Assembly (NCBI GenBank): GCA_944391115.1 | Contig: CALXSJ010000005.1 | Span: 1-64,000, forward strand | Length of the DNA stretch: 64,000 nucleotides | Source of the DNA: an uncultured Victivallales bacterium | Lineage (GTDB): Bacteria; Verrucomicrobiota; Lentisphaeria; Victivallales; UBA1829 | Direction of reading: 5' to 3' | Position numbers and translations under genes: made by a program | Shown: in pieces, positions 1-64,000 of the stretch | Position numbering within the stretch: the stretch's first letter is position 1 | Layout: every line of letters starts with the position of its first letter | Notes under the pieces: generated by a model | What the model was told of the DNA's origin: nothing | The model's database searches: none | Seen by the model: the letters and a program-made list of their open reading frames with translations, nothing else

Positions 1-5
1 TTTAG

Positions 6-35
6 AAAACGTGAAAAAACAAAAAAAACGTGAAA
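6..35. repeat. 11-bp direct repeat upstream of the first pseudopilin gene
   Basis: AAAACGTGAAA occurs at 6-16 and again at 25-35, a 19-bp period, in the A-rich stretch before the gene at 79. It could be a regulator site, since CG-centred half-sites are common for LacI-family proteins, or simply low-complexity sequence. The upstream side is cut by the window edge, so any promoter or regulator gene is not visible. Confidence 0.35.
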
Positions 36-78
36 TCTGGGGTTCAGTCCCTTGAATTTTACATAACAGGAACAAAAA

Positions 79-765
79 ATGAAGATCGTATTCCCGTCGG
101 CACAGATTCCTGAAAAACGTTTCAACACTTTCACATTAATAGAATTGCTGGTAGTGATTGCCATCATTGCCATTCTTGCGGCCATGCTTTTACCTGCATT
201 AAGCAAGGCAAAAGCGATGGCACAGTCAATCGCCTGTGCAAATATGCTGAAGCAGTATGGCCTTGCGGGCGCCCTTTATACCGATGACAACAAGGATTAC
301 CTCCCATATACGCACAGTGGGACATACATCTGGTGCGAGGAATCCGGCTGGGCCTCATTGTATCTGGCAAGCGAAACAGACAGCGAAAAGAATAAAAAGC
401 TGTTCCGCTGCCCTTCGAACGAAAATCCGAAACCTCTTGCAAAATATGACCGTTATTCCTACGGTTCAAACTGTGATTTCGGAGCTCCGATCATGTGGGA
501 CTGGTACTATTTTAAAAAAGCAGGAGAAGTGAAACGCAAGCCCTCGACTCTCGTCCATATCCTTGATACGCAGGGTGACGGTGTCGATTCCGGACAGTAT
601 TACGCCTCATTCGGAGATTGGACCAACCATGCTCCCAGGCATTCCAACCGTGCCAATATCGTATTCTGGGACGGCCATGTCGGCAATGCTCCCGTTGCAT
701 TGATCCGGCATGAATCCAATCAGGATATCGTATGGGGAATTAATCCCGATTTCGGAATCAAGTGA
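79..765 (+). CDS. pseudopilin-like protein (type II secretion/prepilin-type N-terminal domain, H-X9-DG C-terminus)
   Basis: A 228-aa protein. After a 17-residue basic leader comes a hydrophobic helix starting FTLIELLVV (Phe18, Glu22), the prepilin N-methylation signature, followed by [10 protein letters not shown] and a soluble domain. Near the C-terminus the pattern His-X9-Asp-Gly-His is the H-X9-DG motif typical of pseudopilin-like families expanded in Lentisphaerota and Planctomycetota. The residue before the expected cleavage point is Thr17, not Gly. The protein is presumably anchored in the inner membrane and may enter a type II secretion pseudopilus or another surface structure; the precise role is unknown. 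ACAGGAACA at 66-74 serves as the ribosome site. The next gene, encoding a large secreted glycan-active protein, starts 26 nt after the stop, so the two are probably co-transcribed. Confidence 0.9.
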
Positions 766-791
766 AACTTCTGCATAAGGTAAAATCCATC

Positions 792-3700
792 ATGAAATTA
801 TTACTTGCATTTCTTCTCTGCAGTATGGCTTCACAGTACGCCGCTGCGCTTCCCGCCTGCCAGAGCTTTGCGCTTGACATCCGCAACGGGGTTCCTGTTG
901 TGAGTGCACGCGGAGATCAAAATATTCAAACCTTCGGCAAGGTGGAAATTGCAAAGGAGAAAAACGGATGTGCTTACTTCCTTTTTGCTAAAAAAGGGGA
1001 TTTCTTCCGTTTTTCTCAAAAGGAAAACATACAAAAGGAACAGGGAACCGTCGCTTTTTTTGTCAAGGAGTGTGACACTGCACCGGATCAGCGGGTCTGG
1101 AACCCCTACTTTCAATGGCCTGGCACGGATGAGGTTTTTGCGATCCTGCGTCTCTGGCAGCCCTTTGAAGTCGGAGGCGGGCTCTGGAATAAACGGACCC
1201 GTCTCGTCTGGAGCTTTGCCGAAACGCCGAAACAAGGAGTCTGGCGTCATATCGCCTTCTCGTGGCAGAAGCGGATGGTTCGTCTCTATATAGACGGAAA
1301 GGAACGTCAGACGCTGATTCCCGTTGATTTCCTTTTCCGCAATCCCGGAAGCTTCTTCACGGTCGGGCGTCCTTCGGAAGCGCTTGCCGCCGAGGATGAT
1401 TTCCACACCGGACGCCATATCATTCATGATGCCCCGCAGCAGGCGGAAAAAATGAAAATCGGAAAAGAACCCTACGGTGCGATCGGCATTCGCTCGTTCC
1501 GCATTTTCGACCGGCCCCTGACCCCGGAGGAGGCGGCTGCGCTGGCCGCAGGAAAAGAGTTTCCGAAACAAGTAAGGGATCAGCTCTCCGTGCATTACGA
1601 TGAGGCGGTTTCCGCACAGACGCTCCGGGTGATGCTGACAAGTCTTCTCGCCCGGGAAGGCGACCGCGCACAGATTCGTCTCCGCGATTCCGCGGGAAAA
1701 ATCATCGCACAGGTTTCCGCCGTCGCGGAAAAGGGCGGATTTGCGCCTGCGACGCTGAAATACGGCAACATCCCCTCCGGAAAATACCGTCTGGAGGCCA
1801 CCCTTGCGCGAACCGGCACGAAAGCAGACACGATCTTCCGGAAACTGCCGGATTTTCCGTGGGTTGGCAACAAGCTTGGCAGCGAAGATGTGGTCCTGCC
1901 CGGTTTCGAACCGCTCAAGGCAGGTGCAGATTCCGCAAGTGTCTGGGGACGCACTTACCATTTCGGAAAGTCGCTGATGCCGCAGAGGATCGTCAATCAG
2001 AATCGCGAAGTGCTTGCCGGGCCGATCTGCTGGATGCTGAAAAACGATGGCAGGGAATCGCTCCTGATCTTCTCGAAAGTCCGGCGCGTCTCCGCGACGC
2101 CGACCAGAGCGGTATGGGAGGGCGAGGGTTCTCTCGGACAACTGAAAGTCACGGGAAAACTCACGGTGGAATATGACGGATTCATGGATTTCTCGCTCAC
2201 CTTCCTTCCGCCCGCCGGAGGGATGGTTGCGGAATCTCTGCGGATGGACATCCCGTTCCACCCTGCAGAAGCGACGCTTCTCTTCCATGAGGCGCGCCGC
2301 TCCGCAACCTGGGAAAACAACTGGAAATCTCCGGTCACGCCACTCGGCAGCAAAGGAGTCATCACAATCGGCAATCCGGACCGCTGTCTCCAGTGGATGA
2401 TCGAATCCGACCAGTTTTATTATCCGGAAGACAATCCGAAGACGCTGCAGTGCCTCGAAACCGCCGGCAGACGTATCTTCCGAATCGAAGTGATCGGTGC
2501 CAGGAAAAAAATCACGCAGCCCTTCACGCTCTCGTTCATGCTGCACGCGGGACCCGTCAAAGCGCGCCCGAAGAACTGGCGAGGCTGGACGCGTGCCGGA
2601 CGCCGTTACATTGACCCGCGGATTCACAACCGCGTCGATTACAATTATGACTGGTGGGCTCGCTCGCCCGGCGAAGCGATCCCCGCCGAGGGTTTCCCCG
2701 TAAAAACGGACCGTTCCATCCTGAAGGATAAAATCCCGTGTGTGAGCATGCATTTCGGCGGCTACCGCGAAACTCGCGAGAAAAAGGATCTGAATAAACG
2801 CACTCCTGAATGGCTCCGCTATGAAAAAGAGTGGCAGCGTCTGCCGCAGCGCCTGGTCACAAACCCCGGCTGGAACGAACAGACCATTGACACAAAGGCC
2901 TTCAGCTGGGGCGAATGGCACATCTGGACGGTTGACAGGCTTTTCCGAACCACCGGCGTTCGCGGTCTTTACTACGATGACTGGCTGCCCGGAGCTTCGA
3001 CCAATGAACTGGCGGGGTCCGGTTACCTCGGAGAAGGCGGGGTCCGGCGTGCGACGCGCGACATCCGGAATCAGCGTGAATTCCACCGGAGGATTTACGC
3101 TCTGGTCAAGCGCTACCGTCCGGAAGACGGAATCATTTATCTGCACGTCAGCGGATGCCCGATTCTGCCCATTCTGGGCTTTGCCGACATTGACTATGAC
3201 GGGGAAGTCATGGTGTGGAGCGACCGCATCCCGCCGGAAGGACGTTATTTCGACACCTACCGGATGGATATTTTCCAGATGCTCTTTTCCTGTCGCCAGT
3301 TCGGTGTCGTGCCCGGATTCCATGATGTCACGACGAAAACGCTTGACAGCGGAGGTCCCGGAAAGATCCTCACTGCGAACAACCAGCGCCAGCTCTGGTC
3401 GCTGCTGCTCCTGCATGACATTCATCTCCAGAGCGCCTTCACTTCCGGACTCGAGGAACTGCGCATGATGTGGCTCGATCACTTCGGAATCGCCGAAGAT
3501 GATGTGAAATTCCGCGGCTATTGGGATCCTGAAAACGGCGCGAAACTTCTGGAATTCGGCTTCCAGCCCGATCCGACGGACATCGACCGTGCAAGCAAAG
3601 GATACCTTGCGACCTATCTCCGCCCGGGAAAGGCTCTGCTGATTGTCGTGCGCGATGCGCCCAACAATTATGCAGGGGAAGCGCAGGCGACTATCCGGCT

Positions 3701-3860
3701 CGACCGGAAAAAACTCGGATTTGCACCGGATGCAAAACTTGCCGCTTATGATATGGAAACTATGGGCCGCAACCGCATCGGGACCATTGATGGCAATCTT
3801 CTGAAGGTCAACGTGGACTGTGATAACTTCCGGGCGGTTCTGATTACGGAGGAAAAATGA
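792..3860 (+). CDS. secreted LamG-domain protein with GH123-like (DUF6067) catalytic region
   Basis: 1022 aa from the ATG at 792, chosen because AAGG at 777-780 precedes it and because it gives a clean signal peptide (MKLLLAFLLCS). A GTG at 762 in frame would overlap the previous stop and adds ten polar residues. Residues about 40-245 form a LamG/concanavalin-like domain, recognisable from WRHIAFSW and RLYIDGKE. The rest resembles the DUF6067/GH123-like family: WVGNKLGSEDVVLPGF, SVWGRTYHFG, then a TIM-barrel-like part with GLYYDDW. Characterised GH123 members are beta-N-acetylgalactosaminidases, so an exported glycan hydrolase is a reasonable guess. The substrate and catalytic residues cannot be fixed from this sequence. 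It is paired with the pseudopilin gene just upstream. Confidence 0.8.
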   Translation: MKLLLAFLLCSMASQYAAALPACQSFALDIRNGVPVVSARGDQNIQTFGKVEIAKEKNGCAYFLFAKKGDFFRFSQKENIQKEQGTVAFFVKECDTAPDQRVWNPYFQWPGTDEVFAILRLWQPFEVGGGLWNKRTRLVWSFAETPKQGVWRHIAFSWQKRMVRLYIDGKERQTLIPVDFLFRNPGSFFTVGRPSEALAAEDDFHTGRHIIHDAPQQAEKMKIGKEPYGAIGIRSFRIFDRPLTPEEAAALAAGKEFPKQVRDQLSVHYDEAVSAQTLRVMLTSLLAREGDRAQIRLRDSAGKIIAQVSAVAEKGGFAPATLKYGNIPSGKYRLEATLARTGTKADTIFRKLPDFPWVGNKLGSEDVVLPGFEPLKAGADSASVWGRTYHFGKSLMPQRIVNQNREVLAGPICWMLKNDGRESLLIFSKVRRVSATPTRAVWEGEGSLGQLKVTGKLTVEYDGFMDFSLTFLPPAGGMVAESLRMDIPFHPAEATLLFHEARRSATWENNWKSPVTPLGSKGVITIGNPDRCLQWMIESDQFYYPEDNPKTLQCLETAGRRIFRIEVIGARKKITQPFTLSFMLHAGPVKARPKNWRGWTRAGRRYIDPRIHNRVDYNYDWWARSPGEAIPAEGFPVKTDRSILKDKIPCVSMHFGGYRETREKKDLNKRTPEWLRYEKEWQRLPQRLVTNPGWNEQTIDTKAFSWGEWHIWTVDRLFRTTGVRGLYYDDWLPGASTNELAGSGYLGEGGVRRATRDIRNQREFHRRIYALVKRYRPEDGIIYLHVSGCPILPILGFADIDYDGEVMVWSDRIPPEGRYFDTYRMDIFQMLFSCRQFGVVPGFHDVTTKTLDSGGPGKILTANNQRQLWSLLLLHDIHLQSAFTSGLEELRMMWLDHFGIAEDDVKFRGYWDPENGAKLLEFGFQPDPTDIDRASKGYLATYLRPGKALLIVVRDAPNNYAGEAQATIRLDRKKLGFAPDAKLAAYDMETMGRNRIGTIDGNLLKVNVDCDNFRAVLITEEK

Positions 3861-3920
3861 ATGACTGCTCCGTGGACAGAGGAAAATCGAAACGGCAAAG
3901 GCATTTTTTGAATGAATTCG

Positions 3921-3940
3921 CATCCGGCAGCAGCCGGATG
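3921..3940. repeat. perfect 8-bp hairpin after the LamG/GH gene
   Basis: CATCCGGC at 3921-3928 pairs with GCCGGATG at 3933-3940 around a 4-nt loop. There is no T-run after it, so it is probably an mRNA 3' end stabiliser or processing hairpin preceding the real terminator at 3954-3998. Confidence 0.45.
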
Positions 3941-3953
3941 TGAGCCGACTTTA

Positions 3954-3998
3954 TAAAAAAACTCCGTTCCTGCAGATAAGCGGAACGGAGTTTTTTTA
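3954..3998. terminator. bidirectional rho-independent terminator between convergent genes
   Basis: ACTCCGTTCC (3961-3970) pairs perfectly with GGAACGGAGT (3982-3991). The stem is flanked by a run of A on the left and a run of T on the right, so it can terminate both the plus-strand gene ending at 3860 and the minus-strand operon ending at 4021. Confidence 0.88.
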
Positions 3999-4020
3999 TC
4001 AGGAGTGTTTCCCGCACTAC

Positions 4021-5382
4021 TCACTCGTAGCGCAGCGCCTCGATCGGGTCGAGCTTGGAAGCCTTCCACGCAGGATAGAATCCGAAGATAATCCCGACCG
4101 CCGCCGAAACGAGAACTGCGGCGATCATGCCGCCCGGACTGGGTTCGATCGGCCAGTTCAGATGATATTTGACCATCATTGCCGCGCCGCGCCCGAGAAG
4201 AATCCCGACCAGTCCGCCGACGAGGCAGAGCAGGATGGATTCGACGAGGAACTGTTTGAGGATGTCGCGCGAGCGCGCTCCGACCGCCATGCGCAGCCCG
4301 ATCTCGCGTGTGCGCTCGGTGACGGAGACCAGCATGATGTTCATGATGCCGACGCCGCCGACAGCCAGCGAAATCATGGCGACGACCAGCAGAAGATTGG
4401 TCATCAGCGTCGAGGTGCTGTTCAGCGTTTTCATGAATTCGGCGAAGTTGCGGACGTGGAAGTCGTCCTCCTTGTCGGGGCCGATCCTGTGGCGCTCCCG
4501 AAGGAGACGGGTCACTTCATCAATCGCATCATTGACCTTTTCCGGAACGAGCGCGGTCAGCATGATCTGATCGACCTGCGTGAACTTCGGCGTATGCAGC
4601 GTGTCGGTTTCAAAATTCTCCGCATGTTCGGGATAGAACGCAACGCCCTCGGCGGAATACAGAGAGCTCGGCGAGGTGGTTGCCTCGCTGGTCGTGTTGG
4701 TCGGATCACCGGTTTTGAGCCCGGTCACGCGGAGGCGGATCGTGGTCCACGGCGCGACGATAATGTCGTCCTCGTCAAACCCCATCATGTTTGCGCCCTT
4801 CGACTGGAGCACGCCGATCACGGTGAAGGTCACATTCCGGATGCGGATTTCGGAATCGACGGGCGAATTGCCGCCGAAGAGTTCCTGCACGATCTTGGTT
4901 CCTACGACACAGACACGTGCGCGGGTGTCCACTTCGCGCCGGGTGAAGACGCGTCCTTCGGAAACGTCCCAGTCCCGGATCTCGAAATATTCGGGATCGG
5001 AACCGACGATCGTGTTCGGCATCCAGTTTTTGTTTCCGGCGATCACCTGGGTCGAGGAAGCGCGGACAATCGGCACGGCCTTGTCCACGCTCTGGCACTC
5101 GGCGAGAATCGCGGCGCAGTCTTCGGGGGTGAGCGACATGCTGTTGCCCATGCCCTGCCGGACGCCGCCCGGCACCCGGGGCGCTCCCGGCATGACCATG
5201 ATCGAGTTCGCGCCCATTTTTTCAATGGAGGAACGGATCGCCGTCGAGGAACCGTTGCCGATTTCCATCATCGTAATCACGGCGGCGATGCCGATCACAA
5301 TGCCGAGCGCGGTCAGCAGTGCGCGCGTCGGATTGCGTCTGAGCGCGTTCAAAGCCACTTCTATGGTTCGTATCAGAGACAT
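4021..5382 (-). CDS. MacB-type ABC transporter permease (FtsX family)
   Basis: A 453-aa inner-membrane permease of the MacB/FtsX type. A first transmembrane helix (ALLTALGIVIGIAAVI, residues about 18-35) is followed by a roughly 230-residue periplasmic MacB_PCD domain. Three C-terminal helices surround the FtsX signature RTREIGLRMAVGAR. In such systems the permease couples cytoplasmic ATP hydrolysis to movement of the periplasmic adaptor and pumps peptides, macrolide-like compounds or lipids out through a TolC-type channel. It starts 3 nt after the ATPase gene ends and is the last gene of a three-gene minus-strand operon. The ATPase is a separate polypeptide here rather than fused as in E. 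coli MacB. The transported substrate is unknown. Confidence 0.93.
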   Translation of the reverse strand: MSLIRTIEVALNALRRNPTRALLTALGIVIGIAAVITMMEIGNGSSTAIRSSIEKMGANSIMVMPGAPRVPGGVRQGMGNSMSLTPEDCAAILAECQSVDKAVPIVRASSTQVIAGNKNWMPNTIVGSDPEYFEIRDWDVSEGRVFTRREVDTRARVCVVGTKIVQELFGGNSPVDSEIRIRNVTFTVIGVLQSKGANMMGFDEDDIIVAPWTTIRLRVTGLKTGDPTNTTSEATTSPSSLYSAEGVAFYPEHAENFETDTLHTPKFTQVDQIMLTALVPEKVNDAIDEVTRLLRERHRIGPDKEDDFHVRNFAEFMKTLNSTSTLMTNLLLVVAMISLAVGGVGIMNIMLVSVTERTREIGLRMAVGARSRDILKQFLVESILLCLVGGLVGILLGRGAAMMVKYHLNWPIEPSPGGMIAAVLVSAAVGIIFGFYPAWKASKLDPIEALRYE

Positions 5383-5385
5383 CTT

Positions 5386-6078
5386 TTATTCTCCTCCGTA
5401 GGCGCCGCTCACGAGCAGTCCGTCGTGTATGTGGATGGTCCGTTTCGCATAATCGGCGACTTCCTTTGCATGAGTGACGAGGATGATTGTGATCCCCTCC
5501 CGGTTGAGTTCTTCGAAGATCTTCATTACGTCTACGCTGGTTTTCGAATCGAGATTTCCGGTCGGCTCATCCGCGAACAGAACCGGCGGATGATTGATCA
5601 GGGCGCGTGCGATGGCGACACGCTGCTGCTGACCGCCGGAGAGCTGCGAGGGATAGTGGTCCATCCTGTCGCCGAGCCCCACTCGCTGAAGCATGGCGCG
5701 CCCGCGCTCCTGCGCTTCGCGGGTCGAGAGCGAACCCGCCGTATAGAAGAGCGGCATGATGACATTGTCCAGAGCACTTGTCCGGGGCAGCAGGTTGAAG
5801 CTCTGGAAGACGAACCCGATATGGCGGTTCCGCACCTGTGCGCGCCGGTCGCCGGAAAGCGAGCCGACCTCCTGACCCTCCAGAAAATACTCTCCTGTGG
5901 TCGGCCGGTCAAGACAGCCCAGGATGTTCATCAGCGTGCTCTTCCCGGAACCGGATGCGCCCATCAGTGCGACGTATTCGCCCTTCTCGATGTTCAGCGT
6001 GATGCCCTTGAGGACCGGCACGTCGATTTCACCGAGGAAATAGGTCTTTGTAACGGATTTCAGTTCAATGAGACTCAT
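5386..6078 (-). CDS. MacB/LolD-type ABC transporter ATP-binding protein
   Basis: A 230-aa cytoplasmic ATPase with all ABC motifs intact. Walker A is GASGSGKST (residues about 36-44), the Q-loop region is FVFQSFNLLPR, the signature is LSGGQQQRVAIARAL, Walker B is VLFADEPTGNLDS, and the switch His lies in VTHAKEV. The sequence type is that of the MacB/LolD/FtsE subfamily, which drives mechanotransmission-type exporters. The start ATG overlaps the stop of the adaptor gene by 4 nt (ATGA), and the permease follows 3 nt after its stop, showing tight translational coupling in one operon. Confidence 0.95.
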   Translation of the reverse strand: MSLIELKSVTKTYFLGEIDVPVLKGITLNIEKGEYVALMGASGSGKSTLMNILGCLDRPTTGEYFLEGQEVGSLSGDRRAQVRNRHIGFVFQSFNLLPRTSALDNVIMPLFYTAGSLSTREAQERGRAMLQRVGLGDRMDHYPSQLSGGQQQRVAIARALINHPPVLFADEPTGNLDSKTSVDVMKIFEELNREGITIILVTHAKEVADYAKRTIHIHDGLLVSGAYGGE

Positions 6079-7382
6079 TTTTTCTTCTGATTCCTTCTGT
6101 GCGGCGGGGTGGGCAGGAACGGACTCGAGGAATTTGCTCCCGCATTTTCAATCACTTTGACGGTTTCCTTGCCCGTCACATAGACAAGGCCTTCGGAAAG
6201 AGTGTCGGCGATAATTTCCGTTTCCGTTCCGGTATTGAGACCGGTCTTGACCTTCAGCGGTTTGAGAACTTCATTTTCAACCGTCCAGATGTAGCGTTCC
6301 CCTCTGGGCAGCTCTTCCGTTAGCGCAAATTGATATTCCTGCCTGAGATCGGAAGCGTCCGGCTTGAAGCGGAGCGCAGCGTTCGGCACGGAAAAGGCGG
6401 AATTCCGCTGGTCGAGAATGAACTTGACATTGGCGGTCAGATAGGGCAGAAGAGTGCCGTCGGAATTGTCCGTTCCGACTTCGACCACGTAGGTGACAAC
6501 GTTCTGCGACATGGTTGCGTTGAGACGGATTTTCTGCACTTCGCCCTTGAATTCGCGTCCCTGGAAGGCGTCCACGGAGAAGATGACGGGCTGCCCGACC
6601 TTTATCATGCCGACGTCCGCCTCGTTGACGGAGACCCAGATCTGCATCCGCTTGAGGTCCTTGGCGATCAGGAAGAGGCTCGGCGCGCTCATGCTGGAAA
6701 CGACGGTCTGTCCGATGCTGACGCGGCGGTCGATGATGACGCCGTCCACGGGAGACTTGATCGTGCAGTAACCGAGATTGCGCGCGGCGCGTTCCTGCGC
6801 GGCATTCGCGGCGGCAAGGGAGGCTTCGGCCTGTGCGAGACTCGCCTTCTGAACGGCAAGATCGGCCACGGCGGCGTCATAATCGGCTTTCGCCGTGTCG
6901 TAGGTGGTTTTCGCTATGGCGTTTGTCGGGTAGAGCTGCTGGGCCCGCTCCCATTCCTGAAGCGCAAGCTTCCATTTCGCCTCGGACTGCTGGATATTCG
7001 CCTGGGCGCTCTGAATCGCGGCCTTTGCCTGAAGCTGCTCGGCTTCAGCGGATTTGAGTTCTGCCGAGTAGAGCGAGTCGTCGATCAGCGCGAGGATGTC
7101 GCCCTCCCGGATGACGGAACCGTAATCGACGCTTTTCCCCGCGGTGTCGGTTCCGAACTTTGCAATCATGCCCTGAACCTGGGCTCCGACATTGACCAGC
7201 TCCTCCGGTTCGACCGTGCCCGTCGCGCTGATGGTGCGCATCAGTTCGGCTTTTCCGAGACGGTCGGTCCGGAAAACAGTTTTCTCGCCGGTGTCGGAAT
7301 AACTCCGATATCCCCAGACGGCGAGCACGACAAGAGCGGCGACGATGACGAGGAGAATAATGAGTTTTAATGCTGATTTCAT
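6075..7382 (-). CDS. MacA-like periplasmic adaptor (HlyD/RND adaptor family)
   Basis: 435 aa from the ATG at 7382. AAGGATGGGAC lies 11 nt upstream, and the protein then begins directly with the membrane anchor MKSALKLIILLVIVAAL. An ATG at 7394 overlaps the ribosome site and is less likely. Order of parts: N-terminal transmembrane anchor; barrel-sandwich half (ATGTVEPEELVNVGAQVQG); an alanine-rich coiled-coil hairpin at about residues 85-190; the second sandwich half (IKSPVDGVIIDRRVSIGQTV); then beta-barrel and membrane-proximal domains. It bridges the MacB-type permease and an outer-membrane channel. It is the first gene of the adaptor-ATPase-permease operon. No TolC-like gene is in the window. 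Confidence 0.93.
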   Translation of the reverse strand: MKSALKLIILLVIVAALVVLAVWGYRSYSDTGEKTVFRTDRLGKAELMRTISATGTVEPEELVNVGAQVQGMIAKFGTDTAGKSVDYGSVIREGDILALIDDSLYSAELKSAEAEQLQAKAAIQSAQANIQQSEAKWKLALQEWERAQQLYPTNAIAKTTYDTAKADYDAAVADLAVQKASLAQAEASLAAANAAQERAARNLGYCTIKSPVDGVIIDRRVSIGQTVVSSMSAPSLFLIAKDLKRMQIWVSVNEADVGMIKVGQPVIFSVDAFQGREFKGEVQKIRLNATMSQNVVTYVVEVGTDNSDGTLLPYLTANVKFILDQRNSAFSVPNAALRFKPDASDLRQEYQFALTEELPRGERYIWTVENEVLKPLKVKTGLNTGTETEIIADTLSEGLVYVTGKETVKVIENAGANSSSPFLPTPPHRRNQKKK

Positions 7383-7462
7383 AAAAAGTCCCATCCTTTT
7401 TGATTGCTGAAGTGATTTTACGGCTTATAACGTGCGATGACGCGTCTTTATTGTGAAATTTC

Positions 7463-7492
7463 GGAAATATTCCGGAAAAACAGGATATTTCC
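7463..7492. repeat. 8-bp inverted repeat between the efflux operon and the isomerase gene
   Basis: GGAAATAT at 7463-7470 and ATATTTCC at 7485-7492 form a perfect inverted repeat with a 14-nt loop. It lies downstream of the minus-strand isomerase gene and upstream of the adaptor gene. There is no clean T-run on either side, so it could be a weak terminator or a regulator site for the efflux operon. Confidence 0.35.
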
Positions 7493-7521
7493 CCCCTCCC
7501 CTGACGGAGAAGGGAATCGCA

Positions 7522-8313
7522 TCACCAGTCGCGCAGCGCGTCGCATACCCGTTTCAGGGCCGCCGGAAGGTCTTCTCCCGGAGCGCAGGTTTCCAGATTC
7601 ACATATCCGTCATACCCGCTTTCCCGGATCGCCTTCCAGGTCTCCCGGAAATCAATACTGCCCTTTCCGATCAGGGCCAGAGTGTAAAAGCGCCCGTCGC
7701 GCTTGCGGTCGGAACCGGGGATCGGATCATCGGTTATGATCCAGTCCTTGAAATGAACATGCTCGACGTAATCCTTTACCTTGCGGAAAGAGTCCGCGTC
7801 GTTTTCCGCCGTGGCGACATTTCCGTTGTCGAAGGTCAGGCGAAGGCCGGGAACCGCATGCAGCACTTCCAGAGCCTCGTCCGCCGTGACAATCGGGCTG
7901 CGGTCCAGCGCGGTGCTTTCGAATGTCAGAGCAAGTCCCGCCTCGCGCGCGACAGGAAGCATCATCCGGTAATGTTCAATCCAGAGCCGGCGGTCTTCCG
8001 CAAGCTTCATGACGCGCTTGTGAGCGAACGGGGGAATCATCATGAGCGGCGCGCCGAGTGTGAGCGCGTCATCCACGGAACGTTTGAATTCGTCCAGCGC
8101 ATCAGGGGATTCCTCGATGAATCCCCGCAGAAGCGGAGTGTGCGCAGCAACCGGGAGTCCTGCGTCATCGCAGCGTTTCCTGAGTTCCGAAGCGGGCGTA
8201 TTGTGGGTCGTCACCCAGTCGATCGCGGACATGCCGCAGTCCACTGCCGTCTGAATGATTTCCGCGGGGGTGTAATGTCCGTTCATAACCAGTGACATCA
8301 TGCACAGTTTCAT
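7522..8313 (-). CDS. sugar phosphate isomerase/epimerase family TIM barrel
   Basis: 263 aa from the ATG at 8313, supported by AAGGA 8 nt upstream; the longer open frame has no ribosome site. The fold is the xylose-isomerase-like TIM barrel (AP_endonuc_2). Likely metal ligands are visible at strand ends: Glu in TFES, Asp in FDNGN, His in EHVHFKD and Glu in NLETC. Members include inosose and tagatose epimerases, IolE-type dehydratases and many partners of Gfo/Idh/MocA oxidoreductases, so a role in ketose or inositol-type sugar rearrangement is plausible. The exact reaction cannot be called. A sigma70-like promoter lies at 8349-8377, and the gene appears monocistronic. Confidence 0.85.
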   Translation of the reverse strand: MKLCMMSLVMNGHYTPAEIIQTAVDCGMSAIDWVTTHNTPASELRKRCDDAGLPVAAHTPLLRGFIEESPDALDEFKRSVDDALTLGAPLMMIPPFAHKRVMKLAEDRRLWIEHYRMMLPVAREAGLALTFESTALDRSPIVTADEALEVLHAVPGLRLTFDNGNVATAENDADSFRKVKDYVEHVHFKDWIITDDPIPGSDRKRDGRFYTLALIGKGSIDFRETWKAIRESGYDGYVNLETCAPGEDLPAALKRVCDALRDW

Positions 8314-8348
8314 AACAGTCTTCCTTGGGTTAATCCTGATTGCTGGAT

Positions 8349-8377
8349 AGTTTAAATGCGCGGCGCGGTTTTTGCAA
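8349..8377 (-). promoter_or_regulatory. sigma70-like promoter for the isomerase gene
   Basis: On the minus strand TTGCAA (8372-8377), a 17-bp spacer and TAAACT (8349-8354), 36 bp upstream of the ATG at 8313. Confidence 0.5.
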
Positions 8378-8471
8378 ATTCGGAAAAAAGAAAAATCGGA
8401 TGTTCTCGGAAATCCATGCCGCTTTCGGGCGGGAATCTTCCTGTTTTCAGACTCTTTCCGCACATCCGGCC

Positions 8472-8500
8472 TTGACAAACGGAACGCATCAGATTATCTT
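8472..8500 (+). promoter_or_regulatory. strong sigma70-like promoter for the DppB-type permease
   Basis: TTGACA at 8472-8477, a 17-bp spacer, and TATCTT at 8495-8500. The start codon is at 8531 with AAGGAGG at 8519-8525, giving a short leader of about 25 nt. Confidence 0.7.
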
Positions 8501-8530
8501 TTTTGGATTCCGGAAAACAAGGAGGCCGGC

Positions 8531-9562
8531 ATGAAGGATGGTTTTTTTCCGTATCTGCTGAAACGCTGTCTGCTCGGGATGGTGACATTGTTCATCATTC
8601 TGTTCGCCAGCTATGTCCTGATGCGTCTTGCACCCGGCGATCCGACCCGGAGCTCCATGCTCGGAGAAGGCGCGGGCTCGCAGATGTCTTCCGATCGGAA
8701 CACGCTGGCGCACAACCAGTCCCTCCGGGAAAAACTCCATCTGGACAAACCGGTTCCGGTCGGCTTTTTCCTCTGGCTGGAGCGAGTGGCGCTTCACGGG
8801 GATTTCGGAGAATCCGCGGCCGTGGACAAGGGCCGCCCCGTCACGGGGCTGATCCTGGAGCGCCTGCCCGTGACCGTGAGTCTGAATGTGCTTGCCATCC
8901 TCGTGACTTATCTTCTGGCGATTCCGCTCGGCATCTTTTCCGCGGTCCGCCCGGATACGAAACTGGATAATATCATTACCTTTTTCCTTTTTTTCCTCTA
9001 TTCGCTGCCGGTCTTGTGGGTCGCTCTCATGCTGCAGGCGATGCTGTGCAAAGGGGGATGTCTGCCGCTGTTTCCGCTCAAGGGGATTTTTCCGGAAATC
9101 ACGCATGGCATGTCGACATGGAGAATCATCGGAAACACGCTCTGGCATTACGTTCTACCCGTCTTCTGCCTGAGTTATGCCGGCTTTGCCGGACTTGCCC
9201 GTTTCACGCGGTCGGGAATGCTGGATGTGATCCATCAGGATTACATCAAAACCGCGCGCGCAAAGGGGCTCGGAGAATGGAGCGTCATCATGAAGCATGC
9301 GCTCCGCAACGCCCTGATTATCATGATTACTCTGTTCGCCGGCATTCTTCCCTCCCTGGTTGCCGGAAGCATTCTCGTGGAATACGTGTTCAACATCCCC
9401 GGCATGGGATCGCTTTCGATGCTGGCTCTGAGCAGCCGCGACATTCCGCTGCTGATGGCCTTGTTCGCCTTCGGCGGCGCTCTGACCCTTGCGGGAATCC
9501 TGCTGTCCGATCTCCTCTATGTGATTGCCGATCCGCGGATCGATTTCGATTCCCGTGTATGA
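8531..9562 (+). CDS. solitary DppB/OppB-type ABC transporter permease
   Basis: 343 aa from the ATG at 8531, set by AAGGAGG six nt upstream; the longer open frame runs through the promoter. It has about six membrane segments, the first being LGMVTLFIILFASYVLM with the family motif RLAPGDPT after it. The EAA loop (DYIKTARAKGLGEWSVIMKHALRNAL) and the EYVFNIPGMG segment identify the type 1 oligopeptide/nickel permease B component. Normally this gene sits with a C permease, a binding protein and one or two ATPases. Here it has its own promoter and terminator and none of those partners nearby, so it may work with subunits encoded elsewhere. It converges on the oxidoreductase gene. Confidence 0.9.
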   Translation: MKDGFFPYLLKRCLLGMVTLFIILFASYVLMRLAPGDPTRSSMLGEGAGSQMSSDRNTLAHNQSLREKLHLDKPVPVGFFLWLERVALHGDFGESAAVDKGRPVTGLILERLPVTVSLNVLAILVTYLLAIPLGIFSAVRPDTKLDNIITFFLFFLYSLPVLWVALMLQAMLCKGGCLPLFPLKGIFPEITHGMSTWRIIGNTLWHYVLPVFCLSYAGFAGLARFTRSGMLDVIHQDYIKTARAKGLGEWSVIMKHALRNALIIMITLFAGILPSLVAGSILVEYVFNIPGMGSLSMLALSSRDIPLLMALFAFGGALTLAGILLSDLLYVIADPRIDFDSRV

Positions 9563-9584
9563 TATCCGGCCCGGTTTCCGGATA

Positions 9585-9627
9585 CAAAAAAATCCCCGCG
9601 GTATTTTGTCCGCCGGGGATTTTTCTT
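9585..9627. terminator. bidirectional terminator between permease and oxidoreductase genes
   Basis: AAAATCCCCG and CGGGGATTTT arms enclose a further short GC stem, with A-run and T-run flanks, between the convergent genes ending at 9562 and 9649. Confidence 0.85.
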
Positions 9628-9648
9628 CTTTCTTTCAACGGGAAAGCG

Positions 9649-10758
9649 TTACTTGATCGTAACCTCTTTGCCGGCCGCCGCGGAGCGGTAGATGCCGTCA
9701 AGCATCTTCTGGACGGCAAGTCCGGCCTCGCCGGGAGCTCCCTGCGGGGTTCCCTTGGTGCAGGCGTCAACCCAGTTCTGGAGTTTTGTCCGGAACATGT
9801 AGATCCAGTCCGCATTGCCGACGAAAGTCGGTGTCATATTGACCATCAGGTCGTTCTGGTCGGTGTAGATTTCGGCATTTTCCCAGTTGCAGCCGCCCTT
9901 GGTGCCCATCGCGGACCAGTTGAAAATGTCGTTTTTCGGAATGTGGGCGACGAAGGAGGATTCAATCTGCAGGATCGCGCCGTTGTCGAAGCGGATCTGT
10001 CCGATCGCAAGATCTTCCACCGTATAGGTCTTGTAGTCCCAGTTCGGCCATGCGTTCCGGACGGTGCTCGGCTTGTTGCCCATGTAGGTCCAGATGTTGC
10101 CGCTGGCTGCAACGGGTTTCGGGGAACCCATGAATTCGTATGCGCACTCCAGAATGTGGACGCCGATGTCGATCATCGGGCCGCCGCCCTGGAGTTCCTT
10201 CTGTCCGAAGACGCCCCAGTTCGGAATGCCGCGGCGGCGGAGCGCCTGGCATCTGACGAACATGATGTCGCCGAACTGACCGTTTTTGCGTGCCTGGATC
10301 AGGGCGGTCGTATTGGTGTTGTAGCGCTGCTGGAAACCGACGGAGAGTTTGACTTTTCCTTTTTTGGCCGCGGCGATCATTTTCTCGCATTCCGCGGGAT
10401 TCATCGCCATGGGTTTTTCGACCATGGCATGGCATCCGGCGAGACAGGCGTCAACCACGGGTGCGCAGTGAACGCCGTTCGGGGTGCAGACGTCGACCGC
10501 GTCGGGTTTGATCTTCTTGAGCATCTCCTTCCAGTCTTTGAAAAGAGCCTTTTTCGGAAGTCCCCACTTTTCCTCCATGACTTTCAGTCTGTCCGGATTG
10601 ATGTCCACGCCGGCGACGATCTCCACTTCGGGGATTTCCTTGTATGCCGTCAGGTGGGTCTGGGCGATGCCGCCGCAGCCGATGATTGCCACTCTGAACT
10701 TTTTCCCCTTGAATTTCTTCTTGGGATCATCCATTTTGACCGATACGCTTTCAGCCAT
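9649..10758 (-). CDS. Gfo/Idh/MocA family NAD(P)-dependent oxidoreductase
   Basis: A 369-aa soluble protein. A Rossmann fold begins at about residue 20 with FRVAIIGCGGIAQTH (the GxGGxA nucleotide-binding loop). The family motif EKPMA follows at about residue 115, and the C-terminal GFO_IDH_MocA alpha/beta domain contains the SVGFQQRYN and GGGPMIDIGVHILE stretches, the latter with the conserved Asp and His of the active site. Such enzymes oxidise or epimerise sugars, inositols or nucleotide sugars, and some remove glycan caps. It has an unusually long charged N-terminal extension (about 20 residues, lysine-rich). GGAG is 11 nt before the start. It is one of three oxidoreductases of this family in the window. 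Confidence 0.9.
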   Translation of the reverse strand: MAESVSVKMDDPKKKFKGKKFRVAIIGCGGIAQTHLTAYKEIPEVEIVAGVDINPDRLKVMEEKWGLPKKALFKDWKEMLKKIKPDAVDVCTPNGVHCAPVVDACLAGCHAMVEKPMAMNPAECEKMIAAAKKGKVKLSVGFQQRYNTNTTALIQARKNGQFGDIMFVRCQALRRRGIPNWGVFGQKELQGGGPMIDIGVHILECAYEFMGSPKPVAASGNIWTYMGNKPSTVRNAWPNWDYKTYTVEDLAIGQIRFDNGAILQIESSFVAHIPKNDIFNWSAMGTKGGCNWENAEIYTDQNDLMVNMTPTFVGNADWIYMFRTKLQNWVDACTKGTPQGAPGEAGLAVQKMLDGIYRSAAAGKEVTIK

Positions 10759-10788
10759 TTTGTCAAAATCTCCATTTTTGTTGTTTTT

Positions 10789-10806
10789 CAGGCGTCTCGC
10801 CGCCTG
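10789..10806. repeat. 6-bp GC hairpin in the leader of the oxidoreductase gene
   Basis: CAGGCG (10789-10794) and CGCCTG (10801-10806) form a perfect short hairpin about 30 nt upstream of the start at 10758. No known riboswitch is recognisable. It may only be a leader stem-loop. Confidence 0.3.
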
Positions 10807-10925
10807 TGACTAAATCCGTTCAGTATTAACTTATACCGCATGTGCAAAAAAATCAATCCCATCCCCGGCGGAAATACGGATTTTCCGGGCGGGAAGAGCC
10901 GTCATCCCGAAACGGTTCCAGCTTT

Positions 10926-11711
10926 CTATTCAAGCGAAATCTCGGAGCCGCCTTTCACCTCGACAGGTTCATTCCGTTCGTTCAGAAGCCAGACGGACTG
11001 CGCGGAGGGATTGCGCACGATGCGGGAATCGGCGGAAGTGACAAGGCGGCGGAACGCCGTGACATAGTCATAAATTTCCATGTTGGTCGCATACCAGACG
11101 GACGGCTTTCCCTCCAGCTTCGCGCAGAGTTCCTCCATGAGATGCCAGTTGCCGTTCCGTTCAAATTCAAAAGAGTGCCCCCAGACATAGAAAAGCGCCG
11201 CATACGGCGAGGCAAGAAACGCATCGGCCAGTTCCATGACGTTTTCCCTGTGATGGCAGGTCGGATTCCATTCAAGGAAATCGTCCGGCAGATTGAATTT
11301 TCCGGTCGATTTCACCGTTCTGGCGTAGACGATTCCGAGAGCGCGCAGAGTCCGGATCACATTTGCGTCATAGGTTCCGAAAGGATACGCCATGCCTCTG
11401 ATGATTCCGCCCGTCAGTTTTTCCAGGGTGCGGCGGTCTTCCAGAACATCCTCGACAAACGACATCTGCGGCATGCGCTCAAAAAACGGGTGTGTCTTCC
11501 CGTGACAGGCGATCTCGTACCCGGCGTATCGTTTCCTCAGGACTTCGGCCTCCTCCGGAGTGCCGCAGCGGCATGCATTCAGATTGAAGGTCCCCTTCAT
11601 GGCGTGACGGTTGAAAATCCCGACGAGTCTTTCGTCAGGTGCGAATCCGTCGTCGTAGCTGAAAGTCAGAGCTTTGGTTTTTCCTCCGGGGAAACAGAAG
11701 GTCAGTCTCAT
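10926..11711 (-). CDS. polysaccharide deacetylase (NodB/CE4-like)
   Basis: 261 aa from the ATG at 11711, seven nt after AAGGAG; an ATG two codons earlier is too close to it. The CE4/NodB fold is shown by motif 1 ALTFSYDDG at about residues 14-22 (catalytic base and metal Asp) and motif 2 CHGKTHPF at about residue 68 (the metal-binding His pair). No signal peptide is visible, which suggests a cytoplasmic enzyme acting on imported acetylated sugars or oligosaccharides, or export by a non-classical route. The gene for a small secreted protein lies 45 bp upstream on the same strand, so the two may form an operon. Confidence 0.85.
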   Translation of the reverse strand: MRLTFCFPGGKTKALTFSYDDGFAPDERLVGIFNRHAMKGTFNLNACRCGTPEEAEVLRKRYAGYEIACHGKTHPFFERMPQMSFVEDVLEDRRTLEKLTGGIIRGMAYPFGTYDANVIRTLRALGIVYARTVKSTGKFNLPDDFLEWNPTCHHRENVMELADAFLASPYAALFYVWGHSFEFERNGNWHLMEELCAKLEGKPSVWYATNMEIYDYVTAFRRLVTSADSRIVRNPSAQSVWLLNERNEPVEVKGGSEISLE

Positions 11712-11756
11712 TATCATTCTCCTTAAGAAGCATTGGCGGATTTTACTGTGCGGAGG

Positions 11757-12314
11757 TCATTTGAAATTTTCAAACGTGAGATCATCCCCCTTGATGTCGA
11801 TCAGGAAAAATCCGAGGAATGCATCCAGAATATCGACGGGGTGAATTGCCACTTTCGCTTCAATCACGCCCGCGCCGAGCGTTCCGCCGATTTCCCAGTA
11901 ATCGCGCGCTCCGTCGCGGATGCCGTAGATCGGATCCGCCGGATTCGGGAAGCCTTCCATGTTCACCCAGTATTCCTGCACGAGGGCGGAGGTCGGCCGG
12001 CGTTCGGTGTCTTCCACTGCAAGGCCGGGCAGAAGCGTGCTCCAGCCGTTCTGAACGGCGCAGCCGTACTGGCGGTTGATGTCCTTGACGAGCCGTGCGG
12101 TATAGCCGATCCCTGCGCCAGTCTGCACGGCATGGGTAAAGCGCAGGTCGGCGCGCGCCGTCACGCCGGTGCCGATTTCAAGGCTGAACACGTCCAGCAG
12201 ATCCAGAACCCTGTTCGGCACATACAGCGTGATCCTGTCCAGCCACTGCGCCTGCGCGTTCATTCCGCTGAACAGCAGAAGAAGCAAAACAATTCCCGGC
12301 AGAAGTTTCCTCAT
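11757..12314 (-). CDS. small secreted protein of unknown function
   Basis: 185 aa with a clear cleavable signal peptide (LLPGIVLLLLLFSGMNAQA, residues about 4-22). The mature part has alternating hydrophobic and glycine stretches (LEIGTGVTARADLRFTH, VQTGAGIGYTARLV), which may be beta-rich. I recall similar N-terminal sequences in uncharacterised envelope proteins or lipoproteins of PVC bacteria but cannot name a family. There is no lipobox. A strong ribosome site AAGGAGATCAGG precedes the ATG, and a good promoter sits at 12354-12382. Envelope localisation is inferred; function is unknown. Confidence 0.75.
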   Translation of the reverse strand: MRKLLPGIVLLLLLFSGMNAQAQWLDRITLYVPNRVLDLLDVFSLEIGTGVTARADLRFTHAVQTGAGIGYTARLVKDINRQYGCAVQNGWSTLLPGLAVEDTERRPTSALVQEYWVNMEGFPNPADPIYGIRDGARDYWEIGGTLGAGVIEAKVAIHPVDILDAFLGFFLIDIKGDDLTFENFK

Positions 12315-12353
12315 CCTGATCTCCTTTTTCCTTGCATGAATGCGTTTTGCTGA

Positions 12354-12382
12354 AAGATAATTCCGTTTCGCTTCTTCTGCAA
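12354..12382 (-). promoter_or_regulatory. sigma70-like promoter for the secreted protein/deacetylase pair
   Basis: On the minus strand TTGCAG (12377-12382), a 17-bp spacer and TATCTT (12354-12359), about 40 bp upstream of the ATG at 12314. Confidence 0.6.
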
Positions 12383-12511
12383 ACTTTTTTTAATGAAAAA
12401 ACAGGAAAAGCGCGGCACAGGAAGAATCCATGCCGGGATGTTTCCGGTGAAATCCGCTTCCTGCAAGGAACGGCAATTTCAGAAAAAAAGCTTTTTTTTT
12501 CAAACGGGGGC

Positions 12512-12540
12512 TTGTCAAAAAAGGAAATCCGGCATATAAT
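12512..12540 (+). promoter_or_regulatory. strong promoter of the GntR-type regulator gene
   Basis: TTGTCA at 12512-12517, a 17-bp spacer and a perfect TATAAT at 12535-12540. Transcription would begin around 12547, giving a leader of only about a dozen nucleotides before the first ATG at 12559. Confidence 0.75.
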
Positions 12541-12544
12541 ATAA

Positions 12545-12567
12545 CTGTCACAATAATAATGGGACAG
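12545..12567. promoter_or_regulatory. candidate autoregulatory operator (CTGTC-N13-GACAG)
   Basis: Inverted repeat CTGTC (12545-12549) and GACAG (12563-12567) centred on the expected transcription start and the first start codon of the regulator gene. A repressor bound here would block its own operon. No binding data; inferred from position and symmetry. Confidence 0.45.
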
Positions 12568-13578
12568 ATGAAAGAAATGAAAGAAAAGAGCTCCAGGGAT
12601 TTCATGCCGCAGTATGTGTCATTCATGCACGATATCATCGGCAGGATTCATGACGGATTCTATCCGCCGGGAGGAAAACTTCCCAGCATCCGGGAACTTG
12701 CGCTGGAATACGGAGTCAGCCGCCGGGTCGCGCATTATGCCGTCGGTCAGCTGGCTTTTCAGAACTATCTGTATACGGAACCCAAGAGCGGGATTTTTGT
12801 GAATCCCGAACTTCGTCCGGGGCTCTTTTACCGGATCGGCTTTCTGCTGAACGAAGACAATCCCATGGAGTGCGGAACGGCCATCGCCGCCATTTCGCGC
12901 ATTGCGTCCGAATCCATGTTCAAGACGGTTCTGATCAACAACTACGGACAGCGGAGGGACCTTGCGGATTTTCTGAAAAAGGACAACTCCTTTGACGGCT
13001 TTCTGCTTTACGGACAGGTGACGGAAACTCTTGCTTCTGCGGTTGGCAAGTTCAAGATTCCATACATGGTGATCGGGAATTATGAAATTTCCGAGCGTCA
13101 TCCGCAGTGCCGCACGGACGTGAAAGGCGCTGTCGCCGATGCTCTGGAAAAGGAATTCCGGCCTTTCGCGGGCAAAAGAATCGCGGCGCTGATGGGAAGC
13201 AGAAAATACCAGTCCGACCGCGCGGCGACGGAAGGACTGAAACTTGCGGTGGAACGCGCGGGTGCTGTGACGTCCGACTCCCTGATCGCCTCCTGCGAAT
13301 CCGACGGATATGAAGAGTGCCTCCGTCTCATGAAACAGAAGCCGGATGTGCTTTACATCCGCCTCTCCCTGAGAATCGGCTACGAAAAATACTGTCTCAG
13401 GAACCCGGACTCGCCGCGCCCCTATGTGATCTATGACAGCGGCCGCTCTTCCGGCACCTTTCATGAAAGCCGGATTTTCAACAAGGTTATTACCGCGGCA
13501 TCAGACGAAGCAGTCGTCGAGAACGCCGTGAAACAACTGATCGCCATGATACACAAGGAGAAAAAGGAGGAAGTATGA
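12559..13578 (+). CDS. GntR-family regulator with LacI-like sugar-binding domain
   Basis: A 339-aa regulator. Residues about 12-85 form a GntR winged helix-turn-helix ([20 protein letters not shown], then [10 protein letters not shown] and TEPKSGIFV). The rest is a periplasmic-binding-protein-like LacI/GalR effector domain ([46 protein letters not shown]). Such chimeric regulators usually sense a mono- or oligosaccharide. The start is uncertain: ATGs at 12559, 12568 and 12577 are all in frame and none has a good ribosome site. The pseudopilin gene begins inside its stop codon (ATGA overlap at 13575-13578), so the regulator is the first gene of the module it probably controls. Confidence 0.9.
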
Positions 13579-14288
13579 AATCCCGGACAGAAGGAAAAAT
13601 TTTCACGTTGATAGAATTGCTTGTCGTCATATCGATCATTGCGATTCTGGCATCGATGCTGCTGCCCGCCTTGAACAAGGCAAAGCAGAAGGCGCAGGGG
13701 ATCAGCTGCCTCGGCAATATCCGGCAGATCGGAAACGGAATGCTGCTGTATGCGGGAGACAACAACGACCATGTCACGCCGCTGAATCTCGGGACATGGT
13801 ACAACACGGACATGTGGTTCGGCATGATCGCTTCTCATGTCGGAATCAAGCTGGACAATTCCGACAAATACATTCCGGTCTACACCTGTCCGAGCGACGA
13901 GATGGGCCGCACGCTGGACGCCAATCATATGAGCTACGGATACAATGACGGCTATTTCTGCGGCACTTTCACCAGTTACGGCGGAACCTGGGGAATGGGC
14001 AGCCGTCTGACCAAGGTTAAATTCCCCTCCGTCACCCTGATCGTAGGAGAACGCGGCAACCTGCTGCCCGATGAACTGCGCCCTTCCGGAGAAATCGCAT
14101 ACACCTCGGCAGACGGCACGCTCCCGAGCTGGCGGCACAGCTCTTCCGCAACCATCTTCTGCCCGGACGGTCATGCGCAGCTCAAGAAGGCGAAAGATCT
14201 TCTCTACAGGAGAGACGCATGGTCCGCGCCGATCAACAAATATTTCGCCTACAGTTTTCTGGATGCATCCAATCTGACCGGAGAATGA
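13575..14288 (+). CDS. pseudopilin-like protein, regulator-coupled
   Basis: 237 aa. The 9-residue leader MKSRTEGKI is followed by [19 protein letters not shown] (Phe10, Glu14) and [14 protein letters not shown]. The C-terminal part has His-X9-Asp-Gly-His ([13 protein letters not shown]). The -1 residue is Ile9 rather than Gly. Its ATG overlaps the stop of the GntR regulator by 4 nt, with AAGGAGGAAG just upstream, so it is translationally coupled to the regulator. The downstream gene at 14390 is a diverged paralogue, and a large secreted glycan-active protein follows. A role as a module-specific pseudopilus component or surface adaptor is inferred. Confidence 0.92.
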
Positions 14289-14389
14289 GCGCCGGATTTC
14301 TCCGCACGGAACAAAGAACGGATTCCGGCGCGGTCAGGAGGATTGTCTTTTCTTTGCCAGGGCTTCAAACCAGAAAGGATGACTGAACC

Positions 14390-15070
14390 ATGAAGCGTAA
14401 TTTTACTTTGGCGGAGCTGATTCTGATTGCCGTCACGCTCTTTCTCTCGCTCGGACTGTGCGTGCATGCGCTGCATGCGCAGGGATCGAAACAATCCTAC
14501 GTCTGTCTGGACAATCTGAAACGGATCGGATACGCCATTCAGGCGTATGCGGCCGACAACAACGACAGATGTCCGACCTTGAACAGGGGGACCTGGAACA
14601 ACAGCGCGATGTGGTATGGCATGATTGCCGGATATATGCAGATCCAGGTCGGCGATGATCCGGGCGGCATTCCGGCGCTTGCGTGTCCGGAGGACACAGT
14701 CGGGAAAACACTATCCGCCTCGACGGTCAGTTACGGTTACAACAACGGCTATTACAACGGGACTCTCGCCTCCCGCGGCGGAACCTGGGGCGCGGGATCG
14801 AAGCTCAGCGCAGTGAAACGGCCCTCCGTGACACTGCTGGCCGCCGACCGCGGAACCGCGCAGGCGAAGGAAAACCGCCCTGAGGGGGAGATTTCCTATT
14901 CCGCCAAAGACGGCTCCGCACCGGGAAACCGTCACGGAGGAGGCGCCTCCTGCGTTTTTCCGGACGGGCACGGAGAGATCATAGCGAAAACGACGCTTCT
15001 GTATGTCACCGATCCCTGGAAAACGCCGGTCAACAAATATTTCGGATACAGCTTCTGCAAGGAAGAGTGA
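14390..15070 (+). CDS. diverged second pseudopilin-like protein
   Basis: 226 aa, paralogous to the preceding pseudopilin: the blocks GTWNNSAMWYGMIAGY, VSYGYNNGYYNGTLAS and GGTWGAGSKLSAVKRPSVTL align with the neighbour almost without gaps, and His-X9-Asp-Gly-His is kept. The N-terminus has drifted: a 4-residue leader MKRN, then FTLAELILIAVTLFLSLGL, which keeps Phe+1 and Glu+5 but lacks the usual LLVVIAII core and the LLPAL segment. Its first helix runs straight into CVHALHAQ. It may be a minor pseudopilin partner of the 13575 product. AAAGGA lies about 12 nt before the ATG. Confidence 0.88.
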   Translation: MKRNFTLAELILIAVTLFLSLGLCVHALHAQGSKQSYVCLDNLKRIGYAIQAYAADNNDRCPTLNRGTWNNSAMWYGMIAGYMQIQVGDDPGGIPALACPEDTVGKTLSASTVSYGYNNGYYNGTLASRGGTWGAGSKLSAVKRPSVTLLAADRGTAQAKENRPEGEISYSAKDGSAPGNRHGGGASCVFPDGHGEIIAKTTLLYVTDPWKTPVNKYFGYSFCKEE

Positions 15071-15110
15071 TTTCCGGCGTCCACAACACTGAAAACAGGA
15101 CAAGACACAA

Positions 15111-18062
15111 ATGAGACATTTCTTTTTTCTGATTTTTCTCTCCCTGACCGTTCTGGGACGTCTGGACGGAGCCGGAGACTGGCGCGATCTGATGCGGGGC
15201 GCAGCCATGCGCAAAGGTCCCGCATCCGGACGGACCCATGTGATCTGTCAGGCTCAGCTGAAATATGGGCTGAAGCCATATGACAGCTATTACGACCGCT
15301 GGGTGGACTACCCGCTTTTCGTCAATCCGGAACTGACGGACCCGGCAACGCACAAGGCGGTCCTGCATTTTCCCGACTATGCGAAAATGCAGCGGATCGC
15401 CAAAAGCTACGGTCTGGAGGGATTCGCCATGTTCCCGAATTACTTCGCCTGGGAGCATACGGTCGGTCTCTGGAAATACAATGAAAAAATCGCCGACCCC
15501 GAGTTCCGCCTGGTGCCGCTGCTCCATCCCATGGGGAAAGAGTTTGAGCAGTATACCGATCTCGTGGTCAAAAGCCCGGGCGCCTTTCTGCTGAAGGGGA
15601 AAAATGTTTTTCCGCTTTTCGGCTCCCTGGAAAACCAGATGGCGAAGAAAAAATTCCTGACGGAAAAATACGGCGACCGTTTCCTGTTCTTCGCATACTT
15701 CAACATCAATGCGCTTCATGACGATTTTTATTTCCCGCAGTTCGGCTACCGGGAAAAGCGCATGACGAAGGAGTATGCCGCGCTCTTCATGGAAAAGCTC
15801 CGGGAACATCTCAGACGTTTTGACGGCATTCTTCTGGAGGACGCCTGGGCGATGAATCTCGATCACGGCCTGCGGGAACCCTACTGGGATTTCTACCGGG
15901 ATTTCGTGCTGCGCGCACTCAAGGCGGTTTACGCGGAAAAGGAGTTTCAGAACAAATACCTGTGGATGAGCGCCTTCTGCGGACATGAGAATCCCTCTTT
16001 CGTCGGCTACCACTCCAGTTCCAACGGGACGCGCAATCTCCGGCGTCTGATGGAGGCCGCCATGGATGCCGGAGCGGACATCGTCAATATCGGCGAATGG
16101 GACGAACAGAACGAAAACACCTCGCTGCGCCCGACTGTCTACAACTCCGGCGCGCACCTGCGGATCATGCGCTACTATACCAACATCATGAAAGGGAAAA
16201 AACAGACGCCGCTTCCGGGGGATTCCGCGGCGCTTCCGAATCTGATCTTCAGCGCGAGAAAGACGGTTGCGGCGGGAGAGATGATCCGCATGGAGCTTCT
16301 GAATGTGCCGGACGGCGGCCCGAAAGAACGCTACAGCGTGATCCTCACGCTTTCCGACATGCACAGCGGCAGAGAGGTGTTCCGCAGCCGCCCGATGGAG
16401 TTTGATTCCGGGCGTCTGATGGAAATGCGTCAGGAACTTCCCTCCGAGGATTATGCCATGAGCCGCGCGCTTCTGCCGGGGCTTCGGATTCAGCGGACGG
16501 GAAAACCGGAAATCCTTCTTCAGGAAGGACTTCTTGCGATCGACCTGCGTCCGGTCTGGACCTGGGACTACAAATGGGCGAAGCAGCCTGTCCGCGATGT
16601 CGCATGGGATATCCGGGGCTCTCTGCGGAAGCTTGATGCGCCGGCGGAAGGGGAACAGCGTTTCTCGTTTACGGTTTCCTCCCCGGACAAAATCGCGAAC
16701 TGCGAGCTGCTGGACAATCAGCTTACCGTATACAGTCACAGCCGTCCCGGAACGCCGCTCTGCCGGGAAACGGATGAAACGCTTGTTTTCCGGGTTTCCC
16801 TCCTCGGCGTGCAGGAAAAGGAAAATTACGCGGACATGGTTTTCTCGCTTGACAAAGGGGCGCTCAATGCCATCACCCGGACAAGGATGTGGCGGGATGA
16901 GGTGCACAAGGCGGTTCAGACAGTGGACGGAAAAGTCGTCTGCACGGGACTTGCCGCCCGCTGGATTGCGCCGGTCTTCTTTCTTGCCGCCGAGAGAAAA
17001 AATCTGGATTCCGTCCTGAATGTCGGGATCAACGGCGCGCACAGCTATTCCATTCCCCTGAAGGAGCTCTGCCGGCGTCAGGCCTTCGGAATCTCCCTGC
17101 CCAAAGGCGTCAGTCTGGTGATTTCCCGCTATCTGCAGCAGTGGGACCATCCGGCTCATTTGAACACGAAAAAGGTGGAATGCACGGTCAACACCCTCCC
17201 CTCCATGCCGGATTCCCTCTTTTATGTGCAGATCGTGACAGCGGACGGGAAAGTCTGGCGCAGCCGTCCGTGCGATGTGCGGCGCGGCGACAACGGAACG
17301 CAAAAGACAGTCACCGTCTGGTCCGAAACTGCGGGCAAGGCGATCGATGTTTCCGTTCCGGCATACCGCGTCAGCGACCTGGTTTATGAGCCGGATCCCG
17401 CCTTCGGGACGCTCCTTGCCACTCCCGCCGGACGCATGCTATGGGGGATCCGCGGCGGATTTGTCCAGCAGGCAATCAGCCGCGGCGGATGCGAGAACGA
17501 CTGCTACGGCAATGTCTTCTCCGACGGCGCGACCTGTCAGTATTACCCGAAAAACGCGGGCAGCCCCGCCCCGGAACTTTTCCGTGAGAACGGACGCTGG
17601 GCGATGAAATTCAACGGCGTCAACTCGTTTCTCTCCCTTCCGCAGGGCGTAATTCCGAAGCGCGCGGGATTCGAACTGAGCATGCGGATCCGTCCGGAAT
17701 CCATCGACCGGAAACAGTTCCTCCTCGGGAACACGAATGCCCTCTTCGGCGGAGGCTTGCAGCTTCTGGAGATCAATCCCGGAAATCTGCTGCAGGGCGA
17801 ATTCATCAATCAGAATATGGAGATCACCAGCGCGGACAATGTTTTCGTGTTTTCCGTGCCGAACACGATGAAGCCCGGGGAATGGAATGATTTCCGCATG
17901 GTTTACGATCTGGAGAATTTCCAGTTCTTCATCAACGGCAGAGCGTCCGCGAAATACCGCACTCCTGGACCCGCTCGTTTCGACACCATCACCTCCATCG
18001 GCGGATTCCGGACCTTTTTTGCCGGAGACATCATGGATCTCCGCATCCGGCATGCGAAGTGA
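15111..18062 (+). CDS. large secreted glycoside-hydrolase-like protein with C-terminal LamG domain
   Basis: 983 aa with a signal peptide (FFFLIFLSLTVLG, residues about 4-16). The N-terminal half (about 40-370) looks like a TIM barrel of the GH71/GH99 kind: VICQAQLKYGLKPYDSYYD, GLEGFAMFPNYFAWEH, FDGILLEDAWAMN and DIVNIGEWDEQNENTS, where acidic residues at strand ends could be catalytic. A beta-rich middle follows, then a C-terminal LamG/concanavalin domain from about residue 830 (FELSMRIRPES, WNDFRMVYDLENFQFFING). It is probably an exported endo-acting glycosidase or binding protein; the family assignment is tentative. It sits 40 nt after the twin pseudopilin genes. Confidence 0.75.
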   Translation: MRHFFFLIFLSLTVLGRLDGAGDWRDLMRGAAMRKGPASGRTHVICQAQLKYGLKPYDSYYDRWVDYPLFVNPELTDPATHKAVLHFPDYAKMQRIAKSYGLEGFAMFPNYFAWEHTVGLWKYNEKIADPEFRLVPLLHPMGKEFEQYTDLVVKSPGAFLLKGKNVFPLFGSLENQMAKKKFLTEKYGDRFLFFAYFNINALHDDFYFPQFGYREKRMTKEYAALFMEKLREHLRRFDGILLEDAWAMNLDHGLREPYWDFYRDFVLRALKAVYAEKEFQNKYLWMSAFCGHENPSFVGYHSSSNGTRNLRRLMEAAMDAGADIVNIGEWDEQNENTSLRPTVYNSGAHLRIMRYYTNIMKGKKQTPLPGDSAALPNLIFSARKTVAAGEMIRMELLNVPDGGPKERYSVILTLSDMHSGREVFRSRPMEFDSGRLMEMRQELPSEDYAMSRALLPGLRIQRTGKPEILLQEGLLAIDLRPVWTWDYKWAKQPVRDVAWDIRGSLRKLDAPAEGEQRFSFTVSSPDKIANCELLDNQLTVYSHSRPGTPLCRETDETLVFRVSLLGVQEKENYADMVFSLDKGALNAITRTRMWRDEVHKAVQTVDGKVVCTGLAARWIAPVFFLAAERKNLDSVLNVGINGAHSYSIPLKELCRRQAFGISLPKGVSLVISRYLQQWDHPAHLNTKKVECTVNTLPSMPDSLFYVQIVTADGKVWRSRPCDVRRGDNGTQKTVTVWSETAGKAIDVSVPAYRVSDLVYEPDPAFGTLLATPAGRMLWGIRGGFVQQAISRGGCENDCYGNVFSDGATCQYYPKNAGSPAPELFRENGRWAMKFNGVNSFLSLPQGVIPKRAGFELSMRIRPESIDRKQFLLGNTNALFGGGLQLLEINPGNLLQGEFINQNMEITSADNVFVFSVPNTMKPGEWNDFRMVYDLENFQFFINGRASAKYRTPGPARFDTITSIGGFRTFFAGDIMDLRIRHAK

Positions 18063-18111
18063 AACGGGAAATCTCTTTCATGGAATGGAACAGAAAAACA
18101 GGGAGTTCATC

Positions 18112-19374
18112 GTGAAAAAAAGAATTGATCTGATTATCCTCGGCTGCGGCGCCAGGGGAAACTGTTATTCCGCCTTCGCTGCGGAACATCCGGACAGAGT
18201 CCGGGTTGTCGCGGTCGCCGATCCGCGCGACGACCAGCGGAACATGCTCGGCGACCGGCACGGTGTTCCGGAGGAAAAACGTTTCCGCAGCTGGACGGAT
18301 GCCATGAAGCTTCCGAAGTTCGCGGACGCCGTTGCCGTCTGCACGCAGGACGACATGCATGAAGGTCCCGCAGTTGCGGCCGCGGAACGCTCCTATCATA
18401 TCCTGCTGGAAAAGCCGATGGCTCCGACGGAGGCGGCATGCAGGCGCATCGCCGAATCCGTGAGGAAATCCGGCGTCCGCTTTGCCGTCTGTCATGTGCT
18501 GCGCTATACGCAGCAGACCAGAAAAATCAGGGAACTGATCTCCTCCGGAGTCATCGGGGACATCGTTTCCATTCAGCGGCTCGAATCGGTCGGCTACTGG
18601 CACCAGGCGCATTCATTCGTCCGCGGAAACTGGCGCAATGAATCCGAATCCTCCTGCATGCTGCTGGCAAAATGCTGCCATGACGTGGACTGGATCTGCC
18701 ATATCATGAATGCGAAATGCGAAAGTGTCAGCTCGTTTGGCGCACTGAAGCACTTCCGGCCTGAAAACCGGCCCCGGGGCGCGGCGGACCGCTGTCTGGA
18801 GTGTCCCGCGCAGATAGAGGAAACATGCCCCTATTCCGCGCTGAAAATCTATCTCAGGGACCGTCTGGACAAAGGGGAGACGCTCTGGCCGGTCAACATC
18901 CTGACGCATGACACCACCCGGGAAGGAGTTCTGCGCGCGCTCGCCGCCGGCCCCTACGGACGCTGCGTCTACGCATGCGACAACGACGTCGTGGACCATC
19001 AGGTCGTCAATTTCCAGTTCGAGGGAAACCGGACGGCCTCCCTGACCATGACCGCTTTCGGAGAATGCGGACGGAAAACCACCATTTTCGGAACCCGGGG
19101 CAGCATTTACGCGGATGAAAACACGCTCAGCGTCTTTGACTTTCTGACGGACAGAACGGAAGTGATCGATTTGAACGCGCCCCCCGGAACACAGCCTGCG
19201 TCCGGACACGGCGGAGGCGACGGCGGCATCATGGATGCATTCCTCACCGCGGTCTCCGGCGGGGATGTTTCCGGAATTCTTTCCGGCGTCGACGAAACTC
19301 TTGCCTCGCATCTGGTTGTCTTCGCCGCGGAACGCTCCCGGCTGACAAACCGCGTCATGGAGCTTTCAGACTGA
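18112..19374 (+). CDS. Gfo/Idh/MocA oxidoreductase with a cysteine cluster
   Basis: 420 aa from a GTG at 18112, preceded by GGGAG six nt upstream; an ATG at 18085 is possible but lacks a ribosome site. The N-terminal Rossmann fold is shown by IDLIILGCGARGNCYS and the family motif by EKPMAPTEAAC. A C-terminal catalytic domain contains LLAKCCHDVDWICHIM, with the conserved His-Asp in the active-site position. An insertion after residue 215 carries Cys228-X2-Cys231-X7-Cys239, which could bind a metal. Last gene of the GntR-pseudopilin-GH module, starting 49 nt after the secreted protein gene. It probably processes the released sugar in the cytoplasm. Confidence 0.88.
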   Translation: MKKRIDLIILGCGARGNCYSAFAAEHPDRVRVVAVADPRDDQRNMLGDRHGVPEEKRFRSWTDAMKLPKFADAVAVCTQDDMHEGPAVAAAERSYHILLEKPMAPTEAACRRIAESVRKSGVRFAVCHVLRYTQQTRKIRELISSGVIGDIVSIQRLESVGYWHQAHSFVRGNWRNESESSCMLLAKCCHDVDWICHIMNAKCESVSSFGALKHFRPENRPRGAADRCLECPAQIEETCPYSALKIYLRDRLDKGETLWPVNILTHDTTREGVLRALAAGPYGRCVYACDNDVVDHQVVNFQFEGNRTASLTMTAFGECGRKTTIFGTRGSIYADENTLSVFDFLTDRTEVIDLNAPPGTQPASGHGGGDGGIMDAFLTAVSGGDVSGILSGVDETLASHLVVFAAERSRLTNRVMELSD

Positions 19375-19462
19375 CCGGAAATCTCTGCGGAGGCGGTTTT
19401 GCAACTGGATTTTCCGACTTTTCCGCTGTATATTGCGCGAAAAACGGGAGACCGAAGGAAAA

Positions 19463-20293
19463 ATGGAACCGCTCTTGTATCACTGGAAGCTGGATGCCGC
19501 CCTCCCCTTCCGGATCGATTTCCAGCATTTGGAGAAGCAGTTTGAGAATCCCCGGCGGGACATGCATTCCGCCGTGCATCTCGGAATTCTGCTTGACGGC
19601 GATCTCGGAATGATGCGGGAACTGCATGATTTCTACTGGACGGCCTCCTGGGAAATCCATGGCGGACTGCGAAGTGAAAACGGAGCAGGGCTTCTTCTGA
19701 TTACCTTCTCACCGGAGATCCTGCTGAATGCCGTGATCGGCGACAAGAGTCCCGTGCGGGCACTTCTTTATCTGCCGTTCCGGGAAAAAGCCTCCTTGTT
19801 CCGCACTGCTCCCGTGCGCAAAATGACGGAAAGACTGAAGATTGATCTGGAAACAATGCGGAAGCGGGATGTCCCGCAGCAGAAAATCTGGCTCCGGATC
19901 GTGGATTTCGTATGTGATCTGGCCGCCGCCCTCCCCTGCAATGAAAGAAGAGAGCGTCCGCAGGAAAAGTATGAACTCCTGAAGCCCGTCTTTGAAAAGC
20001 TGGCATCCCTGCCGCGTTCGCCCCTGACCTCTGCGGAAGCATCCTCCCTCTGCGGCATGAGCGAAAGCGGATTTTACCGGCTGTTCCGGGATTTCACCGG
20101 TCTTCCGTTCTCCTCGTATGAACTGTATTTCCGCTTGAACTGTGCCGCGGAGGACCTCTGCCGCGGGGAACTCAATGTCAAGCAGGCGGCGGAGAAATGG
20201 GGATTTTTCGACACCAGTCATTTCAGCCGGACGTTCAAGAAACAGTTCGGGGTATCGCCCTCGGATTACCGCTCCGCCGGACGGAAATCCTGA
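19463..20293 (+). CDS. AraC-family transcriptional regulator
   Basis: 276 aa from the ATG at 19463 (GAAGGAAAA just upstream). The N-terminal 170 residues form an effector or dimerisation domain of cupin-like character (MHSAVHLGILLDGDLGMM, WEIHGGL). The C-terminal about 100 residues are the double AraC helix-turn-helix: SLCGMSESGFYRLFRDFTG for the first and VKQAAEKWGFFDTSHFSRTFKK for the second, ending in GVSPSDYR. A TATATT box at 19429-19434 might be its -10 but has no convincing -35. It is not followed by a pseudopilin. The nearest candidates for control are the esterase and GH15-like genes downstream. Confidence 0.92.
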   Translation: MEPLLYHWKLDAALPFRIDFQHLEKQFENPRRDMHSAVHLGILLDGDLGMMRELHDFYWTASWEIHGGLRSENGAGLLLITFSPEILLNAVIGDKSPVRALLYLPFREKASLFRTAPVRKMTERLKIDLETMRKRDVPQQKIWLRIVDFVCDLAAALPCNERRERPQEKYELLKPVFEKLASLPRSPLTSAEASSLCGMSESGFYRLFRDFTGLPFSSYELYFRLNCAAEDLCRGELNVKQAAEKWGFFDTSHFSRTFKKQFGVSPSDYRSAGRKS

Positions 20294-20342
20294 AAATCGC
20301 GTTTTCTGCGGGACGCGCGGCGGGAAGGAACGGCATGATGAC

Positions 20343-21173
20343 TCACTGCTCCCAGTCCAGCACATTCATGCCGGATCCGAACAGATGCCTCCGGAAATTC
20401 CGCATCGCGGCGGAGAGAGACTCCATCGTGTATCCGCAGGCGGGATTGTGTTCCAGATAACAGGCCAGCATGCGTTCCCCCTCTTCCGAAGGAAGTCTCA
20501 TATCCCGCAGAATCGTGTAAAGGTCGAAGGCGATCGCGCGTTTCATCTGCCGGCGGAAGACGATCCGGCAGCGGGCGACGTCGATCCAGAAAACCTCCAT
20601 GGATCCGTCTCCGCGCAGACGCCAGAGAATGTTCCGCGGATGGATCGCCTTGTGAAAGAAGTTGTTCCGGTGCAGTTTCGCAAGAATCGGCATATTGATT
20701 TTCCAGAAGGTCTCGCGAAGTTTCCGGTCCTCCCGGTTCGCGCCGCCGGGCATGAAGCTCCGGCCGTCCGAGGTGCCGGGAATGAATTCTGTGATGAAAA
20801 AGGAATCGTGCAGATGACAGAAGGTGCGCCGTTCCCCGAAGGCGAGAACTTTCGCCGCCGGAATGTCGAGAAGATACAGCACCTGATAGTTGCGGAATTC
20901 CCGCGCGGGAAGCGACAACCCGAACCAGTATCGCCAGGGTTTCTTGCCGTGGCAGACTTTGCAGACAACGGTCTGCCCCCCGGCCTCTTCCGGGATCGGA
21001 ATCCTCCAGACTTCCTTGCCGCCGGAACGGGTCAGGATCGAGTTTTCGTTCCGCAGTTCCGGATGCGCATTGAGATATTCCAGTCCCTTTTCAAATCCCG
21101 GAGCCGTCCAGCTGCGGCAGTACAGAAAGTTGAACGGCAGCCGGAATACGGAGGATTCGCTCGGCAGTTTCAT
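20343..21173 (-). CDS. lipopolysaccharide-kinase-like protein (InaA/KdkA family)
   Basis: 276 aa from the ATG at 21173 (GGGAGAG upstream). It resembles the small eukaryote-like kinases that phosphorylate Kdo or heptose in LPS cores. A nucleotide-lobe lysine lies in TVVCKVCHGKKPW. The catalytic-loop equivalent is LHRNNFFHKAIHPRNILW (His-Lys in place of His-Arg-Asp, with Asn kept), and the metal Asp is in EVFWIDVARCR. Cytoplasmic or membrane-associated; no signal peptide. The loop sequence is unusual, so activity is uncertain. It is convergent with the AraC gene and has its own promoter at 21226-21253. No LPS core gene cluster is nearby. Confidence 0.7.
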   Translation of the reverse strand: MKLPSESSVFRLPFNFLYCRSWTAPGFEKGLEYLNAHPELRNENSILTRSGGKEVWRIPIPEEAGGQTVVCKVCHGKKPWRYWFGLSLPAREFRNYQVLYLLDIPAAKVLAFGERRTFCHLHDSFFITEFIPGTSDGRSFMPGGANREDRKLRETFWKINMPILAKLHRNNFFHKAIHPRNILWRLRGDGSMEVFWIDVARCRIVFRRQMKRAIAFDLYTILRDMRLPSEEGERMLACYLEHNPACGYTMESLSAAMRNFRRHLFGSGMNVLDWEQ

Positions 21174-21225
21174 TTTCGTCTCTCCCGGAAAGTTAAGCTT
21201 TGCACACATGTTCCTGAATCGGCAT

Positions 21226-21253
21226 AATATATGCTGAAAAACATGCTTTTCAA
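21226..21253 (-). promoter_or_regulatory. sigma70-like promoter for the kinase-like gene
   Basis: On the minus strand TTGAAA (21248-21253), a 16-bp spacer and TATATT (21226-21231). Confidence 0.5.
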
Positions 21254-21334
21254 TCGATGCATACTTGAATTCCGCGCTTCTCCTCCCCGAAAAGAAGTCC
21301 GGGGCCCAGGCGCAGGAGGATTTGCTTCCGGGAC

Positions 21335-21362
21335 TTGCATTTTTTCTTTTCCGTGCTATAGG
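21335..21362 (+). promoter_or_regulatory. extended -10 promoter for the esterase/GH15-like pair
   Basis: TTGCAT (21335-21340), a 16-bp spacer, and TATAGG (21357-21362) preceded by TGC, giving the TGn extended -10 pattern. Confidence 0.55.
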
Positions 21363-21483
21363 TTCACGGATTTGAAAGCGGCGGGATCTGCAGAAAGATG
21401 CTCCCCGTATTTTCCAGTCCGGCATCTTGTATTGCGGCAATGACTTGCAACAGCAACCCTTCATCAATGCGGAGAAATGAAAC

Positions 21484-22287
21484 ATGAGCTTTTTTGAACA
21501 CGGAAAGGAACTTCCGCTCTGGGAAAAACTCCCTCCCCTGTCTCTCGGAACCGGCGAACACGACATCCCGACCATCAAGGCGTTCCTGCCCCCCGCTTGG
21601 AAACGGAACGGCCGCGCTCTGGTCGTTTTTCCAGGAGGCGGATACGGGCATTACGGAGAACATGAAGGCGACGGTTACTCCGAATTCTTCGCCGCGCACG
21701 GCTACTGCTGTTTCACGGTCAGATACCGTCTCGGAAAATACGGCTATCACCATCCTGTCGAACTTTCGGACGCGGCGCGCGCCGTGAGACTGGCGCGCCT
21801 TTTCGCCGACGAGTGCGGCTTTGACGCTTCCCGTGTCGGAGCGGTCGGCTCTTCCGCCGGAGGACATCTGGCCGCAACGCTCGGAAACATTCCGGATGAG
21901 GCGCTCTGCGCCGGGGACGCTTCGGATGCGATGCCGTCGCGGCCGGACTGGACCGTGCTCTGTTATCCGGTCATCACCTTCCGCGATCCCTATTCAACTT
22001 ACTGGACCAGAAAAAATCTCTGCGGCACGGACGCTCCTTCACCGGAAATCATTGCGCATCTCAGCTGCGACGAGACCGTTTCCGAAGCCACGCCGCCGTC
22101 CTTTCTCTGGCATACCTTTGAAGACGGAGTGGTCCCCGTTGAGAATTCCATGCTCTTTGCCGCTGCCCTGCGGCGGAACAAAATCCCCTTCGAACTGCAT
22201 ATCTATGAACGGGGCGGACATGGGCAGGGACTCTTCGAGGGACATCCGTGGAGCGCGGAATGTCTGCGCTGGATGGAGCAGTTCTGA
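21484..22287 (+). CDS. alpha/beta-hydrolase, acetyl-xylan-esterase-like
   Basis: 267 aa, cytoplasmic (no signal peptide). The oxyanion region is VFPGGGYGHYGEHEGDGY, the nucleophile elbow is GAVGSSAGGHLA (Ser in GxSxG), the acid is probably Asp in WHTFEDGVVPVENS, and the base is His in ERGGHGQG. This is the BD-FAE/Est-type family that removes acetyl or feruloyl groups from oligosaccharides. GGAG is 9 nt upstream of the ATG. The GH15-like gene follows after 122 nt on the same strand, so the pair may deacylate and then hydrolyse an imported glycan. Confidence 0.88.
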   Translation: MSFFEHGKELPLWEKLPPLSLGTGEHDIPTIKAFLPPAWKRNGRALVVFPGGGYGHYGEHEGDGYSEFFAAHGYCCFTVRYRLGKYGYHHPVELSDAARAVRLARLFADECGFDASRVGAVGSSAGGHLAATLGNIPDEALCAGDASDAMPSRPDWTVLCYPVITFRDPYSTYWTRKNLCGTDAPSPEIIAHLSCDETVSEATPPSFLWHTFEDGVVPVENSMLFAAALRRNKIPFELHIYERGGHGQGLFEGHPWSAECLRWMEQF

Positions 22288-22409
22288 ACACTTGCGCCAT
22301 ACACCTGAAATCCATCCTGCCGCCATGAGGCACGGCATGTTCCGGAGACCGTGCGGCACAGCAGGACATAGAACATATTCAGAAGATTCAGAGGGGAGAA
22401 ACCTGCAAC

Positions 22410-24188
22410 ATGAAACTGGAAGCCGCCCGCTGGCGCATGCCGCTCTGTCCGTATCTGATGACGGGCAATCACCGAATGCTGATTCACCTTGACGCCTATG
22501 GCGTTCCGCAGTCCCTGCAGTGGCCCGCTCCGGGCGCGCCGGACAGACTCGGGTGGAGAAATCCATGCGACGAATGGCCCTACTGGGAGGAGATGAGCCA
22601 GGAGGATATCCGTGCCAGAATGCCTTATTTCGAGTATCCCGACGGACACAGGGAATATCTTCATGAAGCCGTTGAAGTGGAAATGGATTATCTGCCGGAC
22701 ACCAACGTGCTTGAAGGAAGATGTCTCCTCCCCGGCGGCGCGGAAATCCGCCAGATCCTATTCACGCCGCCAGGAAGAGACGTCTGGGTGCGCCGTTTCG
22801 AACTGCGGGGCGCCGGGCGCTTCGTCTTCCGCGGGGACTTCTTCGCTCAGGCAGTGCGTTCCAACTCCATTTCAGGCGACTGCCGGGGCGGCGCGTTCCG
22901 GGGATTTCTGGATGCCGCTCCGCGCGGCGTTTTCGCGATTGCCTCCGATGCGGAGCTCCGCAGCGGGAGCGGACAAGTTTTCATCGAATCGCCGGATTCC
23001 CTTTGCGCAACGGTCTATCTCTGCATGGCCGAAGATATGAAACGTGTCTCGGAGATCTGCCGGGAGGCTCTCGACGCTGGTTTTGAAAAACTGCTTGCTG
23101 ACACCGTCGAATGCGACAGGCGGTGGATTGCGAACGCCCGCCCTCCCCGGTCCCGCCATCCCTTCCTCCGGAAGAACTGCAAGCGCTGGCTGCTCTCCAA
23201 CTATCTTCTCGTGCTGGAAAACGGAGGAACCATCAGCGGCGTGCGTCCCTTCTGGAGCTTCGCATGGCCGCGCGACTGCGCCCAGCAGGCGCTCGGATTT
23301 GCCGCCGCCGGATTTCAGGACGAGGCGGCACGGATCCTGGAATGGAATTTCGCCAATGCGCCGGAATCCGGGGTGTATGAGGCCCGCTACCGGTCCGATT
23401 CCTCTCCGGTCACGCAGGACAACCGCCCCCGGCAGGGCGACAGCGCGGGATTTCTCTGTTTTGCCGCAGCCTGGCTTCTGAAGCACGGATACGATCCGGC
23501 ATGGGCCGGAAAAATCTCAGAAAAAGTCTTTTTTCTCGCGGACCGCATGCTGGAACACATCAATCCGGTGACCGGGCTGCCGTCCGCCGAGGCGGATCAC
23601 CGCGAAACACGGATTGCCGAGTCGCTCAGCATTGCCGTCGCAACGGTTGCCGGGCTCCGCGGCGCGGCTTTTCTGGACAGCATCACCGGAGGACGGCACG
23701 GCGGGAAACAATGGCTCGGAGCCGCCGCCGGAATTGCTGCGTCCATCGAAAAAGAACTGTATGATCCCGTGGAGAAGTATTTCATCGCGTCAAGAACGCC
23801 GCTCGACCGCCGCGCGGACATCGCTCTCTGCTGGGGGGCGGGACCGTTTGCCGTATGGGAAGACGGAGATGAAAAAGTCCGGAACGGAATAAAACGCATC
23901 TACTCCGAAAAATGGAACCGGGAGGCAGGAGGCGTCATCGCGGCGGCCGGGACTCCATACGCTTCATACTGGATGTATTACGCCAGCCTTCTGCTGCTCG
24001 GAGCTGCCGGAACGGGATTGCATGCCATCGAACGGGAGGTCCTCGATTCCCTGGAGAAAAATGTCCCCCCGCAGGGATTGATCCCGGAACAGACCAGCCT
24101 TTCCGGCGGCATCCTCTGGGGCTGCGCGCCGCTTCCGCCCCCGCAGGCAAACCTGATCTTCTACGCGATGATGTATCCCGGAGAATAA
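22410..24188 (+). CDS. GH15-like glycoside hydrolase (six-hairpin barrel)
   Basis: 592 aa, no signal peptide. The N-terminal about 230 residues look like a beta-sandwich (GNHRMLIHLDAYGVPQSLQW, RRFELRGAGRFVF). The C-terminal part is an alpha/alpha barrel with GVRPFWSFAWPRDCAQQALG (the WPRD motif seen in glucoamylase-like GH15 enzymes), QDNRPRQGDSAGFL and a Glu-containing AEADHRETRIAES stretch. This suggests an intracellular exo-acting alpha-glycosidase; the substrate is unknown. GAGGGGAGAAA is well placed before the ATG. It probably acts together with the esterase upstream. Confidence 0.75.
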   Translation: MKLEAARWRMPLCPYLMTGNHRMLIHLDAYGVPQSLQWPAPGAPDRLGWRNPCDEWPYWEEMSQEDIRARMPYFEYPDGHREYLHEAVEVEMDYLPDTNVLEGRCLLPGGAEIRQILFTPPGRDVWVRRFELRGAGRFVFRGDFFAQAVRSNSISGDCRGGAFRGFLDAAPRGVFAIASDAELRSGSGQVFIESPDSLCATVYLCMAEDMKRVSEICREALDAGFEKLLADTVECDRRWIANARPPRSRHPFLRKNCKRWLLSNYLLVLENGGTISGVRPFWSFAWPRDCAQQALGFAAAGFQDEAARILEWNFANAPESGVYEARYRSDSSPVTQDNRPRQGDSAGFLCFAAAWLLKHGYDPAWAGKISEKVFFLADRMLEHINPVTGLPSAEADHRETRIAESLSIAVATVAGLRGAAFLDSITGGRHGGKQWLGAAAGIAASIEKELYDPVEKYFIASRTPLDRRADIALCWGAGPFAVWEDGDEKVRNGIKRIYSEKWNREAGGVIAAAGTPYASYWMYYASLLLLGAAGTGLHAIEREVLDSLEKNVPPQGLIPEQTSLSGGILWGCAPLPPPQANLIFYAMMYPGE

Positions 24189-24263
24189 TGGAAATTCCGG
24201 GGCAGGAGAAGATGCGGGATGTGCATCTGCGGATTTTTTCCGGGAAAAATATTCCAGCCCCCC

Positions 24264-24291
24264 TTGACAAAGAAAAGGTTCCGGATATAAT
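24264..24291 (+). promoter_or_regulatory. consensus promoter of the first LacI gene
   Basis: TTGACA (24264-24269), a 16-bp spacer and TATAAT (24286-24291). The -35 lies in CCCCCTTGACAAAG, identical over 14 nt to the promoter of the second LacI gene at 30678. Confidence 0.8.
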
Positions 24292-24292
24292 T

Positions 24293-24314
24293 AATGATGT
24301 CACGTGTCATCATT
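24293..24314. promoter_or_regulatory. 22-bp palindromic operator at the LacI transcription start
   Basis: AATGATG (24293-24299), T, CACGTG (24301-24306), T, CATCATT (24308-24314): a near-perfect palindrome with one symmetric T/T mismatch, lying directly after the -10 box and covering the expected transcription start. The even, CG-centred symmetry fits a LacI-family dimer, so it is most likely the autoregulatory site for the product of the gene at 24334. Confidence 0.7.
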
Positions 24315-24333
24315 ATAAAACCGGGATATCATC

Positions 24334-25404
24334 ATGAGCATCACAATGCAGCAGCTTGCGGAACTTGCCGGAGTAACCCGGTCCGCCGTATCGGCGGTTC
24401 TGAACAACTCCGGAGGCAGCCGTGTTTCGCCGGAAAAACGGCTGCGGATCCTGGAGCTGGCCCGGAAGACGGGATACGTGCCGAATCTGGCTGCCCGTCA
24501 GCTCAAGGGGATCCCCGACCGTCTGATCGGCGTCATCACGGTGCCCAGCCATATGGGCATCATGGCCACCCTTCAGGCGGAAGTCATTTCCGCGCTGCAG
24601 CGTGCCGATTACGAAGCGCTGACCACGCAGCAGACGGATGTGAAACACATTCTGCGTGACTTTCAGGCAAGAAACGTTTCCGGGATCCTGGCGCTGGGGC
24701 AGATCGCCCTGCCGGAAGAGGAGCTGTTCTGCCCTTATGCCTCCTGCTCCCATTTCACGGGCAGCGTTTTCGACGTCAGCTGTGATCTCGCCGCCGGATC
24801 TTGCGAAGCAACCGTTCATCTCATTGAAAAGCACGGGCGCAGGAATCCAGTCTTCCTTTCCATCGGAGACTCTCCGGGACGTCCGGATGAGTTGAAATTT
24901 TCCGGAATGGTCCGCGCTTTGCGCGACAAAGGCATGCCGGCAGGAGAAAACAATCTTCTGCGCCTTCCCTTTTCGCACAGGCAGGACATTTCCCCTTACT
25001 ATGTCGCGGATAAAATCGATGCCGAAGCCGCCGTGGAACAGCTGATCCGCCGGAAGGCCGATGCCGTTCTCACAGGCAATGACTTCGTTGCCGCCCGTCT
25101 TCTTCCATGGCTCCAGTCGGCGGGGATCCGGATTCCGGAGGACATGGCTCTGATCGGTTACGACGGTTATTCCTGGACGCCGTTTGCCTCCGTGCCTCTG
25201 GCTACCGTGGTTCAGCCTGTTCGGGCCATGGCGGAAACGGCGGTCGGACTGCTGCTGAAGCGAATTGAAAATCCGGCGATGGAAATGCCGGGACCATCCG
25301 CCGGAATTTGTCCTGTTTTTCTTCCGGCGGCAAGCTGCGGATGCGCCTGCGGTCCGCAGAAGCTGATCGACGGCATCGCGGAAACGCTGCTGACGGCACC
25401 GTGA
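24334..25404 (+). CDS. LacI-family transcriptional regulator (module with DUF4838/PIG-L)
   Basis: 356 aa. The N-terminal LacI helix-turn-helix is MQQLAELAGVTRSAVSAVLN with the hinge helix PNLAARQLKG, followed by a sugar-binding-protein-like effector domain (LIGVITVPSHMG, VSGILALGQIALPE, DAVLTGNDFVAARLL, MALIGYDGYSWTPFASVPLATV). The effector is presumably a sugar released by the enzymes of the module. The C-terminal tail is unusual, with CGCAC close to the end. It has a consensus promoter and a 22-bp palindrome over its start site, so it is probably autoregulated. The pseudopilin gene follows after 139 nt on the same strand. Confidence 0.93.
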   Translation: MSITMQQLAELAGVTRSAVSAVLNNSGGSRVSPEKRLRILELARKTGYVPNLAARQLKGIPDRLIGVITVPSHMGIMATLQAEVISALQRADYEALTTQQTDVKHILRDFQARNVSGILALGQIALPEEELFCPYASCSHFTGSVFDVSCDLAAGSCEATVHLIEKHGRRNPVFLSIGDSPGRPDELKFSGMVRALRDKGMPAGENNLLRLPFSHRQDISPYYVADKIDAEAAVEQLIRRKADAVLTGNDFVAARLLPWLQSAGIRIPEDMALIGYDGYSWTPFASVPLATVVQPVRAMAETAVGLLLKRIENPAMEMPGPSAGICPVFLPAASCGCACGPQKLIDGIAETLLTAP

Positions 25405-25543
25405 TTTTCCGGATGCAGGACAAGATTTTCTTCCGGAAACGGAGAAACTCTGCCTTTCAAGCAGGAAGCGTGTCGCTGTCGATGCGGGAAACATAAAACA
25501 ACGGAATTTGAACACATAACAATCATGAAAAAGGGGGTAACGC

Positions 25544-26362
25544 ATGGAAAAGCATCAGGAGTCTTTTCAAAAACCCGAACCTGCCGCCCGCAGCCGGCGG
25601 TGCCGGAAAAGTCGCATATTCCGGCATGAATCATTCACATTAATCGAGCTGCTTGTCGTGATTGCGATTATTGCGATTCTGGCTTCACTCCTGCTCCCTG
25701 CACTTGGCAGGGTAAGACAGACTGCACACCAGACGGAATGCCTTTCCAACCTTCGGCAGATGGGAGTCTGGCATTCCTTGTACATCAGCGATTTCGGCTA
25801 TCTGATGCCGGAGGAATGGGAAAGCGGAGCCTCCTGGACTCAGATTTTCATCGACTCCGGCCTGACAGGTTACAAGGGATGTGGTTACTGGAAACCGGGT
25901 GTCAACGCCGGATATGAAAGCGGTTATTTCACCGGAAAATACAAGGATTTCCGCAGCAAATACTTCTGTCCCGCGGCAACGGAGGATATTGATTCCCTGA
26001 TCGGAAACAGCTCCAATGCCGGAATTTCCATCGGCTACAACACCCGCCTTTACGGACGAATCAGCATTGATTCGCCATTCACAAACGAGTATCTCCGGGT
26101 TTTGAAAGGCCCATCTTTCCGCGGTCCATCGCGTCTGGCGCTGCTTGCCGATTCCCGGAATTACAACCACCGGCTTTCCGCAGACATGATTCCCGGAAAA
26201 CCGCTGCAGTTCCGCCACAATCTGAGCGCCAACGTCCTTTATGTGGACATGCATGCGGGTAAGCGGAAACCGGATTCGATTTCCGCTTACAATGCGGCCT
26301 ATCCCTCACCGTTCTGGGCGCAGGGCGGATATGGGGAAAACAACCTGCACCGTCCGGATTGA
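25544..26362 (+). CDS. pseudopilin-like protein with long leader
   Basis: 272 aa. A 30-residue arginine-rich leader is followed by [19 protein letters not shown] (Phe31, Glu35) and [14 protein letters not shown]. The C-terminal motif is His-X9-Asp-Met-His, a variant of H-X9-DG. The -1 residue is Ser30, not Gly. The leader is far longer than the 5-10 residues usual in prepilins, but the AAGGGGG ribosome site supports the start at 25544. It lies between the LacI regulator and the DUF4838-CBM9 protein in the module. Confidence 0.9.
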
Positions 26363-26427
26363 GAAAGAACGGGCAGTGATGGCGCTTTCAGCAGCAATAC
26401 AGACATTTTGAGATAAGGAGAAAGAAA

Positions 26428-28809
26428 ATGAACCGAAAGTATGCAGGATTTCTGATGCTGATTGCCGGGATCGTTCCCGCATCCGCGCTGGATGTTGTCC
26501 GGGACGGGAAGGCGGCGGCGGAAATCGTCGTAGACGCAAAAGCCTGTCCTTCGACAAAGACGGCGGCAAACGAACTTCAGAAATATTTCTTCCGGATGTC
26601 AGGCGTGAACATTCCCCTTGTGCATCAGCCCGGAGGGAAGAGGAATCCCCTTTATGTCGGAAGAAGCTCCCACACGGACAGACTGGGCGTCCGGCTGGAT
26701 GACATCCGCCATGACGGTTTTAAAATCATTGTGACGGACAGGCATGCCGTAATTGCGGGCGTGGACGACAACCGTCTCCCGATCCCCCGGAAAAATACCA
26801 GCGCGTCACGCTGGCAGCTCTGCCGGGAGGAATGGGAAAAGGCGACAGGGAGCAAAACGGATCCGCGTCTTTTTTACCGCGATCCGCGGAGATTTGTTCA
26901 CGCATCCGGCGGAATTTTCGCCAATCAGGATGCCACCGGCACGCTTTACGGAGTGTATGATCTGCTGGAACGCCTCGGGGTGCGTTTCTTCATGCCTGTT
27001 GAAGGTCTGGGCCAGGTGGTTCCGGAAAGGAAGACGATCCGTCTTCCGGAAATGAACGTGAAGGAGGAACCCGATTTCGCAACCCGCTATCTTTCGCTGA
27101 ACGTCCGCGGAAACGGTCTGGACGAATGCTGGTACAAGCAGCTCCGTCAGGGAGGCGTCTATGACATGTGGCCCGGCCATACCAGCATGGGGGTCATGAC
27201 GGATCCGCGCCCGGAATTCATTGTCCGCCGCAACGGCGTCCCTGTGGAAATCAATAAAACGACGAAGCTGCCGCGTCTTGCCAGTCCGGAACTGCGGGAA
27301 GCTCTGGCGGAGTATCTCGGGCATTTCCGCCGGTTCTACCCGGAACTCCATGACCTTCCGATCGGACAGCCGGACGGCTGGGGTGTGCTCGACGACCGCG
27401 ATGTCGCGGCCGGATGGGATAAAAGGGAAAAGGGAAACTGGGGACGCTTCTCGGATTACACATGGGATTTCGTGCTCGACGTGGCAAAACGCCTGCGCGG
27501 GAAATATCCCGGCGTCCGTTTCAGCACCATGAGCTACGGATATGCGAAAAAGCCGCCGGAAAACATTGCGCGCATTCCCGGCGATATCGGAATCTATTTC
27601 ACGCAGACCTGTTCCGGATGGCGCAGGGATGGACGCGAGCTCGCCCTGCGGAAGGAATGGGAAAAGAAAGCACCCGACAGCGAATTCTACATCTATGACT
27701 ATTATCTTTCGCACAATCCGAACCGGCATGCGCCGGCGCTTCCCGCGATCTTCCTGCGCAGCATCGACCGGAGTTTCAAGGCTGCGACTCCGCAGTACAA
27801 AGGCGTTTATGTGGAGGTCTCCCACGACGCGGACTTCTTGAAGTCGAAACGCCGCTCGCTTCTGAAATATCCGGTTCTGAACGCCCTGCCCTACTATGTG
27901 CACGGCAAACTCACCTGGAACCGCAACGCCGATGTCGGAGCCATTCTGGAGGATTACTATGAAAAGTTTTTCGGTCCCGCCGGACCGGAGATGAAGGAGT
28001 TCTACGAGTTTGCCGAAAGCATGTGGCAGTCGCCTCCGCCCTCCGCCAAGGGGAAGCGGCAGATGGTGGAAAAATATTTTGAAATCCTGGCCAGGGCGAA
28101 ACAGAAGGCCGGCGACAGCGTTTACGGCAGACGCATCGGACTGATTGAGGAGGAGATGGAACCGGCGAAAAAAGCATTTCAGGACACCCGCAGCGGACCC
28201 GCGGTCACAGCCCGGAGAAGCCGCCTGAAGATTCCGGCGGTCAACGGCGATCTCGACAAGGAATTCTGGAAGGAATTCCCCGCGGCGTCCGCCTATTCCC
28301 TGAAAGACAACTTCACCGGTCAGACGGCGAAGGCGAATCCGACACGTGTCGCACTGCGCTGGGCGGGGGATTCTCTTCTCGCCGGCATCCGGTGCATGGA
28401 ACGGCGCATGGATAAACTGGTAGCGGCCCTTCCGGCCGGCAGCAACAATCAGGACGCCATTTACCTGGATGACAATGTGGAAATCTACATTGAAACGACA
28501 AAAGGATACCGGGTGAAACTGGTCGTCAATCCGAACGGAGCCTGTCTGACGCATCTCTTCAGCTCGCCGGACGTGACGGAGATCAACTGGCTTCCGGAGG
28601 CCGTCGCCGTCCGGAAGGGCGCCGGCTTCTGGAGTGTGGAGGTCAACCTGGGAAGTTTCGGGGAGCCAGCTCCATCGAGCTCCACTCCGTGGGGAATCAA
28701 TGTCTGCCGCCAGCGGCTGACTGGAGGGGAGAAGGAGTATTACTCGCTCAGTCCAACAGGCGGGCGTTTTGACAATTTCAACAAACATGCGAATTTGTCC
28801 GTCCGCTGA
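26428..28809 (+). CDS. secreted DUF4838 protein with GH67-like N-terminus and CBM9-like C-terminus
   Basis: 793 aa with a signal peptide (YAGFLMLIAGIVPASA). Residues about 25-200 form the alpha-glucuronidase-N/GH20b-like domain (AANELQKYFFRMSGVNIPL, YVGRSS, GTLYGVYDLLERLGVRFFMP). Residues about 210-500 are the DUF4838 barrel-like region. The C-terminal about 200 residues resemble a family 9 carbohydrate-binding module (IPAVNGDLDKEFWKEFP, IYLDDNVEIYIET, FWSVEVNLGSFGE). Exported and probably acting on uronic-acid-containing or host-type glycans, but no DUF4838 activity can be assigned from sequence alone. AAGGAG precedes the ATG. The PIG-L deacetylase gene follows after 39 nt. Confidence 0.83.
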   Translation: MNRKYAGFLMLIAGIVPASALDVVRDGKAAAEIVVDAKACPSTKTAANELQKYFFRMSGVNIPLVHQPGGKRNPLYVGRSSHTDRLGVRLDDIRHDGFKIIVTDRHAVIAGVDDNRLPIPRKNTSASRWQLCREEWEKATGSKTDPRLFYRDPRRFVHASGGIFANQDATGTLYGVYDLLERLGVRFFMPVEGLGQVVPERKTIRLPEMNVKEEPDFATRYLSLNVRGNGLDECWYKQLRQGGVYDMWPGHTSMGVMTDPRPEFIVRRNGVPVEINKTTKLPRLASPELREALAEYLGHFRRFYPELHDLPIGQPDGWGVLDDRDVAAGWDKREKGNWGRFSDYTWDFVLDVAKRLRGKYPGVRFSTMSYGYAKKPPENIARIPGDIGIYFTQTCSGWRRDGRELALRKEWEKKAPDSEFYIYDYYLSHNPNRHAPALPAIFLRSIDRSFKAATPQYKGVYVEVSHDADFLKSKRRSLLKYPVLNALPYYVHGKLTWNRNADVGAILEDYYEKFFGPAGPEMKEFYEFAESMWQSPPPSAKGKRQMVEKYFEILARAKQKAGDSVYGRRIGLIEEEMEPAKKAFQDTRSGPAVTARRSRLKIPAVNGDLDKEFWKEFPAASAYSLKDNFTGQTAKANPTRVALRWAGDSLLAGIRCMERRMDKLVAALPAGSNNQDAIYLDDNVEIYIETTKGYRVKLVVNPNGACLTHLFSSPDVTEINWLPEAVAVRKGAGFWSVEVNLGSFGEPAPSSSTPWGINVCRQRLTGGEKEYYSLSPTGGRFDNFNKHANLSVR

Positions 28810-28848
28810 AGTTTTACAGAAAAAAATGCCGGAAGGAGAAACGGAAAA

Positions 28849-29676
28849 ATGGCATTGACGGAAAAAAACATCATGGCTGTCGGGGCGCACGCCGACGACA
28901 TTGAATTCAATATCACGGGCACTCTTCTGAAATACCGGAAGGAAGGGTATTCCGTCACCTATGTCATGGCGACGAACAACTGCGCCGGGGTCTGGGGAAA
29001 GCTCGATGAGAAGGGAGAACGCTACTTTGAAGAGGTCCCGTGGTATGTGATGATGCCGCAGCGGAAACTGGAGGCGGCAAGGGCGGCAAGAGAACTCTTC
29101 GGGACGGAGGTGATCCATCTGGATTACGCACAGCGTCACTACTGGGACCGGAACTGCGTGAAAAAGGAGCTCCGCTACGGATGCGAACCATTGAACTGTT
29201 CCGGCCCGGATGTGCCGACGATCGTCACAGCCTTTGAAGACCCCGGGGAAGTGAAAAAACTTGCCGGTCTCATTCTGGAAAAAAATCCGGAATGCATTCT
29301 GACCCACCCGTATGCCGTCTACACGGTCGAGCATTTCTGCACCGCGGCCCTGGTCCGGAAAGCCTACTTTCTGGCGTGTGAACAAGGGTATCAGGGGTCA
29401 CTTTTGCACTGGATCGAGGTGGAAACCTATAAATACGGGTGCGGCTTCGTCCGCTGGAACACCTTCATCGACACCACGGGCTACGGTTCGGAAACCAAGC
29501 GCAAAGCCCTGGAAATTCATTCCTGCCAGATGCCGACGGCAAAATTTCTCGATCTGGAGGATGAAATGTACGGCAGGGAATGTTCCTGCGAATCGGCGGA
29601 AGCGTTCATCGCGTGCAGGATCAATGAATCGCATCCCGGAGCTCTGACCCGGGAATTCAAACAACATCTCAGATGA
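28849..29676 (+). CDS. PIG-L family deacetylase (LmbE-like)
   Basis: 275 aa, cytoplasmic. The zinc site motif is AVGAHADDIEFNITGTLLKY (His-Ala-Asp-Asp in place of the common His-Pro-Asp-Asp). The second His-containing motif is THPYAVYTVEHFCTAALV, where the usual Asp-His pair is altered but His-Pro and Glu-His are kept. Known PIG-L enzymes remove N-acetyl groups from GlcNAc-type sugars or conjugates. Placed directly after a secreted DUF4838-CBM9 protein, it suggests the module handles an N-acetylated amino sugar. AAGGAG lies 12 nt before the ATG, and the TPR gene follows after 13 nt. Confidence 0.88.
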   Translation: MALTEKNIMAVGAHADDIEFNITGTLLKYRKEGYSVTYVMATNNCAGVWGKLDEKGERYFEEVPWYVMMPQRKLEAARAARELFGTEVIHLDYAQRHYWDRNCVKKELRYGCEPLNCSGPDVPTIVTAFEDPGEVKKLAGLILEKNPECILTHPYAVYTVEHFCTAALVRKAYFLACEQGYQGSLLHWIEVETYKYGCGFVRWNTFIDTTGYGSETKRKALEIHSCQMPTAKFLDLEDEMYGRECSCESAEAFIACRINESHPGALTREFKQHLR

Positions 29677-29689
29677 AAGGAAGACAAAA

Positions 29690-30484
29690 ATGAAAGGACA
29701 GCTTTTCACCGCTCTCCTCCTCGCGGCTCTGGCCGGAAACGTCCATGGCGGATTTCCGGAGGATTTTCAGGGCGCGATGAAACTCAGACCCGCGGAAGCC
29801 GCACCCCGTTTCGAACAGCTGGCGGAACAGGCTCCGGAAGGCGCGAAAAACAGAGCTCTCATGCAGGCGGGACTCAATTATGTCAAGGCGGGCAAACTCG
29901 CGGATGCGGAAAGAGTGGCGCTCCGTCTTCAGGGAAGCGCCGGGAAACTTCTGAAAATGCAGATTCTTTACAAGCGCAAAAGCTGGAAGGATATTGCGGA
30001 GATCTATCGGAACGAGGATCTTTCCAAATGGGCGGATGCGGAACAATACGACGCCTTCCGTCTGCGCGGAGAAGCATTTTTCTGGCTGGCGCAGTATGAC
30101 AAGGCCGGCGGCGATCTGCGGCAGGCCGTTCAGCTTTCCGATCTTCCGCTGGAGAAAGCCGCCGTCCTGAATTCTCTCGCCAGATGCCTTCTGAAGCAGA
30201 ACAGACCGGAGGATGCCGTCGCGGAATACCGGAAAGTCCTTGCATTTGAGAAACTGAAGGGATTCGGACATTACAACAGCGCCTGTCTGGGGATTGCGGA
30301 GATTCTGGCCGCACGGAAACAGTATGCGGAGGCATTGCAGGAAATTGCGAGAATCCCGCGTCCGAAAGCCGGTTACTGGGCATACAAACCGCTCGAAGCG
30401 GAAGCGGACATCCTGATGAAAATGGGGAAAACGGCCGAGGCGGCACAGAAGCGCGGAGAAGCCGAGGCGCTGAAGAAACGCTGA
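29690..30484 (+). CDS. secreted tetratricopeptide-repeat protein
   Basis: 264 aa with a signal peptide (LFTALLLAALAGNVHG). The mature part is almost entirely helical repeats of TPR type, for example LMQAGLNYVKAGKLADAERVALRL, FRLRGEAFFWLAQYDKAGGDLRQAV, LNSLARCLLKQNRPEDAVAEYRKVL and CLGIAEILAARKQYAEALQEIARI. Such periplasmic TPR proteins are scaffolds for assembly or secretion complexes. As the last gene of a LacI-pseudopilin-DUF4838-PIG-L module and before a good terminator, it may help assemble the pseudopilin or deliver the enzyme. This is inference. Confidence 0.85.
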   Translation: MKGQLFTALLLAALAGNVHGGFPEDFQGAMKLRPAEAAPRFEQLAEQAPEGAKNRALMQAGLNYVKAGKLADAERVALRLQGSAGKLLKMQILYKRKSWKDIAEIYRNEDLSKWADAEQYDAFRLRGEAFFWLAQYDKAGGDLRQAVQLSDLPLEKAAVLNSLARCLLKQNRPEDAVAEYRKVLAFEKLKGFGHYNSACLGIAEILAARKQYAEALQEIARIPRPKAGYWAYKPLEAEADILMKMGKTAEAAQKRGEAEALKKR

Positions 30485-30553
30485 CATCATAAAAAAACGG
30501 AGTGCGGAGAGGCTTTTTCCCTGCATTCCGGTCCTGCCGGACGGACAGATTTC

Positions 30554-30594
30554 AGGCGGCGTATTGTTTCTGCAAGACGCCGCCTCTCCTTTTT
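30554..30594 (+). terminator. rho-independent terminator after the TPR gene
   Basis: AGGCGGCGT (30554-30562) pairs perfectly with ACGCCGCCT (30577-30585) around a 14-nt loop, followed by CTCCTTTTT. It closes the 24334-30484 module. Confidence 0.8.
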
Positions 30595-30677
30595 CCGGTG
30601 ACACAAGAGATTCGCCTCTCCGGAAAGAATCCGGAAAGGACGAAAACAAAAAAGGATCTTTTTTTTATTCCGCCCCC

Positions 30678-30705
30678 TTGACAAAGTATGGAAATCGTTT
30701 ATAAT
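30678..30705 (+). promoter_or_regulatory. consensus promoter of the second LacI gene
   Basis: TTGACA (30678-30683), a 16-bp spacer and TATAAT (30700-30705), inside the same CCCCCTTGACAAAG context as the promoter at 24264. Confidence 0.8.
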
Positions 30706-30723
30706 AGTATTACACAAACGATT
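30693..30723. promoter_or_regulatory. operator-like inverted repeat spanning the -10 box
   Basis: AATCGTTT (30693-30700) and AAACGATT (30716-30723) are perfect inverted repeats separated by 15 bp and flank the -10 and transcription start. Each arm contains a CG step, as LacI half-sites often do. A repressor here would block the gene at 30738 and the module behind it. Confidence 0.65.
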
Positions 30724-30737
30724 GAGAAGATGCTTTT

Positions 30738-31748
30738 ATGACTGTGACACTGAAAGACATTGCCAGACTGGCGAACATCGACGCGGGAGCGGTTTCCCGG
30801 ACACTCCGGAATCACCCCAAGGCCCAGGAACTGCGTCCCGAGACCCGGGAGCGGATCCTGAAAATTGCGAAGGACCTGGGCTACCAGTGCAATCTTCTGG
30901 CATCCTCCATCCGTACGGGACGAGTTACCACCATGGCGGTGATCGGCAGATTCGCACAGGACAATTTCGAACCTTCGGACAGTCAGATCCTTTCCGGTAT
31001 TTTCAAGGAGGCAACCGCAAACGACTACGGGATCAAGGTGTTCGACGATTCCGATCTTCCGCGCACATTCTCGGAAATCGCGGGAAACCGCATCCAGCTG
31101 GTTGCATCCCTGAGTGTCGCCGAAACGGTAAGGATTCAGACCGCGGAACTGTGCAGGAAAAACGGAATGCGTCTGATTTTTCTGAACGAATATGCCCATG
31201 GCGGTTTTCCCTCCATCGCCCTGGACAATGCAGACGGCGCGGTTCAGGCGGTCCGGCTTCTCGCCGGACTCGGACACAGACGCATCGCACTGCTCTGCGT
31301 TCCACACAGATTCCACTATATCAGGGAGCGTCACCGGGGATATCTGGAGGGAATGAAACAGGCAGGTCTGCCGGTCGATCCCGAGCTGGCAAGCTGCACG
31401 GATGATACAGAGAATGCGGTCCGGCGGATGCTCTCCCTGCCGCAGAAGAAACGGCCGACCGCGATTTTCGGCATCGCGGACAATCTGGCGGTCATTGCCC
31501 AGAATACGGCGCTGCGCATGGGATTCCGGATTCCGGAGGAGCTTTCCACCATCGGATTCGGCGCCAGTGACGCGGGGACATTTTCCTACTGCCGCCTGAC
31601 CACGATATGCGAAAACCTCGCCATGCGGGGAAAACTTGCGGTCCGGCTTCTTCTCGGGAAATCCGTGGACATCACACCGGATGCAAACGGAAACTACCTG
31701 ATCCGTCCCTCGCTCATTCGGCGGGACTCTGCAGGGACAATACAATGA
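30738..31748 (+). CDS. LacI-family transcriptional regulator (module with two DUF4838 proteins)
   Basis: 336 aa. The N-terminal helix-turn-helix is TLKDIARLANIDAGAVSRTL, the hinge is YQCNLLASSIRTG, and the effector domain follows (TTMAVIGRFAQDNFEPSDSQ, GGFPSIALDNADGAVQAV, GHRRIALLCVPHRF, PTAIFGIADNLAVIAQN). It probably senses a sugar made by the enzymes of its module and represses them in its absence. Its promoter carries a matching inverted repeat at 30693-30723. The ribosome site is weak (GAGAAG). The pseudopilin gene follows after 37 nt on the same strand. Confidence 0.93.
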   Translation: MTVTLKDIARLANIDAGAVSRTLRNHPKAQELRPETRERILKIAKDLGYQCNLLASSIRTGRVTTMAVIGRFAQDNFEPSDSQILSGIFKEATANDYGIKVFDDSDLPRTFSEIAGNRIQLVASLSVAETVRIQTAELCRKNGMRLIFLNEYAHGGFPSIALDNADGAVQAVRLLAGLGHRRIALLCVPHRFHYIRERHRGYLEGMKQAGLPVDPELASCTDDTENAVRRMLSLPQKKRPTAIFGIADNLAVIAQNTALRMGFRIPEELSTIGFGASDAGTFSYCRLTTICENLAMRGKLAVRLLLGKSVDITPDANGNYLIRPSLIRRDSAGTIQ

Positions 31749-31785
31749 AACACCATAATTTTATAAAAAAAAGAGGGATTTTGCT

Positions 31786-32436
31786 ATGACAGACGCAGAC
31801 AATGGCAAACATTTTCCGAAAAGAAAGCAGGGAAATTTCACGTTGATAGAGCTTCTGGTTGTGATTGCCGTAATTGCGGTTCTGGCGGCGATGCTGCTGC
31901 CTGCGCTTGGCAAGGCGCGGGCCATGGGAAAAAGCATCCAGTGCATCAGTCAGGAAAAGCAGATTATGCTGATTATTCTCAATTACGCCAACGACTACAA
32001 GGAATATCTGCCGAGTCACATGAACTGGACATCCTGCCTGCAGACCGCCTACCGGCAGCCGGATGCACTCTTTTACTGTCCGGAGGAAACAAACCGGACC
32101 ATTTATTCCTATGGCTATAATTATTATCCGATTTCTCAAACCGGCCAGAAACGAATCTTTCAATGCAAGGCACCCTCCTCGCAATACGTCTTCATGGACA
32201 GCCTCGGGGACACCACTATCGTTTACTGCTGGGGGGATGCCGCCACGATACGGAAACCCAAGCCGCGCCATCTTGTCCGGGGGCTGAATATCGCTTATCT
32301 TGACGGGCATGCCGCCGCCTTCCGGACCGCGAATCCGGAAAATCCATACGGACCGACATACGGCGGTGCCGGTTATCTGGGGTCTCATATGGGCTATTCC
32401 GAGAAAACCGGATGGTTCCGCTTCAAAACAAACTGA
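31786..32436 (+). CDS. pseudopilin-like protein
   Basis: 216 aa. A 17-residue leader ending KRKQGN is followed by [19 protein letters not shown] (Phe18, Glu22) and LLPALGKARAMGKS. The C-terminal motif is His-X10-Asp-Gly-His (RHLVRGLNIAYLDGH), one residue longer than the usual spacing. Gly is at -2 and Asn at -1. GAGGGA precedes the ATG. It lies between the LacI regulator and two DUF4838 proteins, and the first of those starts only 12 nt after its stop, which is strong evidence for co-transcription. Confidence 0.92.
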   Translation: MTDADNGKHFPKRKQGNFTLIELLVVIAVIAVLAAMLLPALGKARAMGKSIQCISQEKQIMLIILNYANDYKEYLPSHMNWTSCLQTAYRQPDALFYCPEETNRTIYSYGYNYYPISQTGQKRIFQCKAPSSQYVFMDSLGDTTIVYCWGDAATIRKPKPRHLVRGLNIAYLDGHAAAFRTANPENPYGPTYGGAGYLGSHMGYSEKTGWFRFKTN

Positions 32437-32448
32437 AAGGAATCTGAA

Positions 32449-35043
32449 ATGCAGAAAACATTTCTCTCCACTCTTTTTTCCGTTTTCATGCTGCTCCTCG
32501 GCGCTGCGGAATATCCGCTGGTGAAGGATGGGAAGAGCCTTGCGGCAATCGTGCGCCTCCGCGGAGGAACCGCGGTGGAAATCTTCGCGGGTTCCGAGCT
32601 TCAGACATATGTCGAAAAGATTACGGGAGCAACGCTGAGCAAACGCCGGAGCCCTTCCGCGGAACTCTACAATATCTATATTGCAACCCCGGATGCGCGG
32701 GGACTGAAACTGCCGGACAAGGCAAAGGAGCTCCTGAAAGAGGTCCGGGATGACGGTTTCCTGCTGTATGCCGGCAGGGAGGGGCTCTATGTCATCGCCC
32801 GGGAGCGGCGCGGCCTGAATTACGGCGTCTATGAACTTCTGAAGCGTTACGGAGGGGTCCGCTGGATCACGCCGGGGCCGGAAGGGGAATTTGTCCCGCG
32901 GAAGAAAGACTTTTCCGTTCCGGCTCTTGCGGAAGTTGTCAATCCCTCCTTCCGGCACAGGAATTTCAATCTGGTCAGCGCCTACGGAGCGAAACTGACG
33001 CCGCTCTGGCAGATGCGGAACGGCATGACGCAGAACGGACCGCTTTACGGCGGAGGGAAGCATCTCGGAGGGCACATTTTCAGCACGCTTCTGCCGGACA
33101 CTCTCTACCGGACGAATCCGGAGCTCTTCGGCCTTTACAAGGGAAAACGCCTGCCGCAATGCGGAGATCCCGCGAAAATCACGAAAACGGGCATCGGCGG
33201 ACAGGCGAACCAGCCATGCACATCCAACCCGGAAACGGTCCGGATCATGCAGGAGAATCTGGTCCGGCTCCTGCGGAAAAATCCGGGAGCGGAATCCTTC
33301 TGCATCCTGAACAACGACTCCACAGCATGGTGTGAATGCGAAAACTGCAGAAAGCTCGATCCGCCGGAGGAGGCCGCGCGCGGCATGGTCGCCACGCGCT
33401 TCTGGCTTCTTGCCAACGCCCTGATCGAAGCGGGAAAGAAAGCCGCGCCGGAGGTCCGTTTCTTCTCCTCGCCCTACCAGACTTTTCAGGAATATCCGGC
33501 GGGAGTGATCCCCGATCCGCGGGCGGAGATCAATTTCTGTCTGCATCACCGCTGCTATCTGCACAGTATCGGAGACAAACGATGCGTCATCAACGAACGC
33601 TACCGCCGGATCCTGCAGTCCTGGCACAAGGAAAAACGCCGGGTTCAGACCTATGAATATACGGACATCCTGCCGCGCGGCGAGGTCTGGTATCTGCCGC
33701 TTGCCCCCCTCCTCCGGCGCGACCTCCTGTATTACCACTCGATCGGCAATGACGGATGGTGCGATGAAGTCGCGCCTTACGACGGCACTTTCATCACGAG
33801 GAAAAGGGAGGTGACGGAACGCTGGATCGGCAGCGCCCTGGACATCTATCTTACGGCAAATCTGCTCTGGAATGTTTCCGCGGATTACGCCGCGCTGGAG
33901 AATGAGGCGGGAAGTCTCTATTACGGCAAAGCATGGCCCGCGATCAGACAGTACCGGCATCTGCTGGCGGAGACATATGAAGGCATCAACGACCATTTCT
34001 GTTACGGATCCCGTCTCTGGCAGCTCGGCAGGGCCTTCGAGGAGCGCGGACTCGGGGAACGTCTGGAAAAGCTTCTGGCGGATGCGGGAAAAGCCGCGAA
34101 GGGGGATGCCCGCGTGGAAAAAATCGTGGCGCGCGATGCGGAGTTCTTCCGTCTGACATTCCTGAAAGGCGCTTCGGAATTTCAGGCGGCCCGCAGGGAG
34201 AATGAGATCCGGGCGGGAGAATATGCGCCGGACGGCTCGCGATGGAACTTTTCGGATCCTGCGTATGTCGGGGATCTTCCCGTCCGCTTTCAATACTCGG
34301 ACGGCATGCTCCATCTCCGCCACGGAGGCGCGGGCCGGGGCGCCGGACTGGAAGTTCTGACGGAGGACGGAGGCAGAAGCGTTCATCCCGTGGAGAAGGC
34401 GGGAGTCTTTTCCATCCCGCTCCGCCGCACGGCGGAAGGGGAGAGCTGCGGGATCGGACTTGTCCTGAACAGGAACGGCATCCGGACCGGATGGAACGGT
34501 CCGGATCTGAACGCGCCGGATGTCATGCGCAAGGTGATCTTCGGCAATACGCCGATCCTGCGGAACGGCAGCTTCTCGGTCATTGACGGGAAAGACGGGA
34601 AAAAATTTCCGCGTCATTTCGGGTGCAAGGGCGATTTCCGCATCGTTTCGGACCATACGGCGGCCTCCGGGAAAAATTTCCTGCGCGGACGCGGATTTGT
34701 CCATCAGTATCTGAAAGGGCTGATGGGCCAGGTGCAGACTTACGGAATTCCCGAAGTGTTTCAGGGGAAACTGCGTGTCCGCGTGAAATACCGCGGGGAA
34801 GGCAAGGGCATGGTCCGGCTTGCGACCTCCGCCCTTGCCCGGATTGGAGAACAGCATGAGATCATCAGCTCCCCCGGCAAGTGGCGGGATGCTGAATTCA
34901 TTTTCGACTGCGCCAAAAACAGGGCGCCGCTTCTTCTGCTCTATGTCTTTTCCATGCATGATACGCTGGACATGGACGACATCCGGGTGGAACGGGCGGA
35001 CGCGTCCGGAACAACGGCGGAAAACATTCCGGAAAAAGACTGA
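32449..35043 (+). CDS. secreted DUF4838 protein A with C-terminal jelly-roll-like region
   Basis: 864 aa with a signal peptide (FLSTLFSVFMLLLGAA). An N-terminal GH67/GH20b-like domain (EIFAGSELQTYVEKITGA, LNYGVYELLKRYGGVRWITP) is followed by the DUF4838 region (HIFSTLLPDTLYRTNPELFG, ILNNDSTAWCECENCRKLDP, CLHHRCYLHSIG). The C-terminal about 130 residues (FRIVSDHTAASGKNFLRG, GKLRVRVKYRGEGKGMVRL, DTLDMDDIRVERADA) look like a CBM4/9-type jelly roll, unlike its neighbour at 35053, which ends in a CBM9-like domain. The central parts of the two are paralogous. An exported glycan-active protein; the exact activity is unknown. Confidence 0.83.
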   Translation: MQKTFLSTLFSVFMLLLGAAEYPLVKDGKSLAAIVRLRGGTAVEIFAGSELQTYVEKITGATLSKRRSPSAELYNIYIATPDARGLKLPDKAKELLKEVRDDGFLLYAGREGLYVIARERRGLNYGVYELLKRYGGVRWITPGPEGEFVPRKKDFSVPALAEVVNPSFRHRNFNLVSAYGAKLTPLWQMRNGMTQNGPLYGGGKHLGGHIFSTLLPDTLYRTNPELFGLYKGKRLPQCGDPAKITKTGIGGQANQPCTSNPETVRIMQENLVRLLRKNPGAESFCILNNDSTAWCECENCRKLDPPEEAARGMVATRFWLLANALIEAGKKAAPEVRFFSSPYQTFQEYPAGVIPDPRAEINFCLHHRCYLHSIGDKRCVINERYRRILQSWHKEKRRVQTYEYTDILPRGEVWYLPLAPLLRRDLLYYHSIGNDGWCDEVAPYDGTFITRKREVTERWIGSALDIYLTANLLWNVSADYAALENEAGSLYYGKAWPAIRQYRHLLAETYEGINDHFCYGSRLWQLGRAFEERGLGERLEKLLADAGKAAKGDARVEKIVARDAEFFRLTFLKGASEFQAARRENEIRAGEYAPDGSRWNFSDPAYVGDLPVRFQYSDGMLHLRHGGAGRGAGLEVLTEDGGRSVHPVEKAGVFSIPLRRTAEGESCGIGLVLNRNGIRTGWNGPDLNAPDVMRKVIFGNTPILRNGSFSVIDGKDGKKFPRHFGCKGDFRIVSDHTAASGKNFLRGRGFVHQYLKGLMGQVQTYGIPEVFQGKLRVRVKYRGEGKGMVRLATSALARIGEQHEIISSPGKWRDAEFIFDCAKNRAPLLLLYVFSMHDTLDMDDIRVERADASGTTAENIPEKD

Positions 35044-35052
35044 GGAGGAAAA

Positions 35053-37416
35053 ATGAATCGGACATGGTTTTTAAGTGCGCTGCTTCTTGCATGCGGGGGA
35101 GCATTCACAGCGGAGGAATTCGCGCTGGTGAAGAACGGAAAGGCCGTCTCCTGCATTGTGACGGGAGGAGAAAAACTGAATGACGCGGACGCATATGCCG
35201 CATTGGAACTGGCGGATTACCTGGAAAAAGTAACCGGCGCCCGTCCGGAGATCCGGCAGACCGTGAAAAAAGGATTTTATCCGGTCTATATCGGCGGCGG
35301 AGCCCTTGCGCGAATGCCACGGAACGTGGCGGCGAAACGCTCTGCCGTCCGGGATGACGGGTATCTGCTCGCCGGAACGCCGGAAGGAGCGTTTCTCTGG
35401 TCGAAGGAACCCTCCGGTGTCATTTTCGGAGCATACGAAATTCTGAAACGCTGCGCCGGCGTCCGCTGGTTCTATCCGGGAGAGGACGGGGAGCATATTG
35501 AAAAGCGCGGGGACGTCTTTCTTCCGGAAATGATTCTGGTCGACAACCCCGCCATGCGGAACCGGACCTTCAACCATGTCTGCGCGAACATCCATACGGA
35601 TCAGGAGGCACGCAAATGGCTGCTGCGCAACAGGATGAGCGCAAAATGGAGATTCGGCGGCCCCCGTCACGGCGGCGGGCATGTCTTCAGCACACTCCTG
35701 CCGGACACTCTCTACCGGACGAATCCGGAACTCTTCGGACTTTACAGGGGGAAACGCCTGCCGCAGTGCGGAAATCCTGCGAAAATCACAAAAACGGGAA
35801 AAGGCGGACAGGCAAACCAGCCGTGCACCTCCAATCCGGAAACGGTCAGGATCATGAAGGAGAACCTGATCCGCGAGATCGGCATGCGGAATCTCACCAG
35901 CTTCAACATCATGAACAATGATTCCACCGCATGGTGCGAATGCGACAGCTGTAAAAAACTCGACCCGCCGGACGAACGGAAAAAAGGTCTGGTTTCCACC
36001 CGCTTCTGGCTGCTTGCCAACGAACTGATTGAAGCGGGCAGAAGCGTCTTTCCCGACCTCCGTTTCGACTGTTCCGCCTATCAGAACTACCAGATGCCGC
36101 CGCAGGGAGTCAAACCGGACACCCGGGCGACGGTCACTTACTGCGTCCATCACCGCTGCTACACCCACAGCGTCGGAGATCCATCCTGCCGGATCAACCA
36201 GCGCACAAGGGACATTCTGGAAGCCTGGAACAAGGCCGGGCTCCGCGTTTCCACTTATGAATACACGAACTGCCTCCCGTCGTTCGAAGTGCAGTATCTA
36301 CCGCTGGAGAAGATCGTCGCGGACGATCTGAAATACTATGGATCGCTGAACAACTTCGGATACTGCGACGAGGTGCCCCCGAAGGACGCCGTATTCGGGA
36401 AACGCTGGAACACCCGGGCAATCACGGAAAACTGGCGCAGCAACTTCCTCACGCATTACATTCAGGCGTATTTCATGTGGAATCCCCGCGCCGATTTCGA
36501 AACTGTGCTGAACGACATCGGCTCCCGCTTCTACGGCGCGGCATGGAAGGAGATCGGGGAATACCGCAGGCTGCTGCGGAAGGCCTATTCCTCCGTCCAG
36601 GCGCATTTCATGTATGGAACTTCAAGCGCCGCTCTGGGAATGGTTCTCCAGGACAAAGCCCTCGGAACAAAACTGGAAACTCTTCTTGCCGCTGCGGCCC
36701 GGAAGGTGGGAAACGATCCTCTGCGCCGGGAACGCGTCCGTCTGGAAAAGGAATATTTTGAACTGACTTTTGTAAAAAGCGCAGCCGTCTATGCCGCACA
36801 GCAGAGCGCACCCTGCATAGCAAAGAGACTCCGCGGAAAAATCAAAACAGACGGCAGACTGGATGAAAAGGACTGGGCGGACGCGGTCCCCGTGAGCGGC
36901 TTTCTCAAATTCCTCGGCAAAGGACTTCCCGCAAAGCATCAGACCATCGTCCGCGCGGCCTATGATGACGAAAATCTGTATCTTGCGGTCGAGGCTCTGG
37001 AGCCCGAGCCGGGCAAAATGATTGCGGAAAGCGCAGAGCGGGACGATCCCGTCTGGAAGGACAACAATCTGGAACTCTTCTTCGCGCCGCCCGCATTCGG
37101 AGCCGGTTACATTCACTGGTCCGTCAATCACAAGGGCACGGTCTATGACACGAAAAGCTACAGCCCGACCGACCGGGACCTTGCCTTCAACCTGAAAGCG
37201 GATGCGGGAATCGCTGTTTCCGGCGACCGCTGGACCGTCGAAATGAAGATTCCCTTCTCGGAACTCGGAGGCGCTCCCGCAAAGGGTGCGTCCTGGGCCG
37301 TCAACATCGCGCGCGGACGGCAGGTGAAGGATTCCCCGGACAATGAAGGATCCAGCTGGAGTCATGAGGGACGTTTCCACGGACCCGAGGGATTCCGCAA
37401 GATAAAATTCGATTGA
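35053..37416 (+). CDS. secreted DUF4838 protein B with CBM9-like C-terminus
   Basis: 787 aa with a signal peptide (TWFLSALLLACGGAFTA). Order: GH67/GH20b-like N-terminal domain (ALELADYLEKVTGARPEI, IFGAYEILKRCAGVRWFYP); the DUF4838 region with the same HVFSTLLPDTLYRTNPELFG and MNNDSTAWCECDSCKKLDP blocks as protein A; then from about residue 595 a CBM9-like domain (IKTDGRLDEKDWADAVPV, YDDENLYLAVEALEPE, RWTVEMKIPFSELGG). It starts 9 nt after protein A ends, with TGAGGAGGAAAA as ribosome site. The pair probably arose by tandem duplication followed by exchange of the C-terminal binding module. Confidence 0.83.
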   Translation: MNRTWFLSALLLACGGAFTAEEFALVKNGKAVSCIVTGGEKLNDADAYAALELADYLEKVTGARPEIRQTVKKGFYPVYIGGGALARMPRNVAAKRSAVRDDGYLLAGTPEGAFLWSKEPSGVIFGAYEILKRCAGVRWFYPGEDGEHIEKRGDVFLPEMILVDNPAMRNRTFNHVCANIHTDQEARKWLLRNRMSAKWRFGGPRHGGGHVFSTLLPDTLYRTNPELFGLYRGKRLPQCGNPAKITKTGKGGQANQPCTSNPETVRIMKENLIREIGMRNLTSFNIMNNDSTAWCECDSCKKLDPPDERKKGLVSTRFWLLANELIEAGRSVFPDLRFDCSAYQNYQMPPQGVKPDTRATVTYCVHHRCYTHSVGDPSCRINQRTRDILEAWNKAGLRVSTYEYTNCLPSFEVQYLPLEKIVADDLKYYGSLNNFGYCDEVPPKDAVFGKRWNTRAITENWRSNFLTHYIQAYFMWNPRADFETVLNDIGSRFYGAAWKEIGEYRRLLRKAYSSVQAHFMYGTSSAALGMVLQDKALGTKLETLLAAAARKVGNDPLRRERVRLEKEYFELTFVKSAAVYAAQQSAPCIAKRLRGKIKTDGRLDEKDWADAVPVSGFLKFLGKGLPAKHQTIVRAAYDDENLYLAVEALEPEPGKMIAESAERDDPVWKDNNLELFFAPPAFGAGYIHWSVNHKGTVYDTKSYSPTDRDLAFNLKADAGIAVSGDRWTVEMKIPFSELGGAPAKGASWAVNIARGRQVKDSPDNEGSSWSHEGRFHGPEGFRKIKFD

Positions 37417-37449
37417 ATGTCATCAAAAAAAAAGAAAGGCGGCAATCAC

Positions 37450-38226
37450 ATGAAACGAAAGATTCAAATCGCGGCGTTTTCCTTTGCGGCGGCATGCCTG
37501 GCCTGCGGGGCGGAACCGATGGAATTTCCGGAAAAAGCGGACTGGGGAGACGCTCCCGGAATCAAAGCTCTGGAAGGCGATGTGCTGGAACTCGGGAAAG
37601 GCGTCATCTTCTCCACGGAAACCTTCCGGGTGGATCCGGGAAAAACGACGGTCCTGACGGGAGAATTCCGGACTCTGCCGGGGAAAAAGGCCAGGCTCTT
37701 CTTTGCCTTTTCCCCGTATGACGCGGGGAAAAAGCCGATTACGGCGCTCAACGTCAATATTGTGAAAGGCACGGATACGGAACTGGTGGCGCCCGTGAAA
37801 AAGGATGATCTCATCGTCAAGGCGAAGGACGCTTCGCGCTTCATTCCCGGCACGGTCATCGTATTCAACACAAAGGAGGATTTCTCCGATCTGCCGAATC
37901 GTGCGCGCTCGCACGGATTCTTCAAAAGCGCGGAAAAGCAGGCGGACGGCACATGGAACATCACCTTGCAGGCGAAGGCGGCCGGAGAGTATCCCGCGGG
38001 GACAAAAATCCGTGCTCACGCAGGAGGCGGTTACCAGTATGCCGTCATTGCCGACCTTGACGGAAACTGGAAAACTTTCAGCGGCTCCGTGAAGGGAATG
38101 GCGAAATCCGGGCTCGGCGGAAAAGAGTGGAGGCCCGGAAGCGCATATGCGAAAGTCGTGATCTTCGGCAATGCGAAAGACGCTCCGATCCAGTTCCGGA
38201 ATGTAAAAGTGGATGTCAGGGACTGA
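37450..38226 (+). CDS. secreted protein of unknown function, last gene of the module
   Basis: 258 aa from the ATG at 37450, chosen for the ribosome site GAAAGGCGG and the clean signal peptide (KIQIAAFSFAAACLACGA). The longer frame adds 11 charged residues. The mature protein is beta-rich (TTVLTGEFRTLPGKKARLFFAFSPYD, YAVIADLDGNWKTFSGSVKG), and its end (AYAKVVIFGNAKDAPIQFRNVKVDVRD) resembles the last strands of carbohydrate-binding jelly rolls. No catalytic motif is recognised. It follows DUF4838 protein B after 33 nt and is followed by a strong terminator, so it belongs to the same transcript. Confidence 0.8.
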   Translation: MKRKIQIAAFSFAAACLACGAEPMEFPEKADWGDAPGIKALEGDVLELGKGVIFSTETFRVDPGKTTVLTGEFRTLPGKKARLFFAFSPYDAGKKPITALNVNIVKGTDTELVAPVKKDDLIVKAKDASRFIPGTVIVFNTKEDFSDLPNRARSHGFFKSAEKQADGTWNITLQAKAAGEYPAGTKIRAHAGGGYQYAVIADLDGNWKTFSGSVKGMAKSGLGGKEWRPGSAYAKVVIFGNAKDAPIQFRNVKVDVRD

Positions 38227-38251
38227 TTGAATCCGCGGATTTCCTTCCAAT

Positions 38252-38295
38252 CTCCCGGGGACGGGAGGCTTCAGGCCTCCGTTTCCGGGATTTTT
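38252..38295 (+). terminator. rho-independent terminator closing the second LacI module
   Basis: A long imperfect stem: TCCCGG pairs with CCGGGA outside, and ACGGGAGGC pairs with GCCTCCGT inside with one bulged base, followed by TTTTTC. It lies 26 nt after the stop at 38226. Confidence 0.8.
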
Positions 38296-38467
38296 CTTTG
38301 CGGGAGCCGATTTTTTCCCCGAGGCGGAACAGCTTTTTCCGGACCGTCGGCCGGCAGGTGGAGCCGTCTTCCGGAAAAACGGAAAAAGGGACTGGCTATT
38401 TTTCCGGAATGTGCTAAGGTAACGGGGTAAAGTTTCTGAAACGAACCCCAAAGCAAGGAAACGGAAG

Positions 38468-39451
38468 ATGAAATTCTGCATGATCGGTTCCCGCGGTCAC
38501 TTCTTTTATGTGTTTCAAAGTATCGGAAAGGTTCCCGGAATCTCGCTGGAAGCCGTCTCTTCCGGCTGTGAAGACGATCCGGCGCCGCTCCTGAAACGCG
38601 CGAAGGATGCCGGCTTCGATCCGGCGGCATGTCCGGACTGGCAAGAGATGCTCGACCGTTTTTCCCCGGACCTCGTCGCGGTGGACGGTCCGTTTGACAA
38701 ACACGCGGAGATGGCCGCCCGGGCGCTTGCGCGCGGCATTCATGTGTTCTGTGAAAAACCGGTCGCACTCACCCTGGAGGATCTGGGAAGAGTCATGGAT
38801 GCGCAGAAGCGTTCCGGGGCGCGGATCATCTCCATGGTCGGGCTGCGCTATCAGGCGGATTTCCAGTTTGCGCTCCGTCTGGTCCGCGAGGGCGCCGTCG
38901 GGAAAGTCAAGATGGTGCGCGCGCAGAAATCCTACCGGCTCGGAAAGCGTCCGGAATTCTACCGGCACAGGGAGACTTACGGCGGCACGATTCCATGGGT
39001 CGGCAGTCACGCCATTGACTGGATTCTGGCATTTTCGGGGAGTCCCTTCCGCGAAGTCTTCGCCACGCAGACGAAAGAGGACAATTTCAATCACGGAGAA
39101 CTCGAAATCGCCTGCCAGTGTCTCTTCACGATGAAGAACGGCGTGCAGGCCATGGCGTCGATCGACTATCTGCGCCCGGAAGCAGCTCCCACCCATGGAG
39201 ACGACCGGGTCCGCGTGGCAGGCACGGAAGGCGTACTGGAAGTCATCGGCGGCAGTGTCATCCTGATCGACAGGGACGGGAAGAGAGAGCTTCCCGTTCC
39301 GCCTCCCGAACGGGAGCTTTTCTCCGATTTCGCCTGCAGTCTGACCGGAGAAAACGACTGTCTGGTTCCGGAATCGGAAACCTTTGAACTGACGAGAGCC
39401 TGTCTGCTGGCGCGCGAGTCGGCGGATACGGGGAAAATCATCCGCTTCTGA
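38468..39451 (+). CDS. Gfo/Idh/MocA family oxidoreductase (compact)
   Basis: 327 aa. The N-terminus is MKFCMIGSRGHFFYVFQS, where the usual Gly-X-Gly-X-X-Gly loop is reduced to Gly-Ser-Arg-Gly-His, so nucleotide binding may differ from the canonical pattern. The family motif is FCEKPVALT (about residue 98). The C-terminal domain has GGTIPWVGSHAIDWIL, with the active-site His-Asp equivalents, and ATQTKEDNFNHGELE. AAGGAAACGGAAG precedes the ATG. An extended -10-like TGCTAAGGT at 38412-38420 may be its promoter. The metallophosphoesterase gene follows after 29 nt, so the two are likely co-transcribed. Confidence 0.87.
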   Translation: MKFCMIGSRGHFFYVFQSIGKVPGISLEAVSSGCEDDPAPLLKRAKDAGFDPAACPDWQEMLDRFSPDLVAVDGPFDKHAEMAARALARGIHVFCEKPVALTLEDLGRVMDAQKRSGARIISMVGLRYQADFQFALRLVREGAVGKVKMVRAQKSYRLGKRPEFYRHRETYGGTIPWVGSHAIDWILAFSGSPFREVFATQTKEDNFNHGELEIACQCLFTMKNGVQAMASIDYLRPEAAPTHGDDRVRVAGTEGVLEVIGGSVILIDRDGKRELPVPPPERELFSDFACSLTGENDCLVPESETFELTRACLLARESADTGKIIRF

Positions 39452-39480
39452 AGCATCATTTCCGGAGGTAACGCAGTATC

Positions 39481-40308
39481 ATGATCCGCAAGCTGATTCA
39501 CTTTTCCGACACTCACGAGGCCGCCGCATGTCTGGAAGACTGGCGGGCCTGCCTGGACAAACGGATCGTCGGCTTTTTCAACAGCCGCGTGATCCGCCGT
39601 TCACGCTATGACCGGACTCTGATTGAGCCGGCAGTCGAAAGGATGCTGGCGGAAAAACCCGACGCGATTTTCTTCACCGGCGACGCCGTAAGCTGCGGAC
39701 AGCCGGGCGAATTCGCACGCGCCCTCCCCTTTTTTCAAGTGATTCTGGACAGCGGAATTCCCTTTTTCTATACCCCGGGCAACCATGACGCCTATGTGAG
39801 GGATCTGGCATGCCGTGACGCCTTCCGCCGCTTCACGCTCGCCATGACGCGCGGCGATGCCGAACCGGAGGATTATCCGTATGCGGTCGATCTGGAATAT
39901 TTCCGGGTCATCCTGCTGAACTGCGCATGCCCGACTTCTCCGGTTTCCTCCTGCGGCCACCTTCCGGAAAAAGCAAAGACCTTCCTGAAAAAAGAGGCGG
40001 AACGCTTCAAGACGAAACCGCTGATCTGCGCGGGACATTTCCCGATTCTGGAACGGATGCCGCTCCGCCGCTTCCGGCACCGGCTCTACGGCGCGGGCGT
40101 TGCGGCGGCAATGCTCCGCGACGGTGTCATTGATCTCTCCCTCTGCGGCCATGTTCACAAGCCTTATGAAATTCTGAACGCCTCCGGACGGGGCGAGATT
40201 TCCGCGGGATCGCTGACGAAATACGGTGTTTACTCACGCATTCTGTATGACACGGAAAGCGGCGTCTTCACGCTGGAACGCGTTCCGGTCCGGAATACGG
40301 CGGCGTGA
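39481..40308 (+). CDS. calcineurin-like metallophosphoesterase
   Basis: 275 aa. All metallophosphoesterase motifs are present in order: HFSDTHE (D-X-H), FFTGDAVSCG (GD), YTPGNHDAY (GNHD), CAGHFPI (GH) and LCGHVHKPYE (GHXH). These bind two divalent metals and hydrolyse phosphomono- or diesters. No signal peptide. The substrate cannot be told. GGAGG precedes the ATG. It follows a Gfo/Idh/MocA oxidoreductase gene, so a phosphorylated sugar or nucleotide is one possibility. Confidence 0.9.
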   Translation: MIRKLIHFSDTHEAAACLEDWRACLDKRIVGFFNSRVIRRSRYDRTLIEPAVERMLAEKPDAIFFTGDAVSCGQPGEFARALPFFQVILDSGIPFFYTPGNHDAYVRDLACRDAFRRFTLAMTRGDAEPEDYPYAVDLEYFRVILLNCACPTSPVSSCGHLPEKAKTFLKKEAERFKTKPLICAGHFPILERMPLRRFRHRLYGAGVAAAMLRDGVIDLSLCGHVHKPYEILNASGRGEISAGSLTKYGVYSRILYDTESGVFTLERVPVRNTAA

Positions 40309-40334
40309 CTTTTGCTTTTTTTCCGTTTCCCGAC

Positions 40335-40363
40335 TGGCACAGCGCCCGCTCCGGGTGTAGATT
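40335..40363 (+). promoter_or_regulatory. weak candidate promoter for the methyltransferase/MTHFR gene
   Basis: TGGCAC (40335-40340), a 17-bp spacer and TAGATT (40358-40363), 39 bp before the ATG at 40403. TGGCAC with GC 10 bp later also mimics a sigma54 element, but this is probably chance. Confidence 0.3.
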
Positions 40364-40402
40364 AAAGCCTTGCATGCGTTTCACAGAATAAGGAACCCGA
40401 CG

Positions 40403-42244
40403 ATGAACGACAGATTAAAAAAGCTTCTGCATGAAAAAACGGTGATTTTCGACGGCGCGATCGGTACCGAAATCTATAAGAAGAATTTCTTTGTCAACAC
40501 CTCCTATGAAAGCCTCTGCCTGAACAATCCCGGAGTCGTGCGGGAAATTCACCAGTCCTACCGGGATGCGGGCGCGGAAGTCCTGACCACAAACTCGTTC
40601 GGGGCGAACTTCAATACGCTGAACAAATTCCTTCTCGGCGACAAGGTGCAGGAAATCAACCGCGCGGCGGTGCGGATCGCCCGCGAGGTCGCGGGAGAGG
40701 AGCTGCTCGTGGCCGCTTCGGTCGGTCCGGTCGGAGAAATTCCCGGCGGCAGCGCATGGAGCGCCGAGCGGATCGCGGCGATTCTGATGGAACAGATCGC
40801 CGCACTCGCGATGGAGGGACCGGATTTCATTCTCTTTGAGTCCCTCGGCGGCGCACGCGATCTTCAGGCGGCCCTTCTTGCAATGGAGATCTGCCCGGAC
40901 CTGCCGTTTGTGACGAGTTTTGCGCTCAACCGCGACGCGGAGTCCCGGACCGGCGACTCGCCCGCCCGTCTTCTTACCATTCTCGACGAGGCGCCGCGCA
41001 GGCCGGAAGCCTTCGGTCTCAACTGCGGGATCGGCCCGGAAGGGATGCTCAACGCTCTGGAAATCCTGATGCCGCTCTGCCGTCTTCCGGTCATCGCCCA
41101 GCCGAACGCGGGATGTCCGAAAAGCGTGGACAACCGCATGATCTACATGTGCAGTCCGGAATATTTCACGACTTACGCGATGCGTTTCGCCGCGCTCGGC
41201 GTCCACGGCGTCGGCGGGTGCTGCGGAACCGGTCCGGAACACATCCGGGACATGGCGCGGAGCGTCAACCCGCTGAACAAGGCCGTGCGCAACACGGGAC
41301 ATCTGGCCGTCACGGAAGGCGCGCTCCCGGAAAAAACGCCCGTCCCGATGAGGGAAAAATCGCGCTTCGGCGCAAAACTCGCCGCGGGAGAATGGGTTAC
41401 GAATGTGGAAATCGTTCCGCCCCAGGGGTATCTGCTTGACAAGACCATCGAAAAGGCCCGAATCTGCCGCGAGGCGGGATTCGACGCGGTCAACATTCCG
41501 GACGGCCCCCGTGCAAGCGCACGCGTCTCCCCGCTCGTGACGGCATACCGCATTCAGGCCGAAGCCGGAATCGAAGCGATTCTCCATTTCTGCTGCCGGG
41601 ACCGGAACCTGATCGGCATGCAGGCCGATCTTCTCGGCTGTGCGGCGATGGGCATTCACAATATTCTTTTCATCACCGGCGATCCGCCGAAGCTCGGGGA
41701 TTATCCGTTTGCCTCCGGCGTGTTCGATATGGACTCCATCGGAATGGCGCGCATTCAGAACCGCCTGAACCGGGGCATCGACCTCGGCGGGAAAGCGATC
41801 GACACGGTCACGCGCGCCCTGATCGGAGTCGGCGCGGATCCCAATGCCATCGACATGAAGCGGGAGATCCGCAGAACGCGGGAAAAAATCGAAGCGGGCG
41901 CGGAATTCCTCATCACCCAGCCGGTCTTCGATACGGAGCCGCTGCTCCGTTTCATCGACGCGGTTCCGGGACTTTCCGCTCTGCCCGTGATCGCCGGCAT
42001 CTGGCCGCTGGCAAGTTTCCGCAACGCCGAATTCATGCGCAACGAAGTGCCGGGCGTGATCGTGCCGGATTCGATCATGGAGCGCATGGCGAAAGGCCGG
42101 ACGAAGGAGGAGCAGCGCGCGGAAGGCATCCGGATCGCACGGGAAGCCGTCGCCTCGATCCGGAGCAGAGTCGCCGGCGTTCAGGTCAGCGCCCCCTTCG
42201 GAAATGTCCGGACGGCGATCGAAGTCATCCGTCCGGAAGAGTAG
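40403..42244 (+). CDS. bifunctional homocysteine S-methyltransferase/methylenetetrahydrofolate reductase
   Basis: 613 aa from the ATG at 40403 (AAGGA upstream). Residues 1-300 are a homocysteine methyltransferase barrel: IFDGAIGTEIYKKN, TTNSFGAN, and the zinc ligands Cys208 in GLNCGIGP and Cys273-Cys274 in GGCCGTGPEHI. Residues about 330-613 are a MTHFR (MetF) barrel: WVTNVEIVPPQGYLLDKT, ILFITGDPPKLGDYPFA and ITQPVFDTEPLLRF. The arrangement matches the YitJ-type fusion. It makes 5-methyl-THF and can transfer methyl groups to homocysteine for methionine or SAM regeneration. There is no cobalamin domain. It acts in the cytoplasm. Confidence 0.93.
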   Translation: MNDRLKKLLHEKTVIFDGAIGTEIYKKNFFVNTSYESLCLNNPGVVREIHQSYRDAGAEVLTTNSFGANFNTLNKFLLGDKVQEINRAAVRIAREVAGEELLVAASVGPVGEIPGGSAWSAERIAAILMEQIAALAMEGPDFILFESLGGARDLQAALLAMEICPDLPFVTSFALNRDAESRTGDSPARLLTILDEAPRRPEAFGLNCGIGPEGMLNALEILMPLCRLPVIAQPNAGCPKSVDNRMIYMCSPEYFTTYAMRFAALGVHGVGGCCGTGPEHIRDMARSVNPLNKAVRNTGHLAVTEGALPEKTPVPMREKSRFGAKLAAGEWVTNVEIVPPQGYLLDKTIEKARICREAGFDAVNIPDGPRASARVSPLVTAYRIQAEAGIEAILHFCCRDRNLIGMQADLLGCAAMGIHNILFITGDPPKLGDYPFASGVFDMDSIGMARIQNRLNRGIDLGGKAIDTVTRALIGVGADPNAIDMKREIRRTREKIEAGAEFLITQPVFDTEPLLRFIDAVPGLSALPVIAGIWPLASFRNAEFMRNEVPGVIVPDSIMERMAKGRTKEEQRAEGIRIAREAVASIRSRVAGVQVSAPFGNVRTAIEVIRPEE

Positions 42245-42264
42245 CCCCGCGCCTTCCCGCGGGG
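42245..42264. repeat. 7-bp GC hairpin between convergent genes
   Basis: CCCCGCG (42245-42251) and CGCGGGG (42258-42264) around a 6-nt loop, between the ends of the methyltransferase gene (42244) and the macroglobulin gene (42278). Only a TT follows, so it is a weak or rho-assisted terminator at best. Confidence 0.4.
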
Positions 42265-42277
42265 TTGGGGAACCGGT

Positions 42278-45200
42278 TCAGAAAATTTCCGCCGTTACTC
42301 CGGGACACCAGTCCCTGCGTTCCTCCGTATAGTAAAGCCATGCGCGGGAGGCCGGCGCAGTGTAAACGCCGGGGATCATCGCCTTGAGACTCACCGGAAT
42401 CCGGACGGACTCGCCCGCGCGCAGACTGCGCCAGTAGAGCACCAGCTCTCCGCGGAACATCTCCCAGGAGGCGATCCGCCCCGCCTTCACCAGCTCCTTG
42501 AGCTGGTCTGCGCGGACCTCGAATCCGGCGGGAATCCCGACGACGGCAAGCGGCATCGAAACGTCCTTCGCGCCGTCGTTGCGGACCGTCGCAATCAGTT
42601 CGGCGATCTCCCCTTCCCTGACCTGCGAAGCGGAAAGACGCGTTTCCACCCGGAGCGCGCATTCCGGATCGGACGCGGGGAGTTTCGTATGACAGGAAAC
42701 TTCCAGCGTGAACGGCATTTCGCTTCCGTCATGCATGACCAGCTCGAGCGTATGGCGTCCCAGCGTCATGGCCGGCGAGAAATCCGGCAGAACCAGCGCT
42801 TCGCGGGATTCCGGCGTGAAGGCGACGGGCGAACCGAACGCCTTCCCGTCCACCAGAAGCTGAACCGAACCGGATTTCTTCACAACCGGACGCGCCCTGT
42901 CGTAGGCGTTGACCGCCTTGAGCGCAAGAATCGTGGACTGGGTCGAACCGAAACGGCCGTTTCGGCACCGTTCAAAAATCCATTTCATCGCAGCTTCCGT
43001 CCGCGTCATGAATTTTGGATTGATCCGGAGCCAGGCGATCACGGCAAGCGAAGTCGTTTCCAGAGCCAGCGAATCCCCGCCGGAACAGGTGATCGAATGC
43101 ACGGCGCCGGAGACGGAGCCGTCCTTTTCCTGTGAAGCTGTGAGCGCGGAAGCAAGGCGCATGGCATTCTCATGGTCCTTCGCAAGAAAGAGAATGTTCG
43201 CTCCGAGCGCGCATAGATAGCTGTCCTTCGATTCCAGCGCAAGCTTTTTCACGTGCTCGATCTCGCGCGACAGTTCCGCGGGATTGGTGCCAGATTCAAG
43301 GAGTGTCCAGAGAATGTAGGCGTCGGTCGTCGGCGCGGGAGCGCGTCCGAAGGAATCCAGCGCGCGACTGTTCCGGAGAAAGCCGCCCCTGCCGTCCCTT
43401 CGGCTCATCAGCCAGTTTTTCGTCCGTTCGAACATGGCGCCGTTCACCGCCATCACCTCTTTCATTTCGTGAAACTGCATCAGTCCGTAGGCGGTCAGCG
43501 CCTCGTGTCCGGGATTTCCGCCGAACCACTCGTATCCGGAAGATTTGGATTCGAACCCGGTCAGACGCCTGTATCCCTGTTTCAGAAGCTCCGCCGCCTT
43601 GCGGATTTTTTCCGGGGAAACGCCGCTGTGACTCCGGAAATACTGCTGCGCCATGACCAGCGGATAGGTGGTGGCGCTGGTCTGTTCAAAACAGCCGCAG
43701 GGCTGACGGAGCAGCGCGTTGAGCGCCTCTTCCAGACCGGCAAGCGGACTGGGATAGAGTTTCGCCTCCACTGCCACGGACGCGGGATCGGCGTCCTCGG
43801 GAATCGTCACTTCCGTGCGGCAGGACTTCGAAGCGCTGAGCACACCCCCGGCATTCCAAACCACGGGAAAGCCCGCGGGCAGAATGCGGATTGTGCGGAT
43901 CACCTTGTCGGTATGTCCGTCCGCAACGGCATGGAAGACGAGTTCGGCGACTCCGCTTTTCCGGGGCCTGAAAACGGCGGTCATGCGTCCCCGTGCGCCG
44001 GGCGCGAGATTCCGCAGCGTCAGAGCGTTTCCAAGAAGAATTCCATCGGCTTTCACGCTAAGCGTGACCTGATCGAGTTTGCGGTCCATTGCATTTGCAA
44101 CGGCGACCGGAATGCGGATCTCATCGCCGACGGTCGCGAGGACGGGCAGTTTCGGTTCAATGTGGAAGGGCTCCATGGAGGGGATCGCAATCGAGGACAC
44201 GCCGAGCGCGCCGTTGTTTCCGATCGCGTCCGCCGTGACGCGGAAGGTCGTGATGCTGTCGGGGAGATCGAAGGAGACAGTGGCACGGCCCGTGCGCGGA
44301 TTCGTGCGGATTCCCGCATTCCAGCAGATCGTCTCGGTAAAGTCCGAACGGACATTCACCATCCGGTTCGCGCGGCGGTGCGCATATTCCCGCAGATGAA
44401 TCCTGTCGGGTTTTCCGACAGAAAAATTCATTTCCTTTGCCTCAATTTTATCCTGCTTCAAAACAGGAATCATCTCCCGGAACGGCGGGAGGGCTTCCGG
44501 CACGGGAAGAACGTTCATTCTGACCGCCTTGCTCTTCCAGGCAACCATGCCGCACGCAGGCATGACTTCATTCCCGGGAACAGGCAGGAGATTCCGGTCC
44601 ATCCACGCGAGCGCGCGTTTCGCCGGATTTTCATATGTTCCCGCAATCCTCCGGAAATCCAGTGTGATGAAACGCCGCCATCCCTGCGTCCCCAGAAGCA
44701 GATCAAGCGCTTCCGGCGCACCCGGATTCCGTTCGTCGAAATAGATCTGCGCATCGGCAAGCTCCAGCACGTCGTTTTCCAGATAGACCATCACAGGAAG
44801 CGTCGGAGGCTGTTCCCGGCATTCGGTCATCTCCAGAACGGATTCGTCCGTCACGTTTACGCCGACAATGCTTTCGACGGGATTGCCGTTCCGATCCTCG
44901 GAGGTAATGTTGAGCCGAACCTTTCCACCCGGCGTGAACGGGCCGCCTCCGGGTTCGATCCGGACACGCAGTGCGTATTTCGGGGCGCGGAAGACCAGAC
45001 GTTCCGCAAGCGGCTGTTTCCGCGAGTCATAGACCGTCGCGATCAGGACGCCCTCGAATTCGCCGGGATCCAGCGCGACCTCGTTTCCGCCGTCCCGGAG
45101 CGGAGCTTTACAAAGCACGCGCTCCCGTCGCGAAAGCGCAACGCTTCCCCCGCCGGTCCCAGGAGAGAGGGAAACGTGCAGGATGATTTTTCCATCGCGT

Positions 45201-46237
45201 GGATAAATCTTCTCCGTCGCGCGCAATGCCGCGCCGGAAGCTTTCACACGTGGAAGCGGGAAGTGTTTCCCGATTCCGGCGGGTGCGTCAACAACAAGCG
45301 CATAAACCCCGTCTTTTTCCGGAACAAATGCGAATACGCCGCGCCCTTCGTGACGCGTTTCCACCCGGGCAGTCTCCCTGCCCCGCGCATCGAGGATCCG
45401 TCCCTTGAACGAAGCGGGCTTCCCGTCCTTCTTCGCCGCGGACACGTAAACCCGGCAGGGAAGACCGGCAACCAGATCGCCGCCCTCGGGATAAAACGTC
45501 ACCTCGAGATCGTCGGGGAGAACAAGCGGAAGTGTTTTCGCGGCGGTTTCCACCACGCCGCCGTCGCGGATCAGAAAAGCAAGCGTTCCGTCCGTCCCCG
45601 CGAGAGTCTCCGGCAGGCGGAACGAGGTGGAAAGATTGCCCTCACGATTTATCTTCAGATTCGGAATGCGGGCGATCTCCCGGGAATCCAGACGCGCAAT
45701 CAGTGTAATATCAGCGTTTTCAGGCACTCCCCCCTCCGCGCGACGGACGGAAAGGAAGGCATGCACCTCCTCGCCCGCGCCGTAAGCGTCCTTGAGAAAT
45801 GCGATCTGTGTTTTCAGACGCGGCGCGGAATAGGCGCGGATCTCGAAGGAACGCTCCGCCTCCGCCGAACCGCTGACCGTGCAGAAAGCGCGGTAGACCC
45901 CCGAAGGCTGTTCTCCGGGAACCGGAAAAACGACACCCCCCGTGCTGTCCTGCAAAGAGCCGTGAAGTTCTCTGACAAGCGCGCCGCGCGCATCCTTGAT
46001 CCGGATGCGGAACGGCAGATTCTCCCGGACGGGGAAATTTCCGAACGCCTCCAGCGCGATGACGCGGAAACGGATCGTTTCCCCCGTTTTGTAAATGGTC
46101 TTGTCGCAGCTCAGCCATGCGGCAATGCGTTTTTCCCCGCCGAAATCCGGTTTCGGAGTTTCCGGCGCCTTGAAAGCAATGGCGGAAAGCGAAACGCATA
46201 TAAGCATGCAGGCGGACAGTAATTCTGTTTTCTTCAT
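42278..46237 (-). CDS. bacterial alpha-2-macroglobulin family protein
   Basis: 1319 aa from the ATG at 46237, with GGGAAAGGG seven nt upstream and a signal peptide (LLSACMLICVSLSAIA). N-terminal macroglobulin-like domains (WLSCDKTIYKTGETIRFRV, RILDARGRETARVETR) are followed by the A2M region (ETICWNAGIRTNPRTGRATV, SFDLPDSITTFRVTADAIG). The thioester site is Cys849-Phe-Glu-Gln (codons 43682-43693) in the alpha/alpha TED domain, which continues with SATTYPLVMAQQY. Such proteins trap proteases at the envelope through the reactive Cys-Gln thioester. It lacks a lipobox and is shorter than the E. coli YfhM protein (about 1650 aa). A PBP1C gene, the usual neighbour, is absent. Confidence 0.92.
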   Translation of the reverse strand: MKKTELLSACMLICVSLSAIAFKAPETPKPDFGGEKRIAAWLSCDKTIYKTGETIRFRVIALEAFGNFPVRENLPFRIRIKDARGALVRELHGSLQDSTGGVVFPVPGEQPSGVYRAFCTVSGSAEAERSFEIRAYSAPRLKTQIAFLKDAYGAGEEVHAFLSVRRAEGGVPENADITLIARLDSREIARIPNLKINREGNLSTSFRLPETLAGTDGTLAFLIRDGGVVETAAKTLPLVLPDDLEVTFYPEGGDLVAGLPCRVYVSAAKKDGKPASFKGRILDARGRETARVETRHEGRGVFAFVPEKDGVYALVVDAPAGIGKHFPLPRVKASGAALRATEKIYPRDGKIILHVSLSPGTGGGSVALSRRERVLCKAPLRDGGNEVALDPGEFEGVLIATVYDSRKQPLAERLVFRAPKYALRVRIEPGGGPFTPGGKVRLNITSEDRNGNPVESIVGVNVTDESVLEMTECREQPPTLPVMVYLENDVLELADAQIYFDERNPGAPEALDLLLGTQGWRRFITLDFRRIAGTYENPAKRALAWMDRNLLPVPGNEVMPACGMVAWKSKAVRMNVLPVPEALPPFREMIPVLKQDKIEAKEMNFSVGKPDRIHLREYAHRRANRMVNVRSDFTETICWNAGIRTNPRTGRATVSFDLPDSITTFRVTADAIGNNGALGVSSIAIPSMEPFHIEPKLPVLATVGDEIRIPVAVANAMDRKLDQVTLSVKADGILLGNALTLRNLAPGARGRMTAVFRPRKSGVAELVFHAVADGHTDKVIRTIRILPAGFPVVWNAGGVLSASKSCRTEVTIPEDADPASVAVEAKLYPSPLAGLEEALNALLRQPCGCFEQTSATTYPLVMAQQYFRSHSGVSPEKIRKAAELLKQGYRRLTGFESKSSGYEWFGGNPGHEALTAYGLMQFHEMKEVMAVNGAMFERTKNWLMSRRDGRGGFLRNSRALDSFGRAPAPTTDAYILWTLLESGTNPAELSREIEHVKKLALESKDSYLCALGANILFLAKDHENAMRLASALTASQEKDGSVSGAVHSITCSGGDSLALETTSLAVIAWLRINPKFMTRTEAAMKWIFERCRNGRFGSTQSTILALKAVNAYDRARPVVKKSGSVQLLVDGKAFGSPVAFTPESREALVLPDFSPAMTLGRHTLELVMHDGSEMPFTLEVSCHTKLPASDPECALRVETRLSASQVREGEIAELIATVRNDGAKDVSMPLAVVGIPAGFEVRADQLKELVKAGRIASWEMFRGELVLYWRSLRAGESVRIPVSLKAMIPGVYTAPASRAWLYYTEERRDWCPGVTAEIF

Positions 46238-46432
46238 CGTCATACCCTTTCCCGGTTGATTAAAAAAATTGAATCTGTCGTGCGATCCCTGCACTTCAGC
46301 TTCGGTTCAGCGGCACAAGCCGGTCGCCGAAAGTGAAATCCCCGATCTCCCGCGTGCTCTGCGCCGGGGAAGATCATTCTGAAGGTATGACGAGCCCATG
46401 AGAGGTTTCTTAGAGGAAAGATCGGGAAAAAG

Positions 46433-47359
46433 TTATTTTTTTTCGCTTTTTCCGGAAAAACGCTGCAGGAAACCGCGCGGGGAAATCCCGTAGCAGCGTT
46501 TGAAGCGGGAGGAAAAATTGAAGGCTGAGGAAAAACCGCATGCCGCTGCCGCCTCCTTGCAGGACAAGCCCTGCATTTCCAGAAGCATGCGAGCCTTTTC
46601 CATGCGGGTGCGCATGACATACTGATGCGGCGAGCAGTGCAGATACCGCCGAAAAAGCCGTGCAATGCTTGCGGGAGACAATCCGAAACGGGAGGATAGC
46701 GCCTCCAGACTCAGATCCGCTTCCGGATGCTGTTCCATATGCTGGCGGAGATTCAGCAGCGTTTCCGGCATTCCGCCGGGAATGATCTGCCCGGCCAGGG
46801 ACTGGAGCAGTTCCATGAGAATGCCTGCAATCCGGTGTTTTTGCGGAAGCCCCCTGCATTTCATGCATTCCTCCAGGCGAAAATACTGTTCGCGGAACCC
46901 GGAAATATCCTTCAGCTTCAGATAATACGCGTCCTTCAGACTGGAATTCCGCAGAAGCGAGGCAAGAGCCGTTCCCTTTACTGTGATGGAATATTTTTCG
47001 CAGAATCCCGCATCCCCGGTGGCGTATTCATAATCGCGGAACGGGTGAAAAATCATCAGGTCGCCAGGCTCCATCCGGCATGCTGTCCGGTTGTAGCGCA
47101 CGAATTCGCTGCCCGCGGCGACCAGACGCAGAGAAAGGAAATCAGGACGCACCAGAAGTCCCCGGTGTCCCTCCAGCAACCGGTAGCGGCTGACGGTGGA
47201 ACAGTAGAGCATGGAATCCTCCAGAAGACTGGATGCGGGATAAAATGCATGATAGCGGACACGCGGCACGGTCAGCGCGGCAGGGCCGTCTCCGCAGGCG
47301 GCAATGCGGTCGCGCCAGAAGGATTCCGGAAAAACAGATTCGGAACAGATCAGTTGCAT
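46433..47359 (-). CDS. AraC-family transcriptional regulator
   Basis: 308 aa. The N-terminal about 190 residues are a cupin-like effector region (RLVAAGSEFVRYNRTACRM, EPGDLMIFHPFRDYEYA, where a metal- or sugar-binding beta barrel is likely). The C-terminal AraC double helix-turn-helix consists of LEALSSRFGLSPASIARLFRRY and CKEAAAACGFSSAFNFSSRFKR, ending GISPRGFLQRF. It has no ribosome site (the leader reads AGTCAAAATG). It is divergent from the gene at 47570, with the inverted repeat CTGAAA-N8-TTTCAG between them, and lies 195 bp upstream of the macroglobulin gene on the same strand. Confidence 0.92.
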   Translation of the reverse strand: MQLICSESVFPESFWRDRIAACGDGPAALTVPRVRYHAFYPASSLLEDSMLYCSTVSRYRLLEGHRGLLVRPDFLSLRLVAAGSEFVRYNRTACRMEPGDLMIFHPFRDYEYATGDAGFCEKYSITVKGTALASLLRNSSLKDAYYLKLKDISGFREQYFRLEECMKCRGLPQKHRIAGILMELLQSLAGQIIPGGMPETLLNLRQHMEQHPEADLSLEALSSRFGLSPASIARLFRRYLHCSPHQYVMRTRMEKARMLLEMQGLSCKEAAAACGFSSAFNFSSRFKRCYGISPRGFLQRFSGKSEKK

Positions 47360-47364
47360 TTTGA

Positions 47365-47384
47365 CTGAAAATAAAATGTTTCAG
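47365..47384. promoter_or_regulatory. operator-like inverted repeat in the divergent region
   Basis: CTGAAA (47365-47370) and TTTCAG (47379-47384), 8-bp spacing, immediately in front of the AraC-type gene start (47359) and upstream of the gene at 47570. A candidate binding site for an autoregulating regulator. Confidence 0.45.
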
Positions 47385-47569
47385 ACTTTATTTGAAATAT
47401 AAAATAGTGGAAAACTGCTTGTTTTTCAAATCTGCAACCGCTAATTTAAGAAAAGAAACGGTCTGCGGCGCATTCTGCGCGGACAGTCCGGGCGGCGAAG
47501 GCCGCCGCGGCGGAAAACGGATGACGTTTTCTCCCGCATTCCCCAAAAAACAAAAGGCGGATCAAAAAA

Positions 47570-48427
47570 ATGAGAGAAAAAATCTGCTCCTGGGGCTATG
47601 TCCTCGACAAGGCGCCGACGGCGGCGCCGTTCGTGTTCGGGAAAACAAGATGCAGTCTGGAAACGGCCAGCCGGTATCTGGGCGCGGGCAAAACGTTTTA
47701 CATGAATTCGATGTTCTCCGCGGATTTCATGCGGAAGCATTTCCCCGACACGGAAGACGAGTGCATTGCAAACTGCATCGAGAACCGGCTTTCCGATTCG
47801 CACATGGAACTGCTGTCGGACATTCCGGAAATCTACTGCGCACTGGAGCACGGCAGGAGGGAGGCGTCCGGGAGAAGGATTGCGGAACTCTCGCTGAAAT
47901 ACGGAAACATCAAGGGAGTCAACTTCGACGATTTCAACAACGGGCCGCCGGAAATCCACATCAATCCGGAGGAGCTCAGGGAGTTCCGCGCCATGATCCG
48001 CTCCATCAATCCGGAACTGAAGATCGCCGTCGTCACCTATTCGCATCTTCCGCTGGAAAAACAGATCGTTCCGTTTGCGGATTCCGTGGACATCGTGTCA
48101 CGCTGGCGCTGGACTGCTTCGCAGGATTACTGGGACGACTATGAAAAAGACATCAAGGCCGTCCGCGAGGCGCTCGGCCCGTCGGGACAGATCATTCAGG
48201 GAATTTACCTGCACGACTTCGGTTCCGGGATGAAAAGCCGCTATCCCGTTCCGCTGGAGGTCTTTCAGAAAAGCGTAAGGACCGTCTGCCATGCCGCATA
48301 CGACGGATTCATCGACGGATTCATCATTCCGCAGTCCGGCTGGTTCAGCTCCGACGCTCATTTCGAACATGTCACGTGGATGAAACGCTATCTGGACTGG
48401 TTCGAGGATACGGCGACGCGGCGCTGA
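47570..48427 (+). CDS. unknown protein, possible TIM-barrel glycosidase-like enzyme
   Basis: 285 aa, no signal peptide. Repeated hydrophobic strand-turn patterns suggest a TIM barrel: ICSWGYVLDKA, NIKGVNFDDFNNGPPE, LKIAVVTYSHLP, VDIVSRWRWTASQ, GQIIQGIYLHDFGSG and DGFIIPQSGWFSSDAHFEHV. Acidic and aromatic residues at strand ends (FDDF, YLHDFG) are reminiscent of glycoside hydrolases, but I cannot assign a family. It is divergent from the AraC regulator at 46433-47359 and probably controlled by it. The AUG is preceded by only a weak purine stretch (GGCGGATC). It converges with the flavin reductase gene 3 bp away. Confidence 0.75.
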   Translation: MREKICSWGYVLDKAPTAAPFVFGKTRCSLETASRYLGAGKTFYMNSMFSADFMRKHFPDTEDECIANCIENRLSDSHMELLSDIPEIYCALEHGRREASGRRIAELSLKYGNIKGVNFDDFNNGPPEIHINPEELREFRAMIRSINPELKIAVVTYSHLPLEKQIVPFADSVDIVSRWRWTASQDYWDDYEKDIKAVREALGPSGQIIQGIYLHDFGSGMKSRYPVPLEVFQKSVRTVCHAAYDGFIDGFIIPQSGWFSSDAHFEHVTWMKRYLDWFEDTATRR

Positions 48428-48430
48428 GGC

Positions 48431-48979
48431 TTAATTCTCTCCGTTCCGCTTCCAGACGGCGGCGATTTCCGCGATGAACATCCTGTGCGCCTCCTCGTCC
48501 GGCGCATACATCGTGGTTTTCGCCGTCAGATCGAGGATGTTCTCCTTGCAGAGCTGTCCGGCATAGAGTTTCCGGCAGGACATCACCAGCGACGCCTCGG
48601 CATAGGCGACCGTGCCGAGCGGCGTCTCAATCGGCGTGAATCCGCTTTCCGCGACCTTGTCGCAGTCGCGTCCGGATTTTTTCCCGAAGATGTTGAGGAG
48701 CTCATTTCTGCATGACTCCGGACAGACGGAAAGCGAGAAGTCCGCTTTCCGTTCCAGAAACGAAAGCGTATGACGGGTCTTGCGGATGAAGACAAACGCG
48801 ACCGGCTTGTTCCAGAGCACGCCCATTCCGCCCCATGACGCGGTCATGGAGTTGAAGGCTCCGGGTGTGCCGCCGGTCACCAGAAGCCAGTCCTTACCGA
48901 TCAGAGTGAAGACGTTCCGGGAAATCTCCTCCGGACGGATTTCATGATACTGCGCCTGAAACGATGTTTTTCCGAGCAT
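48431..48979 (-). CDS. flavin reductase-like FMN-binding protein
   Basis: 182 aa with the split-barrel flavin-binding pattern: RNVFTLIGKDWLLVTGG, the SMTASWGGMGVLW segment (FMN phosphate and substrate loop), WNKPVAFVFIRKTRHTLSFL, and DFSLSVCP. Likely an FMN-dependent reductase or flavodoxin-like electron-transfer protein for small molecules or iron. AGGAGG lies 9 nt before the ATG. It starts 36 nt after the end of the Na/Pi cotransporter gene on the same strand, so it may be read from that gene's promoter, although no functional link is evident. Confidence 0.88.
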   Translation of the reverse strand: MLGKTSFQAQYHEIRPEEISRNVFTLIGKDWLLVTGGTPGAFNSMTASWGGMGVLWNKPVAFVFIRKTRHTLSFLERKADFSLSVCPESCRNELLNIFGKKSGRDCDKVAESGFTPIETPLGTVAYAEASLVMSCRKLYAGQLCKENILDLTAKTTMYAPDEEAHRMFIAEIAAVWKRNGEN

Positions 48980-49015
48980 GAGATGTTTCCTCCTGATGTT
49001 CCGTGCACGGCACGC

Positions 49016-51613
49016 TTATTTCATTGCAAAGTAATGTTTCTGGATTTCCGGAGCGCGGACGGCGATGTTGGCGAGATGGTCGCCGATGCGTTCGAGCTCC
49101 CAGAGCATTTCAATGAAGATCACGCTGGGTTCGACCGCGCATTTTCCCTCGTTGCGGCGTTCGATATGCGACTGTTCATAGCGTTTCGTCAGCTGGTTGA
49201 TCTCCTCCTCGTTCTCCATGGCAAGGGTGGAAATCTCCTCGCCGACCGCCTCCGCGGCATCGTCGGACAGAGCATTCTGCGCGGGATCGATTCCCCGGAG
49301 GGTGTCCTGATTGCGCATATAGTCCTTTTCGTAGCGTTTCGCCAGCTTGTTGATCTTCTTTTCCTCCTTCAGCGCGGACAAGACGCTCTCCTTGTCCGTC
49401 CCGGCCAGGGCGATCCGGACGTTGTTCGCCTGGGAGTTGAGCAGGTCCCAGAGCCTTGCGAGATCGGCTTTCGCCACATCGGAAAGCACGGCATTCGCCT
49501 TCGCCATGCGCTTCGTGAGCTTCATGATGTTCTCCGTATGGTCGGCAATCCGCTCGGCGTCGTTCGTGCAGTGCATCAGGAGCGGAATCAGGTCGGACTG
49601 GTGCTGCGTCAGGGGGCGGCGGGTGATCTGCACCAGATAATTCGTGATCGCCGTCTGCATATCGTCGATCTTCTGCTCCTGTTCTCGGAGCTCGCGGAAG
49701 GCGTCGGAATCGACATTCACGGAGAGGAAATGACTGTTCACCACGCGGTCGATCATCTTCCAGGAGCGGGAGACCATTTTGCGGATCTCGACAACCGTCT
49801 GCTCCAGCGCCACGGAGGGCGTTTTCAGAAGCAACGGCTCCAGCGTATGGGTTTTGAGCGAAGCTTCGTCATGCACCGGCAGAATCCATTCGCAGAGATG
49901 CGCGAACCACCCCATGAAGGGAAAGAGCGCAATCACCGTGACGATGTTGAAGAGGGTGTGCGCCATCGCGATGTGCCGTTCGATATTCTGCGGAACCGGC
50001 GCAAAGGCGTTCCCCGGCGTAATCAGGTTGACGAAATAGAGGAAGACCGAGGTCCGCGCCTCCCCGCAGGGGACATAAAACAGAATCACCATCAGAAGCG
50101 CGCCGAAAACATTGAAAAGGAAATGCGCCAGCGCGGACTGTTTCGCAACGCGGTTTGCGCCGAGCGATGCGAGCCATGCCGTGATCGTGGTGCCGATATT
50201 GGTTCCGATCAGAAGCGGCACCGCCGTGTAGAAGTTGACCAGTCCGCCCGCGGAAAGCGCAAGAATGATGCCGACCGCCGCCGCGCTGGACTGGATCAGA
50301 AAGGTTGCGAGCATCCCGATTCCGATTGCGCCGAGCACCGCCCCGAGCGGCATGAATCCGCCGAAGACGCGCGGTGCGCAGTCGAAGAGCTTGAAGAAAT
50401 TCATGAACGAAGGAAAGGTTCCGAGCGTCCGCAGTTCGTCGCTCATCATCGACATGCCGAAGAAGATCAGACCGAATCCGAGAATCGAAGAACCCCATCC
50501 CTTGACGACGCGGTTTTTGGAGACCATCACCAGAAATCCGATGGCGACAGCCGGAAGCGCGAGTCCGGAAAGATTGAACGAGATGATCTGCGCGGTCACG
50601 GTGGTTCCGATGTTCGCGCCGAAAATGATTCCGATCGACTGGCGCAAAGTCAGCAGTCCGGCGTTGATGAAGCCGATCACCATCACGGTCGTCGCGCTTG
50701 AGGACTGGATGACCGCCGTTACGACGGTCCCGGCCAGCACGGCAACCAGTCCGTTCCGGGAAAAATACTGGAGAAACTTTTTCATGTTCTCTCCGGCAAT
50801 CTGCTGCAGGCCGTCCGCCATCAGCTGCATCCCGAAGACAAAGAAGGCGAGTCCGCCAATCACACCGATGATGACCGTGACCAGATCAATGCCGAGCACC
50901 CGCATCTGGGCAAGGCGCATGAAATAGCCGCTCTTCGGATCGGCGACTTCGACGGCAATCCGGTATTCGCCGGTCGCGCCGCCGAGCTGGACATGCGTCT
51001 GCGCCACGCCGTTGTCATCAGTTACGGAGGAACGGGTCAGCACCCGGGCCGTGTTGACGTTTTCCGGAGAGGCTATGACACTGAAATAAACCGGAACGCG
51101 GGAGGCCGGCCCTCCGTCGGGGCGCACCAGACGGATGGAAAGCGGATCGGGCAGAAGGCTGTTGACCCATCCCTCCTGTTCGCCGCCGGAGAGTTTCGCG
51201 CCGACGCCGACGCGGACCAGAATGGATCGATCCTCAAACCCCGCGGGAATCACGCGGATGTAATTGTCGCCGACCTTTTTCCCCGCCGTGATCCGGACTG
51301 AAACCGTGCCAGTGATGTCCGTTTCCGCGCGGGACGGTTCAATGGTCAGATCGGATCCTTCCGCCGGTGTCAGAAGAATCACCGCGCCGGGAATGCCGTC
51401 GCAGCGCACCTTCCCGCCGAAGCCGCGGACTTCGGGGCCGTAGGCCGTGATCCGGAGCTCCAGCGGAAAGGGCTCCCCCGGCAGGGCATACTGGTCCGCG
51501 CCCTGCGCGACTTTCAGGATCCTGATCTCATGCGCCGGTTCCGGAGCACACCCCGGACAGCAAAGCAAGACAGCGCAGCATATTGCGGAAAGCAAGACGG
51601 TTTTCCAAAGCAT
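49016..51613 (-). CDS. Na+/phosphate cotransporter with N-terminal extracytoplasmic domain and PhoU-like tail
   Basis: 865 aa from the ATG at 51613, chosen because GGAG lies six nt upstream and a membrane-targeting N-terminus (LWKTVLLSAICCAVLL) follows at once. Residues about 25-215 are a non-membrane, Ig-like beta domain (VSVRITAGKKVGDNYIRVIPAG, VYFSVIASPENVN). The NptA core follows, with two inverted repeats: VIQSSSATTVMVIGF and GANIGTTVT in the first, LIQSSAAAVGIILAL and GTNIGTTIT in the second. The last about 200 residues are PhoU-like helices (DRVVNSHFLSV, CTNDAERIADHTENI, WELERIGDHLANIAVR). It imports phosphate with sodium. The N-terminal domain is not usual in this family. Promoter at 51661-51689. 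Confidence 0.93.
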   Translation of the reverse strand: MLWKTVLLSAICCAVLLCCPGCAPEPAHEIRILKVAQGADQYALPGEPFPLELRITAYGPEVRGFGGKVRCDGIPGAVILLTPAEGSDLTIEPSRAETDITGTVSVRITAGKKVGDNYIRVIPAGFEDRSILVRVGVGAKLSGGEQEGWVNSLLPDPLSIRLVRPDGGPASRVPVYFSVIASPENVNTARVLTRSSVTDDNGVAQTHVQLGGATGEYRIAVEVADPKSGYFMRLAQMRVLGIDLVTVIIGVIGGLAFFVFGMQLMADGLQQIAGENMKKFLQYFSRNGLVAVLAGTVVTAVIQSSSATTVMVIGFINAGLLTLRQSIGIIFGANIGTTVTAQIISFNLSGLALPAVAIGFLVMVSKNRVVKGWGSSILGFGLIFFGMSMMSDELRTLGTFPSFMNFFKLFDCAPRVFGGFMPLGAVLGAIGIGMLATFLIQSSAAAVGIILALSAGGLVNFYTAVPLLIGTNIGTTITAWLASLGANRVAKQSALAHFLFNVFGALLMVILFYVPCGEARTSVFLYFVNLITPGNAFAPVPQNIERHIAMAHTLFNIVTVIALFPFMGWFAHLCEWILPVHDEASLKTHTLEPLLLKTPSVALEQTVVEIRKMVSRSWKMIDRVVNSHFLSVNVDSDAFRELREQEQKIDDMQTAITNYLVQITRRPLTQHQSDLIPLLMHCTNDAERIADHTENIMKLTKRMAKANAVLSDVAKADLARLWDLLNSQANNVRIALAGTDKESVLSALKEEKKINKLAKRYEKDYMRNQDTLRGIDPAQNALSDDAAEAVGEEISTLAMENEEEINQLTKRYEQSHIERRNEGKCAVEPSVIFIEMLWELERIGDHLANIAVRAPEIQKHYFAMK

Positions 51614-51660
51614 AAACAACTCCATGCGGGATTGAAAGAAATCACAGAAAATCCGGAAAC

Positions 51661-51689
51661 ACTATACCACCTCTTCCGCGTTTTGACAA
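51661..51689 (-). promoter_or_regulatory. sigma70-like promoter for the Na/Pi cotransporter
   Basis: On the minus strand TTGTCA (51684-51689), a 17-bp spacer and TATAGT (51661-51666), about 45 bp upstream of the ATG at 51613. Confidence 0.65.
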
Positions 51690-51728
51690 TTCCGAAGCGC
51701 ATTAAATTGAAAATTTTATGTTTTCGCT

Positions 51729-51757
51729 TTGTGTTTCAGCGGAATGCGGTGTATATT
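51729..51757 (+). promoter_or_regulatory. sigma70-like promoter for the class II aldolase gene
   Basis: TTGTGT (51729-51734), a 17-bp spacer and TATATT (51752-51757), then AAGGAG at 51780-51785 before the ATG at 51792. Confidence 0.5.
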
Positions 51758-51791
51758 GCATATCCCAGTTTCAACCAACAAGGAGCCGATC

Positions 51792-53084
51792 ATGAATCTT
51801 GAAATGATGCACCCGCGCGATCTCATCACCCTTATCATGAAACGCCTTTACGGATACGGCATGACAACCACCTCCGGCGGCAACCTTTCCATCCTCGACA
51901 ACGAGGGCAACATGTGGATCAGCCCCGGCAGCGTGGACAAGGGCACGCTGCGTCCCGAGGACATCGTCTGCGTCAAGGCCGACGGCACGATCGAGGGCAT
52001 TCACAAGCCTTCCAGCGAATTTCCCTTCCACCGCCACATCTACAAGCTCCGTCCCGACATCAAGGCGGTGCTTCATGCGCATCCGGCGGCGCTGGTCGCC
52101 TTCAGCATCACCGGACGCAAGCCCAATACCTCTCTCCTGACCAAGGCGTCCGAGATCTGCGGCGACATTGGCTTCGCCGGCTATGAAGTTCCGGGAAGCG
52201 AGGCCCTCGGCAACCTGGTTTCCGCCGAATTTGAAAAAGGGCACAACTGCATTCTGCTTCAGAATCACGGCGTCTGCACGACGGGAAAAGACCTCCTCGA
52301 AGCGTTCGAACGCTTCGAGACCCTGGATTATCTGGCGAGAATTGAAATCAAGGCCGAGGCCCTCGGCAAAATCAAGCCGCTCGACGCGGAGACCCGCGCT
52401 CTCTCCCGCACCCTGGAAAAGAAACTCATGCCCGAGTTCATCCCGGCGGAACACTCCGTCCGCGAGTGCGAACTCCGCGAGGAGATGGTCAAGCTCATCA
52501 ACCGCTCCTACAACCGGATGCTCTCGTTCTCGACCGACGGCACGTTCTCCGCGCGCGTCTCGCAGGACCAGTTCCTCGTGACGCCCAAGGGACTCGACCG
52601 CATGAACCTCCGCAATGACGAACTGGTCCTGATTCAGGACAACTACCGCGAAATGGGCAAGGTGCCGAGCCGTGCGGCAGGCTTCTTCAAGGCGATCTAC
52701 GACACCCATCCGTGGGTCAACGCGATCATCGTCTCCAAACCCGTGAACATCATGGGCTATGCCGTGACGGAGGAGAAAATCGACACCAAGACCATTCCGG
52801 AAAGCTACATTCTGCTCCGCGACATCGTGGACATCCCCTGCGCGGAACATTACCGGGATCCGATGGCGACCGTGAAGAAAATCGCTCCGAACGCACCGGT
52901 CATCATGCTGCGCAACGACTGTCTGCTGACCGTCGGCAGCACACTGCTTCAGGCGTTCGACCGGCTGGAAGTAGCGGAGTTCTGCGCCAACAGCCTGCTT
53001 GCCTCCAAGCGTCTCGGCGGAGTCAAGCCGATCACTGAAGACCAGAAGAAAGATCTCATCAAGGCCTTCCACCTGCCGGAATAA
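51792..53084 (+). CDS. tandem class II aldolase/adducin protein with inactive second domain
   Basis: 430 aa from the ATG at 51792 (AAGGAG upstream). Domain 1 (residues about 5-195) has the full class II aldolase set: TTSGGNLSI, Glu76 in PSSEFPFHRH, the zinc ligands His95 and His97 in VLHAHPAA, and His159 in LLQNHGVC. It could act as a fuculose- or ribulose-phosphate-type aldolase or epimerase. Domain 2 (about 230-425) aligns with the same spacing, but the ligand positions are Val314, Lys316 and Asp376 and the Glu position is Ala295, so it should not bind zinc. It probably serves structure or regulation. Cytoplasmic; transcribed from 51729-51757 and followed by a good terminator. Confidence 0.88.
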   Translation: MNLEMMHPRDLITLIMKRLYGYGMTTTSGGNLSILDNEGNMWISPGSVDKGTLRPEDIVCVKADGTIEGIHKPSSEFPFHRHIYKLRPDIKAVLHAHPAALVAFSITGRKPNTSLLTKASEICGDIGFAGYEVPGSEALGNLVSAEFEKGHNCILLQNHGVCTTGKDLLEAFERFETLDYLARIEIKAEALGKIKPLDAETRALSRTLEKKLMPEFIPAEHSVRECELREEMVKLINRSYNRMLSFSTDGTFSARVSQDQFLVTPKGLDRMNLRNDELVLIQDNYREMGKVPSRAAGFFKAIYDTHPWVNAIIVSKPVNIMGYAVTEEKIDTKTIPESYILLRDIVDIPCAEHYRDPMATVKKIAPNAPVIMLRNDCLLTVGSTLLQAFDRLEVAEFCANSLLASKRLGGVKPITEDQKKDLIKAFHLPE

Positions 53085-53177
53085 GTCCGGACGGCATCGT
53101 GCGGAGGACGGGTTCGCGCCCTCTCCGCACGCGGAATCGGAAAGAGCCACCCTGAAACGGATGAAGAATATCTCCGG

Positions 53178-53212
53178 CCGCAGACTGAGAGCAGCTCTGC
53201 GGTTTCTTTTTT
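53178..53212 (+). terminator. rho-independent terminator after the aldolase gene
   Basis: CCGCAGA (53178-53184) pairs with TCTGCGG (53196-53202), followed by TTTCTTTTTT. It ends the plus-strand aldolase transcript in front of the convergent HydE-like gene. Confidence 0.75.
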
Positions 53213-53235
53213 ATGCGGGGACTGCCGGGATTGAA

Positions 53236-54285
53236 TTATTTTTCATGCCGGCGGAAGTAATGGCGGGAATCGCCGCGTGCGTTCCAGAGAATTGTCTCCC
53301 CTGCCCCTTCCACGCTCCGCGACAACGCTTCCAGGCTCAGTTCTGAGCTCTCGTCAAGACCTGGCTTCCCGGCATAAAGACGGTAGCCGCTCCGGTAGGC
53401 TGTGTCTGTCAGGTTCGGCATGATGACGTTCGCGCCGGCGAGCAGTCCGAGCTCCCTTCCCTTCGGGTCCAGCGCCTGAAGCGCGGTCGTCGAAGCGATG
53501 TTCACATCCCTGAGCAGAAGCCTTGCGCAGGCAATCATCTTCAGTCCGAGTTCCAGCTGATGTTTCCGGTAATCTTCCGTCAGAACGATACCGGCGCCGA
53601 GCGGAGTGTCCTCATGCGGAATGTAGGGGCCCATCCCGATCATGTCGATGTCATACGCCTGAAAAAAGCGCAGATCCTTCACGAGATGCCATACGGTCTG
53701 TCCGGGAAGCCCGATCATCACGCCGCTTCCGACCTGATAATCGAGTTCGCGGAGGATGCGCAGGCACTCCGTGCGAGCTTCATAACTGTGATCCGCGGGA
53801 TGAAGTTTCCGGTACAATTCCGGATCGGACGCCTCGATCCGCAGCAGATAACGCGATGCGCCGGCGTCGCGCCAGCGGCGGTAGGTTTCGCGCGTCTGTT
53901 CTCCGAGGGAAAGCGTGATTCCCATGCCGTTTTCCGTCCGGACGCAGATCTCCCGGACGATCTCTTCGATAAAGGAGGTGAACGCCTCCGAGGCGACTTC
54001 GCCGGACTGCAGGACCAGAGAGGCGAAATGGTGGCGGTGCGCCCACAGAGCGGTCTCAAGAATCTCCTCCTGGGAGATCCGGAAGCGCGCGACCTTCCCG
54101 TTTCCGGAACGGATGCCGCAGTAATAACAGTTTTTCCGGCAGATGTTGCTGATTTCAATCAGTCCCCGGATGCTGACGCGTTTTCCGACGTATTCCAGTT
54201 TCACCTGATAGGCGTCGGCGTAAAGCGCCGCGATCGCGGCCGGATCGGAAAGCGCAAGCAGTCGTTCGAGTTCGGAATCGGTCAT
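53236..54285 (-). CDS. hydE: HydE-type radical SAM protein ([FeFe]-hydrogenase maturation)
   Basis: 349 aa from the ATG at 54285 (GGGGA upstream). The radical SAM cluster motif is Cys49-X3-Cys53-X2-Cys56 in ISNICRKNCYYCGIR, and the remaining barrel matches HydE/BATS-type enzymes: HFASLVLQSGEVASEAFT, GITLSLGEQTRETYRRW, YLLRIEASDPELYRKLHP, VGSGVMIGLPGQTV and MIGMGPYIPHEDTPL. HydE helps build the diiron subcluster of the [FeFe]-hydrogenase H-cluster from a cysteine-derived complex, in concert with HydF and HydG, which are not in this window. PylB is a related alternative, but the CRKNCYYCGIR context favours HydE. It is divergent from nadA. Confidence 0.88.
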   Translation of the reverse strand: MTDSELERLLALSDPAAIAALYADAYQVKLEYVGKRVSIRGLIEISNICRKNCYYCGIRSGNGKVARFRISQEEILETALWAHRHHFASLVLQSGEVASEAFTSFIEEIVREICVRTENGMGITLSLGEQTRETYRRWRDAGASRYLLRIEASDPELYRKLHPADHSYEARTECLRILRELDYQVGSGVMIGLPGQTVWHLVKDLRFFQAYDIDMIGMGPYIPHEDTPLGAGIVLTEDYRKHQLELGLKMIACARLLLRDVNIASTTALQALDPKGRELGLLAGANVIMPNLTDTAYRSGYRLYAGKPGLDESSELSLEALSRSVEGAGETILWNARGDSRHYFRRHEK

Positions 54286-54405
54286 GTTTTCCCCGGGTTC
54301 GCATGAAAGAATTGAAAACGGCTTAAAAAGTAAAATACAGCTTTTCATTTTCTTTTCAAGGAGTATATTACGGAAAAAATGCAAACAAAGCAATGAGGAA
54401 TCAAA

Positions 54406-55311
54406 ATGCCGACAACCGCACAGGAAATCGAGACCTTGCGCAGGGAGCGCAATGCAGTCATACTCGCTCATAACTATGTGACCGGCGACATTCAGGACAT
54501 CGCCGATTTCACCGGCGACTCCCTGGAACTGAGCATCAAGGCCAAGGAGATCAAGGCTCCGGTCATCGTCTTCTGCGGCGTGCGCTTCATGGCGGAAACC
54601 GCAAAACTGCTGTCGCCGCATTCGACGGTGCTCCTGCCGAATCTTTATTCCGGCTGTCCGATGGCGGACATGGCAGATCCCTCCGAGGTCGCCGCCTACC
54701 GGAAGGCGAATCCGGACACGGTTCTGGTGGCCTATGTCAACAGCACCGCCGAAGTCAAGGCGCAGGTGGACATCTGCTGCACTTCCGGCAACGCGGAGAA
54801 AATCATCCGCTCCATTCCCCCGGAAAAGAAAATCATGTTCCTGCCGGACCGGAATCTCGGAGCGAACATGCGCAACAAACTCAAGCGGCCGATGGAGCTC
54901 TGGGAAGGCTTCTGCCCGACCCACAACAAAGTGACCGTGGAGATGCTCCGTTCGGCGCGCGCGCTCCATCCGGAGGCGGAAGTGCTGGTTCATCCCGAAT
55001 GCACCCCGGAAGTCGTTGCCGAAGCGGATGAATCCCTCAGCACAGGCGGCATCCTCCGCCATGTGCGGGAATCCTCGAAAACGCAGTTCGTCATCGGAAC
55101 GGAAACCGGAATCCTGCACCGTCTGCAGAAAGAAAATCCCGGAAAAACGTTCTATCCGCTGAAACCGGAAATGCTGTGTCCGAACATGAAGAAAATCACG
55201 CTGCAGGAAGTCGCCGATTCTCTTGCCGAAATGCGCAATGTCATTGAACTTCCTCCGGAACTCATGGAACGCGCCGTTCTTCCGATCGAACGGATGCTTG
55301 CCGTCAAGTAA
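54406..55311 (+). CDS. nadA: quinolinate synthase NadA
   Basis: 301 aa. NadA condenses iminoaspartate with dihydroxyacetone phosphate to quinolinate, feeding NAD biosynthesis, and carries an oxygen-sensitive [4Fe-4S] cluster. Three well-spaced cysteines fit the cluster ligands: VFCGVRFMAE (about residue 66), EGFCPTHNKV (about 169) and MLCPNMKK (about 261). Other conserved parts are ILAHNYVTGDIQDIADF, GDSLELS, SGCPMADM, VHPECTPEVV and FVIGTETGILHRL. The ribosome site is ATGAGGA. A TATATT at 54364-54369 may be the -10. The nadB and nadC genes are not adjacent. Confidence 0.96.
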   Translation: MPTTAQEIETLRRERNAVILAHNYVTGDIQDIADFTGDSLELSIKAKEIKAPVIVFCGVRFMAETAKLLSPHSTVLLPNLYSGCPMADMADPSEVAAYRKANPDTVLVAYVNSTAEVKAQVDICCTSGNAEKIIRSIPPEKKIMFLPDRNLGANMRNKLKRPMELWEGFCPTHNKVTVEMLRSARALHPEAEVLVHPECTPEVVAEADESLSTGGILRHVRESSKTQFVIGTETGILHRLQKENPGKTFYPLKPEMLCPNMKKITLQEVADSLAEMRNVIELPPELMERAVLPIERMLAVK

Positions 55312-55323
55312 GGGGGAATGGAT

Positions 55324-55378
55324 GCGCGGGCCCGGAAGGCGACGCCGTCCCGGGCCCGCGCAGGCGCCATTATTTTAT
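55324..55378 (+). terminator. long GC-stem terminator after nadA
   Basis: A perfect 12-bp stem, GCGCGGGCCCGG (55324-55335) with CCGGGCCCGCGC (55350-55361), then an A/T-rich ATTATTTTAT tail. It begins 13 nt after the nadA stop. Confidence 0.75.
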
Positions 55379-55398
55379 ATGGAAAAAAAGTTTGGCGT

Positions 55399-55427
55399 TT
55401 GAAAAAAAGCCTTTTCCGTGGTATCTT
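55399..55427 (+). promoter_or_regulatory. sigma70-like promoter for purL
   Basis: TTGAAA (55399-55404), a 17-bp spacer and TATCTT (55422-55427), 42 bp upstream of the ATG at 55469. No purine riboswitch is apparent in the short leader. Confidence 0.6.
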
Positions 55428-55468
55428 TCCATTTGAAATTTCAACCTATTTTACAGGGATCAGGACCT

Positions 55469-58435
55469 ATGGACTTCAGAATAGAGATTGCCGTAAAAGG
55501 CAAGTGGAGCGACGCGAGAGCGCAGGCCGTCCTCCGTTCGATTAAAAGTTTCACCTCCTCCGACGCCGTGAAGGGCCTCCGGACACGGGACGTGTTCACC
55601 GTCTGCGCGGACATCGACGGAAAACAGGCCGAAGCCATCGCCCGGGAGCTTTCCAATCCCGTCACGCAGGAGTGGCGCATCGGGGAAACCGCGGAACCCG
55701 GATTCGCCTATGACTATCTCGCCGCAATCGGATTCAAACCGGGCGTGACCGACAACGTCGCACGCACCGCTCACGAGGCGATCGGCGACATCATCGGACG
55801 CAAGCTCCGCAAGGATGAAATGGTGTTCAGCTCCATCGAATACCTTTTTCAGGCTCCGTCCCTGACGAAGGAGGAAATCGCCTCCATCGCGCGCGGCATC
55901 CTCGCCAACGAACTCATCGAGACGGTCATGGTTCTCTCCGCGGCCGAAGTGAAGGCAAACGGGATTCCGCTCAACAAGCCGATTGTCAAAGGGACGGAAT
56001 CGGGCATCGTCCGCGAATTCAATCTTGAGGTTTCCGACGAGGAACTCTGCGAGATCAGCCGCAAGGGAATCCTTGCGCTCACCCTTCCGGAGATGAAAGT
56101 CATCCAGAACTACTTCCGCAGCTGCGGAGACCGCGGGAAATACGGACTCTCGAACAACCCGACCGACGTGGAGCTCGAAGTCATTGCGCAGACCTGGTCC
56201 GAGCACTGCAAACACAAAATTTTCGATGCGGAAGTCGATTACGAGGACCTCGACGCGGGAACAAAGGAACACATTGTTTCCCTCTTCAAATCCTATATCA
56301 GGAAAAGCACGTCGGAAATCGCGAAGAAAATCGACTGGCTCGTCTCGGTCTTTTCCGACAACGCCGGCGTCGTGGCGTTCAACGACAAGATCGACCTCGT
56401 CTACAAGGTCGAAACCCACAACAGCCCCTCCGCGCTCGATCCCTACGGCGGCGCGATGACCGGAATCGTCGGCGTCAACCGCGATCCGATGGGCACCGGG
56501 CTCGGCGCGAATCTTCTGGTCAACGTCTGGGGATACTGCCTCGGTTCTCCGTTCACCGATCCGAAGGACGTTCCCGAAGGGCTTCTGCATCCGCGCAGAC
56601 TCCGCGACGGCGTCCACAAGGGCGTCATCGACGGCGGCAACCAGAGCGGCATTCCCTACGGCCTCGGCTGGGAGTGCTTCGACGACCGCTACATCGGAAA
56701 GCCGCTCGTCTACTGCGGCACGCTTGGCACGCTCCCGAAAAAGATCAACGGGCGCAACGGCTGGGAAAAACAGATCGAACCCGGCGATCTGATCGTCATG
56801 ACCGGCGGCCGCATCGGAAAGGACGGCATCCACGGCGCGACCTTCTCCTCCGAAGAGCTGCACAAGGACAGCCCCGTGCAGGCGGTTCAGATCGGCGACC
56901 CGATCACACAGAAGCGCATGGGGGACTTCATGTATGAGGCGCGGGAGAAGAATCTCTACCGTTTCGTCACCGACAACGGCGCGGGCGGACTCTCCTCCAG
57001 CGTCGGGGAGATGGCCTCCATCTGCGGCGGCTGCGTGATGGATCTCAAGAAGGCCCCTCTCAAATACGCCGGCATGCAGCCCTGGGAAATTCTGATTTCC
57101 GAAGCGCAGGAGCGCATGAGTTTCGCCGTCCCGAAGGAGAAGATCGACGAATTTCTGAAACTTGCGGCGGAACGCGACGTGGAAGCCACGGTTCTCGGGG
57201 AATTCACGAACGACGGAAAATTCCGCATTCTCTACGGAGACAGAACCGTCGCCTGCCTCGACATCAAGTTCATGCACGAGGGACTGCCCCGTCTCCATCT
57301 CAGCGCGAAATGGAAGGCTCCGGAATTCCCGGAACCCGATCTCGCGGGACGCGATGCGGAAAAGGATCTTCTTGCACTTCTTGCGAAACTCAACATCTGC
57401 TCCTGCGAATACAAGGCGCGGCAGTATGACCACGAAGTCAAGGGGCTGAGCGTCGTGAAGCCTTTCTTCGGCAAGGCACGTGACGTGCAGGGCGACGCTT
57501 CGGTCTTCATGGTCGAACCGCTCGGAAAAGAGGGTGCGGTGCTCTCCTACGGCATTCTCCCGCGCTACAGCGATATCGACTGCTACCACATGATGGCCTC
57601 CGTGATCGATCTTGCAATCCGCCGCGCCGTCGCGGTCGGAGCCCGCGTGGACATGATCTCCGGACTGGACAACTTCTGCTGGCCGGATCCGGTCCAGAGC
57701 GAAAAGACCCCCGACGGCGAATACAAGATGGCGCAGCTCGTCCGGGCGAACAAGGGGCTTTACGACTACACATGCGCCTTCCAGGTTCCGTGCATTTCCG
57801 GCAAGGACAGTATGAAAAACGACAGCACAAGGGGCGGAAAGAAAATCTCCATTCCCCCGACCGTCCTCTTCAGCACGATCTCCAAGGTGGACGACATTTC
57901 CAAATGCGTCACGCCGGACTTCAAGGAGGCGGGCGACGACGTCTACATGGTCGGCATGACCCTGCCGGAACTCGGCGGAAGCGAATACTTCGATCTCCTC
58001 GGCGCGACTGGAAACAACGTTCCGAAAGTGAATGCGGAAAAGGCGCTCGCGCTTTACAAGGCGATGGAAAAGATGATCCGGGCGGAGATCCCGAGTTCGA
58101 TCATCACGCCCTCGCTCGGCGGCCTCGGTGTCGCGGCGGCGAAGGCCGCGATGGGCGGACGCGTCGGACTTGCTCTCGACCTCTCCAAAGTCCCGCACGA
58201 AGAAGGCATGAGCGATCTTGAGATTCTTTTCTCCGAATCGAACAGCCGTTTCCTGATCAGTTGCAGAAAAGAAAAATCCGCTGCGCTCGAACAGGCGCTT
58301 GCAGGTTTCCCGCTTGCAAAAGTCGGCACAACGACCGCCGAACCCGTTCTCGCGATCAAGGGAGCGGCCACGGACATCAAAGTGCGGATGGAAGCGATGC
58401 TCGACAGCTACAAGAAAACGCTTGCCGGGGTCTGA
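55469..58435 (+). CDS. purL: phosphoribosylformylglycinamidine synthase, PurS-PurL fusion without glutaminase domain
   Basis: 988 aa from the ATG at 55469, with AGGGA and AGG just upstream; the longer frame has no ribosome site. The N-terminal about 170 residues are PurS-like (MDFRIEIAVKGKW, then KPGVTDNVARTAHEAIGDI). Two AIR-synthase-like halves follow: QTWSEHCKHKIF with the catalytic His, KVETHNSPSALDPYGGAMTG, DNGAGGLSSSVGEMA and later CISGKDSMKND. It converts FGAR, ATP and glutamine-derived ammonia to FGAM in purine synthesis. The class I glutaminase domain that extends the E. coli-type enzyme to about 1300 aa is missing, so a separate PurQ is required. Cytoplasmic. Confidence 0.95.
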   Translation: MDFRIEIAVKGKWSDARAQAVLRSIKSFTSSDAVKGLRTRDVFTVCADIDGKQAEAIARELSNPVTQEWRIGETAEPGFAYDYLAAIGFKPGVTDNVARTAHEAIGDIIGRKLRKDEMVFSSIEYLFQAPSLTKEEIASIARGILANELIETVMVLSAAEVKANGIPLNKPIVKGTESGIVREFNLEVSDEELCEISRKGILALTLPEMKVIQNYFRSCGDRGKYGLSNNPTDVELEVIAQTWSEHCKHKIFDAEVDYEDLDAGTKEHIVSLFKSYIRKSTSEIAKKIDWLVSVFSDNAGVVAFNDKIDLVYKVETHNSPSALDPYGGAMTGIVGVNRDPMGTGLGANLLVNVWGYCLGSPFTDPKDVPEGLLHPRRLRDGVHKGVIDGGNQSGIPYGLGWECFDDRYIGKPLVYCGTLGTLPKKINGRNGWEKQIEPGDLIVMTGGRIGKDGIHGATFSSEELHKDSPVQAVQIGDPITQKRMGDFMYEAREKNLYRFVTDNGAGGLSSSVGEMASICGGCVMDLKKAPLKYAGMQPWEILISEAQERMSFAVPKEKIDEFLKLAAERDVEATVLGEFTNDGKFRILYGDRTVACLDIKFMHEGLPRLHLSAKWKAPEFPEPDLAGRDAEKDLLALLAKLNICSCEYKARQYDHEVKGLSVVKPFFGKARDVQGDASVFMVEPLGKEGAVLSYGILPRYSDIDCYHMMASVIDLAIRRAVAVGARVDMISGLDNFCWPDPVQSEKTPDGEYKMAQLVRANKGLYDYTCAFQVPCISGKDSMKNDSTRGGKKISIPPTVLFSTISKVDDISKCVTPDFKEAGDDVYMVGMTLPELGGSEYFDLLGATGNNVPKVNAEKALALYKAMEKMIRAEIPSSIITPSLGGLGVAAAKAAMGGRVGLALDLSKVPHEEGMSDLEILFSESNSRFLISCRKEKSAALEQALAGFPLAKVGTTTAEPVLAIKGAATDIKVRMEAMLDSYKKTLAGV

Positions 58436-58448
58436 TCCGGACTGAGGG

Positions 58449-58482
58449 GAAGCCGTCTCCGGAAACGGGGACGGCTTTTTCC
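58449..58482 (+). terminator. rho-independent terminator after purL
   Basis: AGCCGTCTCC (58451-58460) pairs with GGGGACGGCT (58467-58476) with one G-T pair, followed by TTTT. It separates purL from the antiporter gene. Confidence 0.8.
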
Positions 58483-58524
58483 TGACAAACTGTCCCTGAC
58501 CGCCGCAATCCGCGGGGAACTCTC

Positions 58525-59871
58525 ATGCTTACCGGTTTCTGCACGAATCCCGTTCTGCTTTCAGTCGTCATTCTCCTGGTGTTGTCCGCACTGCGCCTGA
58601 ACGTCGTGTTTTCCATCGTGATCGCCGCGCTTTGCGGCGGCATGCTTGCAGGCATGGACGGTCTGAGCGTAATGAAATCGTTCACCGCCGGACTCGGCAA
58701 CGGAGCGCCGATTGCATTCAACTACGCCATGCTCGGCGCATTTTCCATTGCGATTTCGCGCTCCGGCGTCACGGAGCTCATCGCGCGGGAGCTTTTCAAG
58801 CGGATCGGCGGGGAGGTCACACCGAAAAAACTGTTCGTCTTCAAATATACGCTTCTTCTGATTCTCACGCTGATTTCCATCTCCTCTCAGAATCTGATCC
58901 CGGTGCATATCGCATTCATTCCGGTTCTGATTCCTCCGCTTCTGCCGGTGTTTGAAAAGATCCGTCTCGACCGCCGCGCGGTCGCCTGCATTCTGACCTT
59001 CGGGCTCATTACGCCTTACATGTTCCTGCCGGTCGGATTCGGCAAGATTTACCTGAACACGATTCTGATCGGCAACCTGCATTCAAACGGACTTGCCGTC
59101 GATCCGTCGCTTGCGCCGGGCGCCATGCTGATTCCGGCGCTCGGAATGGTTGCAGGACTCCTGATTGCGGTCTTTTTCTCCTACCGCAAGCCGCGCGACT
59201 ATGCTGCGGCGGAAACAGAAAATGCCGTGGAATCCCAGGAGCCGCGGGAAATCAGACCGCGCAATGTTGCAGCGGGGATTGTCGCAATCGCGGTGGCGCT
59301 GGCGGGACAGCTCTGGCTGGATTCGCTTGTGATCGCCTCGGTGGCGGCGATTCTGGTATTCGTCATTGCGCGCACGATCCGTCTCCGCGACACACAGGAT
59401 GTCTTTACGCACGGAATCAGCCTGATGGGCGGAATCGGCATCGTCATGATCGCGGCAAGCGGTTTTGCGGAAGTCATGAAGGCGACGGGAAGCGTGGACA
59501 CACTGGTGAAAACGGTTTCGGATGCCATTGGAGACTATCGCGGACTCGCTGTGTTCCTGATGCTTGTGATCGGTCTGGTCATCACGATGGGAATCGGCTC
59601 CTCGTTTTCAACCGTGCCGCTGATTGCGGCAATTTACGTTCCGCTCTGCATGAAACTGGGAATTTCTTCCGCCGCGACCATTGCGATTGTCGGCGTCGCA
59701 GGCGCGCTGGGGGATGCGGGATCTCCGGTCTCGGAATCGGTGCTGGGACCGACCGCCGGACTCAATGCGGACGGGCAGCACGACCACATTTACGACTCCG
59801 TGATCCCGACCTTCCTCCATTACAATCTTCCGCTGCTCGCCGCAGGCTGGATCGCAGGAATGTTCCTCTGA
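58525..59871 (+). CDS. Na+/H+ antiporter family membrane protein (NhaC-like)
   Basis: 448 aa with about 11-12 hydrophobic segments, e.g. LLSVVILLVLSALRLNVVFSI, AFSIAISRSGVTELIA, FIPVLIPPLLPVFE and a late conserved loop GDAGSPVSESVLGPTAGLNADGQHDHI. The fold is of the ion-transporter superfamily that includes NhaC and related antiporters; the substrate (sodium/proton or an amino-acid-like anion) is not decided by sequence. GGGGA precedes the ATG. A single gene with no recognisable partner. No convincing promoter was seen in the short gap after the purL terminator. Confidence 0.85.
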   Translation: MLTGFCTNPVLLSVVILLVLSALRLNVVFSIVIAALCGGMLAGMDGLSVMKSFTAGLGNGAPIAFNYAMLGAFSIAISRSGVTELIARELFKRIGGEVTPKKLFVFKYTLLLILTLISISSQNLIPVHIAFIPVLIPPLLPVFEKIRLDRRAVACILTFGLITPYMFLPVGFGKIYLNTILIGNLHSNGLAVDPSLAPGAMLIPALGMVAGLLIAVFFSYRKPRDYAAAETENAVESQEPREIRPRNVAAGIVAIAVALAGQLWLDSLVIASVAAILVFVIARTIRLRDTQDVFTHGISLMGGIGIVMIAASGFAEVMKATGSVDTLVKTVSDAIGDYRGLAVFLMLVIGLVITMGIGSSFSTVPLIAAIYVPLCMKLGISSAATIAIVGVAGALGDAGSPVSESVLGPTAGLNADGQHDHIYDSVIPTFLHYNLPLLAAGWIAGMFL

Positions 59872-60302
59872 GTGATTTTCCCTCTTCCAGCCCCGGTACC
59901 GCGCCACGGGTAAAATCCGCTCCGGAAGGAGGTATGCGTGGAGCGCTTCCGGACAATGACCACGCCTCAGATCTTGCCATGCGCATGACGGGGAATGACC
60001 GTATCATGATGAGGCAGGACACAGAAAAAGTTCCCCCGGCCTCAATCTCAATCCCGTTTTTTCCCGTCATGGAGATGGAGAAAATCCGCTTTGATCCGAA
60101 ATCCTTCCAGAGACACTCTTACGGGATCTGCGTGAAGGACCCACAGGAGCTGAGCCGCGCAACCAACCTGTTCTGCAATCTTTTGAATACGGAATGGCGG
60201 GGAAACCGCCCTTCATGAGAAAAACAGTTCCGGATCGGGGATTGATACGACTCCGCTCCCGAAAAAAAGGATTTTTCTGCCGGGAGCGGAACGGCAAGCG
60301 CC
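59872..60302. other. 431-bp stretch without a supported gene
   Basis: Short open frames of 60-95 codons exist on both strands, but none has a ribosome site, recognisable motifs or convincing codon character. Near the right end (60253-60289) is a perfect 9-bp hairpin downstream of the minus-strand gene that ends at 60303. I see no promoter or repeat otherwise. A decayed gene remnant cannot be excluded. Confidence 0.5.
60253..60289. repeat. perfect 9-bp inverted repeat downstream of the glycosidase-like gene
   Basis: CCGCTCCCG (60253-60261) and CGGGAGCGG (60281-60289) with a 19-nt loop that is A-rich then T-rich. It lies just past the end (60303) of the minus-strand gene and may stabilise or terminate its message, though the T-run is in the loop rather than after the stem. 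Confidence 0.45.
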
Positions 60303-62663
60303 TTATCCGGGAACAATCACATCAAAGCGGAGGAAGGCGCGGTCCTCCTCCAGCTCATTGCGGAACACCAGTTCATACGACTGCGTCCCGCCGTCCGACA
60401 GCTCCGCGGAGAAAAATGAATAGAACGGCTCCCCCAGATGCGTGGCGTAAATTCCGATGGAATGACGTCCGGGAGAGAGATGCCGCCCGAGATCGATCGG
60501 CTCGCTCCGGTCGCCTGTGAAAAGGCTTCTGCCTTCCTTTGTCAGAACCGGGAGGAGCTTGCGGAAGGAACCGTCTTTTTCAAATTCAACCACCCAGGAA
60601 TCATTGTCGTAAAGATCGACCAGAAGCGAATCCTCATAGCCGAAAATGGTCTGAGGAGGCATTTTGACCGTCAGGAACAGCTGCTCCCAGCGGGGCGGAG
60701 ACGAGCGGAGGGTGCGCTGTTCCTCGATTTCCGCAAGCCATTGAACACCTTCATGACGCGGAAGCGGATAGGGTTTCAGGTATTCCGTGAAATCCGGTTC
60801 CTCCTCCGAAAAATAAAACCCGCCGCAGCCATACGGAGCCAGTTCCAGCGCAAGCGTCCCGCCGGAGGAGATTTCCTGCGGGACGCCGGGGGAGTTCCGG
60901 TCCGGAGTCAGGCGGTAACATTTTTTCCCGTCAGGCCGGAACGGCGTGCCGGACCAGTCCGGCGCAATGCTGCATTTTTTCGCGGCGGAGGAAAAATTGG
61001 AGAAGAGGCAGAGTGCCCGGCGCCCGTCCTGTGAAATCATGAGACAGTGCCCGCACTGTGCGTCAACGGGAAAGATTCCGGCGGAATTCCAGTCGTTGAA
61101 GACAGAGAGATCCTTTTCCTCCCGGAGCATTCCCCAGAGCTTCCAGAGCGGGCGGAAGCAGAGATCGTTGACTCCGGGTTCCCGCGGATGGGCGAGACTG
61201 GAGGTGGCGAACTGCGTGCCGAGCGGATTGTGCGGATACTGTCCCGCCGCCGCAAGGAACGGCACCATCCGCTCGGTGGAGTACTCCGGAAATGCGGCGG
61301 TCCACATGGTTCCGCAGGAGACCGCCGCCATGCTGAAATACTCGTGCTCGCGACGCCCGCGGATCAGGAGGCCACGCTCCCCTTCCCCGGAAACATAGCC
61401 GGTGATGAAATTCATTCCCAGAGCGGAATAGGATGGTCCGGTATGGGAGAAAAATACGCCGTCCGGTCCGATCCGTTCGCGCAGTTTCTTCAGATTCATG
61501 TAATGGCGCCGGAAATGAATGCGGCCGTCAATGTACGTTTCATCCGGCGCGGAACTGTGCCCGAAGGGTCCGCCGTAATCCATGTAAAGTCCGTCGAAAT
61601 TCCGCCGGAGAAGGCGGTCGAACCAGGCGCACGAGGTTTCCGTCGCGGAATTCTCGTTTCCGCGGATGTAAAGGGCCAGGCGGATATTGCGTCTGCGGGC
61701 CGCGTCCGCAATCGTGCGGAAACGTTCTTCATTAAAGGGTATGCCGTCATTCTGAAGGTCCAGACGCCAGTTTTCATGCAGCACCAGAACCTGACAGGAG
61801 GCAGCCTCAAGCGCATCCATGACCGTGTCGGAGGGATAGCGTTCGAAATTGTCGAAATAATGATACATGGTCATCGGAGGCAGATGGCGGGTCCGGGGCG
61901 GCGTCTTGATGACCCATCCCCAATGGTTGCGGAACTGGAACGGAAGGTCCTTTTTACGCGCGTCCGCCGTCTGAAAATTCCACTCCAGCACAGGCGAAGC
62001 GTTTTTCCATGCGACCCGGGTCGCGTTTTCCCCCTTTTTTCCGGAAAGCGTCGTGCCGCCTTCCATGAAAAACTCGGCATACAGAGCCTCGCCGCCCTCC
62101 TTGAAACAGTTGAAGGATACAAGCGGCGCGATTTCCTGCGCCGTCATCTCCCGGCCTCGTTCCAGAAAGCGTTTCGGTGAGAGATCCTGAATCATGCTCC
62201 CGTCGAGTTTCGCCGGACGGTGCAGCAGCGCCCAGCGGATGTCGTCGAACCCGGCAAGATCCGTTCCGCAGACGATTCTGAAATCGCGCAGGGCAAATTC
62301 AGGAATCGAGGCAATCAGGAAAAACACGGAACAGAATGCCGTCCCGTCCGGATGGAACTCATAATCAAAACAGGCCTGGAAATCCTCGGCGGCCGTGCCG
62401 GCCGAATCGGTAAAAGCCAGATTGCGGAAGGAGACATAAACCACACCGTCCGATTCGGAAATGACGGGCGCTTCCGCAAGAACCGGCACAATGGTCCGGC
62501 CATCCGACGTCTTCATGCTGAATCCTGTGTCCTCTCCGGCAAGAACCGGAAGTTCCCTGCCGTCAAAAGCCGCGACGGAAACGCTTTCCGGAAGCGGACC
62601 GTGTTTGGCATCGAATACGATTTTCTGATTTCCCGAACGGACAACCCATTTTTTCTCCGGCAT
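60303..62663 (-). CDS. cytoplasmic glycoside-hydrolase-like protein (TIM barrel)
   Basis: 786 aa, no signal peptide. An N-terminal beta domain of about 250 residues is followed by a barrel with MTMYHYFDNFERYPSDTVMD, CQVLVLHENWRL, NIRLALYIRGNENSA, FDGLYMDYGGPFGHSS (an Asp at a strand end, as in retaining glycosidase nucleophiles), VFFSHTGPSYSALG, and C-terminal beta domains. The layout resembles GH36/DUF6259-like enzymes, but the family is not certain. AAGGAAAGGG precedes the ATG and a promoter lies at 62697-62725. Downstream of sugar permease genes on the same strand, it probably hydrolyses the imported oligosaccharide in the cytoplasm. Confidence 0.75.
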   Translation of the reverse strand: MPEKKWVVRSGNQKIVFDAKHGPLPESVSVAAFDGRELPVLAGEDTGFSMKTSDGRTIVPVLAEAPVISESDGVVYVSFRNLAFTDSAGTAAEDFQACFDYEFHPDGTAFCSVFFLIASIPEFALRDFRIVCGTDLAGFDDIRWALLHRPAKLDGSMIQDLSPKRFLERGREMTAQEIAPLVSFNCFKEGGEALYAEFFMEGGTTLSGKKGENATRVAWKNASPVLEWNFQTADARKKDLPFQFRNHWGWVIKTPPRTRHLPPMTMYHYFDNFERYPSDTVMDALEAASCQVLVLHENWRLDLQNDGIPFNEERFRTIADAARRRNIRLALYIRGNENSATETSCAWFDRLLRRNFDGLYMDYGGPFGHSSAPDETYIDGRIHFRRHYMNLKKLRERIGPDGVFFSHTGPSYSALGMNFITGYVSGEGERGLLIRGRREHEYFSMAAVSCGTMWTAAFPEYSTERMVPFLAAAGQYPHNPLGTQFATSSLAHPREPGVNDLCFRPLWKLWGMLREEKDLSVFNDWNSAGIFPVDAQCGHCLMISQDGRRALCLFSNFSSAAKKCSIAPDWSGTPFRPDGKKCYRLTPDRNSPGVPQEISSGGTLALELAPYGCGGFYFSEEEPDFTEYLKPYPLPRHEGVQWLAEIEEQRTLRSSPPRWEQLFLTVKMPPQTIFGYEDSLLVDLYDNDSWVVEFEKDGSFRKLLPVLTKEGRSLFTGDRSEPIDLGRHLSPGRHSIGIYATHLGEPFYSFFSAELSDGGTQSYELVFRNELEEDRAFLRFDVIVPG

Positions 62664-62696
62664 GGCACACCCTTTCCTTCTTTTCCGTTTTACGGT

Positions 62697-62725
62697 ATAG
62701 TAACACGAAACAGGAGCCTTTGCAA
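62697..62725 (-). promoter_or_regulatory. sigma70-like promoter for the glycosidase-like gene
   Basis: On the minus strand TTGCAA (62720-62725), a 17-bp spacer and TACTAT (62697-62702), 34 bp upstream of the ATG at 62663. Confidence 0.6.
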
Positions 62726-62790
62726 TTTTCCGGAGATGTAAAATTCCGTCTTTGGCATGTATCCTGCCGCATGCCGGAGAAGAGCTCCGT

Positions 62791-62829
62791 ACAAAAGAAA
62801 TGCCCCGCGGGCGGGAAGGCTCACGGGGC
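62791..62829 (-). terminator. terminator after the sugar ABC permease genes
   Basis: On the minus strand GCCCCG (62829-62824) pairs with CGGGGC (62807-62802), followed by ATTTCTTTT. It lies 31 nt past the end of the permease gene at 62860 and would separate it from the glycosidase-like gene. Confidence 0.55.
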
Positions 62830-62859
62830 GTTGAGGAAAGATTCAGATGCGGAACGGCG

Positions 62860-63702
62860 TCAGCCTTTCACGCCGCCGAGCATGATTCCCTTGACCAGCT
62901 GCTTCTGCATGAACAGGAAGATCAGGATCATCGGAATGACGCTCATTGTGACAGCCGCCATCAGAAGGTTGGTCTGCTGTCCCTGCGAGGAGTCAAAGGC
63001 AAGCATGCCGATCGGAAGCGTGTAGAGCTCCGGCGACTTGATCATGACCAGAGGCCAGAACATGGAGTTGTAGTTGCCGATGAAGGTGAAGATCGTCAGC
63101 GTCACGATCGCCGGACGGGCCAGAGGAAGAATCACGGTCCAGTAGAGCTGCCACTTGCTGGCGCCGTCAATTTCAGCGGCTTCGTCCAGGGAGCTGGGAA
63201 TGTTCATCATGAACTGGCGGATCAGGAAGGTGCCGAACGCGGAAAACGCCGACGGGAGGATCAGGCCCTGAAGCGTGTTGACCAGTCCGAATGAAATCAT
63301 GTTCTGATAGTTCGGGATCATCATCACAAGAGAAGGCAGCATCATGGTCGCCAGATAAAGCAGAAACACCAGATCGCGCCCCTTCCATTTCAAGCGGGAA
63401 AAGCTGAACGCCGCAAGGCTGCTGGTGAAGACCTGAAGGAACGTCACCCACGCCGCCACCAGAATGCTGTTCCAGTACCAGCGTCCGAACTGCACGCCTT
63501 TCATCGTGAAGACGTCACGGTAGTTTTCCCATTGAAACACGGTCGGGATCCAGGAGTCCAGACCGATCTCCTGCAGTTTTTTCAAGCTTGCCAGAACCAT
63601 CCATGTGAAGGGAAGCACCATCGCCGTCGCGACGAGGGCGAGCACCACGTGAACCAGCAGTAATTTGCAGCCGTCGAGAGAGAATTTCATATTGCCAACC
63701 AT
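62860..63702 (-). CDS. carbohydrate ABC transporter permease, MalG type
   Basis: 280 aa with six membrane segments (the first LLLVHVVLALVATAMVLPFTWMVL) and the type-1 sugar permease EAA loop SLDEAAEIDGASKWQLYWTVILPLARPA. It forms the inner-membrane channel with the MalF-type permease encoded 7 bp upstream, taking up a mono- or oligosaccharide. AAGGACAGG sits before the ATG at 63702; an ATG four codons later (63690) is also possible. The binding protein and ATPase are not in the window. A terminator-like hairpin follows. Confidence 0.93.
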   Translation of the reverse strand: MVGNMKFSLDGCKLLLVHVVLALVATAMVLPFTWMVLASLKKLQEIGLDSWIPTVFQWENYRDVFTMKGVQFGRWYWNSILVAAWVTFLQVFTSSLAAFSFSRLKWKGRDLVFLLYLATMMLPSLVMMIPNYQNMISFGLVNTLQGLILPSAFSAFGTFLIRQFMMNIPSSLDEAAEIDGASKWQLYWTVILPLARPAIVTLTIFTFIGNYNSMFWPLVMIKSPELYTLPIGMLAFDSSQGQQTNLLMAAVTMSVIPMILIFLFMQKQLVKGIMLGGVKG

Positions 63703-63709
63703 CCTGTCC

Positions 63710-64000
63710 TTAATCGTTCGTATACCTGTTGCCGAATTTCCAGTTGAAGAGCGTCACGCAGAAAACCATGATGAACAGCGTCCATGCGACCGCCGAAGCA
63801 TAGCCGAGTCTGCCGCTGTTGAAGCCTTCCGTATAAATATAATACGCAAGAGTCGTGGTCGATCCGGCCGGACCGCCCTGCGTCATTGTCCGCGCGGTTT
63901 CAAATCCGCCCTGAAGTCCGCCCATGATCGACATGACGAGAATGAAAAATGTCACATTGGAGAGCTGCGGCCACGTCACGTTCCAGAAACGCTGGAAGGG
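63710..64000 (-). CDS. carbohydrate ABC transporter permease, MalF type (partial, 5' end outside window)
   Basis: Only the C-terminal 96 residues are in the window; the frame is open to the right edge. The visible part begins PFQRFWNVTWPQLSNVTFF, which is the stretch following the EAA loop, and has two membrane segments (FFILVMSIMGGLQGGF and AVAWTLFIMVFCVTLF) with the typical MTQGGPAGSTTTLAYYIY loop between them. It pairs with the MalG-type permease that starts 7 bp downstream, in the usual malF-malG order. Confidence 0.9.
   Translation of the reverse strand, partial: PFQRFWNVTWPQLSNVTFFILVMSIMGGLQGGFETARTMTQGGPAGSTTTLAYYIYTEGFNSGRLGYASAVAWTLFIMVFCVTLFNWKFGNRYTND

Follow-up and report, generated by a model that had tools for sequence, protein, structure and literature searches.

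In an uncultured Victivallales bacterium, we observed a gene, denoted P0001, that encodes two fused class II aldolase domains, the first of which (D1) carries the full set of metal ligands whereas the second (D2) has lost them; the family to which it belongs is spread over three bacterial phyla. We assign a probability of roughly two in three to the reading that the product is a two-domain L-rhamnulose-1-phosphate aldolase of single origin in which D2 is a metal-free neighbor that closes the active site of D1. The gene occupies positions 51792-53081 on the plus strand of the window (the entire analyzed stretch of 64,000 nucleotides), with the ATG at 51792 and the stop codon at 53082-53084, as given in the initial annotation, and its product consists of 430 amino acids; a TTG start at 51729, which would extend the open reading frame to 451 amino acids, was judged inferior to the ATG with its Shine-Dalgarno site (Table 1). 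By the cut-off of the curated Pfam profile, P0001 is a member of the class II aldolase/adducin superfamily: it contains two PF00596 (Aldolase_II) stretches with a total of 226 bits against a cut-off of 22.2 and, when the domains are scored separately in the genome search, D1 (157.5 bits) and D2 (73.2 bits) each exceed the cut-off alone.

Table 1. Features of the tandem aldolase gene in the window
Feature	Position	Strand	Basis
Shine-Dalgarno-like AAGGAG	51780..51785	+	sequence read directly; 6 nt upstream of ATG
Tandem class II aldolase gene, 430 codons + stop	51792..53084	+	end-to-end alignment with relatives
D1, residues 1-212, metal-site aldolase domain	51792..52427	+	PF00596; FucA hhalign 99.6%; ligands invariant 84/84
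Glu76 codon (FucA Glu73)	52017..52019	+	hhalign; family alignment
His95 codon (FucA His92)	52074..52076	+	hhalign; family alignment
His97 codon (FucA His94)	52080..52082	+	hhalign; family alignment
His159 codon (FucA His155)	52266..52268	+	hhalign; family alignment
Interdomain linker, residues 213-221	52428..52454	+	secondary structure of AF2 model; family alignment
D2, residues 222-430, metal-less aldolase-fold domain	52455..53081	+	FucA hhalign 98.8%; ligand loss; purifying selection
Ala295 codon, aligned to Glu76	52674..52676	+	profile alignment; family alignment
Val314-Ser315-Lys316 codons, 314/316 aligned to His95/His97	52731..52739	+	profile alignment; family alignment
Near-invariant D2 motif, residues 333-344, KTIPESYILLRD; family R-x-IPES-Y/F-I-x-L-R (333-343)	52788..52823	+	aligned to FucA Tyr113' loop
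Asp376 codon, aligned to His159	52917..52919	+	profile alignment; family alignment
D2 C-terminal helix, residues 420-428, KDLIKAFHL	53049..53075	+	L422/F426 aligned to FucA Val202'/Phe206'

The profile alignment of the two domains (hhalign 99.9%, E 1.8e-37) pairs E76, H95, H97 and H159 of D1 with A295, V314, K316 and D376 of D2, and the phmmer alignments to solved FucA structures place the ligands at the same positions, so the four pairs proposed in the initial annotation proved correct at every residue. The same annotation described a fused pair of an active enzyme and a pseudoenzyme, a description to be abandoned should homologs with intact D2 ligands come to light. Such homologs were sought among 84 full-length relatives, including deep branches, and none was found: all four ligands are intact in D1 of 84/84 tandems, whereas D2 keeps none of them in 64, one in 20 and two or more in none, so the pair is well supported. 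Nor does any D2 position in these relatives carry a conserved histidine or cysteine, as might be expected of a relocated metal site. Judged by its residues, D1 has the three histidines and the catalytic glutamate that mark a metal-dependent class II (FucA/RhaD-type) aldolase, and D2, by the same measure, does not.

The relatives were collected from the window's order, 289 Verrucomicrobiota genomes, rumen Clostridia, a set of 348 genomes from the phylum to which one of these Clostridia belongs (eight tandems, counting the center genome) and Persicobacter plasmids, and the 84 full-length tandems come from Verrucomicrobiota, Bacillota and Bacteroidota. A maximum likelihood tree was built from 25 tandems together with 11 single-domain aldolases; in it, every D1 falls in one group and every D2 in another (support 100/99 and 100/100), and the subgroups are mirrored in both halves. 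Because the two groups are separate and their subgroups recur, the tandem appears to have arisen once, by fusion or duplication, and D2 to have degenerated before the sampled lineages split; whether D1 and D2 come out as mutual nearest relatives hinges on the rooting and on the few outgroups, which include two long branches (FucA and AraD). The fusion, which had been called unusual, deserves that description only in part: it is no curiosity of one genome but a widespread family of single origin.

The genes that surround the tandem in relatives bear on its substrate. Gene orders that come from separate lineages include rhaA-tandem-rhaB (L092, L093), rhaA-rhaB-tandem (L094, in the window's family), rhaB-tandem-rhaA (L079), rhaA-tandem (L072) and rhaI-kinase-tandem (L134); in Persicobacter (Bacteroidota), the isomerase RhaI, which is unrelated to RhaA, and an FGGY kinase precede the tandem. 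In the Verrucomicrobiota sample, RhaA is present in 63 of the 66 tandem genomes (one of which, G147, has a single-domain match only and another, G273, a truncated match) as against 106 of the 223 others, with a Fisher p = 6.5e-14 that is too small because the genomes are not phylogenetically independent. A tandem without a RhaA match is found in G021, G027 and G231, and in the tandems of G021 and G027 the D2 residue Tyr339 is replaced with Phe; conversely, in seven genomes with RhaA (G011, G012, G019, G045, G073, G076 and G269), the tandem is the sole PF00596 protein. The tandem of the rumen Clostridia adjoins alaS, a HIT gene and prmA, a context that is uninformative, and RhaA is present in 7/7 of the genomes searched. 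G137 and G144 additionally have a single-domain aldolase near the tandem. On the strength of the rha operons and the co-occurrence with RhaA in relatives, the tandem is most likely an L-rhamnulose-1-phosphate aldolase, so that genomic context picks out rhamnulose-phosphate from the three substrates originally considered. It would then be a candidate to fill the pathway gap in genomes that encode RhaA and RhaB but in which the tandem supplies the only class II aldolase domains.

No curated NCBIfam model names the tandem aldolase. P0001 scores below the cut-off of the RhaD model TIGR02624 (45 against 401 bits) and of two FucA models, TIGR01086 (103 against 400 bits) and NF005302 (138 against 264 bits); TIGR02632 (RhaEW) is not among the best 25 NCBIfam matches listed for P0001, and P0001 contains no SDR domain. 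Conceivably, the same architecture could act on another 1-phospho-ketose (L-fuculose-1-P, 5-deoxyribulose-1-P or ribulose-1-P) or catalyze a different reaction, given that class II aldolases are promiscuous (PMC4207490) and that the best NCBIfam models for P0001, none of which comes near its cut-off, are those of fuculose-phosphate aldolase and 3-oxo-tetronate-4-phosphate decarboxylase. We consider this unlikely, however, since separate lineages place the tandem gene in compact operons, be it with rhaA/rhaB or with the unrelated rhaI, and since seven RhaA-bearing genomes have no other PF00596 protein.

Several other genes recur in these neighborhoods. A single Aldolase_II protein of about 350 amino acids, similar to the N-terminal part of RhaE and a possible partner enzyme of the tandem, adjoins it in L070, L071, L095 and L135-L140 and is located near rhaA in L098. 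A conserved protein of 467-476 amino acids, perhaps a transporter, is encoded beside the tandem or rha genes in two phyla (L070:12192-13592, L071, L095 and L134:9515-10942); NCBIfam yields no match for it, and for the L134 copy neither does Pfam. In L074 (2375-4696) and L079, a single-domain class II aldolase gene lies beside a homolog of lactate/malate dehydrogenase, near rhaA/rhaB and the tandem. This pair recalls the gene content of the Planctomycetes-Verrucomicrobia microcompartment, the aldolase of which belongs to class II (PMC4207490), a likeness that is drawn from these two genes and, for the aldolase, is limited to the single-domain neighbor in L074.

What D2 has kept becomes apparent from comparison with FucA, in which the chemistry is performed by Glu73 and by Tyr113' of the neighboring subunit (PMC11841055) and which, in a docking setup, receives Tyr113', Met114', Val202' and Phe206' from that neighbor (PMC11274987). 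The columns that are more conserved in D2 than in D1 fall mainly within residues 333-344 and 413-426, with the addition of R255, P369, L386 and D390 (the top twelve include 337, 426, 390, 335, 339, 369, 425, 386, 255, 413, 422 and 333), whereas the metal, glutamate, phosphate-site and other D1 residues head the D1-favored columns. In a permutation test with adjacent columns that are not independent and sequences that are related, the four FucA trans positions are shifted toward D2 conservation with p = 4e-5, or p = 8e-4 in the alternative register, both values being given because the register of Tyr113 is ambiguous by one residue and was picked after the alignment had been seen; the FucA cis set is shifted in the opposite direction (p = 0.0017), and the sets were taken from the literature, not from the conservation ranking. 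Tyrosine is absent from the corresponding D1 loop (110-122) in 77/84 relatives and present in the D2 loop in 69/84, and Phe is not among the commoner residues at D1 position 209 in the 84 relatives, a reciprocal loss that is expected from a division of labor between the domains. The pattern fits a shared active site of the FucA type, with a tyrosine and hydrophobic C-terminal residues contributed by the neighboring domain, and this reciprocal conservation lends support to the original suggestion that the second domain completes the interface. Since Tyr339 is replaced with Phe in 13/84 relatives (L016, L020-L025, L027, L028, L031, L075, L078 and L083), the acting group of D2 may be Glu337, which is near-invariant (82/84, with Asp in 2), or another residue.

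An AlphaFold2 (AF2) model of the tandem, built with the family alignment, has a pLDDT of 91.4 and a pTM of 0.89, which is high for two domains of undefined arrangement and so suggests a defined one; among the PDB matches, there is no solved tandem structure, and the best of them span one domain (TMq at most 0.43). Together with the conservation pattern, the pTM points to packing of D2 on the D1 metal site. Given that D2 has lost the FucA cis residues but keeps the trans ones, which D1 has lost, D2 probably completes the site of D1 in a pseudo-tetramer with two Zn sites. Under this scheme, an aldolase domain would have been duplicated internally, or fused to another, once; D1 would bind the divalent metal, the phosphate and the enediolate, and D2, having lost its metal site, would have been retained as a dedicated structural and catalytic neighbor. 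The Tyr113'-type loop and the C-terminal helix of D2 would close a D1 site, the part played in the FucA homotetramer by the neighboring subunit. A pair of chains would make up a pseudo-fourfold ring, D1-D2-D1'-D2', that has only two metal sites where the homotetramer has four, and the reaction would be the cleavage of L-rhamnulose-1-P to DHAP and L-lactaldehyde.

Retention of D2 as a pure structural spacer or oligomerization module that contributes no side chain to the active site would have a precedent in adducin, the aldolase domain of which is, like D2, a catalytically inactive member of the fold and persists as a tetramer (PMC12599920), although adducin is an actin-binding protein that lacks an active partner domain; moreover, R255, D390 and E393, conserved in D2, may serve in packing or in salt bridges. 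A spacer, however, gives no reason why the Tyr113' loop and the C-terminal helix should rank with the parts of D2 most conserved relative to D1, and we regard this explanation, too, as improbable. We are still more skeptical of an allosteric or sensory D2 that would regulate D1 through metal-free binding of a sugar phosphate or some other metabolite. The near-invariant polar residues R229, R238, R255, D269, E337, R343 and N375 could line a rebuilt pocket, but the D2 positions that match the phosphate and metal residues of FucA vary freely, and those that are conserved map mainly to the trans-interface segments, not to the former pocket. The substrate- and phosphate-binding residues of D2 itself are degenerate, with SGGN of D1 replaced by TEGT/ASGA and others and PSSE by PSRA, and the ligand sensor contemplated in the initial annotation accordingly lacks support.

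Both domains are subject to purifying selection, with dN/dS of 0.04-0.21 in D2 and 0.01-0.16 in D1 at dS values near saturation. This selection, along with the fixation of the ligand pattern over three phyla, indicates that the pattern is not due to chance. Decay of D2 toward eventual loss, which the disappearance of the ligands and its somewhat faster evolution (mean column entropy of 1.86 against 1.47 bits in D1) might suggest, is hardly credible, as it is already contradicted by the full-length D2 in three phyla, the low dN/dS and the near-invariant columns.

The preferred reading, that of D2 as the neighbor that closes the D1 site, relates the tandem to several known systems. The FucA of E. 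coli (about 26% identity to the tandem in the fold comparison) and S. pneumoniae (PDB 1FUA, 4FUA, 4C24) shares with it the fold, the glutamate and three histidines, and the phosphate-binding segments, and its active site lies between neighboring subunits, an arrangement to which the tandem is likened by sequence pattern. FucA, however, is a single-domain homotetramer with four equal sites, whereas in the tandem the cis and trans halves of the site are apparently split over two fused, specialized domains. With RhaD and RhaE(W), the tandem shares the predicted reaction and the place in the rhaA-rhaB pathway. In passages of a comparative study of rhamnose pathways, the aldolases are RhaD, a single aldolase domain, and RhaE, a fusion of an aldolase domain and a dehydrogenase, and those passages do not include the tandem (PMC3870299), which would be a third architecture with but a weak match to the models of rhamnulose-phosphate aldolases. 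We lean, if only slightly, toward a single ancient fusion that turned a four-site homotetramer into a two-site dimer of unequal tandems, giving rise to a third, unrecognized type of rhamnulose-1-phosphate aldolase in three phyla. The dependence of an active enzyme on a dead paralog, as described for the trypanosome AdoMetDC and its prozyme (PMC6221367), is a functional analogy, those partners being separate polypeptides of an unrelated fold. We found no description of two class II aldolase domains in tandem in the literature, in which subscription papers were thinly covered, so novelty is unproven. The tandem offers a natural experiment on the passage of an enzyme from symmetry to asymmetry: the cis and trans halves, which co-evolve in a homotetramer, are here separately mutable, countable and comparable.

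In the genome of the Victivallales bacterium itself, the tandem gene lies outside any rha operon, so the function of P0001 is assigned by homology and not from its own context. A rhaA gene is located on the same contig (88352-89593, minus strand), 35 kb from the tandem gene, a rhamnulokinase homolog is present, and AraD is encoded in an ara operon. The genome also encodes a distantly RhaEW-like fusion of an aldolase and a short-chain dehydrogenase of about 775 amino acids (L089; G000:C1:245410-245910, minus strand), which scores 248 bits with TIGR02632 against a cut-off of 568. The neighbors of P0001 in the window, namely, genes for an alpha-2-macroglobulin, an AraC regulator, a flavin reductase, a Na/Pi cotransporter, a radical SAM protein, NadA, PurL and a Na/H antiporter, are uninformative on the substrate. 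Elsewhere in the window, an open reading frame of 285 amino acids without a Pfam match (47570-48427, plus strand) is divergent from the gene for an AraC-family regulator (46433-47359, minus strand).
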